NCBI GenBank assembly: GCA_021399445.1
Contig: JAJTUQ010000005.1
Span: 2,976,001-3,040,000 of the forward strand
DNA length: 64,000 bases
DNA from: Xylogone sp. PMI_703
Taxonomy: Eukaryota > Ascomycota > Leotiomycetes
Direction of reading: 5' to 3'
Position numbers and translations under genes: made by a program. Below, one piece after another: positions 1 to 64,000 of the stretch (position 1 is its first letter; each line of letters opens with the position of its first letter). A model generated the notes under the pieces. It saw only the letters and a list, made by a program, of their open reading frames with translations, did not search any database and was not told where the DNA came from.

Positions 1-75
1 CTGTCAATGTTGACAATGGACATGTCGCGATGGCTATATGGTATGATAATTAATCTTGCGGATATCCTGATGATT

Positions 76-378
76 TTACTGGCGTGTTGGTAATGCCATA
101 GCCACGCAATCCTGTGGTAGGAGACAGGAATTTTGATGTTCAGTAAACCGACGATGACGCACGCCAAGGGCTTGGGAGCTTGGGGTCGAGACAAATTTTG
201 CAACGAGCCCAGGGTCCCTGACGAGAGCCATGAATTCGAAATACGGTGATGGTGAACTATCCTGCAAGGACTTGCGATAGTAAAGATCTTCATAGAACAG
301 ACAATTGCTCGCAGAATACGAATTAATTAAATCAATGGTGTGAGAGATCAACTGATTAGCCGTATCTCTGGCAGGCAT
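76..378 (-). CDS. small hypothetical protein, possibly partial
   Basis: An open frame of 100 codons from an ATG at 378 to a TAA at 76. I do not recognise the protein. It has a mixed polar composition, no clear membrane segment and no signal peptide. The last codons read into CA|GTAAAA, which is a usable 5' splice site, so this may be the first exon of a gene whose remainder lies left of the window rather than a complete 100-residue protein. The 665-bp region upstream is large enough to hold its promoter and that of the membrane-protein gene transcribed the other way. Nothing in the sequence fixes a function, and the frame could also be chance. Confidence 0.3.
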   Translation of the reverse strand: MPARDTANQLISHTIDLINSYSASNCLFYEDLYYRKSLQDSSPSPYFEFMALVRDPGLVAKFVSTPSSQALGVRHRRFTEHQNSCLLPQDCVAMALPTRQ

Positions 379-1043
379 GGTTATTGAGCGTTTGATAGGC
401 TTACAGTATTACCATGAACGCTCCAAAAATCCTCTCTCAACCAGAGAGAAATATCTTTCAATGCCTCGGAAGCTGTCTATAGTATGTAATTGATAATCAC
501 AGACAAAAGATTATAATCAATTGCACATGAAGAAAGCAGCTGTTGACATCTCCGTAGCTTCCATGACTGCCGCTATATATAGAAGCTGTAACGGTCAGAC
601 TAAACCCCTACGGTGCTGTAGTCCAGCTACTTCAGGGGCCCGGATGGCTCCATCAAGAGCACTTCTACTTCTTTAACAAGAGCCTTTCTTTCAAAACTGC
701 AGCATAATAGACGTAGACTGATCAAAATATTAATTACGATCAGATCTACCTCCGTATATACAGTATGTTAAAATAGTTATCCAGTTCTTCACCTTGGAGC
801 TTGATGGACCCTGGTGGGCGCGCGTGATTACCGCTTTTGCTTACTCACGGGCAGCGTTGCATTCGCTGACCTGGCAGAAAATTAATGACATCAAACCCTT
901 CCATTCCCTCATTATTCAACCACCTTCCCTCCTTTCCCATCTTGTTAATATCTCTATCCAAACATCACACTCTTCTCCGTCCTGGCTCCTTACCATGATA
1001 TAGAAACGAACACGCTAAACAGCGACAATACTTCCAACGAGCC
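379..1043. promoter_or_regulatory. divergent upstream region
   Basis: No supported gene. The part next to the membrane-protein start (about 890-1000) is strongly pyrimidine-rich with repeated CCTTCC/CTCC runs, typical of the core promoter and 5' leader of expressed filamentous-fungal genes. The rest is AT-rich without a recognisable element. Confidence 0.4.
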
Positions 1044-2468
1044 ATGCCAACCGTCGTCCGAGGCAGCGCGCGATCCAGCTCCCTTCCCCAGCTCGACACC
1101 CAGCAGCAGCAGTTCTCGCCACCAACGAGCCCAACTGATGGCGGCCGACGCGTGACATTCGACCAAGGTCGAGAAGAACCTCCTTCCTCCCCTCTCAGCT
1201 CGCGCATCTTCCCTCCCCGACTCTCGACCTCCAGCCGTCGTCGCTCCTCCCATCACTATCGCGACCGTGATCGCGACCTCGAGAACGGCGCCGATGCATA
1301 CTACGACAGCCGGGCTGCTACCCACCGGGAATTCCGGAGACGCGCCAGCACCCTGCAATCATACTACCTCGAGCACCCAGAGCTGCTGCCTCAGCTGCCC
1401 TTCACCTTCCGACATGGCTTCAAGCGCTGGAAGCTCGCCGGCTACATTGCGCTGATGGTCTTCGACGCCTGCGTCGTCCCCATCATGCTGTACTATGCCA
1501 TGACCTTTGGCGGGGACGTGCAGGGCTACATCGTGTTTGCCGTCGTCACGGCCATCTGGGGAGGACCGACCTACGTCGAGTTCGCCGTGCGGTCCCTGCG
1601 GCTGATCAAGCGCGAACATTTCTACAAGCCGTTGGGTGCCAATCAGCGATGGGTCTTCGACATCACGAACTGGATCCTGATCCTGACCATCTCGTCCGTC
1701 ACGGCGCTCCTCATTGTCGGCGCTGCCCCGCACGATGTGTTCTTGCGCGTGCTGTCCATGCCAGGGCCAGCTATCCTGTACTGTTTGTCCGGCCCCATCT
1801 TCCTCTTGAGCCTCTACAGTGCCCGCGGGTGGAAGGCTCCTTTCCGGATCAGTTCCACGGCCAAGGGAGACCACGTCTTACCGGGCATCTACTACATTGT
1901 CGAGGATATCGTGTCGGTGAATTCAGGAGGAGGTCGACCGTTTCGCGAAGGACTAGCTGCTCGATACAATGCGAGCCCCATCTTCCGCAAGATGATCAGG
2001 GACCAGTCGTGGTTCTGGTCGATACCGGGATTGTTTGTTGCAATTGCTTGTACGGTCGTCATTTGCATTCACCCAGTCCCAAAGGCAGTTGGGTATGGCA
2101 TTGGTATGTCTTTGCTTGCTTCTTGATCTCATCTTTTCTGTTTATGGAATTAACGAACTCCTTTAGGTTGGGGCGTTCCGTTTGTGTGGGCGGGCATCTG
2201 GGCTGCTATTACTGTGCCGTGGGTACGGGCCGTCATGGCCCACGAGAAGCAGAGTTGGATCGAAGATGCTGCTATCATGGCTGAGGTGAAGACTGGGCAT
2301 GCTCCACCAGCAGCGGCGCCGGCCCCATTGCCCAAAGAGTCAGTTGATCACCCGGCGAGTGAATCAGTACTTGGTCGAACGGATGAAGAGCCACACACAC
2401 AGAATGGGGCCGTCAACTCTACACATGCAGAGAACTTATCACAGCGATCGGAAGATGCGACTCTTTGA
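1044..2468 (+). CDS. multi-pass membrane protein of unknown function
   Basis: Two exons, 1044..2103 and 2167..2468, give 453 residues. The intron starts GTATGT and ends TTTAG, and the split Gly codon keeps the frame. Residues 1-125 are hydrophilic and rich in Ser, Arg and Pro, probably a disordered cytosolic tail. After that I see about six hydrophobic segments (roughly 133-155, 161-180, 206-226, 240-258, 325-345 and 352-372), then a polar C-tail rich in Ala, Pro and Glu. The last membrane segment lies at the start of exon 2, so the intron splits the membrane domain. The pattern resembles conserved uncharacterised Aspergillus membrane proteins, but I cannot name the family. Long antisense frames over this GC-rich gene are shadows. 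Confidence 0.85.
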
Positions 2469-3160
2469 GCAACGCCACAGGATTGATACCATTTGTTTGA
2501 ATTATTGCACAACATGCTTGGTCTTTACCATCTGGTCAGTGTGGCCATCAATCAGGATACAGCGCTCGTATTGCGGTTCATTGTCCTGGACCGCATACCT
2601 GGCAAGACACCTTCGTTTGGATGCTCCTGCCTGGCTAATTCTTATTGATACTGTAAGTTTCAGAGCCCCCTGGCAGAGAAGATGACAGTGTTAACACTTT
2701 AGCCTAGTGTCACAATTACGACTACTGCATTACTTAAGCTGCTATTGAGACTTCGTGGCCATCTTGTTTTCCTAGAACTTATACGATGTAAAATAGAGGG
2801 ATATGGTTGTATATATAGAGGAGGTTGATACCCAGCCGTGGGCATTGCGATACCAGCGGATGTTAAGTCATGTAACCAAAATTCTTATCATTTTTAGCAA
2901 CGATATAATGATTGTAATGTATATAATGATTGAACCACACTATCGTTACGTTCTTACAATGATTTATCTAGTGGAAGTACTATTGATTGACCTAAGTAAA
3001 CTCCAACTCTGAAGCGCTCCCAAACCTCTGCTATGCTAAACGAAATAATCTAAAAGTCTATATGACAGCTCCATACACTCTACACCGGGTATAATAACAC
3101 CATACAACAATCCAAAAAGAAGAAAAAAGACGGGTAAGACCAAGATCCTCACAATCTCCC
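2469..3160. other. intergenic, nothing recognised
   Basis: Shared 3' region of two convergent genes (membrane protein and receiver). AT-rich towards 2760-3010; short open frames here have no protein character. Confidence 0.5.
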
Positions 3161-3916
3161 TCACAACAACGACCTCGGCCCCCGGTACGCCCTCAACTGC
3201 GGCGGTCCCCCCCACACCGGCACCCTCATCCAAGCTCCTCCCGGCCCACCAACCTCATTCGGAACAACCTGCCACCGTCCCCAGTGCTGCAACACGCGCT
3301 TCAAGCTATTGAACCGCACGGGCTTGAGGAGTATATCATTCATGCCGCTCTCGAGGCACTTCTGGCGGTGCTCCCGGAAGGCTACGGGCGTGAGGGTTAT
3401 GATGGGCGTGGCGCGCAGCTGGGGGTCGGTGCAGAAGGGGGGTTGGGTGCGGATTATGCGGGCGGCTTCTAGGCCGTCCATTATGGGCATTTGGGTCTGT
3501 TGATGGTGTTAGTTTGGTGTGTTTGAATAATTGGTTTTGGAAATGAGAAGGAATGAAGGTTTGTTGAGTTTGGATGTGGAATTTGGAAGTGGTACTGGTT
3601 ATTGCTTTGAGTTTGAAGGAAAGACAGAGAGAGAGAAATGTGAGACGTACATCCATTAATATGATGGCCGGCCTTGGGTTGGATATTGACGGCGAAGAGA
3701 GGTAGTCGAGTGCTTCTTGGCCATTGTTGGCGATGGAGAATGTGCAGCCTAGTTTCTGGAGCTGTTTCTTGATGATGGCCTGGTTGACAATACTGTTTCT
3801 TGTTAGCTGGGTTTCAAGAAGGCTCTCTACCGTAAAGACAATTCTTTTGAGGGAAGGAAAGGTACTTGAGACTCGGAGACATGGACATACTTATCTTCGA
3901 CCACTAGTACATGCAT
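3161..3916 (-). CDS. free-standing response-regulator receiver (CheY-like)
   Basis: Three exons, 3891..3916, 3651..3792 and 3161..3496, give 167 residues. Introns start GTATGT and GTACGT, end CAG, and both have CTAAC branch points. The product is almost entirely one receiver domain with every phosphotransfer residue present: the acidic pair in LVVEDN, the phospho-accepting Asp in ILMDTQMPIMDG, the Thr in ITLTP and the Lys in LLKPV. Such a domain accepts phosphate from a histidine kinase or phosphotransfer protein and normally ends a fungal hybrid kinase. Here the ATG sits three codons before the first beta strand and no kinase, ATPase or HisKA sequence is visible in 900 bp upstream. The C-tail after the domain (about 40 residues) is Gly/Pro-rich. 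It is either a genuine single-domain regulator or the stranded tail of a lost hybrid kinase; the intact active site favours the first. Confidence 0.78.
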
Positions 3917-4114
3917 AGCTATGGGTAGTAAGATTGTTCTGAGATAGCTCTAGTTAGTTACTTGTTCTGGTTTCCGCTCAAGATCAATTCATGCGTTCCC
4001 TGGTGTTGAAGCTCTTCTCATCCTCAGGCGCAAAGGAGGGAGCCCTTCAGCCCTGGATGCAGATGAGATGAGGGGTGAGGCTTTCTGTCCGTATCCATGA
4101 CATCGGGCCGCCCC

Positions 4115-4130
4115 TACGTCATGCGTCACG
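4115..4130. promoter_or_regulatory. tandem bZIP (CRE/ATF-type) sites
   Basis: TACGTCATGCGTCACG holds two TGACG cores (on the minus strand) 4 bp apart, in the intergenic region between the receiver gene (minus) and the PAQR gene (plus), about 200 bp upstream of the receiver start. TGACG is the core bound by ATF/CREB-type bZIP factors such as fungal AtfA. Regulation of the receiver gene by such a factor is inference. The rest of 3917-4848 holds no gene I can support. Confidence 0.4.
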
Positions 4131-4848
4131 TTTCGCGTGGAAGAAGAAATGATTGGTCTGCGCCGCGTTCTAATAAGGCCGGCGGCTAGCCCGATTTAGA
4201 AGTAGGTGCTAATAATCCATCGGATTCCATCTGATATGAAAGAGGCCGTATTCTTGTAGATCTATATTTGGTGAACAATGTATCTAGGACTCTGTTGGAA
4301 ATACACGCCTCTCACCATCGTCTCACCTAGTCCAGAACACATTGCTCACATTGCTTTTGTAGTCCCACAAGTAAGCAGGTGTTAGAGCAAAAGTGAACTC
4401 CAGTTGTCTGGCTGCTTATGCTGCTATATATCTGTGTTCTGACAGCAGCGTAGGAGAGATAATTGGACTGTCTCTGATTCAATATGGTGATGAGATGTAC
4501 TCCTGGACCGGCTAGTTAAATGATTTGTCTATTAACCACAGAGCAAACTCTTAGTTTCGGAGTCTAGTCCTCATACAGATCTAGTGTAAGACAGTAACGC
4601 TGGGGTGCCAATGGCATTCATCATAATTTAAGCATAATAATAGGCACACCGGATTGCTACCTTCCTCGTTTCCCTTTCTGGAGTCCGAACTCGTTTAGTT
4701 TACCCTTTTAACAGCCGTCGCATCCCGTTACTTACTAACATCCTTGATAGCCCCCCAGCGGCAAAATACCACCCATATTTGGATATCACTGAGTCGTATC
4801 ATTACCCCGTCTCCAGAGGGTTAGGCAACTCGGCTCGAAGCCGCAGTC

Positions 4849-5799
4849 ATGGTCAAAGACGCAACTACCGCGCTGACTTCAGCATCATCCCAGGGATCTG
4901 AGCGTCTAGCCACGAGCTTGCCCCAAGTCATCAGCAAGCAAGATGCCCAAGCCTATTGGCCTACGATCGCAACAAAGGACCAGATTCCTGGATGGCTTCG
5001 TGATAATGATTACATTATTTGGGGGCATCCAATGCCGACTTACTCATACAGGCGCTCTTTTCGTCTCTGGCGCTGCTTGCACATGGAGACAATGAATATT
5101 TGGACTCATCTTATCGGATCTGGGGCCTTCATCGCAGCTGGTATCACCCTATACAATTATGCTTCGAATTCCAACTCTCTTCACGTTTCCACGGGCGATA
5201 AGTTTGCCTTCGGCTGCTCAATAGCAGCAGCTACCGTCTGCTTTGGCTTGAGTACCGCGTTTCACACCCTTAGGAGCCATTCTTATACCGTCCATCATTT
5301 TTGGGGAAGGATGGACATCTTCGGCATCTGTCTGTTTGCCCTAAGTGGGGGATCATCCCTGACTTATTATGCATTCTACTGCAGGCCAACCACCCAGCGA
5401 GTGTATTGGGGCCTGGGCCTTGGCTCCTCTATCTTTGCAGCGATTACTCTTTTTGACACTGGTGGAGGTGGTAATAAGATGAGAGCCCTCCGTGGAGGCG
5501 TCTTCACTCTGCTTGCTGTCTCAGCTATGCTTCCCCTATTCCATAGCCTTGGCTTATTAGGTTGGAGCCGTGCGTGCCGTGAAATTGGTGCCATGTGGTA
5601 TCTTGGCGAGGGGCTATCTCTGCTAGTTGGAGTTTGTTTATTTGTCGGTCGATTCCCCGAGAGACTGAGCCCTGGTTCGTTTGATATCTGGGGACATTCT
5701 CACCAGCTGTTCCATGTCTGCTCCGTGTTGGCCGGTGCTTTTCACATTGCCGGTCTGGTCGCAGGTTACAATTACCGGCAAGCACATTTGACCTGCTAA
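4849..5799 (+). CDS. PAQR/Izh-type seven-TM receptor (hemolysin III family)
   Basis: A single exon of 316 residues. The family pattern is clear. A cytosolic N-part contains a conserved I(P)GWLRDNDYI-type entry and an E-x2-N-IWTHLIG segment at the first helix. Seven hydrophobic helices follow, with the metal-ligand motifs STAFHTLRSHS after helix 2 and WGHSHQLFHV before helix 7, i.e. the Ser/His and His-x3-His that bind zinc. Fungal members (yeast Izh1-Izh4) act in zinc and sterol homeostasis and in osmotin-type ligand response; animal relatives are adiponectin receptors with ceramidase-like activity. Length and motif spacing are normal, so I expect a functional membrane protein of ER or plasma membrane. 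The substrate or ligand cannot be read from sequence. Confidence 0.93.
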   Translation: MVKDATTALTSASSQGSERLATSLPQVISKQDAQAYWPTIATKDQIPGWLRDNDYIIWGHPMPTYSYRRSFRLWRCLHMETMNIWTHLIGSGAFIAAGITLYNYASNSNSLHVSTGDKFAFGCSIAAATVCFGLSTAFHTLRSHSYTVHHFWGRMDIFGICLFALSGGSSLTYYAFYCRPTTQRVYWGLGLGSSIFAAITLFDTGGGGNKMRALRGGVFTLLAVSAMLPLFHSLGLLGWSRACREIGAMWYLGEGLSLLVGVCLFVGRFPERLSPGSFDIWGHSHQLFHVCSVLAGAFHIAGLVAGYNYRQAHLTC

Positions 5800-6445
5800 T
5801 TAGTGTCGGAATATTGGAGTTTGTCGATGACAATCCTGTATAATCTGGAAGGTATGGCCAGTGGGGGAGAAGTGGAGAGCCAGAATACGCATCTTGTAAT
5901 CCACTATGGAATTCGTGTTTGGGACTGATTATGGAATAATAGCCAATGGTTGATGCTGGTTGAGCACGGAAGCTTTTCGGAGCATTGGCTCTGTTGTACA
6001 TGACTCTCTTGCATGGTTGTAATCCAGTTCCTTCGCTAACTCCGTGTAAAGACAAGCCACTCAGCACACAATAAGCACAACTTAAATGCGACCTGATCTG
6101 CCCAACTCCGTCTAACCCCACAAGTTTAACAATCTGGTAGTGTTGCATAAGACAGATCTGTTCAATTGAAGCTAAGTGCTGAGTAGATGACGGACTTAGT
6201 AACGTATTTCCACTCGGGCCACTCTGCTGTTCCCGTTACGCTGCGGCCAATAGGCGGACTTAAATAATTAGAAGCCATGCTATTCTGAAAGAGGCTAGAG
6301 CAAAGTATTCTACAGCTGACTAACTCGGGAGCCCGAAGCCGAGGACCGCGATAAGTCACTTAAGGAGTGGTTGAATGAGCGGCGAGTAATATACTTCTCT
6401 AAGTCCCAGGCGGAGTTACTCAATTATCACTAATCACCAACAAAG
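5800..6445. other. intergenic, nothing recognised
   Basis: 3' region of the PAQR gene and promoter of the following regulator. A minus-strand open frame running into it (5525-6148) is antisense to the PAQR C-terminus and shows no domain. Confidence 0.5.
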
Positions 6446-8982
6446 ATGGAAGCGCCGTCCCAACATGACCATTCCTGTAACCACTGTCGAACCAAGAAGA
6501 TTAAATGTGATCGAAGGTTACCGCGCTGCAGAAACTGTAGACGCAGCAGTCTTGACTGTAGCTATACGGAGGTAACCAAACGAGTTAACCAGACAAACGT
6601 GGTGTAAGTTTAATTATAAGGTCATTTTGTTGAAGCTATCCCTTGCTCTGTCCTCCTAACCGCCCCTTTATCCTCTACCGTTCCTACTACTCAACCCCTT
6701 TTTGTTTTTTTAATTCAGACTTTTCTATTGTCATTCTTAGCAGCTATCTCAAATTTGGAATGAACGAAACAGGGCTCTCTCGAGCGCTAACAGATAGCAA
6801 CCAACAGACTGAGTAGCCTAGATGCAATTCAAACCCGCCTAAGCGCCATTGAGGGAGTCCTGTCAACCGTCTCAGCAACAGTAGCAAGACCTGCGCAGCT
6901 GTCTGGTAACCGTCTTGCAAATTGTCTCGACCACATCGGTTCCTCACAATATGAGTTTGATAGAGAAGGCTTTGCCTTGCCCGGTCCCTCGGTGTCCACT
7001 CAACCTCAAGTTCCATTTACTTGCGACTGGAAGGAGATAAGTACTCTTCACGCTTCAAGCCTGTTGATTTCCTCAGGATTTGAAGCTTACCTTGCCTTGA
7101 CAAGGAGTCTGACTCTGAATTTCCACCCGAACACATCAACCGAGGCTGAGCTTAAAGAGCAATTCTCGAAGTACCAGGAGGCATTGTATCGTGATCTTCT
7201 ATTCCTGCTGAGCTCCTCTCGTAGCATCGATCTCTCTGAGGATAGCCAGCTAATTGGCTTAGTCCCCAGAGCTCTCATTGAAGATGCATATGATACATTC
7301 TTCACAGAACTTAATCCGGCATTGCCACTTTTTGACAAGAAGAGCTTCCGCCACCTCATCACCAATACCTACGCAGCATCAACAGAAGTCAAAGATCCAG
7401 CTTCTGTCATCTGCATTAACAATGTCGTTTTAATGACGCTTAATGCAAAATGCAAGTTCAGAAGTGCGAATTCCTCGACCGATCCATTAGATATGGGTCT
7501 ATTAGATATTCGCATACTTCTACTCAGGAGCGCAAAGAAAGCACTCGGTCTCGCAAAAGATTTGATGGCCCCTCGTCTAATAAACGTTCAAGCACTCTTA
7601 TCTCTCTCCATCATCGCTCACGAAAACCTCCAACTAGATGTGGCCGAGATCATGCTTGATCAGGCCTGCCAAGTGGCGCGAATGATGGGATTGCACCGCA
7701 AATACCAAATACCTACCTCCCTAACTCGCGCAGAAGCAGAAGAGCAAAAGAAGGTTTTCTGGTTGCTGTTTATCATTGACAAGCATATCTCCTTTCTGGT
7801 AGCAAATTCCTGTCGACTTCCTTCATACGATTGTAACGTGTCATTCCCCGAAGATGAGCATTTTCAGCGTTTTCTCGTCCCTCGTATCCAACTAGCACGC
7901 ATCCAAGAACAAATCTATATCGATCTATACTCTGCACTGGCCCAGGGCAGAAGTGTTATGGATTGTCAGCGCCGGATGTTGAAGCTACGAAAATCACTAG
8001 ACTATTGGCATCAGATGCACGAAAGTAGTCTCTCCGAGGCACCGTTTCAGGAGAGCGACCCCGACGCGAACTTAAGGCTCGCCCTGAATTTCAATTACTA
8101 CAACACTAGAATCATGGCCTGTCAACAGAGTCTAGACGAGACTCTTATTAAACTTCGTTTGGAAGATGCACGGATGGGGATCAGGCTTATGTTCAGAGCC
8201 CGCATGTTAAGTAGGACGCTCAGTGGTTCGCAACTACTGCGAGGGTATGGCAATATGTATCGATCTTATTTAGTAAGCTTGCTCATCATATATATTGTAG
8301 GCTTCTACACTACCATCCTTTCGTGGAATTTTTCGAGATTTACAAAGACCTTGTTACTCACCCCTCGAACGGACCCCTATTTGCAGAAGACCTTGCCCTC
8401 CTTCGAGGAGTTATCGAGATTATACAAGATCTGAGCGATCACTCCCATCTCTCATCATCATACAGCTCTCAGATTCTCCTTGTTGCATCTACACATTTCG
8501 AGATAGCAAAGAAGTTTGTGGAGTTTGTTGATGCCAATAAGAACGATGTTGCATTTGCATCTTCAACAAGGACTTCTGGTGGAAATCTATCACACCTGTC
8601 GAATGAGTCCTTGCGACGAAATCAGTATATTCTGCAACAATTTTCAACGGGTGCATATGAAGGAGGGAACAACACACTCTCTAGCAATAACAACGATAAG
8701 GCCATGTCAGACGTCGGCGCAATGACTCTTACACAATCCAGAACAGATCTACATGAAATGCATGTCGATTCTCACACTCCCACAGCAGCTCCACTAGGCG
8801 CCGATTTGACACCATCCGGATTCAGCGTTTCTGCACATCCTTCTTCTTACAATTACCCACCATCAGCTATCTTAGCTCCTGTGCCAACTCCGCGTTCAGA
8901 GTGCAACAACGGTGAACACCATGAGGCAGTTGATAGCGAACCACCGGTTGATTTCTTTACTGATTGGCAGAGGTTTGGATGA
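6446..8982 (+). CDS. Zn2Cys6 transcription factor with fungal middle-homology domain
   Basis: Three exons, 6446..6603, 6808..8244 and 8301..8982, give 758 residues. Cys residues 11, 14, 21, 28, 31 and 38 form a standard binuclear zinc cluster with a basic RTKKIK segment. A short coiled-coil-like linker follows (exon 2 start, LSSLDAIQTRLSAIE), then the Fungal_trans domain around residues 140-480, which includes the CQVARMMGLHRK and FWLLFIIDKHISF signatures of this domain. The C-tail is Ser/Asn/Pro-rich. Intron 1 uses GTAAGT and an acceptor 18 nt past a GCTAAC branch point. The second intron's donor is uncertain (GTATGG at 8245 or GTATCG at 8257 both keep frame). It is a nuclear DNA-binding regulator; the target pathway is not evident from its neighbours (PAQR and phosphoesterase). 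Confidence 0.88.
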
Positions 8983-9791
8983 GGGCTAGAGGTAATTGGG
9001 CGTTCAGCTTGTATTCTGTATAGACTAATGATGATGAATAAATGAAAACATGGCAAGTGGATAGAGAGTGGGCAGGTACTCTTTCCTGGTGTTTACCTTG
9101 GGCATTAATAACAATTTTATCAGATTGCGTTCTATCCAAAGACGTTATGGAATGCACCTGTGTTTAAAACCTCACATGGGAAGTGTCAGATTGGAATGAG
9201 CATGGCATAGACCTGCCTTCCCGAAGGCCGGGCTAGAGTTATGTACCGGTAGTCGACCCGTGGTTGAAGTTTAAACAAAGTTGGCAACTACCGAATGGTT
9301 GCTCTAAGCCTTTTACAAGCTTTCACGCAAGAGAAGCCGTGTCTGCCGAGAAATACAAACCCACCCGGCTGAACTAATGTCCACCTGTAAGATTTGAGGG
9401 AAAGCAGTTTATCCCCCTGTAAAGTTGAGGTTGGTTGTCAGCATCGGAACGACGGCGTCTTAAGTGCAGTCGCTACACCCACGTGCTCGTCACGCTCTCC
9501 ACAGCTCTGTGTTCATGGCTCCCACGTGTGCGGCATAGTGCTGCGCTCACGCATTCCAATTGATGCAGGAAAGTGGGATAGAAGCTCTGATGGTATGTCT
9601 GGAAGGTCAATGAAAAAAATGAAATGGTGAAAATTTACAAAATAGCGCGATCGCTCGAGATAAGAGTCGTTACCATCCGTACCTGCATATATAGCTTAAT
9701 AACACCCTCGAAGATGTTCGGTACGAGGACAAGGAGCAGCAAACCAAGTGGCTTCAGATCATAATTGAGACGTGCTCTGTTTTTCTTCATC
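8983..9791. promoter_or_regulatory. promoter region of the phosphoesterase gene
   Basis: No gene. A TATA-like ATATATAG lies at 9687-9694, about 100 bp before the ATG of the next gene, a credible core promoter position. The open frame at 9394-9630 has no protein character. Confidence 0.4.
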
Positions 9792-11481
9792 ATGTATTAC
9801 TCCTTCTCGCTCTTAGGCCAGTTTGGCCTCCTTGGAGCTACGCTTGCTGCTCCATCTGGCCTCTTTCCTGCTCCAGGTCATCCTAATAATGGCCCAGGTC
9901 CTCATGGACCACCACCACACCCTCAGCCACCATCCCATCCAGGGCCACCGGTTTTACCACCGATCTTTCCCTTCCCTGAACCACCATCTCCTCCACAGCC
10001 AAAGTCAACCCTTCCAGCACGATATCCGCCTCTTCCAGGCCCAGAGCACCCGAAACCACTTGACCATAGTGTAAAAGCTGCCCTTGAAGCATTGGGACGC
10101 AGCTCTGAGTCCTTCCGAGGACCTGGAACTGTTCCATTCCCCCATCTAAAAGAAGGAACAGATTCTATTCCAGGAATCAAACACTTTGTGTTCTTGATGA
10201 TGGAAAATCATAGGTAGGTGTTATTCTACTAATAACTTTTGGCACGATGCAATAATTAAGTGTGAGAGCAGTTTTGACAATATGATGGGAGTGTTGAAGC
10301 GCCCCGATGTGGATGGATTCGAGTTCGATCACAACGGCGTGCCTAAGGGAACACAACCCGGAGCGAATGGAACCACCCAGCACTGGTTTGAGACCCCGTT
10401 CCCTTGCCAGAATGAGGATATGGTTAGCCAAGAATGGACAACTAGCCATAATGCGTTCAACAATGGCAGCTTAAATGGAGGTGTTGTTAACCCAATTGAC
10501 CACACCAAGACCGGGGCTTCCGGTCCATTCTCCATGAGCTACTTCACTCCGCGTGTGATGCCTGCTTGGTTCGCCTTGATGGAGCAAGTTACAATTGCAG
10601 ACCGTTGGTTCTGCTCTGCATTAGCTCAGACCTGGCCAACACGCATGTTCAGTCTTGCAGGAACCAGTCGAGGAGTAACTGCCACAGGCCAGAATGAAGA
10701 TGGGATTTTTTGGCCCGAGAAGACCATCTTCAACAAACTCGATGAATTCGGTATCTCATGGAAGGTTGCGTGGAACTCCACAGCTAACACAACTGGTAAC
10801 ACAACCGCCATTTTCAATGGTACTATTAGCAATGAGAGTATGAAGGAACACATCTTCGACTACGAAACCTTCTATAAAGATTGTGCTACCGGTGACCTCC
10901 CATCTTTCTATTACCTAGACCAACGTGGTTCCGCTACAACACAAGAACCAGCGAAAAACATGGCTCTTGGCGAGAATCTCATCTATAACATCGTCAAGGC
11001 TCTCATGACCGGTCCAAAGTGGAAAGAAACACTCTTCCTCATCAATTACGATGAGCATGGTGGTTTCGCAGACCATGTCCCTCCACCACCAGCCATCGCA
11101 CCAGATGAGGTCGAGCCCATCGTCAAGCCAGGCGAATTCCAATACGAAGGCTTCGGACGTTTAGGTTTCCGGGTACCTGCAGCCATCATTTCTCCTTATG
11201 GTAAAAAGAACTTTGTATCTCATACTGTTTATGATCATACTTCTATGCTGGCGTTCATGGAGAGGAAGTGGAATCTTCCGGCAATGACATACAGAGATGC
11301 TAACGCGAACTCGATTGAGGATATGATTGACTTTGAGGCTATGGCTAAGGGTAAAATGACGTTCCCTAGCTGGGAGGCATTGAAGATCCCGTTACCACTG
11401 TTGCAGATTCCAGGGAATGATGCATTAAATTGTACGAATACGCCACTTCAGCCTCCACCAGGGAGTGTCACAAAACCATGA
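9792..11481 (+). CDS. secreted phosphoesterase, phospholipase C/acid phosphatase family (PF04185)
   Basis: Two exons, 9792..10213 and 10272..11481, give 543 residues. I take the ATG at 9792 because it opens directly into a signal peptide (hydrophobic to about residue 18, ending LAA-PSG). Residues 24-75 are a Pro/His/Gly-rich linker. The catalytic entry is MMENHSFDNMMG around residue 140, with the intron splitting the Ser codon. Further family motifs are ADRWFCSALAQTWPTRMFS, NYDEHGGFADHVPPPP near residue 400 and YDHTSMLAFMERKW. These match bacterial and fungal phosphatidylcholine-specific phospholipase C/acid phosphatase proteins, which hydrolyse phosphodiesters or monoesters of phospholipids. 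Several N-x-S/T sites cluster around residue 310, fitting secretion. Substrate choice is not readable. The Pro-rich N-linker is longer than usual for the family. Confidence 0.9.
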
Positions 11482-11665
11482 GTCAGGGGACGTAAAATTT
11501 CAAAACAGCTGGACGGTTAGATAGGTGCAAAATATACTTGTTATTCAGATTATAATGACCACGGAACGGCCTGACATTAGACTATCGCTCCGAACTTGAG
11601 TTTTCCAGATCATTAAGTAGTCCTACTAAATCTTGCTGATCTTCTGTACTAGGCTGATCCAACTA

Positions 11666-14600
11666 CTATATATAGCCATTTAAAGTCAACCAACCTATAA
11701 TATCCTCCTCATCTCTTTCTCTATAGTTTACATTCACTCGAATAGTCTCTATGACCGCTGATAAAGAGCGATTGAAACCACCCGTATCCTTTTTACCGAA
11801 GAAATCTTCTATCTCGTTCAATACAGCTCGATCAGAGAATCTCACGAGACAAAGTTTCACAAATCGTTCAAGAACACTGAAGTTTTTGCCCATTCGCTTC
11901 TGTAGATACTCCCAATTATCTTGAACGTACTTCCATAACTGTCGGCGTGCTTGTGGGTTTGCAGCCAAAGCAGTTGCACAGACTCGGACGTCCTGAAGAG
12001 TGACATTGCCGGCAAATACGAAGTCCAGATACTTGAGGATTATCTCTGGCTGTTGAACGGATCCTAATGCCGTAAGGCCGACATCTTTCCCGTCAACTGA
12101 AGTATTGTTGAGATATTCATCCATGACTGCTTCGTATTCGGCCATTCCACCATTATGTATGACTGTGCTGAAAACAGCGACTCGTAAACTTGGATCAATA
12201 GCGGACTTGTCTGTACCTGACGTATATAAATCGAAACGACGCATTGCTTCTGTGATGACACTATGTGGAATTAGTATGCAAATGATGATGATTTGAGATA
12301 TTTTTTGTACCCTTGATGCCCGACACTTCCAGCTGTAGTAAAGAGCACGCCTCTCAATTGCTTCCTTAATATGCCTTCATTATCCGTGTCTGTCCATCCA
12401 ATGGCCTCAACTGATGTTGAAATTAGATCTAATATATATCTAGCTAGACCGTCTGATATCATGCTACTGTCGGAGAAGATAGATCGAATGTTTGATAGGT
12501 TCTGTAGAACCTGAGACCAAAGCCTGGATATTATGAGCAGGCAGTTTATTGTAAAGAAGAATTATTAAATACCAGATGTTATCCCCAAATTCTATCTTGC
12601 TGAGTAGACGGAGAAAAATACTCGAGCTGCATTGTCCAGCCATTGCAAATGAGGCAACATCTCCTACAATACCTGTGAGCTCACTTTGTGAGAAATTCTT
12701 GGCTAGATTGCCGTCCAACTTTTCCAGAGGATATCTTATACGATAGAAACCATTCTGCTCGACATTTGATAAGGACCATACTATAGTTGCTTCTTTAACA
12801 GTTGCATATTCGGTGTCTATCATAATTAAATCATTTAAGGGTTTGAGATTTAATGGAATAGGCCATGTGTGGACAGGTGATGATGTATTTGCGGGTCGAT
12901 TCAGTAGGAATCGTGATTGATGAATATGTAGCCCCTTTTCTGCTTCTGTGACATGAATAACAGGATATCCCATCTTTCTGGTCCAGGCATCCTATTCTCT
13001 TTAGCATATGCTTAGAAGGGGTAAGATCATTGCATCTTACCATAAACTTTGCAACGTCGATACCCGAAGCATTGCTCAGTGCGCTCCACAAATCCTGAGT
13101 AGTGGCATTACCTATAGTCGATCAGATCACTTCAACACATATCCGGCAAGGCGTATTACTATAACTATGAGCTTTTAGATACGCAGAGACACCGGATAAA
13201 AATGTCTCAACGCCGAGATATGTGCTCAACATTCTCAGTATGGATGCGCCTTTCAGGTAGCTAATATCATCAAACACCTGTCCGGCATCTAAGGAGTCTG
13301 TGACTTCTACAACGATAGGATGAGAAGCTTCTAGAGAATCAAGCTCGAAAGCCCTTTGCAAACCAGTAATCTGTGCGGGAGAGTGTAACATGTCAGCTCA
13401 GATATACTATTAAGGGAAGACGTTTTGTTACTGAAAATTGCTCCCAAACTTGCCAATCTGTTCAAGTTTCAACACATAATCATCGAATTCTCATTTTTCG
13501 TGAACTCACCTGGATGGAAATGATCGACTGCTAGCCACCCAGCCCAAGTTGCAAACCCTTCATTCAACCAGACATCGTTCCACCACTCCATTGTAACCAA
13601 ATCTCCGAACCTAGTTGATAAACACGTAAGTTTTGAGTGCCAATTTCAGAGATTTTGACAACGGACCATTGATGGGCCAATTCTATAAGAAATTAGCAAC
13701 TTCTTTTAGAGTTGTAACCGATGACATACCATGAGCTATGATGTAAGCAACCCTGTTCTGGTATCTTACATCGGAGGTTACATGCTCGTAGAGAATGGTA
13801 GTGGTAGAGAATGTCATTAAGCCCCAGTTTTCCATTGCTACATTGCACTATGCTCATATTAGAAGTCAAAACTGACATATAATTAGTGGAAGACTTACGA
13901 CCTCATGAACCGCAAGGCAGTCCATTTTTGGAAGTGGGAACTCGATTTGGAAAATCTGTAATACAATTAATATTGAGATACCAGTTAAGTTTCACTCTAA
14001 GAAGATCATGATAGTTGTGGCATAAAAATAGCAGTGATGATGATATCCATATTTACCTGATTAAAGTATTCTAGGTAGTTAATAGTCTCCTGAAGTCCAA
14101 AGCGGCATCTTTCTTTCAATCCTCTCGTTGCGTATACCCGAACGGGTAACTTTCTATCGCTGCCAAGGCTTCTTGCAAAACCTTCGATGTATTCAAAATC
14201 ACCAATCCCCCAGCAAAGAAGCTACGAAACTAGTTAGCTCTGTCACTCATTGGAACTTGTACAGAAATTTCAGAAAAAGAACGAACATATGTACTCATCA
14301 CGGGTGTCCTATCAAACGATACAATTTTCAGGCCGTTATCTATTATCTTTGTATTTTTTACTGGCATATTGCTTATAGCCGTGAGTGTCTCAGGTATCTC
14401 GACCCTGAGATCAAATGTAGCCTTTAGACTTGGCTCATCAAAACATGGGAAAGCTCGTCGGGCATCGCACGGCTCGAATTGGGTACTCAACATATAGCAA
14501 TAATCATTCTCTCGTGGCACGGCGGCATCTGGGGTAGCGGCAGGTATGTACTTAGAGTGGTAGAAACCAGCCATCACGTCCGTGATCCCACCATGGAAGG

Positions 14601-15023
14601 AGATCATGAGTTGAATGCTGCTTCCAAGTGGCAATTCTGAAGGAAATACTAAGGACGCTCTCTGCAACTTGAGATCATATGTAATGCTGGTTGCTGAGAT
14701 TGTAGCTTCTCCTGGTCAACAAAGAATTTCTAGCCGCACTTTATCTATGAGAGAATTACCTCCATTCTTGATTTGAATTTGTGCGCTGTCGATTGCCAAA
14801 TCACGCACGTTCAGAACAACTTCTGTAGTTGGTGACTGGACCGAGGCGTCAATGACAACTGTTCCTGAGAAACTCCACTCGTCGACATATTTGATATTAT
14901 GAATGAAGATGTCATAATGACTCGGCTTTACTCTATTACTATGTTAGATCTTCGAAGGTTCGGATATCAGTATAAGGAGAGAGCTCACGTGCCCGGGAGA
15001 CACTCCCTTCGTGTAGATGTCAT
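11666..15023 (-). CDS. M1 zinc aminopeptidase (Ape2/Aap1-like), intact
   Basis: Fourteen exons (15023-14989, 14932-14760, 14711-14287, 14221-14057, 13955-13899, 13847-13730, 13682-13667, 13610-13510, 13457-13432, 13370-13160, 13111-13041, 12991-12573, 12523-12311, 12260-11666) join in frame to 874 residues, the normal length. Motifs: [17 protein letters not shown], then VAMENWG at 288-294 where the family has GAMEN, HELAH at 324-328 and the third zinc ligand Glu in LNEGFATW at 347, giving HEXXH-x18-E. An ERAP1_C-type helical domain fills the last 330 residues. It removes N-terminal residues from peptides, probably cytosolic or vacuolar since no signal peptide is visible. The zinc motif is encoded across three exons including a 16-nt exon; the donor after it is GTCCGT. 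A decayed paralogue lies at 40.5-43.7 kb. Confidence 0.9.
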
Positions 15024-15685
15024 CGTTAGTCAAAGCAATAACAATCTTAGATACACAAGATGAAGCGTCGATTGGGTTGGGGCGGCTGGAGGGATGCTGT
15101 TACAATCCTTGGTATTCTCATATACTCGGCCCGGTCAGGATACCGACGAGGCGCCCTTCTCCCACTTTCACAAAAGCCACGACACCGAATGAGACTACAC
15201 CGGATTAGCTGTTCAGAGATGTCTTATCAGCGTCTTTCTCCGATGGCTAGCTCTACTAAATAATAGTGTGCGCACTATTAAACTGTGGCTAGAGACGGAT
15301 CATCCTAAGAGGAAGTTGTCGCCGACAGCTAGGATGGGACATGAAATCCACTACTTTAGTTCCCTCAATCAATAAGCTATAGTGACAATAAAACAACATA
15401 TCACTATCTTACAGGTGCTTTCAGATACCATCTATTGCGGCATTTTACTTTCATGTGCAGTGATTTCATGCGTAACCATTGCTAGGCTGTTACGTCCATG
15501 TGACCACCTTCATTTCGCAGTTCTATATCACCACCTGAAGAACATGAAGATGCGTTAGCCTTTTTCATTCTACCTGAAGGCTCAAGACCCGAATCTAGTG
15601 TATCTAGATTATAAGATCACCGATCCAGCATCTATAAAAATACGTCCATATAAATCTTAATTCTATCATCCGTACCATTTATACC
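15024..15685. other. intergenic, nothing recognised
   Basis: Promoter of the M1 aminopeptidase and 3' flank of the hydantoinase gene. Small open frames near 15017-15263 have no protein character. Confidence 0.5.
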
Positions 15686-18600
15686 TCATGCTGCTGGTTT
15701 AAACTCCTTCGTCACTCTCTTGGGTTCATAGTAGGGCTTTCCAAGAGGTACAAAATCCATGTCGTAGCCAAACTCTCTAGGACCTCCCACTCTTATGCCT
15801 TGCGGTGTATACCAGTGAGGATGGGCCACAAATGACACAACACTAACACGAACGCCTAAATTTGACAAGTCAGTGCTCACTAGACTAAATATTCATAACA
15901 AACTATTACCTACCATATTTAATATCCTGAGTTCCAAGTGCAAAGCCGTCAGTACCAACAAGAGAAATCAAGTCTGGTACCATGGCCAGTGTATCTTCTG
16001 TCCCGTCTGGATTTTGCAGATTTGCAAGTAAGTATTCATTTTGGAAAGGAAGAACTATTTCGCCATTAGTATAATCTGTGAATAAATCGAAACATGTGCA
16101 ATTACCCATATCCCTGGTTTCCGTGGATACTTCGTCGCCGAACTCTCTTTCATCATTACTCAGTGCTCTCAGTCTAACGCTACCTTCAGTATAGCCACCA
16201 GCTGATACACCACGCCGTACATCTATAATTTTGCCTGTGTATAACAATTTTCCGCTTGGATTGGCATCGAGCTACATAGAGTTAGTTGCATCTTCTTGAA
16301 GAAATACATCATGCACAGAAGACATACAATGGCCTGGATAATGCTGGTCTTCTCTTGTCTTGCTTGGTATACGGCCCGTCCAATATACCAAGCAAGTGAC
16401 ATGGTCCCCAAAGTGCCTACTTCCCTAACTTCTTTCATTGTTAGGGGTGCAGGAGCCATCTGGCTGAACAAACCTATCTCCAAAGCCGCCTTCCGATGAA
16501 TTCTCTCCAGCTTATGCATGTCACTCGATTCAAGTACGCCTACTACATTTCCTAATCCATCAGCCTGGACACATGGTGTTGCACTCTTTCCAAAAAGGTA
16601 AGGTGTCAGAATGTAAAGCCTGGGATAGGCCCTTCCCATGAGGTCCCCATCAATGGTAGGAGTTTTATAATGAATGCCATGCATAAGTGGTAGGATGCCG
16701 TTCATTCCTCCGATCTCGATAGAAAGCATTGCAGCAGGTTTTACCCCGGGAAACATCTTTAAAAGCCCGTTGATAGCCGTAGTCCCTTCTGTGCCACTTG
16801 GCAGACGCTCTGAAGTCACTGTCGGGGCGCCGTATGAGATACTACCAAAGACCATAGCGTCATCATCGGTTAGTGAGTCGATATCGACAACGGGGAGCCG
16901 ATGTCCAGCTTGAATAGCAGCTCGACATGCTTGATAGATCATATAACCGGGGCCTCCACCACCACACGCAAGGATACTTGTGCCAGTGGCCATGAATTCA
17001 GCATCAATTTCTGACACCCACCAGGTTCCAGTTATATCAACTTCCGGTCTATAGTTACGAACGTCAATATAAGCTGAGGGACTGTTGGTAAATAGACGAG
17101 GATCCTTCTCTTTTTGAGTGAATGCTGATGCCGTTGCGGGTTGTATGGTCACTTCCTCACCATCCAGAGCTACATCTTCATTAATAGGCTTTATCAATGC
17201 ATCTCTGCTGAGCTGTCCAGCTGCCTTGATTACCAATCGCGCTGCTTTCATAGCTGTGTATTGAAGTGGCATATTTTCAATCTCCACAATCCGGACTGTA
17301 CTACGATCAGCTCCAGCTGCTACAGCCTTCTCAATGGCTTGATTGGAGACTTCCTCTATAATCTTGGTCTCATCCTGTCCTTCGAGAACTTTAACAACAT
17401 CCATCTCGCCAGAGACTTTTGCCATTGCAGCACCAACAGCGTTCGCGCAGTCGTGAAACTGTGGTCGAATAATTCGTGAGACACCGTCAAGCTCATCCAT
17501 TTGCACTACACTGCCTCCACCAACAAGGACGACTATTGCATCTTCGTTGGTAAGCTTCATACCATCAACTGCTCGCTCCAACAATCGCTTAATCTCTAAT
17601 CTAGCCCCAGCAATGAGCTTTTCTGATAAGTTGGACACTCGGGAAGTGTCTCCAATTTCTTCCTTCCCAGTAGCGACAACAATATCGGTAGTAGTGAGTG
17701 TGTTCCCTCCGAATACCAAACCTTCAGTGAGTAGACGATATCCCGTAGAATCGGGTCCAACCTTAACAACGCCGTTCTCATCTTCTACAACCTTAGTCCC
17801 TCCTCCCAGACCTATTGAAACAACTTCAGGCATTGAGAAAGCGCATCGCACTCCACCAACTTCAACCCAAGTCCCAGCTTGCCTTGGGAAACCAGAGGGC
17901 AATAACGCACATACATCAGTTGTTGTGCCACCGATATCTGCTACAATGACAGGTGCTTCAGGGCTATCACCCTGGCTATGATCGAGACCTGCTAGGTAAG
18001 CAGCACCAGACATGGAATTTGTAGGTCCACTAGAGAATGTCTTGATGGGGCATTTCTTCGCCTGTTCGGCACTTATGATTGTTCCGTCATTTTGTGTGAG
18101 AAAGAGAGGGCACGATAGACCTAGAGCCTTCATTGCTTCTGTGAAGCCCCGGATGGTCCTCCGAGCGAATTTGAGAATCGAGGTGTTGAGGATGGTGGCA
18201 TTTTCTCGTTCCAAGAAGCCAATGTTGCCAACTGTATACACTTAAATTCCCCAGACTCGGAAATATTGCATGGAATGTACTACTTACTCTCCCGAGAAAG
18301 TACAACATCAACTTCAGGAAGTTCCTCCAAGATGATTGCCTTCACTCGCTCTTCATTTATACCAGCATAGTCAAGTGGTGAGAAGACGCCAACAACAGCA
18401 ATTTCAGAAATCCCTTTTTCCTTCACTATACGACATTCTTCTCGAACGGCAGCCTCATTCAGCGGAAGAATTTCTCTTCCGTCAATTTCCAATCCTCCAT
18501 CAATATACGCAACGTGGCCATTCATAATTTTTTTTAAGATTGGAGGGAAGTCGAAGAATGCAGGATTCTCACGAGTATAGGGCCCACATAGACGGAATAC

Positions 18601-18981
18601 TGCAACCTTGCGTAGGTTGCGATCATCGGCTTGAACTACAGCATTAATGAAATGCTTTAATTATTATTTACATATTAGTTTGCTTAGTCTGGCCTCGTCA
18701 TAATTGACAGTCACTCATTGGATCTAGAAAGCTTAGCTACTTACTGTTGTCCCGATCATAACAGCAGAGACCAAACTACGATCAATATTACCTTTCTTTA
18801 AAGCGCCATCAATGGCCAGAGAAATGCCGGTCGTCACATCTGCAGTTGTAGGAGTCTTAAAAGAGCTGCGAATACCTCTATGATTTTGCTCGACTTCACC
18901 AGGGTGTAAAACAATACTGTCGGTATTTGTCCCCCCGACATCGACACCGATGCGGAACACTTTCTCTACTTTTGAAGGCAT
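15686..18981 (-). CDS. hydantoinase/oxoprolinase-type ATPase fused to DUF917 (S-Me-THD) domain
   Basis: Five exons (18981-18745, 18654-18288, 18231-16328, 16271-15914, 15855-15686) give 1011 residues. I start at MPSKVEK because the longer frame begins at TTG. Residues 12-22 (GVDVGGTNTDS) and the ADIGGTTTDVC and VLVGGGSVVQMD segments (about 295 and 435) form the ASKHA-type ATP site of the Hydantoinase_A/oxoprolinase family, which hydrolyses cyclic amides of the hydantoin/5-oxoproline type. From about residue 600 (GTWWVSEIDAEFMATGTSIL, CGGGGPGY) the chain is a DUF917 domain, the family renamed for S-methyl-thiohydantoin desulfurase. So both modules of a bacterial two-gene system sit in one fungal protein. 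The divergent NCS1 permease and the nearby regulator support a catabolic cluster for a hydantoin-like or thiohydantoin-like compound; the exact substrate is inference. Confidence 0.9.
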
Positions 18982-19791
18982 GTTGATGAACTCACTCGTG
19001 AAGGCTCTCAATGAGTGTGAGTATCTAATCAGAATTGACCGAGCATGTCTATGTTTTATACTAGCATATCCATGGAAAATATATTAGCTAAGTAGCGTAA
19101 CCATCCACTTTTCTGCGAGAATAGCTCCTAGGGCTGTGTTAGGTAATATACATCGGAGAGCAAGGCTCCCCGATATGTTCACCTTGTGGATTCACATCTA
19201 CCGATAAGACAAAATGCAGTGGCAATACTACTTCAATTCTCGTTGGTGTGGTTTGGCATTTCAAAGTCCCTGGCAACCCCCATCTTTGGTGATAAATTTC
19301 CAAGACTTTCATCGCTCCTCTGTTCCCGCTCTCAATGGCCGTCGGCGAGGCCTTCCATTTATGCTACGCTACTTCCCCAACTTTCTGCTTTGACATTGCA
19401 GCCCCTACCCCATTCTTCAAGCCATATCTCCAAAGAGTAGGAATCGCCATGTTGTAATTCGCCACTTCAGAGAGGCTGATCCAGCTGGGGGCCAAGTTCA
19501 TATTCCGAGATCCCAACACGCGGACCTTTGGTCTGCATTACCATGTGCTTCTAGGATCTCTAGCTAGCGCCCTTATTAATCTCTAGAAATGCATGCCATT
19601 TGGAGGCGGTTTGAGTCTCGATAGCTCCTTATCTAGACCGCCTGAGATATCCTGATAGTGGTCACCAGAGGCGCGCCTCGACGCCTTCTCGCCACCGAGT
19701 ATAAGGTCGGCACACTTCACGTCAGCTACAAAGGAAGGCTCAGTTGCCATTTTGTACTCTTTGTTAATTCCCAGACCTTCAGTTGATCAAA
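18982..19791. promoter_or_regulatory. bidirectional promoter with five GATA (HGATAR) sites
   Basis: Between the divergent hydantoinase (minus) and NCS1 permease (plus) genes. HGATAR-type sites read CGATAA at 19202, TGATAA at 19290, CGATAG at 19619, TTATCT (reverse AGATAA) at 19629 and TGATAG at 19653. In filamentous ascomycetes this is the binding site of AreA/NIT2, which activates genes for poor nitrogen sources. The last three lie within 40 bp of each other, about 130-170 bp upstream of the permease ATG. Nitrogen derepression of both genes is a reasonable inference from number and position. Confidence 0.55.
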
Positions 19792-21758
19792 ATGAAGACA
19801 ACGGTGTCAGCTCGCATGAGGAAAAGCTTCAAATGGCTTGAGTTGCCAGAAGACCAAGTAACCTCACAATGGGCGAACGCAGACATTCTGCCAGTGCCTC
19901 CAGAACGCCAAACTTGGAGTATGTATACTGATTATACTATTTTTCTGGAACCTATAACTAATCATGCTCATATAGATTCACTTCAGTTTGTGCAGTTATG
20001 GTTCCTCGTCAACATGAACATTAGCTCTTATGAGACCGGATCTGCGTTGCTTGCGGTTGGAATGACATGGTGGCAAGGTTAGTTTTCTTGAAGATCTATA
20101 TTACTGCAGAGCAATTTTGTTAATTTGCGAGCTCATTCAACAGCCATAGTTGTCATTCTGGTAGGAGACTTCATTGCCAGCTGTTTCGCCGTCCTCAACT
20201 CCTATTCCGGAGCACAGAGCCACGTCGGATATCCAATTGTATCCCGCAGTGTCTGGGGCATGTGGGGAGCCTATTTTCCAATCCTCACTCGTATTCTCCC
20301 ATCAATTGTGTGGTATGGCGTACAAGCTGTCATCGGTGGTAAGATGGTCTATGTATGCATTCGTGCGATCTGGCCCTCAGTTCAGAACATCCACAACACC
20401 TTCGCAGCTGATGCTGGAATCACAACGGCGCAATTTATGGGATATGTTATCTTCAATTTCTTCTGCTGCATATTGATCTGGTTTCCGCCCAATAAACTTC
20501 GACACTATTTCCATGCGGGCTCGGTGCTGGTGTTCATTGCTAACTTAGCTCTTCTGGGATGGGCTTTGGGGCAGCGTGGGCCTGAGGGGTTCGGCCCGGT
20601 CTTCGCATCCAGGACTGACCTCAAGGGCTCTGCTCTAGCATGGAACATGCTGAATGGCATCATGTCAGTTATTGGGTCAATCGCCTCTGGGATCTTGTAA
20701 GTCAATGCCGCCGCAACCGTGATCTAGCCGATCTCCTAATCTTGTACGCTTTGCAGAAACCAGAATGACTTCACTCGATTTGCGAGACGGACGAACCAGG
20801 TGACCTGGACTCAGTTCTTGTCTTTCAATTTTACAAGTGCATTCATTCACATTGCTGGTGTACTTGTGACTGCTTCTACCCAGACTAGTGAGTTTCGAAG
20901 CCATTGCAGTCTATTGCAGAGAGCGCTAAAAGTTCTTTAGAATATGGCAAAGGCACTCCTCTATGGGATGTATCCGATCTCTTTGTCGCAATGCAGGACC
21001 AGCTTGGCTCAAAAGGCCGAGCCGCCACTTTCTTCCTGGCTGCAGCATTCATCATATCTCAGTGTTCAATCAATGTTCCCGGAAACGTGCTCGCGGCCGG
21101 TCTTGATATTGCCTCCATAATGCCGAGGTATGTCAACCTACGCCGGGGCGCATATATCATTGCAGCACTGAGTGTCACTCCAATTCCATGGAAGCAGCTA
21201 GCCTCTGGATCTATTTTCCTGGCAGTTCTATCGGCTTACGCTGTGTTCCTGGGACCTATGGTTGGTTTACTATGTGTCCACTACTACTTGATCCAGAAGC
21301 GCGTATTCCATATCCCTGATCTATATGAAGGCTCTTCGAAGTCAGCATATTGGTATACATATGGCTTCAATTGGCGGACATTCATTGCCTGGGCTTGTGC
21401 TGTTGTTCCCAGCATGCCGGGCTTCGTTCACTCCGTCCACGGCGATGGAAATATTGGAGAGGGTGCAACACACATCTTCAATCTCACATTTATACTTGGA
21501 TTCTTTCTTGGTGAGTTAATCTACCCAGCAAATGACTACATGACGAGCCAAAATCCAGTACTGACTTGTTGCCTAGCTGTCTTCTTCGCCTATGTCCTCC
21601 ACTGGATCTTCCCGGTTCATTATCCTCCAGAGAACTGCTCCCAAATGGAACTTGCCATGGAAGGTATCGAAGGTGTTCCTGAGAGCAATGGTTCAGAAAG
21701 TGAAATGGGTGAGAAAAATGTGTCAATTTTCAGAACAAAGGACGCACATGCAGCCTAG
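19792..21758 (+). CDS. NCS1 nucleobase/hydantoin-type permease
   Basis: Six exons (19792-19918, 19976-20077, 20144-20696, 20757-20887, 20920-21510, 21577-21758) give 561 residues. The last intron (66 nt) is free of stops and could be read through; I splice it because GTGAGT and CCTAG fit and the result matches the helix pattern. NCS1 signatures: a charged N-tail ending PVPPERQTW, NMNISSYETGSALLAVGM in helix 1, SYSGAQSHVGYPIVSRSVWG after helix 2, NQNDFTRFARR and INVPGNVLAAGLDI. Twelve hydrophobic helices follow the Mhp1/Fur/FcyB topology: proton or sodium symport of purines, pyrimidines, allantoin or hydantoins. Given the hydantoinase next to it and the shared GATA-rich promoter, a hydantoin-like substrate is the best guess. 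Confidence 0.92.
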
Positions 21759-21987
21759 GTCCCGTTTCTTATAAATCTCACGGGTTGTCGTGGCTGTAAT
21801 TCTTAGTTTTTGTATTTTGCAGTAGTAGCACACGAACTCTGTCTCTTCTGCTCCATTAATAGAATCCTAGCGATTTTCATGCAAGGCCTTATCATACTAA
21901 TATTAACTACTTAATTTATTGATCAAAACGCCGGATAACTGAATAATTTCGTATTCATTTACGCCTCAAGCTACAAGTTATATCAAA

Positions 21988-24317
21988 TCAAGTCAACACC
22001 AACCGCGTTCCCCATTCACGAAGTACATCAACCCAACTAACGTCGCTCGAACCTCTATCTCTCCTCCGCCACACCTCTTTCACAACACTGACAGCAGACT
22101 CGTAATTCCTAAACCCATGTGACCCAGCATTATACAAGCACTGGAGTGTACGATGTCTCAAATCAGCACTGCTGGCTTCGCATGCCACGATAAAACTGGG
22201 CCATACGATACCGCCTGCATTAAGATTGAACAGTTTTATAGCCTCGTCATGTGCATTGAGATTTGCAACGACGTGCTCAACATAAATCTGCAGTAGCACA
22301 GGATTCGTGTGTCGAACACGGCGGAAGAAATAAACCAAGAGAGCATAGTACATTGCGTTAGACACACTCTGAGAGACTGATCGAACTCCATCTTCTCGCG
22401 GCAAGCTCGCATTCGAAGATGACGGTGGTAATGAAGGTGTCAATGACTGAACCGAGGTGGACGATGCGTTCTCCATTAGCTCTAACTCCCAGGTGCATAT
22501 TTGATTCTCAATCATCTGTGCCCGTCGTGCGAGATCTTCGGGGATAGCTAAGTGGGGATGCTGTATTGTGAATGTGTCCAGCTCATCTGCTAGAATTGAA
22601 GTTTGTGATATTAACATTAGCAAGCCACTCGGTATCCCGTATATTGCTTCTTCCTGATCTTCTGTCTCATAGGGACTTGTTAACATATTAGGGAGATTTA
22701 TAGTTGATAAGACGAGCTCATCATATTGAGATTCTAAGGAAATTGATCCGTTATCATTGGTGTCCTCTGAATGAGGTAGTGAAGATGAAGTTATTGGTTT
22801 GACGAAAGTGGATGCGTCAATAATTCTTATATGTGAGAAGATGCAGTGCAGTATTGCTATTTTCTTGGACATCATCGCCCCTCTCAACTTATAGGTTCGT
22901 ATGATGTCCTCACTTTTCAGTAAGTAGGAATGTGAGTCTGCCGTATTACCACTAATAACCTATTAATGTTTAGTGATACCGCAATTCAAAGAGAGCGTAT
23001 ACATCAACCAACCCCAATTGTGACCATACTGAGTACTGCCATAAGTATTTCTTTGTACTTAGCTTTAGAGGCGCCCCTAATCGACTCCAACTCTAGACAC
23101 TTTTGCAAATTCATGGCTGCAGCTTGCTTGTATCTCTGTGCTATATTTCCCCATCCTACACTTCTGTAATTTCCTCCTTTATCGATGCCCGGTAGAGATG
23201 TGCGATACTTTGCATCCAGATGGAAAGCACTTATTGCTAATAGGCTATGCAATAGCGAGGCTTTAGCATAGTTGGTCACCCCGAATGCACTCAGCTCTCC
23301 CAGTGCATTCATAGCGCAAGGAAGGTGGATGGTCTTCCACGGCATTAGGGTTGAGCTATCAATATTCCTCGGAGACATCGTATGGGATACCTGTGAGAGG
23401 TAATGGAATAGGAGGTATTGGGCATTTTTCGGTAGTATCTGAGGAAATGGAGGTGATGGAGCCCTTGGTAATGACGGGCGATAAGATATTAGAATATCAG
23501 TGGAGCTGGCCCAAGAATCGGGCTCGTGGAAAGTCCCTTCACTCCACTGTTCAGCTACTAGCTCGGCATAAGCTGAAGGGCTGCCTATAGCTTCATCACC
23601 TTTAGAGAGTTCCTGCGGAGATCCGAGATCGGGGCAGCCTTGCACCACTACAGTTGTGGGCATTTGGCTCCAATCATCTTCAGGCCAGCCCATAACAGGG
23701 CCTTCTAGTGGCCCACCGATACGTGAATCCAATGATGGATCCATATCATAACTCCAATCCTGTGCTAATCCCTGTTTACCAAGTAAACTTCCCGGGTCCC
23801 CGTCTCCATTTCTTATCACATCCGGATCTCCTGGTATCCCGGCTCTAAAAACATTGAAAGGGCCATGGCTCAGCGTTTTGTCGAGAGTTATATCGTTACC
23901 TAAACGTGAGCTTTCGCGATCAAGGTTATCGAGCACCTCGGTCAGAAGGATATCCTTAGAGTCGAATTGCCTAGTCAACTCCAAGCTCATGGCCTTTCTG
24001 GATCCAACTGATACGAATTATTAGTCATGTGACTGCTCTAGCTCTATTATCACTGGAAATGTACCAGAAAAGATGACATGTCTTCGACAGGGCTCCTCCG
24101 CATCCTGGCCCTGCATCCAACTGCCTAAATCGTTACCCCTTGGGCCATGATTATGCAGCCACTGTAGATTTCCGTTGTAGCCTTTGCATTCTACTTTAAG
24201 ACGTGAACATGTGTTGCATATAGGCTTTGCTTCATCGCATTTAACTTTCCGTCGTCGGCACGTAAGACATCCAGTGAATGAACGTGTGTTGTTGCTTCTC
24301 GGCGGCCTGCGAGGCAT
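21988..24317 (-). CDS. Zn2Cys6 regulator, acr-2/UGA3-like (Fungal_trans_2)
   Basis: Three exons (24317-24065, 24007-23013, 22959-21988) give 739 residues. Cys 17, 20, 27, 34, 37 and 44 make the zinc cluster, followed directly by the CKGYNGNLQWL signature of the acr-2/ARGRII/UGA3 branch. The long C-terminal part has the Fungal_trans_2 pattern, including KYKEILMAVLSMVTIG, a Ser-rich linker and YALLVYFFRRVRHTNP near the C-end. I use the ATG at MPRRPP because it is closest to the cluster. The gene is convergent with the NCS1 permease, 230 bp away. Related proteins activate pathway genes for amino acids, GABA or drugs, so this is the likely specific regulator of the hydantoin-type cluster; that link rests on proximity only. 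Confidence 0.88.
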
Positions 24318-25660
24318 AGCCACGTAAATCAATGATCTAGAGTAAGCATAGGCTTTCTGGGAAATCCATGAAATCCCAGTCCGTGGAGGATGTGAGATTT
24401 TGATAAGGCATTATTAGGAGAAGCATACGGAGGTTCAAAAGTGGGTGCGAGAGGAGGTGCAAGTGCAATGCCTCTCCGGCCCCAACACATCTAAACATAG
24501 CTGCGGGTTTCCTTATCTACCGATTTACACTTTTTATCTCTTATCAACTGCTAGCTGATTTATCTAATAAGCCAAGAGAAATCCATGCATTTACATTAAA
24601 ATAATGAACGATTGAACGCAACTCCTCACGACCTAAGAAGTCAACAGTATCCTGATATAGCCGAACTGATAATAAATTTGCCGGCCTAAAACGATTATTC
24701 AGTACCAATTCTGACATGGATAGCACTTGTTCACATTCGGAAAAGTACATCCGTACGCAAGGCTGCCTTACCGGCATGTTCGGTGACAACGATAGCTGTA
24801 TAACTGTTGTCAGGTAAGAAGTCATCCTTATGACTATTCAATATTATCTTATAGTGATTATAAACAAGCAATTCCATGTAGTTCTAGATATCTAAAAGAA
24901 CAGCAACATAGCTCTTCAATGCGAACATCCTGTCATGTTTATCTTAGTTACTATGTTAGGCATTCACATACCTAAGCCGACAAGGAGCCACTTATGCAAA
25001 GGCAATAGCTCGTTTGCAATAATAACGGTTTAGAATCAATTAGGCCCTCTACTTAATGACGTACCTACTCGCTTAAGGAAGTGTGCCAATCAAATCCCCG
25101 ATTCCAGGACAATCAAGCTTTTGCCATAGGTGATTCCATTCCCACCTGCCAAGAGGATAAAATACCCCGCGCACGGGCCCATCCGAGGCAAACACCACCT
25201 TCCCTTACTAGCAATCAGTAAATATCACCCGTGGTATTGCATAGCATTGCGTATGTTGTTTTCCCTACCGAGTCTCTTCAATCTCATGAAGAGCCATTGG
25301 CTATTACTTGATCAACTACAGCTCTCAAGGACACAACCAACCAATACTCAATAGCTTTGAGTACTCTAGGTCCAGCTCAAGACAACAGACCCCTGGAGGA
25401 ACCAACTTACAACCGCCAGAACTCGGCCGATCGGTGCTATCAAGGTACTCTTACACCAGAGAACGCAGATCCCCGTTAAAGCTAACTCTGCGGGGAGTTG
25501 ATCAGCAACATCTTACTCCGAGAATTAAGATCATAGGTGATTTGTAACCTGCTACGTTACTTCACCCCATGGAGAATCTCTCGCTCAGTCCGGGGTGTTC
25601 AACCGATAATGAGATAAATGTCCAGGAACAGCCTACCCCTCTCCGTCCAACAATCCCACG
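24318..25660. other. intergenic; one unrecognised minus-strand open frame
   Basis: The promoter of the acr-2-like regulator and of the GH92 gene. A 93-codon minus frame at 24544-24825 has a protein-like composition (hydrophobic/acidic alternation) but no family I recognise and no flanking exons I could add. It may be a relic or chance. The rest, 24830-25660, shows nothing. Confidence 0.3.
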
Positions 25661-28313
25661 ATGGCACCAGCTCATAGCTTGTCGTTGTTGCTCTCTGCCG
25701 TCGCAGTTGGAGCTGCTGCCTCTCTGAACTCCACGAATAGTACTTACGATGTTTTGGACTACGTGAATCAATTAATTGGAAGCAGCAATGGAGGTGAGGC
25801 ACAAGCCGTTATCTCACTAAACGGCGGTTGCTAATGAAGGTTAGGGAACGTTTTTCCAGGAGCAACGCTCCCATTTGGTAAGGCTAACCGTGACAATACT
25901 GAAATCAAAGCTCACAATATCTAGGGATGGCCAAGGCTGTTGCGGATACCGATTCTGGGAGCAATCAAGGCGGGTTCACCACGGATGGATCAAACATCAC
26001 TGGATTTTCCAGTATGCATGATTCGGGAACCGGTGGATCTCCTTCACTAGGGAACTTTGCTCTGTTCCCATACACTGCCTGCCCAGGAGACGACATTGAC
26101 CGATGTGTCTACCCGAAAGTATCGAGAAAAACTAAATACGTGCAAAGTTCTCTCAAGGCATCTCCAGGGTATTTTGGCCTGGAGCTTGAAAGCGGCGTCG
26201 CAGTAGACATGACAACCACCCAACATACCTCGCTCTTCCGGTTCAAATTTCCCGCGACGGATGCAGCTGGAAATGCTTCCAGTCCACTGATCTTGATGGA
26301 TCTTACAGATCTCTCAGACTCGCGCCAAGACAATGCAAGTATCTCAGTCGGCGCTGACACCGGCCGTATGACGGGTAATGGAAGGTTCCTGCCAAGCTTT
26401 GGTAGTGGAACCTATGTTGCCTACTTTTGCGCTGATTTCTCTGGCTCAACCATTAGGGACAACGGAATCTATGCCAATAGCCGAGCAAGCGCCGACGTGA
26501 AAGATTTGAAGATCTCAAGATCGATCAATGGTTATCCTCTTCCAGGAGGTGCGTTTGTTCGATTTCAGTCACCTGGCGACGATGCAATTCTTGCCAGAGT
26601 TGGAGTTAGCTTGATTAGCAGTGACCAAGCTTGCTCAAGTGCTGAGAAAGAGATCCCTTCGTTTGACTTCGATGCCACTCAGACTGCTGCTGAGAATGAG
26701 TGGCGCGGCAAAATCAGCCCAATCGTGGTTAGCAGAAATGGGGTCAATGAGTCAATATTGCAGAATTTCTATTCTGGAATTTACAGGACCATGGTGAATC
26801 CCCAAGACTACACAGGAGAGAACCCCTTGTGGGAAAGTGACGAGCCATACTTTGATTCTTTTTACTGCATATGGGATCTTTTCAGATCTCAGATGCCGTT
26901 CCTGACAATTCTGGATCCAGCTACTGTTACCAAGCAGATTCGCTCGCTAATTGATACATATGTTCACGAAGGCTGGCTCCCAGACTGCCGAATGAGTCTA
27001 TGCAAAGGATATACTCAAGGTGGATCAAATGCGGACAATGTACTTGGCGATGCATACGTGAAAGGCCTCTCAGATGGGATTGATTGGGATCTTGGCTACG
27101 AAGCCGTGGTCAATGACGCTGAGAACGAGCCGTATGACTGGTCCGTCGAAGGCAGAGGAGGACTCGACAGCTGGAAGTCTCTTGGTTACATTCCAGTCCA
27201 GGACTTTGACTATAAGGGCTTTGGAACCATGACTAGAAGCGTCTCGAGAACCCTTGAGTACTCTTACAACGACTTTGTTATCACCCAGATTGCCAAAGGC
27301 CTCGGAAAGCAAGGTGATGTGGAGAAATATACCACTCGCAGTGGTAACTGGAAGAATCTCTTTAAATCAGATCAGACCTCGTTCAGCAACGGCGCTGATA
27401 CTGGATTCGTCGGTTTCTTCCAGCCTCGATACCTCAACAAAACATTCGGGTTCCAAGATCCATTGAAGTGTAGCAATATTGACACTAACCCAAATAGCGT
27501 TTGTTCTCTCCAAAACACCGGAGCGGAGACATTCGAGAGCTCAATCTGGGAGTACTCTTTGTAAGTCACCTTCTATCCATCTCTCTCCTAACGAGTCACA
27601 TACTCATTCGCAATAGCTTCGTTCCTCACGACCAGGCAACTCTTATAACAACCCTCGGTGGACCATCATCCTTTGTGGATCGTCTCAACTATCTCCATGA
27701 CCAAGATATCACGTATATTGGAAACGAGCCAGCTTTCCTCACGGTCTTCCAATACCACTACGCTGGTCGTCCCGCCCTCTCAGCCAAGCGCGCCCACTTC
27801 TACATCCCCAGTTTCTTCCAGCCCACGAACGACGGCTTACCAGGAAATGATGACTCCGGTGCCATGGGATCATTCGTCGCATTCTCGATGATAGGATTGT
27901 TCCCCAATCCAGGACAGAACGTATATCTCATCATTCCACCGTTCTTCGAGAGCGTTTCCGTCACCTCACCACTTACAGGCAAAACTGCGCGGGTACGAAA
28001 CGTCAACTTCGATCCTAGCTATAAGAACATCTACATACAGTCTGCGACTTTAGACGGGAAGCCATATACCAAGAACTGGATCGACCATTCGTTCTTCACG
28101 GAAGGAAAAGAACTGGTCCTCACACTCGGCAGCACGGAAAGCGCTTGGGGCACGCACGTTGCAGACCTCCCGCCAAGTCTTGGGACATACGAGGGATTCG
28201 GCAATTACTCAACTAATAGCCGGAGGAGCTCCAGTGCTAGAAAGCAAGCTGCGCGATATGCAGCTGCGGATCTGAGTGAGCAGCTGAGCGCGAATAGTGG
28301 TGGGGCATACTGA
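25661..28313 (+). CDS. secreted GH92 alpha-1,2-mannosidase
   Basis: Four exons (25661-25793, 25845-25877, 25925-27560, 27617-28313) give 832 residues. The ATG at 25661 opens a signal peptide (about 20 residues, ending AVGAAA). The 33-nt second exon encodes only a NVFPGATLPF stretch that is conserved in the family. GFSSMHDSGTGG (about 82-93), LTILDPATVTKQIRSLIDTY, GWLPDCRM and GNDDSGAMGSF (about 676-686) are GH92 signatures, and the C-terminal beta domain is present to its end. GH92 enzymes are calcium-dependent, inverting exo-mannosidases that trim alpha-1,2-linked and related mannose from N- or O-glycans and fungal mannans. Length is typical, so I expect an active extracellular enzyme. Confidence 0.92.
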
Positions 28314-30292
28314 GCTACACAAAAAGAGTTATATATACATAAAAACGCATAGATCATAATATGCAATTGATAGCTCTGTCTACCACTTACATGGACTCTG
28401 GTATATGCTAAGACCCAGTGTGTACAATTCTTGAGTTTGGGTTGAGTTTGTGGTCGTCCTCGTCCTCGAACTCAACACAGTCAACTTAAGTTGAGCTTGA
28501 GTTGCTGAGTGATTTTTACACGCACTGATAAGATTTTATAGACTATAAAGTGATTACAGATGCTGATCATAGTACAGTACTACTAAATACATTATATACT
28601 CCTTTAATTTACTCTAATCTTTCTCTTTGTCTGCTTTTTCTTCTTTATTTTGTTGCCGAATTTTAAAATGTCTCAAATATTCGAGCGAATAAATAAAACA
28701 GTTAACTTCAGCTTTACCAAATGAAAATCTTGCGAGAGCACCAATAGGAAGCTCTATACGAATACAACTACAATTATAATAGATCATTAAGCATACGAAT
28801 CTCTATAGGAAGTATAGAACATATATGAGGAACTGCTCTATCGAGTCTGTTATCAGTGTATGCCACAATCTCACAATGCGTGAGCATAAATGTTATGAAA
28901 AGAACGCACAATTTATGCACGGCTAAATGTACGGAGTAAAACACACAGTTCCCACACGGATGTTCCATTACGCGACCCAAATCGCAGGGCAATTAAAAAG
29001 TTAATTAAGATGAGGAGAAACAAGCTATTGCCAGGGTCCAGTTATGCTTATATATAGCCTGGGAGGATGATGAAGAACCCAAGTTAGTTGGGGACCTCTT
29101 TCAACCTCTAATGACTGTGTTGGCTGTCAAGCTCACAAGGTGACAGAAGGACACCGACCATGCCCTATGGTAGGTAGATCCCGAGCTCGTATAATCAGGA
29201 ATGTGGAGCGCGCAAAAAAATAGAACGGACTGTGGTCCCAATTATCTCCATGGCTGAACAGGGGGACCACAGGAATCACCGCAGAAGAGCACAAAGATAA
29301 GAGGGGCAACGAGGGGGATGCGCGCCGGAATGATGATGAGCGCCATCCGTCTCTGGGCTGGGGAGGGCGTTGAAACTTGAAAGCCACCGGATGACGAGAT
29401 ACAGCAGAATACGAGAGGGCACCATAGAGGGGATACGATTGATTGCTTGAAGCCCTGTGAACAAATCGCGAATACTTGCTCGGCCATCTGCTCGGTCGCA
29501 TAGCATTCCTTCTGCGTTACTACTGTACACTGTACTCGTCATCGCGGTCGCTCTGCACGTTCGATACGATATATTAATTGGAGAGTAATAGGCTTGGCTT
29601 TCGCGCTGAATGATTACGCCGGACTTCGTATCAGAGCGAGAGGAAGTCGAAGAGGGTTTGATGCTATCAGCCATTGTCAGCCACGCGCTGATGTTCAGTT
29701 AAGTCTAATATGGAGTGCTCATCCGCCTTTCCCTGGTTCTTTTTTCTTTTCCTCTGGCACTTATTATTTATTCCTTAGCTTTTTTCTTTTTCCCAAGTCA
29801 GCAACGCATCAACCTTAATCATCCAGCGACATATCCATCAGTTCCTTTTGCTATAACTTACAATAATATAATAATCTGGAGAGCCGCGCACGTCTTTCTC
29901 GTATTGACACGCGTGCCGCACTACTATTGCTCCAGCTGAAGGCAGCCATCTCGACACGTGAGGACCACTGTGGCAGGCCGTGGCTTTGTGGAGACCCTCG
30001 ATTTCAATAGATTATTCCCTTATCTCGTTCCTGGGATCCATCAGCTCAGCCCGTTCCTCCGCTAGCCGAAGCGTGAGAAAAACCCAACCACAATAATCAT
30101 CGATCGTGGATGATCACGATTTCTCTGTCGCGTTGTTTCGCTGCAACCTTTTTCCATCTGTGAAGGCCTCTCTTGATGCATAATTGAGCCTGCTGGTCTC
30201 GAGGGTGCTTCCTCCGTCTTCCTTGCGCAAGTGCTCAGGCTGTTGCGCACCCCTACCAAGGAAGGACCTTATTTGATCAGGGGGCTTATGTT
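28314..30292. other. long intergenic region, AT-rich part and CT-rich leader
   Basis: Contains the palindromic block at 28431-28494, an AT-rich stretch of 28560-28990 that looks like decayed DNA, a TATATATAG at about 29050, and from 29700 a pyrimidine-rich 5' region of the glycosyltransferase gene. Overlapping minus-strand frames at 29133-29674 lie in different frames and show no domain, so I do not call a gene. Confidence 0.4.
28431..28494. repeat. TTGAGTTT repeats with inverted repeat and 14-bp palindrome
   Basis: TTGAGTTTGG is directly repeated as GTTGAGTTTG (28431-28450). GTTGAGTT (28441-28448) has its exact reverse complement AACTCAAC at 28469-28476, and TCAACTTAAGTTGA at 28481-28494 is a perfect 14-bp palindrome. 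The block lies about 120 bp past the GH92 stop. It could be a hairpin-forming 3' element or the terminal repeat of a decayed transposon. Confidence 0.55.
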
Positions 30293-30326
30293 ATGTCGGG
30301 ATTCCTGCGCCCGCAGGCGCAACTGA
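30288..30326 (+). other. short upstream ORF overlapping the GT34 start
   Basis: An ATG 5 nt before the main ATG opens a 12-codon frame in another phase and stops at 30326. Scanning ribosomes would meet it first, so it could dampen translation of the glycosyltransferase unless bypassed by leaky scanning. Confidence 0.4.
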
Positions 30327-31657
30327 CCAGACTGATCCTCGCGTCTCTGGTGACTCTCGGTCTCATCATCTGGACCTGCCAGCGCTATGGAGCGTCGTTC
30401 GATCGGCCTTTTGTTCAGGTCGTGGGCGACTTGACGGCTGGTAAATCCGTGGAAAGCTCATCGACTTATGTCAGCAGCGCGTCCCCGGTGCAACCTACAT
30501 CTGCCGGCACTTCCAGCCCTTCCGGCTTTGACGGACCTGCCCTTGCGCCATCGGAGAATATCAACAACAAGGTCTGGTCCAGGGTGGGCAAGGTCTCAAC
30601 TCTCTACTATGACACTGTCACAAGTGATACGCAGGCATATGAGAGGGCTCTCCTCAGTCATATCCGTCATGACGAGCGCTTTGGCTACAGCCACTTCATC
30701 TTGCGCCGCGGTGTGATTGATGGGATCTGGACAAAGCTGGCCCTACTTTTGCACCAGCTCGTCCAAGAGCTAGCTAAACCTCCAGCGGAACGATTGGATT
30801 GGCTCTTCTGGCACGATGCGGATCTGGTCTTGGTAAACGATCAGATGCCTCTGGAGGCATTTCTACCACCCGAGCCTCGATGGTCTCATATCAATTTCAT
30901 GGCTGCCAATGACCTGAGTGGGCTCAATGCTGGTGTCTTGTTCCTCCGAGTCTGCGAATGGTCAGTCCATTTCATCTCAGCAGGCTTATCGTACCCAGTC
31001 TATAAGCCCGATGTACATCTCAGGTATGATGAGCAAACAGCATTGGAATTTCTCATCCAAGAGGAAAGGTGGGGCAATAACACCATGCACGTACCTCAGC
31101 GCTGGTTCAACGCCTATCATCACTTTGGTAGAGACGATGACATCCCACCTGAATGGAATTGGACCAATGGCTATCATGAACCTGGTGACTTACTTGTCCA
31201 TCTACCGGGCACTGGTACCTACAGAAGCCAGCTAATTGACGAGTGGCTTGGGAAGATTCGTTCTGAGAATGACAAGTACAGCGTCGCTCTGACGGATACA
31301 AATTATCCAGAGGAGATTAAGTCATTCTGGGAGGGAGACGCGGAAACCGAGGCGGAGAGACAAACGACATTCTGGAGAAGATGGAAGCTACTGCAGGAAG
31401 TTGGTAGACAAGAAGATGACAAGACGCGAGATCTGGTTGAAGAGGCCAAAAAGACCATGAATGGCACAAAAGATGATGAGATCGAGAAGGCAGTTGAAGC
31501 CATTAAGGAAGAAAGGAAGAAGGGGAAGATTGAGGCTCTGAGGAAAGCAGAGGAGGACACGATAAAAGAAGAAAGTGAGAGCGAAAGCAAGGAAGAAAAA
31601 AATAATGAGGAAAAGAACGAAGAGGATAAGAAGGGGGAAGACAGTAAAGAAGACTAA
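30293..31657 (+). CDS. GT34-type Golgi glycosyltransferase (GMA12/MNN10 family)
   Basis: A single exon of 454 residues with type II membrane topology: a short cytosolic tail and a signal anchor at about 13-28, then a Ser/Thr-rich stem to about residue 90. The catalytic domain carries the metal-binding DAD in LFWHDADLVLVND, followed by LNAGVLFLRVCEWS, RYDEQTALEFL, HVPQRWFNAYH and EPGDLLVHLPGTG. This order matches alpha-1,2-galactosyl/alpha-1,6-mannosyl transferases of family GT34, which work in the Golgi lumen on mannan or O-glycans. The C-terminal 90 residues are almost only Glu, Lys, Asp and Asn, predicted coiled coil or disordered, and unusual as a luminal tail. Conservation with named members is moderate, so the donor sugar is open. 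Confidence 0.8.
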   Translation: MSGFLRPQAQLTRLILASLVTLGLIIWTCQRYGASFDRPFVQVVGDLTAGKSVESSSTYVSSASPVQPTSAGTSSPSGFDGPALAPSENINNKVWSRVGKVSTLYYDTVTSDTQAYERALLSHIRHDERFGYSHFILRRGVIDGIWTKLALLLHQLVQELAKPPAERLDWLFWHDADLVLVNDQMPLEAFLPPEPRWSHINFMAANDLSGLNAGVLFLRVCEWSVHFISAGLSYPVYKPDVHLRYDEQTALEFLIQEERWGNNTMHVPQRWFNAYHHFGRDDDIPPEWNWTNGYHEPGDLLVHLPGTGTYRSQLIDEWLGKIRSENDKYSVALTDTNYPEEIKSFWEGDAETEAERQTTFWRRWKLLQEVGRQEDDKTRDLVEEAKKTMNGTKDDEIEKAVEAIKEERKKGKIEALRKAEEDTIKEESESESKEEKNNEEKNEEDKKGEDSKED

Positions 31658-32169
31658 GTCCTTTTTTCTTTTCTTTTCGCTGGTTTTCTGCTCTGTTTCG
31701 ATAACAAAATAATAGAGGATGGGCATGGGTTAGGACCTTAGAGGTTATGTATCTATAGACAGAGGACGGAGTTTTTGTTCACGGGTATTTCTCGAACAAT
31801 GTGGTTTATCATTCATAGTATTATTGTATATAGTGGACTCTTCAGTCCTGTTTATTTTCAATTCAGGATCAACATTCTTTGGTCAAGGCCGCATCAGACT
31901 TGCGGCGTCGAAGACAGTGTTGAAGCAACCACAACGAGAGACCAATTCTTCTCTTCATAAGGGTTTTGATCGATGACTTGATAATTCATCGCGTTGCTGA
32001 CAACAAAACGACTGATGATCCTCGTATTTCAAAAAAGGATATTCATTCCACCCGAATCAGGATTAGGCTTACGCAGCCGAGTTTCCTATGACCACATCTT
32101 GGAGATACATTGCCGACTCAAGCTCACTTATAACTGCTCTCGTCTCTGGAATCTGTGCTCCGCAAAACC
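31658..32169. other. intergenic, nothing recognised
   Basis: 3' region of the glycosyltransferase (T-rich just after its stop) and promoter of the F-box gene. No open frame with protein character. Confidence 0.5.
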
Positions 32170-33219
32170 ATGCAATTGCTCGAACTTCCTAATGATATCC
32201 TCTGCTTATTACCCGACTACATATCCAATATCGAAGACTACACCAACGCAGCCTCAACATGTCGCGCATTACGTAACGCCTTTGCTACAGCAAAGCCCAG
32301 CACAATCCTCCGGCTTGCAAAAGACTCAGCTCCAACGTTCTTCTCCCCGCATCCCTATTTCCTAGTCATGGCGACTGCTCGACAGGTAGCAGAGTGGGCC
32401 ATCGGCAATGAATCCAGAACAGCAAAGCTGCACGAGGCTTTCCAAGGTGGGATCTGGGGCCTGTTCGACCTCTGTGTCGAAGTTGCCGGTCTCACGATGG
32501 AGAATATCCGTCGACTCCACCTTGCTCGCTTCTCAATCATCAATCCTCTGGAAGATAAGATTGACAAGATGGCTGGCGACCAGTGGTACGCGACGGAGAA
32601 CTTCTGGGGCGGAGGCGTCAGCCAGCCTGCTACCATCTACTGTGAAGTCAGCCGTGCCACGGCTCAGATTATCATCTACGGCGAGCTGTTCGCGAGTACG
32701 ATGCAGTCGTATCTCGAGCCCGAGAAGAATCTTCCTAGATTTGATCTTGGAACTCGGTTGGAGTATATTAAGTACTGCGTTCCCGACTGGAATACCAAGG
32801 TCGATCCAAGCACGCTGCCAACGGGACCATATGCCGAAGGCAGGGTTGATATCCCTGAGGACCAAGGCGCGCTGTGTCATATCCTGAACTGCAACCGATG
32901 GAAACGGCTCTGGAATCCCGTGCTGGATCAGATTGGACCCGCCTTCCAGGAGGAGTGGAGGCAGCTGTTGTGGTGGAATGCGCCTCAGACTTTAGGCCTG
33001 GAGGGCATGGAGCTCATAACGACTGTTGGGCTCTCAGATGCGTGGCGGGATCGACTTCGTTGTATGAGGGATCAAATCCAGGCCCTTGATGGACAACGGC
33101 ACCGACCACGATCACCCATTCGGCCGCGATTATCTTATGTTCCAGAACCTGTGTATGAGTTTCCTCAGCTTGGACCGGAGGTTGGTATGTGTATGGTTAA
33201 TTATTGGAGAATGACTTAG
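32170..33219 (+). CDS. F-box protein
   Basis: A single exon of 349 residues. The upstream in-frame GTG is ignored; the ATG at 32170 opens straight into an F-box (LLELPNDILCLLPDYI, then a CRALRNAF helix at about 2-40). The remainder is a helical region with many Trp and Leu and no recognisable repeats, the usual layout of the fungal F-box expansions in which the N-terminal box binds Skp1 and the C-part recruits a substrate for SCF ubiquitination. Target unknown. A run of Arg/Pro near 300 and an aromatic C-tail end the protein. The antisense frames over it are shadows. Confidence 0.8.
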   Translation: MQLLELPNDILCLLPDYISNIEDYTNAASTCRALRNAFATAKPSTILRLAKDSAPTFFSPHPYFLVMATARQVAEWAIGNESRTAKLHEAFQGGIWGLFDLCVEVAGLTMENIRRLHLARFSIINPLEDKIDKMAGDQWYATENFWGGGVSQPATIYCEVSRATAQIIIYGELFASTMQSYLEPEKNLPRFDLGTRLEYIKYCVPDWNTKVDPSTLPTGPYAEGRVDIPEDQGALCHILNCNRWKRLWNPVLDQIGPAFQEEWRQLLWWNAPQTLGLEGMELITTVGLSDAWRDRLRCMRDQIQALDGQRHRPRSPIRPRLSYVPEPVYEFPQLGPEVGMCMVNYWRMT

Positions 33220-33443
33220 CAATGGTTGCATGTTAGACTCCTTTTTTATAGAATGTCATTATTTGTACTGATTACTTGCTGCGTAAGACCGACTTGAATA
33301 GCGGCTCTCTTTACTTTGAATTTCAGGTGACGCCCAGGGACTGGAAAGCTCTAAACAACGAGGGATGTCTCTTCTATAGACAAAAATGCAATAGTGTTAT
33401 CCAGTCATTTTTAGTTGCACCGTGATCTGTCTCATAAGCCTAT

Positions 33444-35717
33444 TCAAGCAAGCAGCATTCTCTTCCACTCTCGTTGTTCAAGCTCAACCCACCAGGCCTC
33501 CTCAATCCTAGCAATGCCGATCCTATACGCTACACCATCCTTCCACTCAACCGCAAGCGTTAATAATTGTCTTGGGTGGAAGTGACTGCGTCCAATAACA
33601 GCAAACTCCACCTGGAGAACATCGCATTCCTCTTCATCTTTGATAAGCAAGCTTATGTGCTCTGGAATGTTCTCCGTAGTTTCAGCGCCCTGGAATGGAA
33701 TGTGGTCTGTGTTGTCGAGGAATACAAGACTTCCAGGTGTTTTTGGGAGAAAGGAGTACCGTGAACTCGAGGCTGATCCCATATATGTTTTGGGAGCATC
33801 GCGACGTATATACAGCTTCGCTGTGCTGGTCCAGAAATGTAGATACGCTGCTGGTGGCCTTGCAAGTAGATCAAGCTCAGCTTCCTCGGGAATTGTTCTT
33901 GGGTTGCATATCCACGTGTTGCGCGAGTTTGATGGCTGAGAACTCTCATTACCTGATGGAGTCGGATGCTTGAACAACTGTAAATCCGGTCCTATCCTCT
34001 TCAACTTCCCACCGGGCGTTTCACGGTAAAAGACTATTTCAGGCTCATCCACCTCTTTAAAATCAGTCAGCTCCGTCCAGTTTATCCAGGCCTGAGACTG
34101 TCTACCCACCCATGCTGCCCAGCTCCAACTTGGAAATGGAACGGGGGTAGATATATTAGTATTATCGTCATAAATAGGACATGTTGCATGGTTCCTTGCC
34201 GCAGTGCCTCTGATTGTCCAATACAAATTCCTCGCAAAACAGGATTCGGGCAGTCCCCAGTAGAATGAAAGACCTGATAGGGCAGAAAGTGCTTGAGATA
34301 TTCCAGAAAATGCATTGAGAATATCCGACTGGAAGGATAACTGCCGCTTGATGTAGTCGTTGATCAGGATCTCATATAGATCAGACACTCTGTAAGTCCC
34401 CCTCTCAAGATTCCTGAAGCTACCCTCGACGCCTCTGGGATCCGCAGGCGTGTTATTAACGAAGTTAACAGCGGGAAATTCCTCTAGTGTAACCTCTTCT
34501 AGCCATCTTGCTTTCCAACACACCCAGTACACCTGTCTATCCGTGAATATCAGGCTTCTCTTAGATAGTAACTTTTCTTGCATTGTCCACGCACGGGTTA
34601 TCCATGGTGATTCTTGCATGGGGTTGTAGTGGGCCCCGTCAATGGCGGTTAAGAAGATTCTGCCACCTAGATCGACTGTCTCTTGGTATTCCCCTCCACT
34701 GCCTTCTCTTAATCTAACAAGTCCATAATCTGAATGATTACCCGACGCAGCAATGATGTTGAATGATGAGAGAGAGTATATCAAGCCCATCTGTGCTAAT
34801 TGAACCAGCTTCATACTTATATCGTCCTGGATTATGCAGAGTGCATCCACCCAGAGATATTTTAAGCCAACTCCCCTTGTAACCTCGATAGCATCACTAA
34901 TTGTACGAGGAGCCTTCAGAGTTCGCAAGGCTCCATCGGTGCGGATTGCTTGCGTATTTGATGCAACGTGTTGCAACGTTGGTGCAGTTCCCCAGCAGTA
35001 ACTTAGAGTGGCGTATTGACATCCCTCTGGTGCATTGACAACACACATCCTCTCTACGTCAATAAGCAGTAGTGACTCCAAGTTATGTATACTATGAGGC
35101 GGCCAAAGCGACTGATTACAAGTCTCACCGTGAGTAGTCTCGCATAGATGTACCCAATGACGACAAAGATCGAGATGTACTCTTGAGCCCAATAATCGAC
35201 CACTGACTCTAATTCCACTGTCGGAAGGTTTATTCGCTAGATGGGATAAACTATCCGTTGAAGGAATAGGAGAACTGCAAAGCTGCATCTCTAGAACATA
35301 TTTCTCTTGGTCTTTTGCCGCCTCCTCGAACTCGGAAGGCAGCAAAGGTCCCGAGAAGCCTGTGCTTCTGTAATTTGTGCTGACAATTGGCACTACAATA
35401 ACCCCAAGTCTAGACACCGTTAGTGAATTCGACAGAGGGGAATCAAGGTTATCATCCTGCTCGTCACCAATCCGGCAGAAGGTAGGTGTATTGATGCGGT
35501 ACCCATAGTTAGATTGTATGTCCTCAGAAGTGACAGAGCGGGATACTAGTTGACAGAGGTTACAGGTTTCTGAATTCTGTAGTGCATCTTTAATGGGTCT
35601 GTAGGAGGTATCAGGATTAAGAGATGCAAAGTAGTTGGGAGCTGTGTCGCTCGACTGGTTCCCATCAGTACTGCTAATCTGTGAAAATATGCCTGTACAA
35701 AATTCGCACAATGTCAT
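33444..35717 (-). CDS. HET-domain protein
   Basis: A single exon. The frame opens at a GTG at 35765, but the first ATG (35717) begins MTLCEFC, the usual start of this class, giving 757 residues. An N-terminal Cys pair region (CEFC, CNLCQLV) is followed by the HET core: ATLSYCWG, then KAPRTISDAIEV, GLKYLWVDALCIIQDD and MGLIYSLSSFNIIAASG, roughly residues 235-395, and later RAWTMQEKLLSKR. HET domains are TIR-like effectors of fungal heterokaryon incompatibility and NLR-triggered death; stand-alone HET proteins of this length are very common in Pezizomycotina. No repeat domain is attached. Its closeness to NLR-like genes at 47-64 kb fits an allorecognition/immune neighbourhood, but that is only context. 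Confidence 0.9.
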   Translation of the reverse strand: MTLCEFCTGIFSQISSTDGNQSSDTAPNYFASLNPDTSYRPIKDALQNSETCNLCQLVSRSVTSEDIQSNYGYRINTPTFCRIGDEQDDNLDSPLSNSLTVSRLGVIVVPIVSTNYRSTGFSGPLLPSEFEEAAKDQEKYVLEMQLCSSPIPSTDSLSHLANKPSDSGIRVSGRLLGSRVHLDLCRHWVHLCETTHGETCNQSLWPPHSIHNLESLLLIDVERMCVVNAPEGCQYATLSYCWGTAPTLQHVASNTQAIRTDGALRTLKAPRTISDAIEVTRGVGLKYLWVDALCIIQDDISMKLVQLAQMGLIYSLSSFNIIAASGNHSDYGLVRLREGSGGEYQETVDLGGRIFLTAIDGAHYNPMQESPWITRAWTMQEKLLSKRSLIFTDRQVYWVCWKARWLEEVTLEEFPAVNFVNNTPADPRGVEGSFRNLERGTYRVSDLYEILINDYIKRQLSFQSDILNAFSGISQALSALSGLSFYWGLPESCFARNLYWTIRGTAARNHATCPIYDDNTNISTPVPFPSWSWAAWVGRQSQAWINWTELTDFKEVDEPEIVFYRETPGGKLKRIGPDLQLFKHPTPSGNESSQPSNSRNTWICNPRTIPEEAELDLLARPPAAYLHFWTSTAKLYIRRDAPKTYMGSASSSRYSFLPKTPGSLVFLDNTDHIPFQGAETTENIPEHISLLIKDEEECDVLQVEFAVIGRSHFHPRQLLTLAVEWKDGVAYRIGIARIEEAWWVELEQREWKRMLLA

Positions 35718-36443
35718 TGCAACTTTATAGTATGTTATGACACTCTTTGGGGATTGTTGGCTCACTTCAAAGGATGATTTGTTGCTATTGATGTTTTTTA
35801 GGCATACTTTTTCAAATTGTGCTGCACCTCAACGTATCGCAACCTGACTGCAAGATTGGCTATCCAACCAGAATACAGGTTTAGGCTTTGCTTCAGCCTC
35901 TAGTCCCCGATAGGCTAGGGCACGTGATCTTATAAGTATCCGATGTGAACCAGTCCATGTGCAGGGCCCAGCTACGATTATTTCCCATGGTAGACTTTCC
36001 AATTAACGCTTAGCTGGCGGTTCGAGGAAAGAGGCTACTTACCTCAGCAATTGCGAGTTTAGTAGCCGGATTGCCTTTAGCATTACAATGCATGCTGATG
36101 CATGTCCACAAATTCCACTCCTCCATGTAAGAGCCCTAGATGTATTTCTGAGCTACCAAGGACCATATGGAAAAGTGCTACGTCCGTCATTGTCAGTGTA
36201 GACAAAGTTGAGTTACTCGTATCCGACTTGTAGTTCTGTTCTCTTTGATACATAGATGAAATGACAACGGAAATATCTTCAAAGAGATCTCAGATCAGCT
36301 AAAAGTTTGTTTACTTCGATTTCTCGTAATGCAATACTTGATGATAGTAGAAATTGCCCTGTTCCCTCCTGGATGCCTCCTACTGGCTGCGAAGAAGTCA
36401 ACTCAATACCGAGCCTGAATGGTATAGTGATTCTGCCGTGCAG
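35718..36443. other. intergenic, nothing recognised
   Basis: Promoter of the HET gene and 3' flank of the amidohydrolase. No open frame with protein character. Confidence 0.5.
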
Positions 36444-37392
36444 TTAGAGCATTGGCTTCCCCGAGTTGATAATGGGAGGTGGGAGTTGAAGAACTCTAGC
36501 GGCATTGGCTCCCATAAAGTTTTCAACCACTTCTTTCCTAAGGTGTCCACTCTGGACAAGGTGTTTTGCAGCATCATCAACGCATGCCTTCCAACTGAGC
36601 TGTGGGAAATTGGTTCCAAACATGACTTTCTGGCGGCCTGTGGTATTTGCAAATGTAAGAAACTCCTGCGAATAATATTTTGGTGACCATGCACTCGTAT
36701 CAATGTAGACATTCCTGTGCTTCCATGCCACTGCCACCATCGCCGTGACCCACGGGTAACCTAGATGCCCACAAATGATTTTCAGATCTGGAAATTTCAA
36801 TGCAATGACATCAATATACGGGATAGGTCTTCCGACATCACTAGGACAGAGGGGACCGGTGTGGCCCACTTGAGTAAGGAATGGAATATCTAATTCGATG
36901 CATTTAACGTATAACGGCCAGTAGTGAGCATCCGTAGGTGGGAGGTTCCATAGCCATGGAACCACTCGAAGACCTTTAAATCCTTCAACTTTCACGTAGT
37001 GTTCAAGCTCTTTGACAGCATGAACTGGATCAAGCAGGTTGACTGAAGCGAGGCCGAATATACGAGTTGGATAGGCCCGAGTATATTCCGCAACCTCAGC
37101 GTTGGAAAAGATGGCATGACCGGGGCGATTCCATGCTGAAAGGCATATTTGGGCGACGCCCGCCTCATCCATCAAGGCAATTAGCTCATCTGGGGTATGT
37201 TTCCGATCAGATATTCCAGTGTTGGTATGACTCTGCTCAAACAGTCGTTTCGTCTCAGGTATGAGTGCCTGTTGATTCGTTTTAAAAGAGTTTCCTATCT
37301 GATACAATCAATGCACTTACTCCGGGAGGGTTAGCCCACACATCCACGACAGGAAAATTGAACTTGGTAGCTACCGTTGCTGAGTCGCTCAT
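36444..37392 (-). CDS. amidohydrolase_2 family protein with altered metal ligands
   Basis: Two exons (37392-37321, 37268-36444) give 298 residues; the intron is GTAAGT..CAG and keeps the phase. The beta/alpha barrel pattern of PF04909 (ACMSD/2,3-dihydroxybenzoate decarboxylase-like) is clear: VEGFKGLRVVPWLWNLPP, PFLTQVGHTGP, LKIICGHLGYPWV, VYIDTSAW and the C-terminal VVENFMGANAARVLQL. Members are usually zinc-dependent decarboxylases or hydrolases. Here the first beta strand reads VVDVWANPPG where an HxH or ExA pair is expected, and the strand-8 Asp of the usual GSDWP is Asn (FGTNFPQ). Two His ligands remain. It may bind metal differently or act on other chemistry; activity cannot be assumed. 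Confidence 0.82.
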
Positions 37393-38049
37393 CTCCGCAC
37401 ACTCTCATATAGCTGTTGCTGAAGTAGCACCACCGGGGAGGTAAGAAGTCTCTTATGTATTTGCGTAACGTGACCTTCTTGGCCGCGATCTCGATCCGTT
37501 TGTCGACTTTGAGAGCGGGGGCTTAGGTTGCTCTCTTTAGTGCTGACGTAAATATTCCTCCTACTGTATTTCTGCCGATTGATTTGAGGGGTCCCCATAT
37601 TCGAAGCCGAGGTCGAAGGGCGGCTAATGGTTCAGAAAATTGCATTACGGGGGTTAACAAGGCGCCAATTTCATCGATTCTATCTACCTATCAATAGCGT
37701 GTAGTTGACTTACTGTCGGGAAGGTGGTTTCGCTCAAGCCTCCCTGTCAGAGTTGCAGTGACAAGGTGTCCTACAGCACCTCAACACAAGTCCACTGAAG
37801 GACCAGAAATCGCTGACAAACATAATATTTTACCGTCCTGTCCTATTGATAATCGTAAGAGATGCTTCCAGATGGTATCTTTGATGGCAATGTACTCGTG
37901 GTCTTACGCTTCAAATCAGTAGACTTCAATGTTAGAGTGCCTAACTAGGGCCAAATTGCGCAAGTCAGTAGTGAGCACCTGTCACTAACAGGTTCCATAA
38001 CTATATTACCACTGAATATTTGCCTTTCTGACTCTCCACTGCAGGAGAT
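37393..38049. other. intergenic, nothing recognised
   Basis: Promoter of the amidohydrolase and 3' flank of the WD40 gene; no open frame with protein character. Confidence 0.5.
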
Positions 38050-39375
38050 TTATTCTGGTATTTTCCAGATCCTCAATGATCCGTCTTGATCCACGCTCCC
38101 GAACAATCCCTTATTCTCCAACACAATTAGTCCGTGTGAAAAAGCTCCCATGCGCCATTTATCACTCTCCTTAGCCGCCCACTTCCATTTTCTGTTGCTG
38201 ATAAAGTCATACATTTGTACACTGCCATTATTCGGCTTAAATAGTATTCTTTTACCACCATTAAGCCACTTGATGGCGGATACCTCCTGTATCCATCTTC
38301 GCGGCACGTTGCCCAGCTGCCAGACTTGCCTCAATGTTAAAGCATTCGTCTCATATACCACCAATCGCCCATCTGCTGCAGCAATGGCAAGATGCTTGCC
38401 ATCAGGAGAGAAGGTGATGACGCGTTGCCATGCACCCTTGATGCCATGGAGCGTTATTGGGAAGCTCTGAGGATCGTCCGTTCTCCAAACAAACGTATTG
38501 GCTAGAGGATTGCCACGACTAACGGCAAGGTTTCTGGAATCAGTTGAGAAATCGCAGGCCCAATTTTGTCCACCGGTTGGACCATAGTCTCGGATAAGCT
38601 TGCCAGAACAACCGTTGTATAGACGAAGGTACCCATCCCAGGCAGTAGACGCAATAAATTCGCTGCTGGGACTAAAGCCTGCCCACATAATCCTATCTTT
38701 GTGGCCCTGCATAGAGAATCTGCTTTTCCCGGTCATCGCATCGACAGCTGTGACACGCGGATGGGAGCCCCATTTATCGTGAAAGTCATCCAGATAGAGT
38801 AGAGTTTTAGAATCAGGGCTGAGGGCGGTTGGAGAAAACGGAGGAAAGCCTCCATTCACTATCCAATCTAGCTCTTTTTCCCCCTGCGAGCCAAATACGG
38901 ATCTTTCTTTACACTCCTTGTCCAAGTGCCACATCTTAACCTGCTTCGTTGCTCCGCTAATATCCTTCTCTGATTCCACCGCTAGCAGGTATCCTTCACT
39001 TCCATCCTTCTTTACTTTTGCGAATTCCACGGTCTTGGCAAGCCCAAAGTCACTCTTTAGCACACTAACAAGTTTGAATCCATCAGTTTCAAATATGCAG
39101 ACGCTGTCATTCGTTGTTAGAGCTAGGAACTTTTCGTCGGGCGTAGCGGATACGCTTTTGACCGAGAACTGTAGATCATCCAGAGGTCTCCCAGATGAGA
39201 AGCACCAGTATTCATGACCCCATTGCTTAGGGTAGCCTACAGCCCAAGAGGCTAGCTTTCCGTGTCTTTGAAAATCGGATTCGAGGTCGTCGTCGTGGTC
39301 GTCTTTGCCCTCAGTTTCATTGGGGATGTTGACCGAGCGTGGCGCAAGTTGGGTTGTTCCTAGGAGTACTTTCAT
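38050..39375 (-). CDS. WD40-repeat protein
   Basis: A single exon of 441 residues. At least six blade-like repeats can be read from hydrophobic strand quartets and Asp turns: LTTNDSVCIFET, MQGHKDRIMWAGFSPSSEF, IASTAWDGYLRLYNGCSG, DSRNLAVSRGNP, ITFSPDGKHLAIAAADGRLV, and the last FGSVDQDGSLRIWKIPE. The first 55 residues are polar with an acidic run (KDDHDDDLE). No other domain is fused. WD40 propellers are scaffolds for protein complexes, so no specific role can be given. An open frame overlapping the ATG upstream begins at TTG and is unlikely to be an extra exon. Confidence 0.82.
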   Translation of the reverse strand: MKVLLGTTQLAPRSVNIPNETEGKDDHDDDLESDFQRHGKLASWAVGYPKQWGHEYWCFSSGRPLDDLQFSVKSVSATPDEKFLALTTNDSVCIFETDGFKLVSVLKSDFGLAKTVEFAKVKKDGSEGYLLAVESEKDISGATKQVKMWHLDKECKERSVFGSQGEKELDWIVNGGFPPFSPTALSPDSKTLLYLDDFHDKWGSHPRVTAVDAMTGKSRFSMQGHKDRIMWAGFSPSSEFIASTAWDGYLRLYNGCSGKLIRDYGPTGGQNWACDFSTDSRNLAVSRGNPLANTFVWRTDDPQSFPITLHGIKGAWQRVITFSPDGKHLAIAAADGRLVVYETNALTLRQVWQLGNVPRRWIQEVSAIKWLNGGKRILFKPNNGSVQMYDFISNRKWKWAAKESDKWRMGAFSHGLIVLENKGLFGSVDQDGSLRIWKIPE

Positions 39376-40512
39376 GGCTCATATGTATGTAGTGTGTTTG
39401 CTGAGATTGAAGTCTTTTTCTCGAAATTGCTGTTGCAGGATTTCAAAGTGAGTTTGGTGGGAGGCTGCCGGCGGTTGAATGACGTACTAGTGTCAGCCTG
39501 TACGTCAAATAGCAGGAACCGAGCATCTTCTCCCACGGGCAACATACTTGTATAACTTCCATCATCCTGTTGTATAAAAGAAAATTGATAGGAGGCATAC
39601 AAAAAGCTAAGACCAAGTGTTATCGTAAGAGCGAGCTTTTCGAAATTCTGTGATCTTACTTTCCAGGCCTGTGGAATAAGTTATGTCAATAGTTGACATT
39701 GCATTGGCAATCCATGTTCCGATTCTGCAATGCTACAAAGGCACAAGGAGATTGCGCTGGTCCCGATGCTTGATCTGGACACTTTTTGTCCCAGCAATCA
39801 GGGAATCACATACAATGTGAATGATTTGCTTTTGAAAGAGTGGGAGAGTGCGCTTCAGTATGAGTGCATAAGCCTAAAACGGATAGTCACAGATAATTAC
39901 CAGAGCCCTGAAGAAATCAGCACTTGTAAGGTTGCAGAAACCCAAATAGGAGCCGAACGACCGTTGCAAGACGGAGGTTGCTAAAGGACTATATTTTGTT
40001 AAAGGCCGTTACAGAGTAGTTTCCCAGAATTTTCCGCGCGGTAAAATGGCGAAATGGGCGCAAGTAACTATTTTAGCTAGCAAGGGTGCAGAAACTGAAA
40101 TCGGAATGGTGGTTTTAAACGTATCCAATAATCTCTCCAACTTAAATATTTCAGTAAGCACAAAGCAGAGTGCTCCCAACTATGGCATGTGGGTTCTGGA
40201 AGAACATGAATATGCAAGTTTGACCGTCTCTAGGACTATAAGTGTCTGTCCATCGGCGAGAGCTATGCTTCAATTTATCTTCATTGAGAGTATTTCAGTA
40301 CGCAACGTGGTATATACTTGCCCTTATCACTGTGAGGCTATCCGCATTATTTATTCCCGGTATCTACTTCGGCTTGCCCTGTTTCCTCCTTTCGGGATAA
40401 ACAACTTTCTCACGTGATTATAGAATGTATTAAAATGGCAAACTCTAACCACAGTCCACTAACTTATTTGTAAATGATTCCAATCCACTTGAATAAAGAG
40501 AAGATATTGACC
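39376..40512. other. intergenic with degenerate repeats
   Basis: No supported gene. The frames at 39730-39984 and 40046-40417 have no recognisable domain. Segment 39857-39950 resembles 46058-46137, and a shorter related piece (AAGGGTGCAGAAACTGAAAT) is at 40083, suggesting old mobile-element debris. Confidence 0.35.
39857..39950. repeat. degenerate dispersed repeat, copy 1
   Basis: Begins GAGTGCATAAGCCTAAAACG and ends near GTTGCAGAAACCC. The same two ends occur in the same order at 46058-46137 (GAGTGCATAAACCCAAAATG .. GTGCAGGAACC). The differences near both ends are mostly transitions, with a looser middle. Confidence 0.4.
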
Positions 40513-43500
40513 GAGTGGCCTGTACAGAAATAAGCATATCAAGCCTGTCCACTACTCGTTGAGAATTTTTGATCTTGAGCTAGGCGGTAAATTTAGTTAC
40601 AAAGGGAATGTCCAAATACATTTTCGCAGCACAGCTGATGTGAAAGATATTATGGTCAATATTTGCGGTCTACAAGTTTACAGAGCCGAAGTTACTGCAG
40701 CCCCTGACAATGGTAGGGGCTATATTTTGGTTAATAAATCAGTGGGCTAATTAATCTTTACGTAAATTTAGTCTCTACCTCTATTTCACTTGAGGATATT
40801 ACACATGATGAGACCCAACAGACTTCGACTTTCAAGTTTCCTGAACTCCTCCGTGGTGGTGATTCTGAGCACTGCCTTTCAGTTCTATTTTCTGGGACAA
40901 TCACCAATGATATGGTAGGGCTCTACCGCTCCAAATACAAGCCGGTAGCACCACAAGCGCCTTCTGTACCTCGGGATGGTGAGTATTACTGTATGCTCAG
41001 CACGTTATTCGAGCCTTGCCACGCCCGAAGGGCATTCCCATGCTTGGATGAGCCAGTATTGAAAGCGACGTTCGACTTTGAGATCGAGATTCCTAAGGAC
41101 CTAGTGGCTCTAAGTAATATGCCAGAGAAAAGTGTTACCAAAGCCGAAAAGGCAAATCTCAAAGTAGTTAGCTTTCAGCGGTCACCAATCATGAGCATCT
41201 ACCTTCTCTCCTGGGCTGTTGGAGATCTCGAATACTGCGAAGATTATACTGAGAGACAATATAGTGGAAAGCAAGCTTGCGTGTCTACACAACGAGGGGA
41301 CTTAGTGGACTCGGAAAATTCGCACTCAGCAATGCGCGGCTAGTCGTCTACTTCTCCGAGGTAAAGAACGCAACCGCCAAGGATAATTTTGCCCTTCACT
41401 GATATGGATTTACAGATGTTTGGCATTGGCTATCCGCTTCCGAAACTCGACTTGTTGGCTGTACATGAATTTGTAAGTTTAGTTATTCTCTTGGCCCTGA
41501 TTCTTTTGTCGATAGCTTTGTCGAAGCCTTTACGCTTCTGATAATATATGAACTTTGTTACTCTAACGAGCTCCGCCAAAAGGAAGGCATCCCAACTGAC
41601 AAGCATTCTCAGGCCAGCGGTGCCATGGAAAACTGGGGTCTAATTACCTACCGAACAACTGCTATCCTCTATGACGAACTTGATTCAGATCCAAAATTTA
41701 AAAGCCGAATAGCCTACGTGATCGCGCACGGTACGTGAACTTGCTAAAGTCTTATTGTGTTTAGTTGACCCGGGTAGAAATTGCACATCAGTGGTTTGGT
41801 AATTTGACTACAATGGATTGGTGGAGTGGATTATGGCTCAATGAAGGCTTCGCTACTTGGGCAGGTCGTTTAGCCACGAGTAAGTATGCCTTGTCGAAAT
41901 ATCAGTCATCAGTCTCTAACTCTGCGTAGGCCATTTTCATCCAGAGTTTAACATATGGGATCAATTCTTGGTGTGCTGGTTCCAAGCCTTGATGTCCCAT
42001 TAACTTATACGCATAGGCCGATGGAGTGCAACAAGTCTACAGGCTTGATGCGCTAAGTAGTTCCCATTCGGTTGAGATCGAGGTTAAAAACAGCCAGGAA
42101 ACCGGTCAGATATTTGATGTCATAAGCTACGTGAAAGGAGCTTGTGTCATTAGGATGCTGTATGCCTATCTTGGCAGAAGTGTGTTTCTGAAGGGTCTTT
42201 CAAATTATCTACGCTTACATGCATACGGTAGACCCCCTTGAAAAGACACACCAATGGTTCCTAAACTGATGTCACGATAGCAAATGCGACTACTAATGAT
42301 TTATGGTCCGCACTTAGCGAAGCATCTGGAATAGATATTAAAGCATTCATGGTAGATGATACAAGATCAGCTTGCTATATCTACTAACTTCAATTAGGAC
42401 AATTGGATCACAAAGATCGGCTTCCCTGTTCTTATAGTGACTGAAGAATCAGGAAAGCTGAAGCTCCACCAATCACGTTTCTCGTCATTTGGCAGAGTTT
42501 CTTCAGAAGAGGACATAACTGTATGGTCTATTCCTCTTAGCTTGTACCCCCAGACAAAGTTCTCAAATCCTGCTCTGAATTACAGGAATCTCACAATGGC
42601 AGCAAAAGACTTGGTTTTCGATAAGTTATTGAGGATGGATTATATAAGCTGAACATTGGCAGTATGGGATTTTTCCGGACATGCTATCCTTCCTCAAGGT
42701 TGGAGAAACTTGCCAATGCTCGTCACATTCTAAGAAATGAGGACAAGATTGGTCTGATCGGGGATCTAACAGCACTTACCAAAGCTGGATATGCAACTAC
42801 TGCAGATCCTTTGAACTTTATCCAGAAATTTCAAGATGAGGAAGGCTACTCGTTAGATAATCTTTTCCGAGCATTTATTGTCTCTGCTAACCACTTTTGT
42901 GTAGTGTCTGGTTACAGATAATCACATCACTTACGGATATACTCTCAATTTTTGCAGACATCGAACTTATTGCTAATGGGCTGAAGCAATTTACTTCAGA
43001 ACTCATGAAGAATGCCTTAAAAATCGGCTGGGAGGCTAGTGGTCTTGAAAGCTGGTCAAAAGGGCAGCTCCGTTGCCTCCTCCTTGGAACCGTCGGTATA
43101 AATGGATATCCAGATGTTGTATCGGAAGCAAATCAACGATTTAATCTGTCCATTAAGGCAGCAGATATCTCTCCAGTGCGTGCCGAGTACCGTTCCATCA
43201 TATTTCGTACAGTGGTTGCAAATGGCGGCATAAAGGAATACGAAGCTGTTATGGCTGAGTATCTCACATCAAGGTCTGTAGATGGAAAGGAAATTGCTCT
43301 ACAGGCATTAGGGTTTGTTAAGCAGCCCCATTTAATAGACACATTCATGTCGTTTCTTTTCTCAGAAGAAGTTGCTGTTCAGGATATCCACATAGGCCTT
43401 TCTGGGGTTGCTACTAATCCCGCTCTCCGGCTTCGGATCTGGACATATATCAAAGATAATTGGAATAATGCTTTCATTAGAAATTGAGACAGAATCCGGT

Positions 43501-43711
43501 AGTTCTTGACAGATTTCTAAGCATGATTTTGCAGAATTTTGCGGAGCACAACATGGAAGAGGACATAATCAGCTTTTTCAAAGACAAGGACACCAGCGCG
43601 TACAATTGTGCACTTGCAGTGGCAATCGAGATAGTCAGGGCAAATACGTCATATAAAACTAGGAGCGTGCAGCAACTGTCCAATTGGTTGACGAGCAACG
43701 GATACGTATAA
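40513..43711 (+). pseudogene. decayed M1 zinc aminopeptidase
   Basis: All domains of an M1 aminopeptidase can be followed in order: KPVHYSLRIFDLEL, ARRAFPCLDEPVLKATFDF, GAMENWGLITYRTT, the zinc motif [11 protein letters not shown] with [10 protein letters not shown], and a C-terminal helical domain ending LSNWLTSNGYV. But no start codon precedes the N-part (a TGA lies just upstream). The frame shifts near 41275 (after a GGAAAGCAAG), again near 42645 (in GATTATATAAGC) and near 43482 (in AGAAATTGAG), and the intron near 42870 has no GT donor where expected. The active-site residues survive, so decay seems recent. The paralogue at 11.7-15.0 kb on the other strand is intact; the intron inside the HE of the zinc motif is shared, but sequence divergence is large, so the pair is old. 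Confidence 0.85.
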
Positions 43712-44012
43712 ATAGATTTTTTCGTCTTAATATTCTGAGGTATGTAATATTTCAGACCTTGGTTTCATAGTACAGAATAGCACATGCGTAACTCATCCCA
43801 CAGTAGCTTTATTCTTTGTATACAAGACCTTTCCAACCATAAAAGACCACCAATCCAGCAATTTGCTTTATCCCAAGAATCTATACCTGCCATATTCAGA
43901 AAAGGGACCAACTTTGTAATAAACCACCGCCGGTGTGATTCTGCCGGTAAAAGGGCTAACTTCCAGCTATCAAGCACAACATTGCTATGGCTTGCAGTTG
44001 TAAGTAGCTTCG

Positions 44013-45715
44013 CTATTTTAGAAGAGCCGATGTTAATCTAGTTCATGTCAGCATATTCATACTTGCAATATAAAATTCTGCTCATATGCTTACCTTTTCA
44101 TGGCTACTTCCAGTTCATCCTTTGGGAGCGCAAAAACCAGGCGAAACCATCCTGGTTGTTCGCTATTTTCCTCTCCAGGGTGCATGAATACGCCATGTTC
44201 GATGAGCTTTTGAGATATTGCATTCTCTCCACCAAAGGTACCTACTGGTTGAAGAAATGGTGACAGATCAACCCAGAGGAACAATCCGTGGGTGTTAAGG
44301 CAATTATTTTAGAATTAAACGGCCACAAGCTCCATAAAACATTCTTAGTAAATTACAACTCACCTTCCTTTGCGATAATTGATACCTGCTCTAGCTAAAG
44401 CTTCTGTAGCAATGCAGTAATTTTCACGAAGTCGGCGACTGCTCAACGATAGAATCGAACTAACAAAGGTATCGTCTTCAAGAATTGAAGATGCTACTGC
44501 TGCTGACATACCAGATACGCCATGGAACCTACTAAAATAATGTTTAGGACTGATATATATTTAAAATAAAAAAAAGATATTCAGACGCACGCCATAGCAT
44601 CGCAAGCATCCCTCACATCGACGTTCGCAGTCGACAGACAGCCAACGCGGATTCCAGCGCCGGCGAAATCCTATTTATTATTATTTCTTGTTTCGCCAAT
44701 GTACAATCTCTGGACTCACTTTGCTCATCCCGTATAATACATGTAAATAGTTGGCATCTAGTATCTTTGAGAGATCTAGAGAAAGCATGGAAGTGAATGG
44801 AACCACATTTGGATCATCCAAGCTGTAGCTTGAAAAGGCATAGACTTCGTCGCTAATAAGGTGGATGCGATGTTTCTGGCACAGCCTTGCTATCCCATAG
44901 AGGGTGTCTTTTGGATAACACTGTCCTAATGGATGAAACCAGAGCTCAGTATTTCGTTATGAAATTGATCTGGAAGCAAATATACCTAGTGGATTGTGTG
45001 GGTTGGTAATCAACAATGCCTTCACGCGAATCCCTCTAGCGGCTGCCTTATTGATGGCTTCATCGTATTTGAGTACCGCACCGTAAGAGAAAGGATCCGT
45101 ATCATCCATATCTGTGTGAACGATAACAAGTTCTGCTTTTGTACCTTTTGTACCAAAGTCCAGTTCAAAACGGCCATAAATGGGCCGGTTTACGAGAATC
45201 CCGTCGCCAGGGTCTCCCAAGCTAAATCCCAACATCTCAAGGATTGGCGTAACCCCCGGTGCTACGACCAATTCATTTGCAGCAATAGAAGCAAGTGGAT
45301 TGAAATATTTGTTCAGAAATGAAGCCAACGCTGCCTTGAGCCGCGGACCGCCTCCAGTGCTGTAGCGGTAGGCAAAGGCAAGCTATGGTATTTTCACCTT
45401 TATGAATAGCATACAAACTTAGTTACTGGAGAACGGCTCGGAGCTTGGTTCAAATCTATTACATACCTTATCTTGGACGAAGTCTTCGAGTTCTTTCCGT
45501 ATGAGAGCCTATCCAGCAGCTGTTAACGTATATTTCTACCCAATTGAAATGATGTTATTGCTACGAACGTTCTCCGCAGTTGCGAAAGAGATAATCCCCT
45601 CGGGATTATGCTCCTTGTCATATCGGTTAGAGACCTCCTTTGGAGGATATCGCCCGGGAATGCCCATTGATGCTGCAATGCCCTTCCCTCGAGCAGAGAG
45701 TCCATGTGAAGCCAT
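44013..45715 (-). CDS. PLP-dependent class I/II aminotransferase (ACC-synthase-like), probably defective
   Basis: Eight exons (45715-45569, 45508-45467, 45382-44986, 44925-44720, 44670-44591, 44528-44364, 44291-44094, 44037-44013) join in frame to 419 residues. Features of the ACC-synthase/alanine-aminotransferase-like branch are present: SNRYDKEHNPEGIISFATAE at the N-end, YRYSTGGGPRLKAALASFL, APGVTPILEMLGF, LITNPHNPLGQ, ISDEVYAFSSY, the Schiff-base Lys264 in HVLYGMSKDFAGAGIRVG, and GVFMHPGEENSEQPGWFRLV near the C-end. Fungal members of this branch act on amino acids or in secondary-metabolite clusters; the substrate is unknown. Intron 6 has a good GTGAGT donor, but no AG occurs before the next coding block: the frame requires an acceptor reading CAC at 44294-44292. 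The gene may therefore be a young pseudogene. Confidence 0.78.
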
Positions 45716-47340
45716 ACTTAATAACGTTTTCTGATTATTCCCAGCTATCCCGATTGATCGAAGCTATGAATTTTTGCAATACTTGCCTTAACAAAGAGAA
45801 AAAGCTGTGTAAGAGTAGCATGGTCTAGTGCTCTATATATCAGTCTAAACAATCACTTAGAGACGTGCCGGTCTTAAGTAGGGATAAAACCGTGTGCTTG
45901 GCCTGGGTACTTCCTGTCCCAACTAACCAGTACAACCCATAAGCCGCTCGTTCTAATCGTACCGGAAACCTGCCCAGTAATGACATACCACTAAAGTACG
46001 AATTTATGAAAAACTGTGCTTTTCATGTGGATGGACTATGTTTGAGGAGGGCTCTGCTTCGAGTGCATAAACCCAAAATGGATAGCTTGGTAGCTAATAG
46101 CAAGAAAACTGTGAACACTTGCAGGGGTGCAGGAACCTAGAAGGGAAGGAACGTCTCAATGTCACCAGGCAGGCAAAAATTGCACTGCGCATTTCATTTA
46201 CGCATTACTATATGAAAAGATATAATTTTAAGACAAGCAAGGTGAAGCGGAACTTACTAGAAGTACTAAGTTAGGTATTTTAGTTAATACGCTGACACCA
46301 AGTGAGATTGCGGAAGGTATAAAAGAAGACATACAACAGGTACATGGAATTCGCTCAGATTAGTGGGAGAGATTGTACAATTATACTGATACATGAGCCA
46401 CAGTATTCGGTAACTTTGCGAAGAGTCGTTCAAATTTTTAGGGAAGTGTTTCCCCATCAGCTCGTGCATACGGCGTTTGTCAAACTACGCCTCTAGGAAG
46501 CTAGGTAGCTATGTACAATACGTATCTCAACTGGGGCTCTTGTGATTAATCCCCAGACATAAATATCAAAGGCACCGGCTAATAAAGCCTGGATTGTATT
46601 TTTGATAGGGGAAAACGCGCGTCGACCTCACTGATGACTACTCTCGGTGAATGCCTTAGATCTCAAGGTACTCAGACAAACACTCGGACTCTACTATAAG
46701 TAACCAACTGCTGGCTATAACCGTCAAAGTCTATAAATATTATGGTATTGCTCACTTTAGCGTATTGATTAGGTAGTTTAGTTTAAGTCGTTATTTATAA
46801 GCCAAAAAATTGAGTGTCATAATCTATAGTTCCCATTAAGAGTTACAAATTACTACCACCGATCGTAAGGCTCATAATCAACAACTTTAATTGACAGTGG
46901 TTTGCGTATCGACTAGATGGTCAGCACGCGCGATTTCAGCCACAGCAGATCCACGGCAACTATCTACTAAGTCATAGTCGCTACATATGAAAAGAAACTT
47001 GTATTCCATTGCTACTTGTCTCAATCATCATGACACTATAGCCAATCAAAGCGATATGCAATGGTAAGAGTGGCCAGTACCGGCGATTTTAAGTGCCTTT
47101 AAGTAAAGCGTGAGTGTCTGAATTAGCAGGAATGTCCAAAAGGGACTGGACGCTACATAGCCATAACCAAATCTGCAATTTATTGGTTATTACTGATTCG
47201 CTTATAGGAGTACAAGAGCCAATCAACCCTTAGATTTGGCAGATATAATGCAGCTGAAAAAGGGTCGTTCTGAGAGCCTGGTCTCTATTATCATTTCCTC
47301 CGTCTGAAAACTAGGGTATGCTGTCTTGTTAGTATATGTA
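45716..47340. other. long AT-rich intergenic region with repeat debris
   Basis: No gene supported. Holds the second copy of a degenerate repeat at 46058-46137 and stretches with many stops in all frames. The right end is the promoter of the NLR-like gene. Confidence 0.4.
46058..46137. repeat. degenerate dispersed repeat, copy 2
   Basis: Same order of conserved blocks as 39857-39950 (GAGTGCATAA, AAAAYGGATAG, CACTTG, GTGCAGRAAC). Too short and divergent to assign to an element type. Confidence 0.35.
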
Positions 47341-50300
47341 ATGCCGAAGTTCTCGAACCCTTTCAAATCGGAAGGAGGGAGTAGGAGGAAGAAAGCGGCA
47401 GTTACTCAGCCTAGGGTGGACACGTTCAACATCCCGCCCTCGAGGCGAAATACTGCTTCCGCTTCCGCAAATAGCCAAGGCACTCAACCTGTTCCGCCTG
47501 TGGAGGTGATCGCGCCTATACCTGCCGAATCTAAAAGTGGTGATCTGGGCACAACAGACAAGGAGCCTCGTAACCTGTGGCAGGAGGTTGTTGACAAACT
47601 CGGAGAGGAGAAGAGGAAAACCCTAGATCTTCGATTCGACAAGGATGGGAAAGTTTACCCTTTCGTGACTACCGTTATCGAGGGGGTCATTCAAGATGTT
47701 GAGGAAGCATGCGAGAAACACGCAAATGGCAGATGGAAGATCAAGCACCGTGACGGAAGGGTGATCGTTGATGTGCGTGAGAGTGCGAAGAACATCCTTC
47801 GTTGCGCACTACGGTCGAAGGCTATTATCGATGCCGGCGTCAAGTTTGACCCTACAGGCTATTGTACTTTCCCTCCTAATTTGACTTTGTCAATAATGCA
47901 ACTCATTTTAACGACCTACTAGCATCAATTGCATGGACCGTCATATCTGTGAGTCTTCAGGTATGTCCACCAAATTCCTTGACGACATTTCTTGGTTTTG
48001 ATACTAATGCCTGGTCCAGCTTGTGTAAAATGACCAAGACAGACTCGAGGACGTCTTTGGTGCATCGGCTTTGCTCGCCAACAGTTTGCATCGATATGCG
48101 AACATTGAAGCCAACTATCGCGACCAAAAGATAGCAGACGTCAGTCATTTAGAGGATAAGCTGACCTCCAGTTACGTGTCTATTCTGGACTACTCTGCTA
48201 AGGTCCACCAAGAACGAAAGAGGGGTTTTATAGGTAAAATATTGACGTCCGCAACAATATCTTCCAAGAATCCGTTAAGTCTGACATGGTTAGGGCGAGC
48301 CTGGAATAGCGTCTACTCCTTATCGGAGCAGCCATTGCAAAGACTGAAAGACAACATGAGTACTGCTGATAACGATACGGAGCATTGGCGATTGCTCATT
48401 GAACACGAATGTAAGAGGCTCTTGCTTTACATGTTTTCGTGGAAATATTGAACTGATCCGAAAACAGACCGGCTGAAGGAGTGGAAAGCCATAGACAGGA
48501 AGATAGACGAGACTTCGGCCAAGGTGGACCAGATCCTCGAGGATGTCAACACAAGCATGATGGCCATGAGCAACCGACTACTTGAAGCCATCTTTATCAA
48601 AGTGGCCACGAAAAAATGTCATGCAAATGTCTTCTCTCTTCCAGCAGCGCTTGGCAGAAGAGCTCGATCGGTCCACCCTATCTAAGGCCACTTTGGCTTC
48701 TAGCAAATCCCACAGGGAAGGTGAGACCATCCCTACCTAATCACTCAAACTTTGATCATGGCTAACCATATAGGACAAAGTTACAGCAGAGACAAATGGC
48801 TCGGCTATACCTAGTGAAGAGGAGCTGGATTGTTTAATTCGTGAGCTCTTTGTAGAATTCCGCGAATTCGACGAAGAATCTGAGCAATATCGAAAAACAA
48901 TTGAACAGCTACCCGAGATGCGCCCCCACAGAACTAGAAAGCACAACATTCTTCGGGTAGATGAAATTATGACATGGGTCGAGTCCGTTACTTCAAGAAT
49001 GCTTTTTATTGATGGTGGTCGAGTGCTAGGGAGGTACGATTTTAACTCTTTGTTTATTGTGCCCCTGCTCATTTTCGGGGATGAAGCCTTCGAATCAGTA
49101 TTCATATTGCGACATTTCTGTGGAGACAATCCTACGAGTAAGACGAACAACTATCGAGCCCTGGTTCAGGCGCTTATCATCCAGATCTTCAAGCAACGCC
49201 CTAAATCTTTCAGTCATAAGGTCGCGTCGCTCTCCCGGGAAAGGACATGCGATATATCTGACCTGTGGTCCTTGTTCCTCGAGAGCATCAGAGAAACAAA
49301 AGCCGATTGCGTCTTCATCATCATAGATAGTATTGATTATCTTCAAGATGCTCAAACACGGGATGGTATTAACGAAAAAGACATTGTGCTAAAGAACCTC
49401 GACGCCCTCGTCAAGGATAACTCAATGCTAATAAAGATCCTCCTCACCACGAAACTGAGCCACGGATCCCAAGTTCTGACAGAAGACCAAATGGGGCTCA
49501 TTGTGCCCTCGCACTTAGCCTCAAGTAAACCTAAGCGCAGGCTTTCTCTTGCCATTATGCAAGATGAAATGCTCTTGATACCCCAGAAACTTGTCGAGAT
49601 CCAAGAGAGGAGATGTCAACGCTTAACATTCGCACAACTTCCTCTCATATACTATCCAAACTCGACCATTTACACCGTAAATAATGACCAGCTTCAAGCA
49701 TTCATCATCTCAGGGCTCTCCGGGATGGAGCAAAAGTCGCCGAATGTGTACGAACCGCTTCACATTAGCGCTTGGTCAATTGGCCACGACGGCAAACGCC
49801 TCACTAAAGTTTATCATACCTTCCTAATACCTCAGTTCCGAGGGGAGAAAGCAGTCACAAACTTAAAGCATATCCCGTCGGGCTATCTAGAAGACGAGGC
49901 AGAGCATCGAAAGAAATTGGTTACAAGAGGACGAAAATATTGCGAGCTCGCAATTGGCTTTCATTATAAGCAAGTTTTGCAGAACATGGTATTGAATCTC
50001 CCAAATTACTCTCTAGGATTAAAGATCGTTTTAGTTAATCCTAGCCCGCCTTTGTCTTTTAGGAACCTGCTCGAGTCATCGTCGACCAAGAAGAGGCACC
50101 AAGTGAAATACGGGGTATGTATAAGTTCGACGGCGAGTTTGAAATCACTTCACACCAAGACCTGAAGCCTCGGGTATTAATGGCCTGCCCTCCAACCATT
50201 AGTGCTTATGTTCTGGAGGAAGGGAAGTGGAGTAAGTAACTTGCCCGTTCCAGGGACTACATAGCCAGTTTTATGACTTAAAAGTACACACGCTAACGGC

Positions 50301-51283
50301 TTAAAGCCAATGTTCTTGTCGATGAAGTGACTGATATCGAGTCCAAGCAGAACTTGGTGGATAATCTGGTTCGAGGTGAGGAAAAGGATGAGAAAGAAAT
50401 TGCTGAGACCTTGGTCCGGTCTCATCTATATAAAATGGACATGAATCAATACGACACGGGGATACCGTTCCAACAAGGTCTAAAGCCAAAAAGGCAAAGT
50501 CGCAAGGGGCTGGTTGTTCTTCTGCGCGGCAACAGTGGCGTTGGAAAAACATTCATGACCAAATGCTTAGCAGAGACCGTTCAGAGGCCACTGATATTAG
50601 ACACCATTGGATTCGGGGATGGCGATGCCGAGCGTAGACTGTCCGAGATGCTCCAACTAGCGGAAAAGTGGCGGGCTATCTTGGTCGTTAAGGACTCTGG
50701 CGGCTCTCTGTCTGCAAGATCCGTGGGCGACTCGAACACGGCAGTCACAACGGCCATGGGAGTAATGAATGCGTATTTAGGCGTTCTCTTCATCACAGCC
50801 AACAGCGGCATAATCTCGGATGAGGCTTTCTATTCTCGGATCGATTTCATCATTAACTACAAACCGTTGGAATTAAGTTCCCGCGTTGCCATCTGGGACT
50901 ACTTCATCGACAAGGCCGTGCAGGAGGACTTATATATTGATCGCTACGATATTGGCAGCTATGTGCGTAGTAGCGAGTTCTACAGCGACCGAAGCTTGTA
51001 CAATTTCGTAAACGGGCACGATATCCGCAACATCATGCTCGCGGCACAACAGCTCGCACAACAGCGCAACCAGACGATGTCGGGGGAGCATATCCATCTG
51101 ATTATGCAGAGCAGAGCCGAGATCTTCAAAGAAAGGGGATATAGAGGGATAAGTGAGATGAAGAAAATTGGCGCGGGAGAGAGGAGAGAAAATGGAGGGA
51201 GAGAGGGGTGGTGGGAGAGGGGGGATGTAGGAGAAGAACGAGGAAGAAGGGAGCGAGAGGATAGAGCCGCTATTTTCATTTAA
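47341..51283 (+). CDS. NACHT_N / STAND-like / DUF7025 / AAA+ fusion protein, interrupted
   Basis: Exons 47341-47863, 47923-47960, 48020-48410, 48468-48720, 48781-49988, 50063-50231 and 50307-51283 would encode about 1185 residues. Residues 65-330 fit the NACHT_N helical domain of fungal NLRs (NLWQEVVDKL, WKIKHRDGRVIVDVRES, FDPTGYSSIAWTVISVS). A coiled linker (AIDRKIDETSAKVDQILEDV) follows, then a STAND-like core without a Walker A (DEIMTWVESVTSRMLFIDGG, Walker-B-like CVFIIIDSIDYL). Next is a DUF7025-like domain (LIYYPNSTIYTV, YLEDEAEHRKKLVTRGRKY), then an AAA+ module: GNSGVGKT, KDSGGSL in place of DEAD, TANSGIISDEAFYSRID. Breaks: a TAA at 48026 in exon 3 and one extra A in the A6 run at 48611-48616; the second half is open. 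The tail is low-complexity Arg/Glu/Gly. NLR-type proteins sense non-self; a fused AAA+ is unusual. Confidence 0.7.
51174..51266 (+). repeat. purine (GA/GGA) low-complexity tract
   Basis: About 90 bp almost purely of A and G with irregular GAGA/GGGA units. It encodes the Arg/Glu/Gly tail of the AAA+ fusion protein and stops just before its TAA, so the C-terminus may be a recent slippage product rather than conserved sequence. Confidence 0.7.
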
Positions 51284-53656
51284 GGAACCTCTACATTATA
51301 ATAGTCCTTATAGAGGTATACTGACCGTTATATCGTTTTATAAATGTAATACGCTTAAGGTTATACTTTTAACTGTAGCACTAAATTAGGCTTCTTTTGC
51401 GATTTTAAATCTGCAATCGCCTCTTGAATTGAAGCTTCGTTGACTTTCATTCTGGTGGTTGCAGTAGTGGTCAGGGGTAAAAAGTGGGAAAGATGCCGGG
51501 AATACGAGTATGGTACTATCCATGAGCAAATATTATTCTGCATCTCTTATGCGGACTGAATTCCTTGCAGACCACATCATCGCCATGAACTCATTCCCCG
51601 GTGACTATTGAGCAGCATGGCCGGTGGACACTTGGAATCACTATCAATGGTAACCTTTAAAGAGTTAAGGAATGCGTCGGTGAAAGGAGATCTACATGAT
51701 CGTGTGCTATGTCCACGCTGGGACGGACTACTACGAAACGAAGAACTGGATCGAAAACGAAAAATATTAAATCAAAGCAAGCCGTTGTTCTCAAAGTCAG
51801 CTCAGTGGCTACCGTCAAGATGAATTATACCGACACATCTCCTCACCACCTTGATCAACGGCTGGAACCGCTTGATGGTCTTATCCAGGCCATTTCATGG
51901 TTTCTGATATATACCCTTCATAATACTGCTGTGGCTCTCTTTTACATACCTTGTTACCATATCCTGCCTATGGTTCTACGCCCGCGTGGCTAGGATTGGC
52001 CATGTACTCCTGGCTTCTCTTCATGATTGATGCTGCTCTAGTCAGGTGTAGTAGTGCTAGAGTGGAATGTCGAGTATGGCGTCCATAGGCCCGAGATTTG
52101 TAGCCTTCAGCCCTCTCGATTCTTCCGATTAGCACTATCCAAGAGACAGCTATCAATAGTGGCCGTCTTGCAGTGGTTGTTGTTTGGGTTACCAAAGCTT
52201 CTTATGCTTTAGTTCTCTCGAGTGGTTATGGACGATATCACTCCCATCCCGTCATTGCCATCTTCTAGCAAAGAATACTTTTAGCCAATAATGGCTAATC
52301 TAGCCTTATTTATTTTAAACTATTCAGTGGAATAGCATCCGAGGCTAGTTATGAATTTGAGAGAGGAATGTAACATCCTTGTCTACCTTTACTCTACCTG
52401 GGGATCGGACCGAAAGCTGACCTATGAAGTCATAAGAACGCTTCCAAGTGACTCGTGATAAAAAGGTAATAGCCTGCCATTTGAACACGAGGCCACAACC
52501 AGAATAGGCAGATAAATATCTTTACTTGTGAAGTCACCACCGAGTTAGACCCAGAGCCCCCGACCAACTTGTATCCCGAGCGAGGTTACTCCGCCTACGG
52601 CAGACCGAGAGCCGCTTCTACAGCCGCTTCAAAGGATAAGACTAGTGCCTACGTGAAATTAGGCGGATCGGATACGGCTTCCCCGGTGATATGTCAATGT
52701 AGCTTACGCGGAAAGTGTTGGTTCAGACTGGTTTGAGAAGCACGAGGATAGTAAGCTCATAACCACTCTTAGTCAACCAGCTAGGTTTTTCATAAGTTCA
52801 AGCCTCATACTAGAAAACATGCCATATAGATTTCTTATTAGAATAACAGAGACGTATACCTACTTGGTAGATGTCGAAGAACGGTAGAACTGCATCGTAC
52901 CTGAAGCAGTCAGAGCATTAATCTAAAATGGCTGCAGAACTACGAACCATTTCAAAGCGGCAATGGCTATTGCTACTTCCACAAGGCCTGTAGTCCCCAT
53001 CATTAATAAAAAGCATTCTGACATCAGCACTATTGGATGACTATTTGAGGTGGGGTGTTCTACAGAAGTGGGCTACTTAATGGGGCTGACAAGGTGTGTT
53101 AAGCCATGCGGTTTGTGAAATACTTCGCCCTCAAGGCCGACTCCGATCATTGTTTTGAATAATATTTGTATCATTTACACTTAACAGCCAACTGAGTTCA
53201 TTTCCATTCCATGACGAACATATTATTTGGAAAAGGTAAAAGACAGTCTTGGATAAGTAGCGTGTCTTTATACGTAATGAACTTCCACAAACCATAACCC
53301 GTTCCTAATCGTCAATAACCTAAGATTTAATTGAAAGAGAGAGCACAGTGGAATATCGCTCAGCGACGGCTAGGCAACTAGTTCGGCTTAGAAACCCATG
53401 TCATCTCGATAAAAGAATCGAAATTCAGTTGAACATACCATGCATCTTCGGCCCGGATGTCAACATCTGAGGTTAGGGACGGCAGGTGGTGTTCCTGTCA
53501 TCCTCAAAATGATTGTATTGTCTATAGAACGGACCGGCCAGCAAGCTAGCGACGATACGACTATATATAGGTGGTGTAAGTGATGTCTACAAAGATAAGC
53601 TCTGGGTTTTTCTATCAACTCCTATACTTTGTAAATTAATTTGTGTGGATCTGAAC
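51284..53656. other. long intergenic region with relics
   Basis: Apart from the transposase scrap at 51361-51450 no gene is supported. A stop-free 83-codon plus frame at about 52483-52737 without ATG reads like a protein tail (NLYPERGYSAYGRPRAAS, AYVKLGGSDTAS) and may be a stranded last exon. A TATATATAG at about 53562 serves the next gene. Confidence 0.35.
51361..51450 (-). mobile_element. N-terminal scrap of a pogo/Fot-type transposase
   Basis: Twenty-nine codons beginning MKVNEASIQEAIADLKSQKK then PNL before it breaks. The start matches the Psq-type helix-turn-helix entry of fungal DDE_1 (Fot1/pogo) transposases, in which a short acidic lead and an xxIQ-AI-DLKSQ-PN helix precede the DNA-binding turn. 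The following codons do not continue the domain and a TAA ends it, so only the tip remains. No terminal inverted repeats were found around it. Confidence 0.45.
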
Positions 53657-54893
53657 ATGTTACTGTCACAAGTACTCGTGTTGTCCGCCGCGCTGCTATC
53701 GTATGCAAGTTCAACTACATCCCCTACTTCCACTGTGTACCCTCTTTTGCCACCTCTTGGACCATCTACAGGTGTCTTTACCGTTGACCAGACACTCCCT
53801 TTTGACGGTCCTAAGCTTGACCACGTTAATGCCACTACCTCTGACTGGTGGTACTTTGATGCTGTATCAGACGATGGCTCGACTCAAATAACTATCGTGT
53901 TTTTCTCCGCAGAGGCGACTACATTGGGATTTCCCACCACGTTAGGCACATCTAACTTTGTTGTATTTACGGCCCTCTTCGATAATGGTACTATTTATCA
54001 AAACTTCATTCCTGGAGGCGACGCTACCATAATTACAATTGGTGATGGTTCCTCTGGGAATTTCAGTCTAACCGGCGGCACTTGGGCTGGTGCACCGGAT
54101 CTCTCATCTTATGAAGTAGAAGTGGATAATGCACTAGTGGGAATATCTGGTAGTATGAAGCTTAAATCTGTATGTATGGAGCAATTCTGTTACTGGTTTA
54201 GAACTGATATGCATTCAGATCGCTCCAGCCCATGTACCCTGCGATGGTAACTCGGCAGGTGCATCAGAGCATCTCACAGATACTATTGGCTGGGCAAATT
54301 CTGTTCCAGATGCTGATGCCGTTGTCAACTTCACCATCAATGGAGATCGTCTAAAATTCGCAGGTAGCGGATACCATGATAAGGTAAAATCTCCTCTTCT
54401 AACTTGAAAATGGCGGTATAAATTTTAAGACTCAGAGGGATATGCTAACAAGGGCCAGAACTGGGGGCTGAAGCCTCTTCCTGATGCTGTAGGAAGTTGG
54501 TACTGGGGTCATGCCCGCCTTGGACCGTACTCTATTGTCTATTTTGATGTTCTGCAGCGTGATAGTAGCGAAATTGTTAGTGCTTATCTCTCAAAAGAAG
54601 GCAAAGTAGTTAGTTTGGGTTGCTCCGGTCTGAAAGTCCGCCCCATTGGGACTGAGTTCCCTCCAACAGTGACAACACCAGTCCCAGAAGGCTTTACTTT
54701 GGAGTATCAGACTGAATCAGGCACACTGGTTGCAAATCTAACGGGGAGCACCGCTTGGGTTGCGCCTTTAGATCACCCAGGTTGGGGATATGATCGATTC
54801 TCAGGAGTCATTCAAGGTGGATTCAAAGGACAAGAACAATTCTCAGGGCCGGCTGTGTTCGAGTGGATTCGGTTCTTACCGTTGTCAGATTAA
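53657..54893 (+). CDS. secreted lipocalin-like protein of the Diels-Alderase/hydroxyneurosporene-synthase family
   Basis: Three exons (53657-54169, 54219-54383, 54459-54893) give 370 residues. The ATG at 53657 (not the upstream in-frame GTG) opens a signal peptide (about 19 residues ending SYASS). The family entry is LPFDGPKLDHVNATTSDWWY, followed by FDAVSDDG; further motifs are LKSIAPAHVPCDG, GSGYHDKNWGLKPLP, SWYWGHARLGPYSIVYFDV and a C-terminal beta barrel. This is the two-lipocalin fold of fungal pericyclases such as Fsa2/CghA (decalin Diels-Alderases), EupF-type hetero-Diels-Alderases and the related AsqI/CrtC proteins. The signal peptide is seen in several of them. No polyketide synthase or terpene cyclase is in the window, so the natural substrate is unknown; a hydratase or isomerase role is also possible. 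Confidence 0.82.
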
Positions 54894-55647
54894 ACTTTAG
54901 TTCTAGATCCTTACCTGACTATATACTCGGCCACTTTTAAGTTAAAGCTAGCCTCTTCCAAGTTACGCCTCAATAGAAGGGTAAGGTATTAGATGATCAG
55001 ACTATGCTGGGCAGCAAAGTATATAGAAGACTAAATTTGATATCCAGTTCAATACGCATAAAGCTCCAGTTATGTTACTTCTGACCTACGGCTTCAGCAT
55101 TACCCAATGATTGTGACTGCTCTCATAAACTGCAAGATATCTATCCAGACGACATCGGCCCCAACAACAACGTGCCTGAATATCTCTAAGACAATTAATT
55201 CACATAGTAAATCGATTCAGAAAGATTCGTTTTGTTGATTCGAGAGAGTCGGTCGATGACAAAATATGAGTCCAAATCATTTTCTTTTCTTCGGCGCCTC
55301 CAACCAGCTTTGGGACCACTAATAAAGATCCCGATGCCACTAACAGTAAAATCGCCTGAGTTCAAGCGGTACGATATGTGAGATAAATTCGTTCTAATCG
55401 AGAATAACATAACGTTCAAGGAACCTAAGCCAACTCCCAGTTTTACTCTTTGTCTGTAATAATAGCAGTAATGAGTCTTACTCCACTTCACGCTCTCAAG
55501 AGATAATGCAGGTGTCAAGCACTGTTGCTATTCCCTATTGAAATCTACAGTCTACATTTGCTAGTAGAGCTAGTTCAATGCTTGCAGCACTCACTACCTG
55601 GATTGAATTTGAATCTAATGGCAATCTACGTAATTTTATTGGGAGAA
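54894..55647. other. intergenic, nothing firm
   Basis: Convergent 3' flanks. A minus-strand frame at 55195-55518 has a protein-like middle (GDFTVSGIGIFISGPKAGW) but I recognise no family and no splice partners; it may be a relic. Confidence 0.35.
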
Positions 55648-57458
55648 CTAGTAGCCACGGCTGTCGCCATTTTGATGCACCAAACCATCTACATTCTCGA
55701 TCCCACTTGTTGGAGGACCTTGGTAATTCCTCCTACCCCAAATCCAGTACCATGCCGATGCGATAAATATAAAGCCTACAAAGACAGCACATGCATAGTT
55801 GACCGTCGAGGCAGTAACAGGGAGGTAGGTGGGCATACAGAAAAGAGGAATTGCAAGAATAGACCAGCCTAAAACGGTTAGATATACAAGAGTATTTGAG
55901 ATGATAATAGGAACATACATAAAGCAACAATGTTGCAGAAGATCCCTAACGGACCAAGATAGAAATTGCCAGCTTTCACTTGCGTTCGTCCACCTAATAG
56001 TGATATAGCAACTGGCATGGCGTAACTGATGGTGAGAAAGATAACACCTGCAGCAGAGAAGGCATTGAAGGCGGTGGCTGACCCAAAGTAGATAAGCCCA
56101 AGAAGGATTTGAACTGCCATACTTAGCATCATTGCATTGAGAGGTATATTGAGTGTGACGTTAACTATTCTCCACCACTGGGAGCCGGGAATCGCCCCAT
56201 CACGCGCAAAGGCCCATGTGCAGCGGGATGCGGCGGTTGTGCAACCTATCCCGCAAAGTATTGCAAGCACGATAAGAGGCAGCAAGAGACCAAAGGCACC
56301 TCCGGAGCTACCGACAGCCGATTTTAGGATCACGGGGACTGGCTGACCAGAGACAAGATTAATGAGTTCAGTCAGATCAGGGAGAACAACCACTAGTGGG
56401 ATAAGGAAGAATAGCCCAGCTAACGTATTGAGTATAACAGTCCCTACCATAGCTCTGGGTACTTGTGTCGACGGATATCTGACTTCTTCACACATACTAT
56501 TCATTATTGTGAGAAAGTTGAAGTAATATAAACAATGAGCGATGGGATACTTACGATATAATCATTCCTGTTGAGGATGTAGCATAGCCTGCGTGGAGGA
56601 GTCCAACGCAGAAGGCCCAGCCCGGGGTCCAGCCGGAAAGAGGCTCGAAGTGCCGAAAGACATAGTTACCAGAGTGTTTTCCGTTCTTTGCTATGGCCAA
56701 AATACAGACAACAATAGCGACTAAGCCCGAGAAAGTCCAGAATATTGCAAAAGTTTATAGGTACGTCAGCATATTAATCAATAGTGGCAAGAATGGAGGG
56801 GACTTATATCAAGTAACGGTAGCCATCGATTGCCCAATGATGAGACTAAATTACAGAGCAGAGTTATGGCGACGAAAATGAGATATTGCTGATAAGTCTT
56901 GGCATCAAAGATGCCGATGCCTGGTTCCGATTCAAAGACATTTATGCAGGCTATCAAAAATGAAGTTGTTCCAAAATTGACTGCTAATGTAATCAGGATA
57001 TTCCCGGCCACATAGGCCCAGCCACAAATCCATGATGCAAGTTTTCGCCATCTGATGGGCGACAGCATAAATGTTTGGAAGTAAACTCCGCCGGCTGTGG
57101 GATAAACGCTTGTAATCTCACCAAGAGATGCTGCCACACAAACAATAATGAAAGAGACGATGATCCAACCCCAGATTATCGTGACTGGGCCACCATTAAT
57201 TAGGGGATAAAATAAAGTGGTTGCTAGGCCATACGGAATGGATGCTAGGACGAAGGACATGAATGCCACCTGGAGGGTAGACCTGTTTCTGACAAGCTCG
57301 GATGCATAACCTGTCAACTCCTGAAGTTGGGTTGTGGCTATCATGTCTTGGTTTTCATCGTTGGAGGACCCGCTCTCGATGTTTACGCGTCTGTTGTTCG
57401 ACGAGCCTTTGCATTGATTGCTTTTCTTAACCCCCTGAAATTTGTCGAGCATATCCAT
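55648..57458 (-). CDS. amino-acid/choline permease (APC superfamily), first intron abnormal
   Basis: Exons 57458-56808, 56754-56555, 56496-55919 and 55868-55648 give about 549 residues. Family traits: a hydrophilic N-tail, LQELTGYASELVRNRSTLQV, then IPYGLATTLFYPLINGGPV, PTAGGVYFQTFMLSP, CEEVRYPSTQVPRAMVGTV, AASRCTWAFARDGAIPGS and NIPLNAMMLSMAVQILLGL, with about twelve helices and a conserved end PTYLPVTASTVNYACAVFVG. This is the fungal choline/GABA/amino-acid transporter branch. Introns 2 and 3 are normal. At intron 1 the coding strand reads GAT|ATAAGT where GTAAGT is expected and TATAA|ACT where TATAG is expected, so both splice signals appear lost by G-to-A changes. Unless an unusual splice is used, the transporter is truncated. 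Confidence 0.8.
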
Positions 57459-58430
57459 TGCAGTAAAAACGCATAGGTGTGTGCTCTTGGAGTGCTAGAA
57501 TCACCTATCGAACTGGGTAGCGAGCGAGGCTTATCTGATTTCAACTTGGAAGGTTCGATGATATTTTAGGTGACCAGGATAGTGGATTTCTTGTGTTTCG
57601 GACTGGCAACGAGAGTATTTGTAAATTGGATTTACGTGCTCGCTCGATCCTTGGTTTGAACACAGCTATGCTAAGATACCAAGACTGTCCCGTCTTGATA
57701 AAATATAACGCCAAGCACTTCATTTTGTGTTGTCACACTGCCTCAGTTAACCGACGCAAATTGTGATTTCAGTTGCACCTAAAGAGTAAAGCCCGCTTTA
57801 CTCAAACTAAGTGTAATTAGTAGCCTATGAACTTGTTCCTATGCTCATCAATTGTTTCGTTTGACGGTGCAACTAGCTCTATACGGCTCATTGTGGAGAA
57901 CACTATGTGGCGTCTTTTAGCGGAGGTACCTCGGCAGCGTATAATGTGGATTGCCAAGTAGCATCCGCACGATGAGTTCCCGGATCCAGTTGTCATGGCG
58001 AATAGTGAACCAGAAAGGAAAAACTAGTATCCTGTAAACGTAGGCCAAGATGTTAATCGTTACTAATAGCGCAACAAATAGGTCCACGAGTCGGATGAGC
58101 GGAATGAAGGGAATATGCTTAGTCAGATCTGGTAGTCATTCCAGATAAGAGCTTTTCAAATCATCATCCAATACACATTGTTGGCCTGTTCTTCCATCCA
58201 GGAGTTCAAGCCCAACATGCACGGGACAGTACTCTTCAAGACTACAAAGCCCAGGAGAGATTGCCCTATATTCGCGAACTGTTATATCCTCCAAGACCTG
58301 AATATCTCGTAATCCAGTTAAAATCTCTTAAGCTATGTCTCCTCTCGACTTGACCCTCCTTCTCTAATCCTCCAGCAAAATCTCTTTGCAAAACAAATCA
58401 AAATATTCACCTCACCAGACGGAATCTATG
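57459..58430. other. intergenic, nothing recognised
   Basis: Promoter side of the permease; many stops in all frames and no motif I can support. Confidence 0.45.
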
Positions 58431-58439
58431 AAAGCACGT

Positions 58440-58707
58440 TGGTAGCCGGGGTTATGAAGCGGAAAACTCAACGAAGCCTTTCTGGCCAACTGAACTATGA
58501 CCAGTAAATTGCAGTTGCCATAACTTAATAATGCCGATATTGTAATTATAAGCTCAAGAATGACGGCAGCAAGCCTACGTTGAACCCTTTATTCCAAGCA
58601 TCTTAACCACCGAATGATTGTCCTCGAAGCCCGCGATCTCTGTTCAGGGGCCACAGGATGGAACAGAGACTACATTAAGAATAGACTTCTTGTAACCCTA
58701 GAGTAAC
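58440..58707 (+). pseudogene. relic of a DAO-type FAD-dependent oxidoreductase
   Basis: Three frames together show the N-terminal landmarks of fungal FAD-dependent amino-acid-oxidase-like proteins: NSTKPFW at 58465, then ADIVIISSRMTAASL at about 58532 in place of the usual dinucleotide motif GSGITGAS, and IVLEARDLCSGATGWNRD at about 58620. TAA and TGA stops and frame changes separate them, the FAD-binding glycines are already lost, and nothing downstream continues the protein. It is a short truncated pseudogene next to the 3' end of the STAND-like gene. Confidence 0.7.
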
Positions 58708-58934
58708 GCAATATCTCTGCGCAATTATCTGTTGTAAAGGCTTCTCAAGGAATTCCTGGAAGCTACTTCAGTAACATATTCCCATATCGTTCGAATATCG
58801 AGCCGCGCGGTTCGACTCCCCAGCTGTCTTCTAAGTACTTCCGCCCGACGACAATGAATGACTGGGATGAGATCGTACTATTGATAGATCTACTCAGAGA
58901 GCTTATTCTTCTGGTCATTTCCTCATCAGAGTTT

Positions 58935-61019
58935 TCAGCCGCCTCTCTTTCGTCGCTTGACACTTATCTGAAGTAAAGCTTCCTCCAAGAGCTGGCCGGC
59001 GTTGAGGTCCCATCGCAGTGCATCAAAACACGGTCTCTTGTCATCCACATGCTCCGGCAATTGAATGGTATCATCTACTGCCATCTTCTCCTTGTTCAAC
59101 CATCTGGCATACGGGTCAATGATCGGGCAGGTTATTAGCACCTTGAATACCGCAACAGTCTTCAGCTGGGCCTTAAGAAGCTGAACAATGGCCTCACAAG
59201 TCTCAGCCACCAGGTGAGGCTCACTGGGAGAGAGTGAAACATCGAGCACACAAAAGAGGCCAACACTTGAAGGTAATTGGTTAACGAGCTTTCGGAACGA
59301 CTTGCAGAGACGTTTTAAATTCTGCGACCAGGAGGCGAGGTCTGTTTCGTTCAAAAAATCTAAGCTCAGAGCCTCATATTTGGTAAGTATTTGACCGATG
59401 AAAGTCTGAAGAATTTGGACTGCGCTTCGGATATAATTGCCTGTGAATTCTCGATCATTTGAGTTGCAGAAATAATGAACGGTATAAATGGATGCAATGG
59501 GTTCTAAAGATTTAAGAAGTCGAATGCAGTTCGATGCAAGTGGCGAGGTTTCTAGATGGCTACAGTTCCCGTTAACAAGTAATGTTTGAGACTTCGCGGA
59601 GGTGAGCCATTCCCGTAGTTTCGCTGACCTCATGAACCAGGCGGCTCGATCCTGGTCAAGAGGAGATTGGACTTCCTCAGAGGGAACATTCGTTTGGACC
59701 TCTAAGAAGCTCAATAGCTGTCCCTTTGTGAAATCTACGTTTTCGTTAGCAGAATTATATAGAATGGTTTCATCTATAACTTTGAGGCCTACTGGAATTG
59801 AATATTGCGTCACCAAGGCGTGCTATGATAGGTCAGCGTGTAAAGGATATGCTACGGAGTCTCTTACATTCTTGTCTCCCACTTAGCCTTGGATCATCCT
59901 CAAATAGCGTGGTGATGTGAGTTAAAATCGTAGGATCGGCAACGTCCCAAGCCTTCTTATTCCCATATTGAATAAGCTCTGCAAGTACATTTCATATAAG
60001 TATTTATATGGCAACTTGACTTCTATGGCATGAATACTGACGATATACCATGCGTTCTTTTAATTCTTCTATTCCCTCTGCCGCCCCAAGTTGGACCTCA
60101 TCCTTAATCAGATTTACGAACTTCGATACCTTTGTTGTCCGCTGTTTAAGTGCATCTCCGTAACTAGATTGTGAAATTATAGGTTTGAAAATTCGCTCTG
60201 CAAGCAATTAGTTTCTGTTTCAATGTACTAAAAAGGTCTTTCTGACTTGGTAGTTTCTCGTTAAGCCATAAGAGAATATAATATAGCACATCTATGACAG
60301 CGATGTAAAGGTCGGAGGCAAGCTCCTTCAATCGCAAGGACTTTTGTGCTTTGACTGCTCTTCCGGCGCTATCCATCCGTTGCGGAATGTCCTCGAGGGC
60401 ATCAAATATGTCGTCCCGAACCCCGTTCATCGTAGCAACTGCCTTTCAGGAGTCAGAGCTATGCAGAACAAATGGTCAAGGTGTGACATACTCCAATGAT
60501 CAACTTGATTCCTCCACATATCACCGAGGCATACTCCGACTGCGATGGAAGAAGTGCCATCCAGCCATCAAGAGGTGGTGCAGTTGTTCCTGTCTTCTTG
60601 GCGAGCTTTCGGAAGCATCTGCGCATTAAACCCCATCGGCCTTCTGGGTTCTCGTAATTTTCCTTAGCCCATTCCACCATTGCAATGACTTCCTCCCACG
60701 TGTTCTGGCTCTGGAAGTCCAGGCTGAGAGGGTTATGCTTCGGATCGACTTGCGTCTGCCATTTGATCATGGCTGCACGGAATTCGTCGCTCCTTTCTTT
60801 TACATCTTCATAGAGGTAAGAACTACCATAATGTCAGTTAAGTGCCCAGCTACAGGAGTATTGGGAAACCTACGACGGGTCTGTCTTCAGCTGCTCTTGA
60901 AACCGCTTGAAGTTGGCGTTAACTTGTTGTGCCTCAGCGACTACAGCGTGTTCAAAGTCTGCGACCGGATTAGATACTTGGATAGTAGTAGAGCGAGACA
61001 ATCGCCCTATAGTCCCCAT
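58935..61019 (-). CDS. DUF7708 / STAND-like protein without a P-loop
   Basis: Exons 61019-60874, 60822-60492, 60442-60229, 60197-60042, 59978-59868 and 59791-58935 give 604 residues. The first 300 residues fit the DUF7708 helical domain of fungal NLR-like proteins (FEHAVVAEAQQVNANFKRFQ, TWEEVIAMVEWAKENYEN, LPSQSEYASVICGGIKLIIG, DDIFDALEDIPQRM). The second half is a STAND-NTPase-like core in which the usual GxxxxGK[ST] has decayed to LLVNGNCSHLETS and a Walker-B-like strand reads GLFCVLDVSL; ASIYTVHYFCNSND matches the strand-2 motif of these proteins. The chain ends with a basic KRRKRGG. Intron 3 as I place it is only 31 nt, below the normal fungal minimum, so a frameshift there is possible. 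It is head-to-head with the DUF7025-AAA+ gene; the two domain sets appear fused in the gene at 47.3-51.3 kb. Confidence 0.75.
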
Positions 61020-61382
61020 TGTCCTTTGTATACCGGTATATCATTACGAAGCTAAGGTTGAGGTGGGGTGTAACAGTTGGGGCTCGGCTCGTCCCGTCAA
61101 TGTTGACCTTTCGTGTAGCGGGATAACCTATTCCGGAGCTCCGCTCTGTCAAGGAAGACGAGGCTCGCGGGGTTACCTTCATCGACAGCAGCTGTGCCCA
61201 TGTCACTACTTATATTATCTTTAACGCTACACAGTATTCAGTGCTTCAATTTCAGCGGATCGTCATTGATCCCGTCGTCCATTGCAGCTGAGAAGTCCTG
61301 ACTGCAGCCCAAGAAACTTTTCACCGAAAGCCGACAGTCTCTTCTAAGCTCCGATCACCTTGTTACATCAAGCTACATCAAG
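61020..61382. promoter_or_regulatory. 363-bp shared promoter of the STAND-like and AAA+ genes
   Basis: The ATGs of the two divergent genes are 363 bp apart with no other gene between. The right part is CT-rich (61290-61370) as in fungal core promoters. The short distance makes joint regulation likely. No palindromic operator is obvious. Confidence 0.5.
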
Positions 61383-64000
61383 ATGGCTAATTTGAGCCGT
61401 GACCCTGTGTTTGCTGCAGCTGAGCTTGTCACCAATATCGAGGCTAGAGAAGATACTGAGGACAGTGAGGACTCTTCATCATCCGAGAAATCCAAAGACC
61501 TCAACAGTCGTACTAAACATGCTCCTCGCATGCTTAAACAAATGTCCGCCTATATGCAGCTCATGGAAGAGAGAATACAGTCATTAGAACGACAGATTCG
61601 GTCGCTCGAGGGATATGAGGAAGATCAAAAAATACCTTCTCAAAAGAAACCTCATCGCAAACCAAATGCCTTGGTTACCGCTGTTCATAGAGTAGAGGGA
61701 CTTCATTTCGATTCATTGGAGAGAACTAACGTTATTGATGTCTTATATGAGCCTCTTCAAGATACGAAAATCGATGGGGACGATCCGGAGCTTCGACTCT
61801 GGGACCTGGAGGGCCGTATGCCAGGACGGGTCAGAATAAATTCGCCAGTCATCTTGAAAATGTTAGAGGTTATAGCATCTCCCCACTTTACCTCCCAACG
61901 CACAGTAATTCCAAGGCCCTTTAAGATCCTTTGCATACACCAGGATCGTATCAGAAAGTACCTGGATGGGCTAGATTCTCCTGATAGAGCTCATATTCGA
62001 TGTCTCATAGAGGTTCTTGACACTGACCTGTCATTTCTGAAGAACATCAAGAATGGAAAACTAGAGGAGATAGCATTTCAGGATCTTTGGCATCTTTTCC
62101 AGCCCGGCGATATAATTTTCAACAACACATCTAAGTCTGATAAGGAAGCCCACATGGTTATGAGTACTGGGATTCGGGTGGGTGTTTGGAGTGAACTCCT
62201 GATTTATCCTCTCGATAGCCTTGCGATATTATCCGGAGACAATCTTTCAAGCCTCCCAGACAAACTCCATCGGGCTGCTGCTGACTCTTCTATTATCTAG
62301 GACTCTGTTGCCAACAACTCGTCACACTTTGTTATTGATTGCTTTCATTATGACTACGATGGACAGGGCTTTGGGCCCATTCAAACGAGCATTGAGATAC
62401 CAGCATATGAGGGTAATCGTGAGATCCAGTCTCTCCCGGTCCTACCAAGTCAATTCCTCCCGGATGTCCACAGCAGACGTGACTATCTTAAAGAAAGAGG
62501 CCTCCGGTTTGTGAAAGTCACAAATTCGCATAGCATCTCTCACTTCTATTACTCAGGCGCCACATTGGGGAAATTCAAAGTTGAGGTACGGCCGATGATT
62601 CTCTCATCCCATATACACCAGTTCTAAATATATCTTCCAGCTGGACGGACAAGTCATTATCGACTTCCAGGCTGCATATCAAACGCTGCAGCATGACTTA
62701 CCGACTATAGGATTGAGTGTGAATTTAGACTACCACACTATGGCGTCCAAGAATTCCTACTACTGCAACTCGGAGAGCTGTATCATTTGCAAGTACCTTG
62801 ACAGGGACAACGTCTACGATCTTCAACGAAGAAACACGATGATATCGGAATTCAAGCCCCCATTAACCCAAACACTCCAGAAGAACGACCTACAAGAGTT
62901 ACAGTGCATTCTTCTCCCGTATAGAGTGTATGGTTTTACTCTCTGGACCAGAAAATGGTGTAAGTTCCACCTTCGTAGTGAAGATATCCGCGCTAGACAG
63001 AAAATGTGGCTCTCGTTTCCATGTCCTAAGTCAAGTTAAATTTTCAATTTTCAAAAACTAGACTTGATAAGGCAAAGAGTAGAAATACCCGTAGACTTTC
63101 AGTACATTCAGGAGCTTAATTTTACTGCAAATGGCGAAATGGATATTTCAGATGCGTCAACATCGCTCGAGAATAATAGGGATTGATGCTACTTTTCTAC
63201 CCATGTTGAGATAACTTTAAATATCACTGACATCCTTGATATATAGATTCTCTTCATATCGACTTACTATATCCTGTTAAGGCCTCCTCGGACGGCTTCG
63301 AGGACCTTGTACTGCCTGGAGGGCACAAAAGTATCATCATGTCTATGATTAACATGCATTCCCGTCCGTCTAGTGGTCGAAGACCTGGGTTCGCCAGCAG
63401 TGATACAGACGAGGCTTCTACAGAAACAGACTTGATCAAGGGCAAATGTGAGAATGCTCTCTTAAATCCCAATTCAAGCGCTGAAATATACAAGCTCAAG
63501 GTCTCATTATGCTGTTGCATGGTGCTCCTGGTGTCGGTAAAACATCAACAGCTGGTATGAATCCCAAACTATGAGGAATTTGATGAGTTACTAATGTCAC
63601 AATCCAGAATGCGCTGCAGCGGCGACTGGTAGACCTCTCATGTATCTAACAGCCGGTAAGTGCCTCTTCTATTCCGAATCGAGTCCGCGGTGGACATAGA
63701 AGTAGCACTGCTTTTGATGTCCCAAATTCCCTTTCGGGTTCTTTCTTCTCAATCTGTATTGTATCTCCGTTTGAACAATTTCCTGGTATATCAGAACTCA
63801 TTCCCCTGTCGAGTTTAAAGTTTATCTTCCGGATACTTGACTTGCCTTGGGACGAATTTAGCATCACCCTTTTCTACCCAAAAATTCAGCAATATAGGAC
63901 TAGTCTAACTATAGAACAGCGGATCTAGGGCTAACGAGCGCGGAAATGGAAGCTAATCTTGAGATAACTTTCTCTCTTGCTCACAAATGGGGATGCATTC
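61383..64000 (+). CDS. DUF7025 / AAA+ ATPase, cut by the window edge
   Basis: Exons 61383-62177, 62301-62585, 62641-62959, 63247-63447, 63495-63554, 63608-63655 and 63920 to the edge stay in one frame. After an acidic N-part and a coiled coil (LMEERIQSLERQIRSLE) comes the DUF7025 region: RVRINSPVILKMLEVIA, RPFKILCIHQDRIRKYLDGL, FQDLWHLFQPGDIIF, FVIDCFHYDYDGQGFGPIQ, YLKERGLRF, LLPYRVYGFTLWTRKW and FEDLVLPGGHKSII. The AAA+ module then starts with GLIMLLHGAPGVGKTSTA, a good Walker A, and runs to the window end just before the expected Walker B. Proteins of this type are large fungal AAA+ ATPases with an AAA lid domain; their cellular role is largely unknown. Introns 3 and 6 are unusually long (287 and 264 nt). 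No break is visible in the part present. Confidence 0.8.

Follow-up and report, generated by a model that had tools for sequence, protein, structure and literature searches.

Does a fungal NLR-like protein that has no ATP-binding loop of its own act together with a DUF7025-AAA+ ATPase? The question is raised by a stretch of 64,000 nucleotides from Xylogone sp. PMI_703 (the window), in which such parts lie in one gene at 47.3-51.3 kb and in two divergent genes at 58.9-65.1 kb. We found a truncated protein of this kind repeatedly beside, or fused to, members of one AAA+ ATPase family; all linkage counts, searches and trees reported here concern this one genome. The parts of the fused gene are as follows.

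47341..51283, + strand: fused gene with a DUF7708-like N-terminal region, an NPHP3_N core without a P-loop, DUF7025 and AAA (splice model and Pfam domains)
47341-47863, 47923-47960, 48020-48410, 48468-48601, 48645-48720, 48781-50114, 50168-50231 and 50307-51283, + strand: exons of the fused gene model
48948..49451, + strand: NPHP3_N-like STAND core, LFIDGGRVLGRYDF at the expected P-loop place, no Walker A (Pfam and alignment)
49605..49889, + strand: DUF7025, in frame with the STAND core (67 bits)
50528..50551, + strand: Walker A of the AAA domain, GNSGVGKT (from the sequence)
50678..50698, + strand: Walker B position of the AAA domain, ILVVKDS, where most relatives have ILLLDEA (from the sequence)

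The fused gene is real at the DNA level. A single stop-free frame of 463 codons (48774-50165) spans both the NPHP3_N core (PF24883; E 6.9e-9, 36.5 bits against a Pfam cut-off of 24.8) and DUF7025 (PF22942; E 1.9e-18), and the next long frame (50297-51283) carries an AAA domain (PF00004) at 22.2 bits, above the cut-off of 21.2, with AAA_lid_13 below its own (20.8 of 27 bits). The DUF7025-AAA similarity whose absence would have spoken against the preliminary description is therefore present, and the order STAND core, DUF7025, AAA that it gave for the single chain was confirmed; the N-terminal domain was not. NACHT_N (PF17100), the label first proposed, was absent from the Pfam results of all scanned window frames and models, and the 18 NACHT_N rows of the genome all lie outside the window. 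The scans give a DUF7708-like region instead, which scores 16.1 bits in the fused gene, below the cut-off of 25, and 30.7 bits in the split partner described below. DUF7708 is an NLR-type N-terminal domain, since it also occurs with P-loop cores: in L028 it shares a frame with the P-loop, and in L026 and L027 it lies next to NPHP3_N cores that have the loop.

The fused model contains one in-frame TAA (48026-48028), which splicing to a weaker acceptor, predicted from the DNA at 48049, would bypass. About 50 codons separate the NPHP3_N match from DUF7025 in this gene, compared with about 220 codons preceding DUF7025 in the split AAA gene, so that the stretch before DUF7025 is missing from the fusion. 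Both Walker B acids of the fused AAA domain are lost (KDS in place of the DEA of most relatives). Searched against PDB sequences (E up to 0.01), the fused AAA frame had no match, and tblastn against plasmids gave 129 records, all below 60% identity; the best 5 of 129 bear AAA family ATPase or ATP-binding protein names, apart from one that is unannotated.

The second locus holds a split pair, which is also real, with the following parts.

58936..61019, - strand: split partner gene with DUF7708 and an NPHP3_N core without a P-loop (six-exon model, Pfam)
61019-60874, 60822-60492, 60442-60247, 60197-60049, 59976-59868 and 59791-58936, - strand: exons of the split partner model
60124..60554, - strand: DUF7708 of the split partner; the genomic extent is approximate and includes introns (30.7 bits, cut-off 25)
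59238..59642, - strand: NPHP3_N-like core of the split partner, LLVNGNCSHLETSP, no Walker A (Pfam 30.2 bits, cut-off 24.8)
61020..61382, no strand: 363-bp interval between the divergent start codons at 61019 (-) and 61383 (+)
61383..64000, + strand, on to about 65093 past the window: split AAA gene, in which an N-terminal region that looks coiled-coil-like over one stretch (judged by eye) is followed by DUF7025, AAA, AAA_lid_13 and a low-complexity tail
62052..62462, + strand: DUF7025 in the split AAA gene, in two parts around 62178-62300 (Pfam)
63521..63544, + strand: GAPGVGKT, the Walker A of the split AAA gene, in an exon preceded by a short putative intron (from the sequence)

Two head-to-head genes separated by 363 bp and carrying the same parts had been described at 58.9-64.0 kb, and both points stand; the AAA gene, however, continues beyond the window end at 64000. 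The six-exon model of the partner is fully open, and same-strand frames downstream of it, to 57500, are all of 72 codons or fewer. In the split AAA gene, DUF7025 is recognised on either side of a TAG at 62298-62300 (27.8 and 58.3 bits), which fits the end of a putative intron, 62178-62300, and would be removed by the predicted splice. In both window genes DUF7025 exceeds its Pfam cut-off. The AAA exons of this gene were judged by motif only, and AAA_lid_13 (69.2 bits) lies past the window end. Its Walker B reads TEAD, not DEAD, so that one acid is lost, and at what we take to be the sensor-1 position Asn is changed to Asp.

Linkage of the two parts extends well beyond the window. DUF7025 has 18 rows in the genome, which correspond to 16 loci, and at 8 of these 16 we found a P-loop-less core of the same class (the pair class): six head-to-head, one on the same strand (C19) and one fused. 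The core lies 2.5-4.9 kb from the DUF7025 match in seven cases and in the same frame in one, and orientation is head-to-head in six of the seven split pairs. When three split cores were used as queries, they recovered 4, 4 and 5 places other than themselves, all at DUF7025 loci, and no pair-class core away from DUF7025, although the 5.5 kb flanks of all 16 loci together make up 0.35% of the genome. One of these searches also recovered the fused core (E 2.9e-4). At seven DUF7025 loci the flanks that were read contain no partner; DUF7025-AAA is thus found by itself as well. The pairing seen in this genome is far from random, and the preliminary description, which random pairing would have undermined, is not refuted in this respect, as far as one genome can tell.

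Walker A was found in none of the eight pair-class cores, as had been proposed for the STAND half, versus all 24 ordinary cores, which are mostly high-scoring and in one of which it is split by an inferred intron. P-loop loss cannot serve as a diagnostic of the pair class: two of eight further low-scoring NPHP3_N places (C1:5073698 and C21:4970471) also lack the loop, one of them 43 kb from a DUF7025 match and the other on a contig arm that has no such match nearby. Both window cores nevertheless retain STAND profile homology, exceeding the NPHP3_N cut-off, and the hydrophobic-Asp strand is kept in the NPHP3_N cores of the class (invariant Asp in A1). The frames of the seven split partners end 40-80 residues after the core, in the region where a winged-helix domain (HETHS/ARC2) would be expected, and no C-terminal repeats (ANK, TPR, WD) were recognised after the core. 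Of the same-strand frames of at least 60 codons within 0.9 kb downstream, the Pfam scan covered the largest, 105 and 77 codons (C19) and 96 codons (C22), and gave no repeat match; the remaining ones have 74 codons or fewer. In the fused gene, DUF7025-AAA occupies the place of the repeats. Because a P-loop and recognisable repeats are absent, "NLR" denotes resemblance for these partner proteins, not membership.

On the other side of the pair, the P-loop is present in all 16 DUF7025-AAA copies. Five linked copies read GKTST there, a Ser found in none of the 11 other copies. Six linked copies keep both P-loop and DEAD; the two in the window are damaged in Walker B, and neither has the hhhhDE of an active ATPase. 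The suggestion that the AAA+ half supplies ATP-driven remodelling hence does not carry over to the two window copies for which it was made. AlphaFold2 gave no usable structure for three window sequences (pLDDT 32), the STAND-core profile had no match among PDB sequences (E up to 0.1), and the DUF7025-region profile had two doubtful ones, the bacterioferritin 9viw_A (E 8.5e-4, 21.5 bits) and the putative acetyltransferase 7dqg_A (E 0.16).

The eight pair-class cores form one group (support 83/88 in one tree and 87/85 in another), and the same five pairs are recovered as a supported clade whether the cores (95/95 and 95/94) or the DUF7025+AAA sequences (96/93) are compared; these five have been inherited together. 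Distances on the two sides correlate across the seven split pairs (r 0.92, 100 of 5040 permutations as high), drop to r 0.37 when the fused row is added (8330 of 40320), and give -0.04 for the five close pairs alone (66 of 120). The DUF7025-only tree has no starred branch and leaves the pairs unresolved, and a single clade of all eight AAA halves is neither supported nor rejected (p-AU 0.065). The pairs are partly co-duplicates, hence not eight independent events. The fused gene belongs to a divergent lineage. Its core falls outside the five-pair clade, as does its AAA half, which has a very long branch, so the idea that it represents the window's split pair joined together is not supported. 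In its junction frame, DUF7025 best matches two partnerless loci (C10:52 kb and C20:120 kb), and the frame as a query also matches a core of the ordinary P-loop kind (E 2.4e-4), located at C10:142 kb and 90 kb from the nearest DUF7025.

The recurrent linkage of a P-loop-less STAND protein with DUF7025-AAA+ suggests that the two act jointly as an undescribed two-part system. In the reading that we prefer, and to which we give nearly as much credence as doubt, the system is a dedicated one: the dead STAND core would serve as an adaptor and the AAA+ protein would take over nucleotide switching. Its first part would be an NLR-derived protein cut down to DUF7708 and a STAND core without P-loop ATP binding or recognisable repeats; its second would be the DUF7025-AAA+ ATPase inherited with it, mostly as a divergent neighbour and once in one chain. 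Both would most likely sit in one complex, with the dead core anchoring the DUF7708 domain to the AAA+ assembly, whose ATP binding or hydrolysis would perform the switching and oligomerising done by the STAND core of an ordinary NLR. The halves may touch physically, the ATPase may form rings, and the system may contribute to non-self recognition or to regulated cell death.

An explanation that we find unlikely, while giving it some weight, is a receptor/effector allorecognition pair like het-S/nwd2, in which sensor and executioner are kept linked for joint inheritance; either the AAA+ protein would act as receptor or guardee and the DUF7708 protein would kill, or the roles would be exchanged. 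It draws on descriptions of fungal STAND genes adjoining effector genes in variable orientation (PMC3321046) and of cell-death pathways often encoded in two- or three-gene clusters (PMC12881547). It can also point to a ninth DUF7025 locus (C20:2.05 Mb), where a PNP_UDP_1 frame, not DUF7708, and a weak P-loop-less NPHP3_N frame lie tail-to-tail with the DUF7025 gene, PNP_UDP_1 being given as an NLR N-terminal domain in PMC9815663. With this locus, not all of the other DUF7025 loci are solo; its core falls outside the pair-class group and as a query finds only itself in the genome, and the weaker pairing is counted apart from the eight. Against a het-S/nwd2-like pair, no sensing repeat domain was recognised, and in the window pair, the one pair tested, the protein termini share no 21-residue amyloid-like motif (18 to 52 of 60 shuffles scored as high).

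That an old divergent pair was merely duplicated together a few times, its linkage reflecting shared descent and a bidirectional promoter, not joint function, we consider improbable. The five-pair clade on both sides is what such a history would leave, and the same-strand pair and the seven partnerless loci indicate that linkage is not strictly needed. Yet identity of the partner cores to the first row of their alignment is 13-28%, which makes the duplications old, and the neighbours have stayed together in all eight cases; moreover, one split pair is oriented differently, one lineage is a single chain, and the three split-core searches found no member of the class away from DUF7025. Finally, we think it very doubtful that the window copies come from an ordinary fungal family and are decaying as pseudogenes, with a chance in-frame join producing the fused gene, as the in-frame TAA, the Walker B damage and the long branch of the fused row might suggest, since the split partner model is open, the 463-codon frame crosses the junction, predicted splicing would remove both the TAA and the TAG, the motifs are intact in the six other linked copies, and the genome-wide linkage would be left unexplained.

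The two-part system that we prefer can be taken a step further, to a proposal that we put forward as possible but rather doubtful: a bipartite fungal NLR, whose nucleotide switch has moved from the receptor to a dedicated DUF7025-AAA+ partner, leaving the old STAND domain as a dead adaptor, with swappable N-terminal domains (DUF7708, perhaps PNP_UDP_1) and halves joined into one chain at least once. If the module is a working unit, it divides between two genes what an NLR does in one (effector domain, ATP switch, sensing), and it offers a tractable case for the role of a dead STAND domain. It would also place DUF7025 and DUF7708 in a functional setting for the first time; neither is named by any paper in the searched set of literature from 2023 on.

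Compared with fungal NLR/STAND proteins that contain DUF7708 or NPHP3_N, the pair-class partners are alike in their N-terminal family and recognisable NPHP3_N core; they differ in lacking Walker A and in having DUF7025-AAA beside them or in the chain, and the seven split partners also in having no recognised repeat domain after the core. A recent fungal NLR catalogue is described as requiring a nucleotide-binding domain and C-terminal repeats (PMC12258605); by these criteria a P-loop-less, repeat-less protein beside an AAA+ gene would be missed. Pairs of the het-S/nwd2 type share with the module two adjacent genes, often divergent and of changeable orientation (PMC3321046), whereas here an AAA+ ATPase takes the place of a HeLo-type effector, there is no P-loop in the STAND half, and the pair tested has no common terminal motif. 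Head-to-head sensor/helper NLR pairs of plants are likewise divergent genes with a short common interval, but both plant partners are NLRs; in Sordariales, head-to-head NLR-NLR pairs are reported as rare (13 of 225 two-NLR clusters, PMC12258605). Closest to the second half of the module are the partnerless DUF7025-AAA-AAA_lid_13 ATPases, which have the same domain order as the linked copies and keep the P-loop, and from which five linked copies are set apart by the Ser of GKTST.

Pfam searches of the fused gene (47341-51283, plus strand) placed an NPHP3_N core, the STAND part of the protein, and DUF7025 within one 463-codon stop-free frame (48774-50165), with the AAA frame coming after it; the preliminary description had read the same order of parts, and the similarity to both DUF7025 and AAA was recovered. 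The gene model has eight exons, giving 1177 residues and one in-frame TAA. The junction between the STAND core and DUF7025 is about 50 codons long, and the likeness of the N-terminal region to DUF7708 is weak (16.1 bits versus a cut-off of 25). The split counterpart consists of two genes:

61019 to 58936, minus strand: split partner gene, six exons, model fully open
61383 to about 65093, ending past the window, plus strand: split AAA gene

The two genes are head to head as first described, their start codons being 363 bp apart, and DUF7708 in the partner is above cut-off (30.7 bits versus 25, Pfam). About 220 codons preceding DUF7025 in the split AAA gene are absent from the fused protein. A coiled-coil-like stretch, LME(E/D)R(I/V)Q.LER, lies before DUF7025 in two linked AAA proteins (window 61383-61680 and L016:5037-7469, a stretch read around another locus), the only two matches when the pattern was searched in frames of more than 90 codons (416 of 1097). 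The interval separating the fused gene from the split pair contains frames matching DA_N (Diels-Alderase N-terminal, 54 bits) and AsqO_C (142 bits) at 53528-54890 (plus strand), adjoined by an amino acid permease at 55881-57494 (minus strand).

The genome (50.1 Mb, 25 contigs; the window is C21:2976001-3040000) was then considered as a whole; its fungal Pfam families and short introns mark it as that of a filamentous fungus. Profile searches gave 8 rows for DUF7708, at least 124 for NPHP3_N and 18 for DUF7025, the last corresponding to 16 loci once two split matches were merged. With the core of the window's split partner as query, four other places were found: C20:5.03, C1:8.74, C22:0.39 and C19:0.79 Mb. 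Each has a DUF7025 match at a distance of 3.1-4.9 kb, and together they fall within 0.35% of the genome (the sum of 5.5-kb flanks around the 16 loci), a figure to which shared descent applies as a caveat. The DUF7708 and NPHP3_N searches added two more cores beside DUF7025, at C20:0.83 and C21:2.77 Mb, so that 8 of the 16 DUF7025 loci are linked: one fused, and seven split as follows.

Divergent (six): window pair, C20:5.03, C1:8.74, C22:0.39, C20:0.83 and C21:2.77 Mb
Same strand (one): C19:0.79 Mb, about 0.9 kb from the partner's frame to the first long AAA-gene frame

Queries with two further split cores led back to these loci alone, plus, for the second query, the fused core. Pairing in this one genome is not random, the split-core queries matching DUF7025 loci only. 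When the fused frame served as query, three of its matches lay at DUF7025; the fourth, at C10:142 kb, is an ordinary core with a P-loop whose closest DUF7025 is 90 kb away. Taking one in four per pair, the chance of six of seven split pairs being divergent is 0.0013, a value that overstates significance because the pairs have shared descent. No pair-class core (the P-loop-less type of the linked loci) was detected in the flanks of the other eight DUF7025 loci (L011, L013-L015, L017 and L022-L024 with L051-L055; uneven lengths, frames of at least 60 codons), except for a weak case at C20:2.05 Mb. There, L023:7500-9733 (minus strand, C20 about 2.053-2.055 Mb) holds a PNP_UDP_1 frame (51.2 bits) and then a P-loop-less NPHP3_N-like frame (21.5 bits, under cut-off), tail-to-tail with a DUF7025-AAA gene. 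At L015:4776-7169 (plus strand, C20 about 204-207 kb), a frame of 798 codons, in which hydrophobic segments can be seen by eye and for which Pfam gave nothing at E 0.01, is divergent from a DUF7025-AAA gene without a pair-class partner.

The STAND half had been said to lack a nucleotide-binding loop, and this was borne out: [AGS]x4GK[ST] was found at the expected place in none of the eight pair-class cores, whose frames are all uninterrupted there. The ordinary cores compared number 24, of which 20 were the best-scoring rows and four were additional, so that the sample leans to canonical cores; 23 carry the motif intact, and in the 24th an inferred intron splits it. Among eight further, lower-scoring NPHP3_N places, it is present in three, split or degraded in two and missing in two; the remaining match is partial. 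The pair-class cores form one group in core trees (83/88 and 87/85), to which neither the PNP_UDP_1 core nor two other P-loop-less genes belong; several of the rows are long-branched. The NPHP3_N-like cores of these two genes (C1:5073698-5074180, plus strand; C21:4970471-4970959, minus strand) are mutually related, each sit within one frame (1422 and 1405 codons), have no adjoining DUF7025 match and stand as a case of P-loop loss apart from the pairs. Each of the seven split partners has a frame that stops 40-80 residues past the core, and no repeat domains were recognised downstream (frames of at most 105 codons, the three largest without a Pfam repeat match).

On the AAA side, P-loop and DEAD are both present in six of the eight linked copies, and the P-loop of the C21:2.77 and C20:0.83 copies is split by an inferred intron. 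Five linked copies read GKTST, a Ser after GKT seen in 0 of the 11 remaining copies. They form one clade (96/93), with the AAA gene of L023 as sister (91/89), in a DUF7025+AAA tree built on short motif segments picked by pattern from frames and missing in some rows; the tree of DUF7025 alone did not resolve the five. The window's split copy has TEAD at Walker B, and TTD in place of TTN at the sensor-1 position. The fused copy retains the P-loop and has KDS at the Walker B position; Walker A without the Walker B acids would be compatible with an assembly that stays ATP-bound, or with decay.

Linkage and fusion are observed, the STAND loop is dead and the AAA motifs are intact in most pairs. Because the STAND core would lack the normal ATP switch and shows no recognisable repeats, we infer that it may serve as an adaptor tying the DUF7708 domain to an AAA+ assembly. 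ATP binding by the AAA+ part would then gather the DUF7708 domains.

DUF7025 and DUF7708 were unnamed in the literature searched from 2023 on, and the titles and abstract openings among the matches listed gave no description of a fungal NLR paired with a DUF7025-AAA+ protein; most subscription papers fall outside that search, and absence in print is unproven. Non-canonical P-loop variants are already known among fungal NLR candidates, according to PMC4986451. The pairs invite comparison with the sensor and helper of plant NLR pairs, as presented in PMC12258605.
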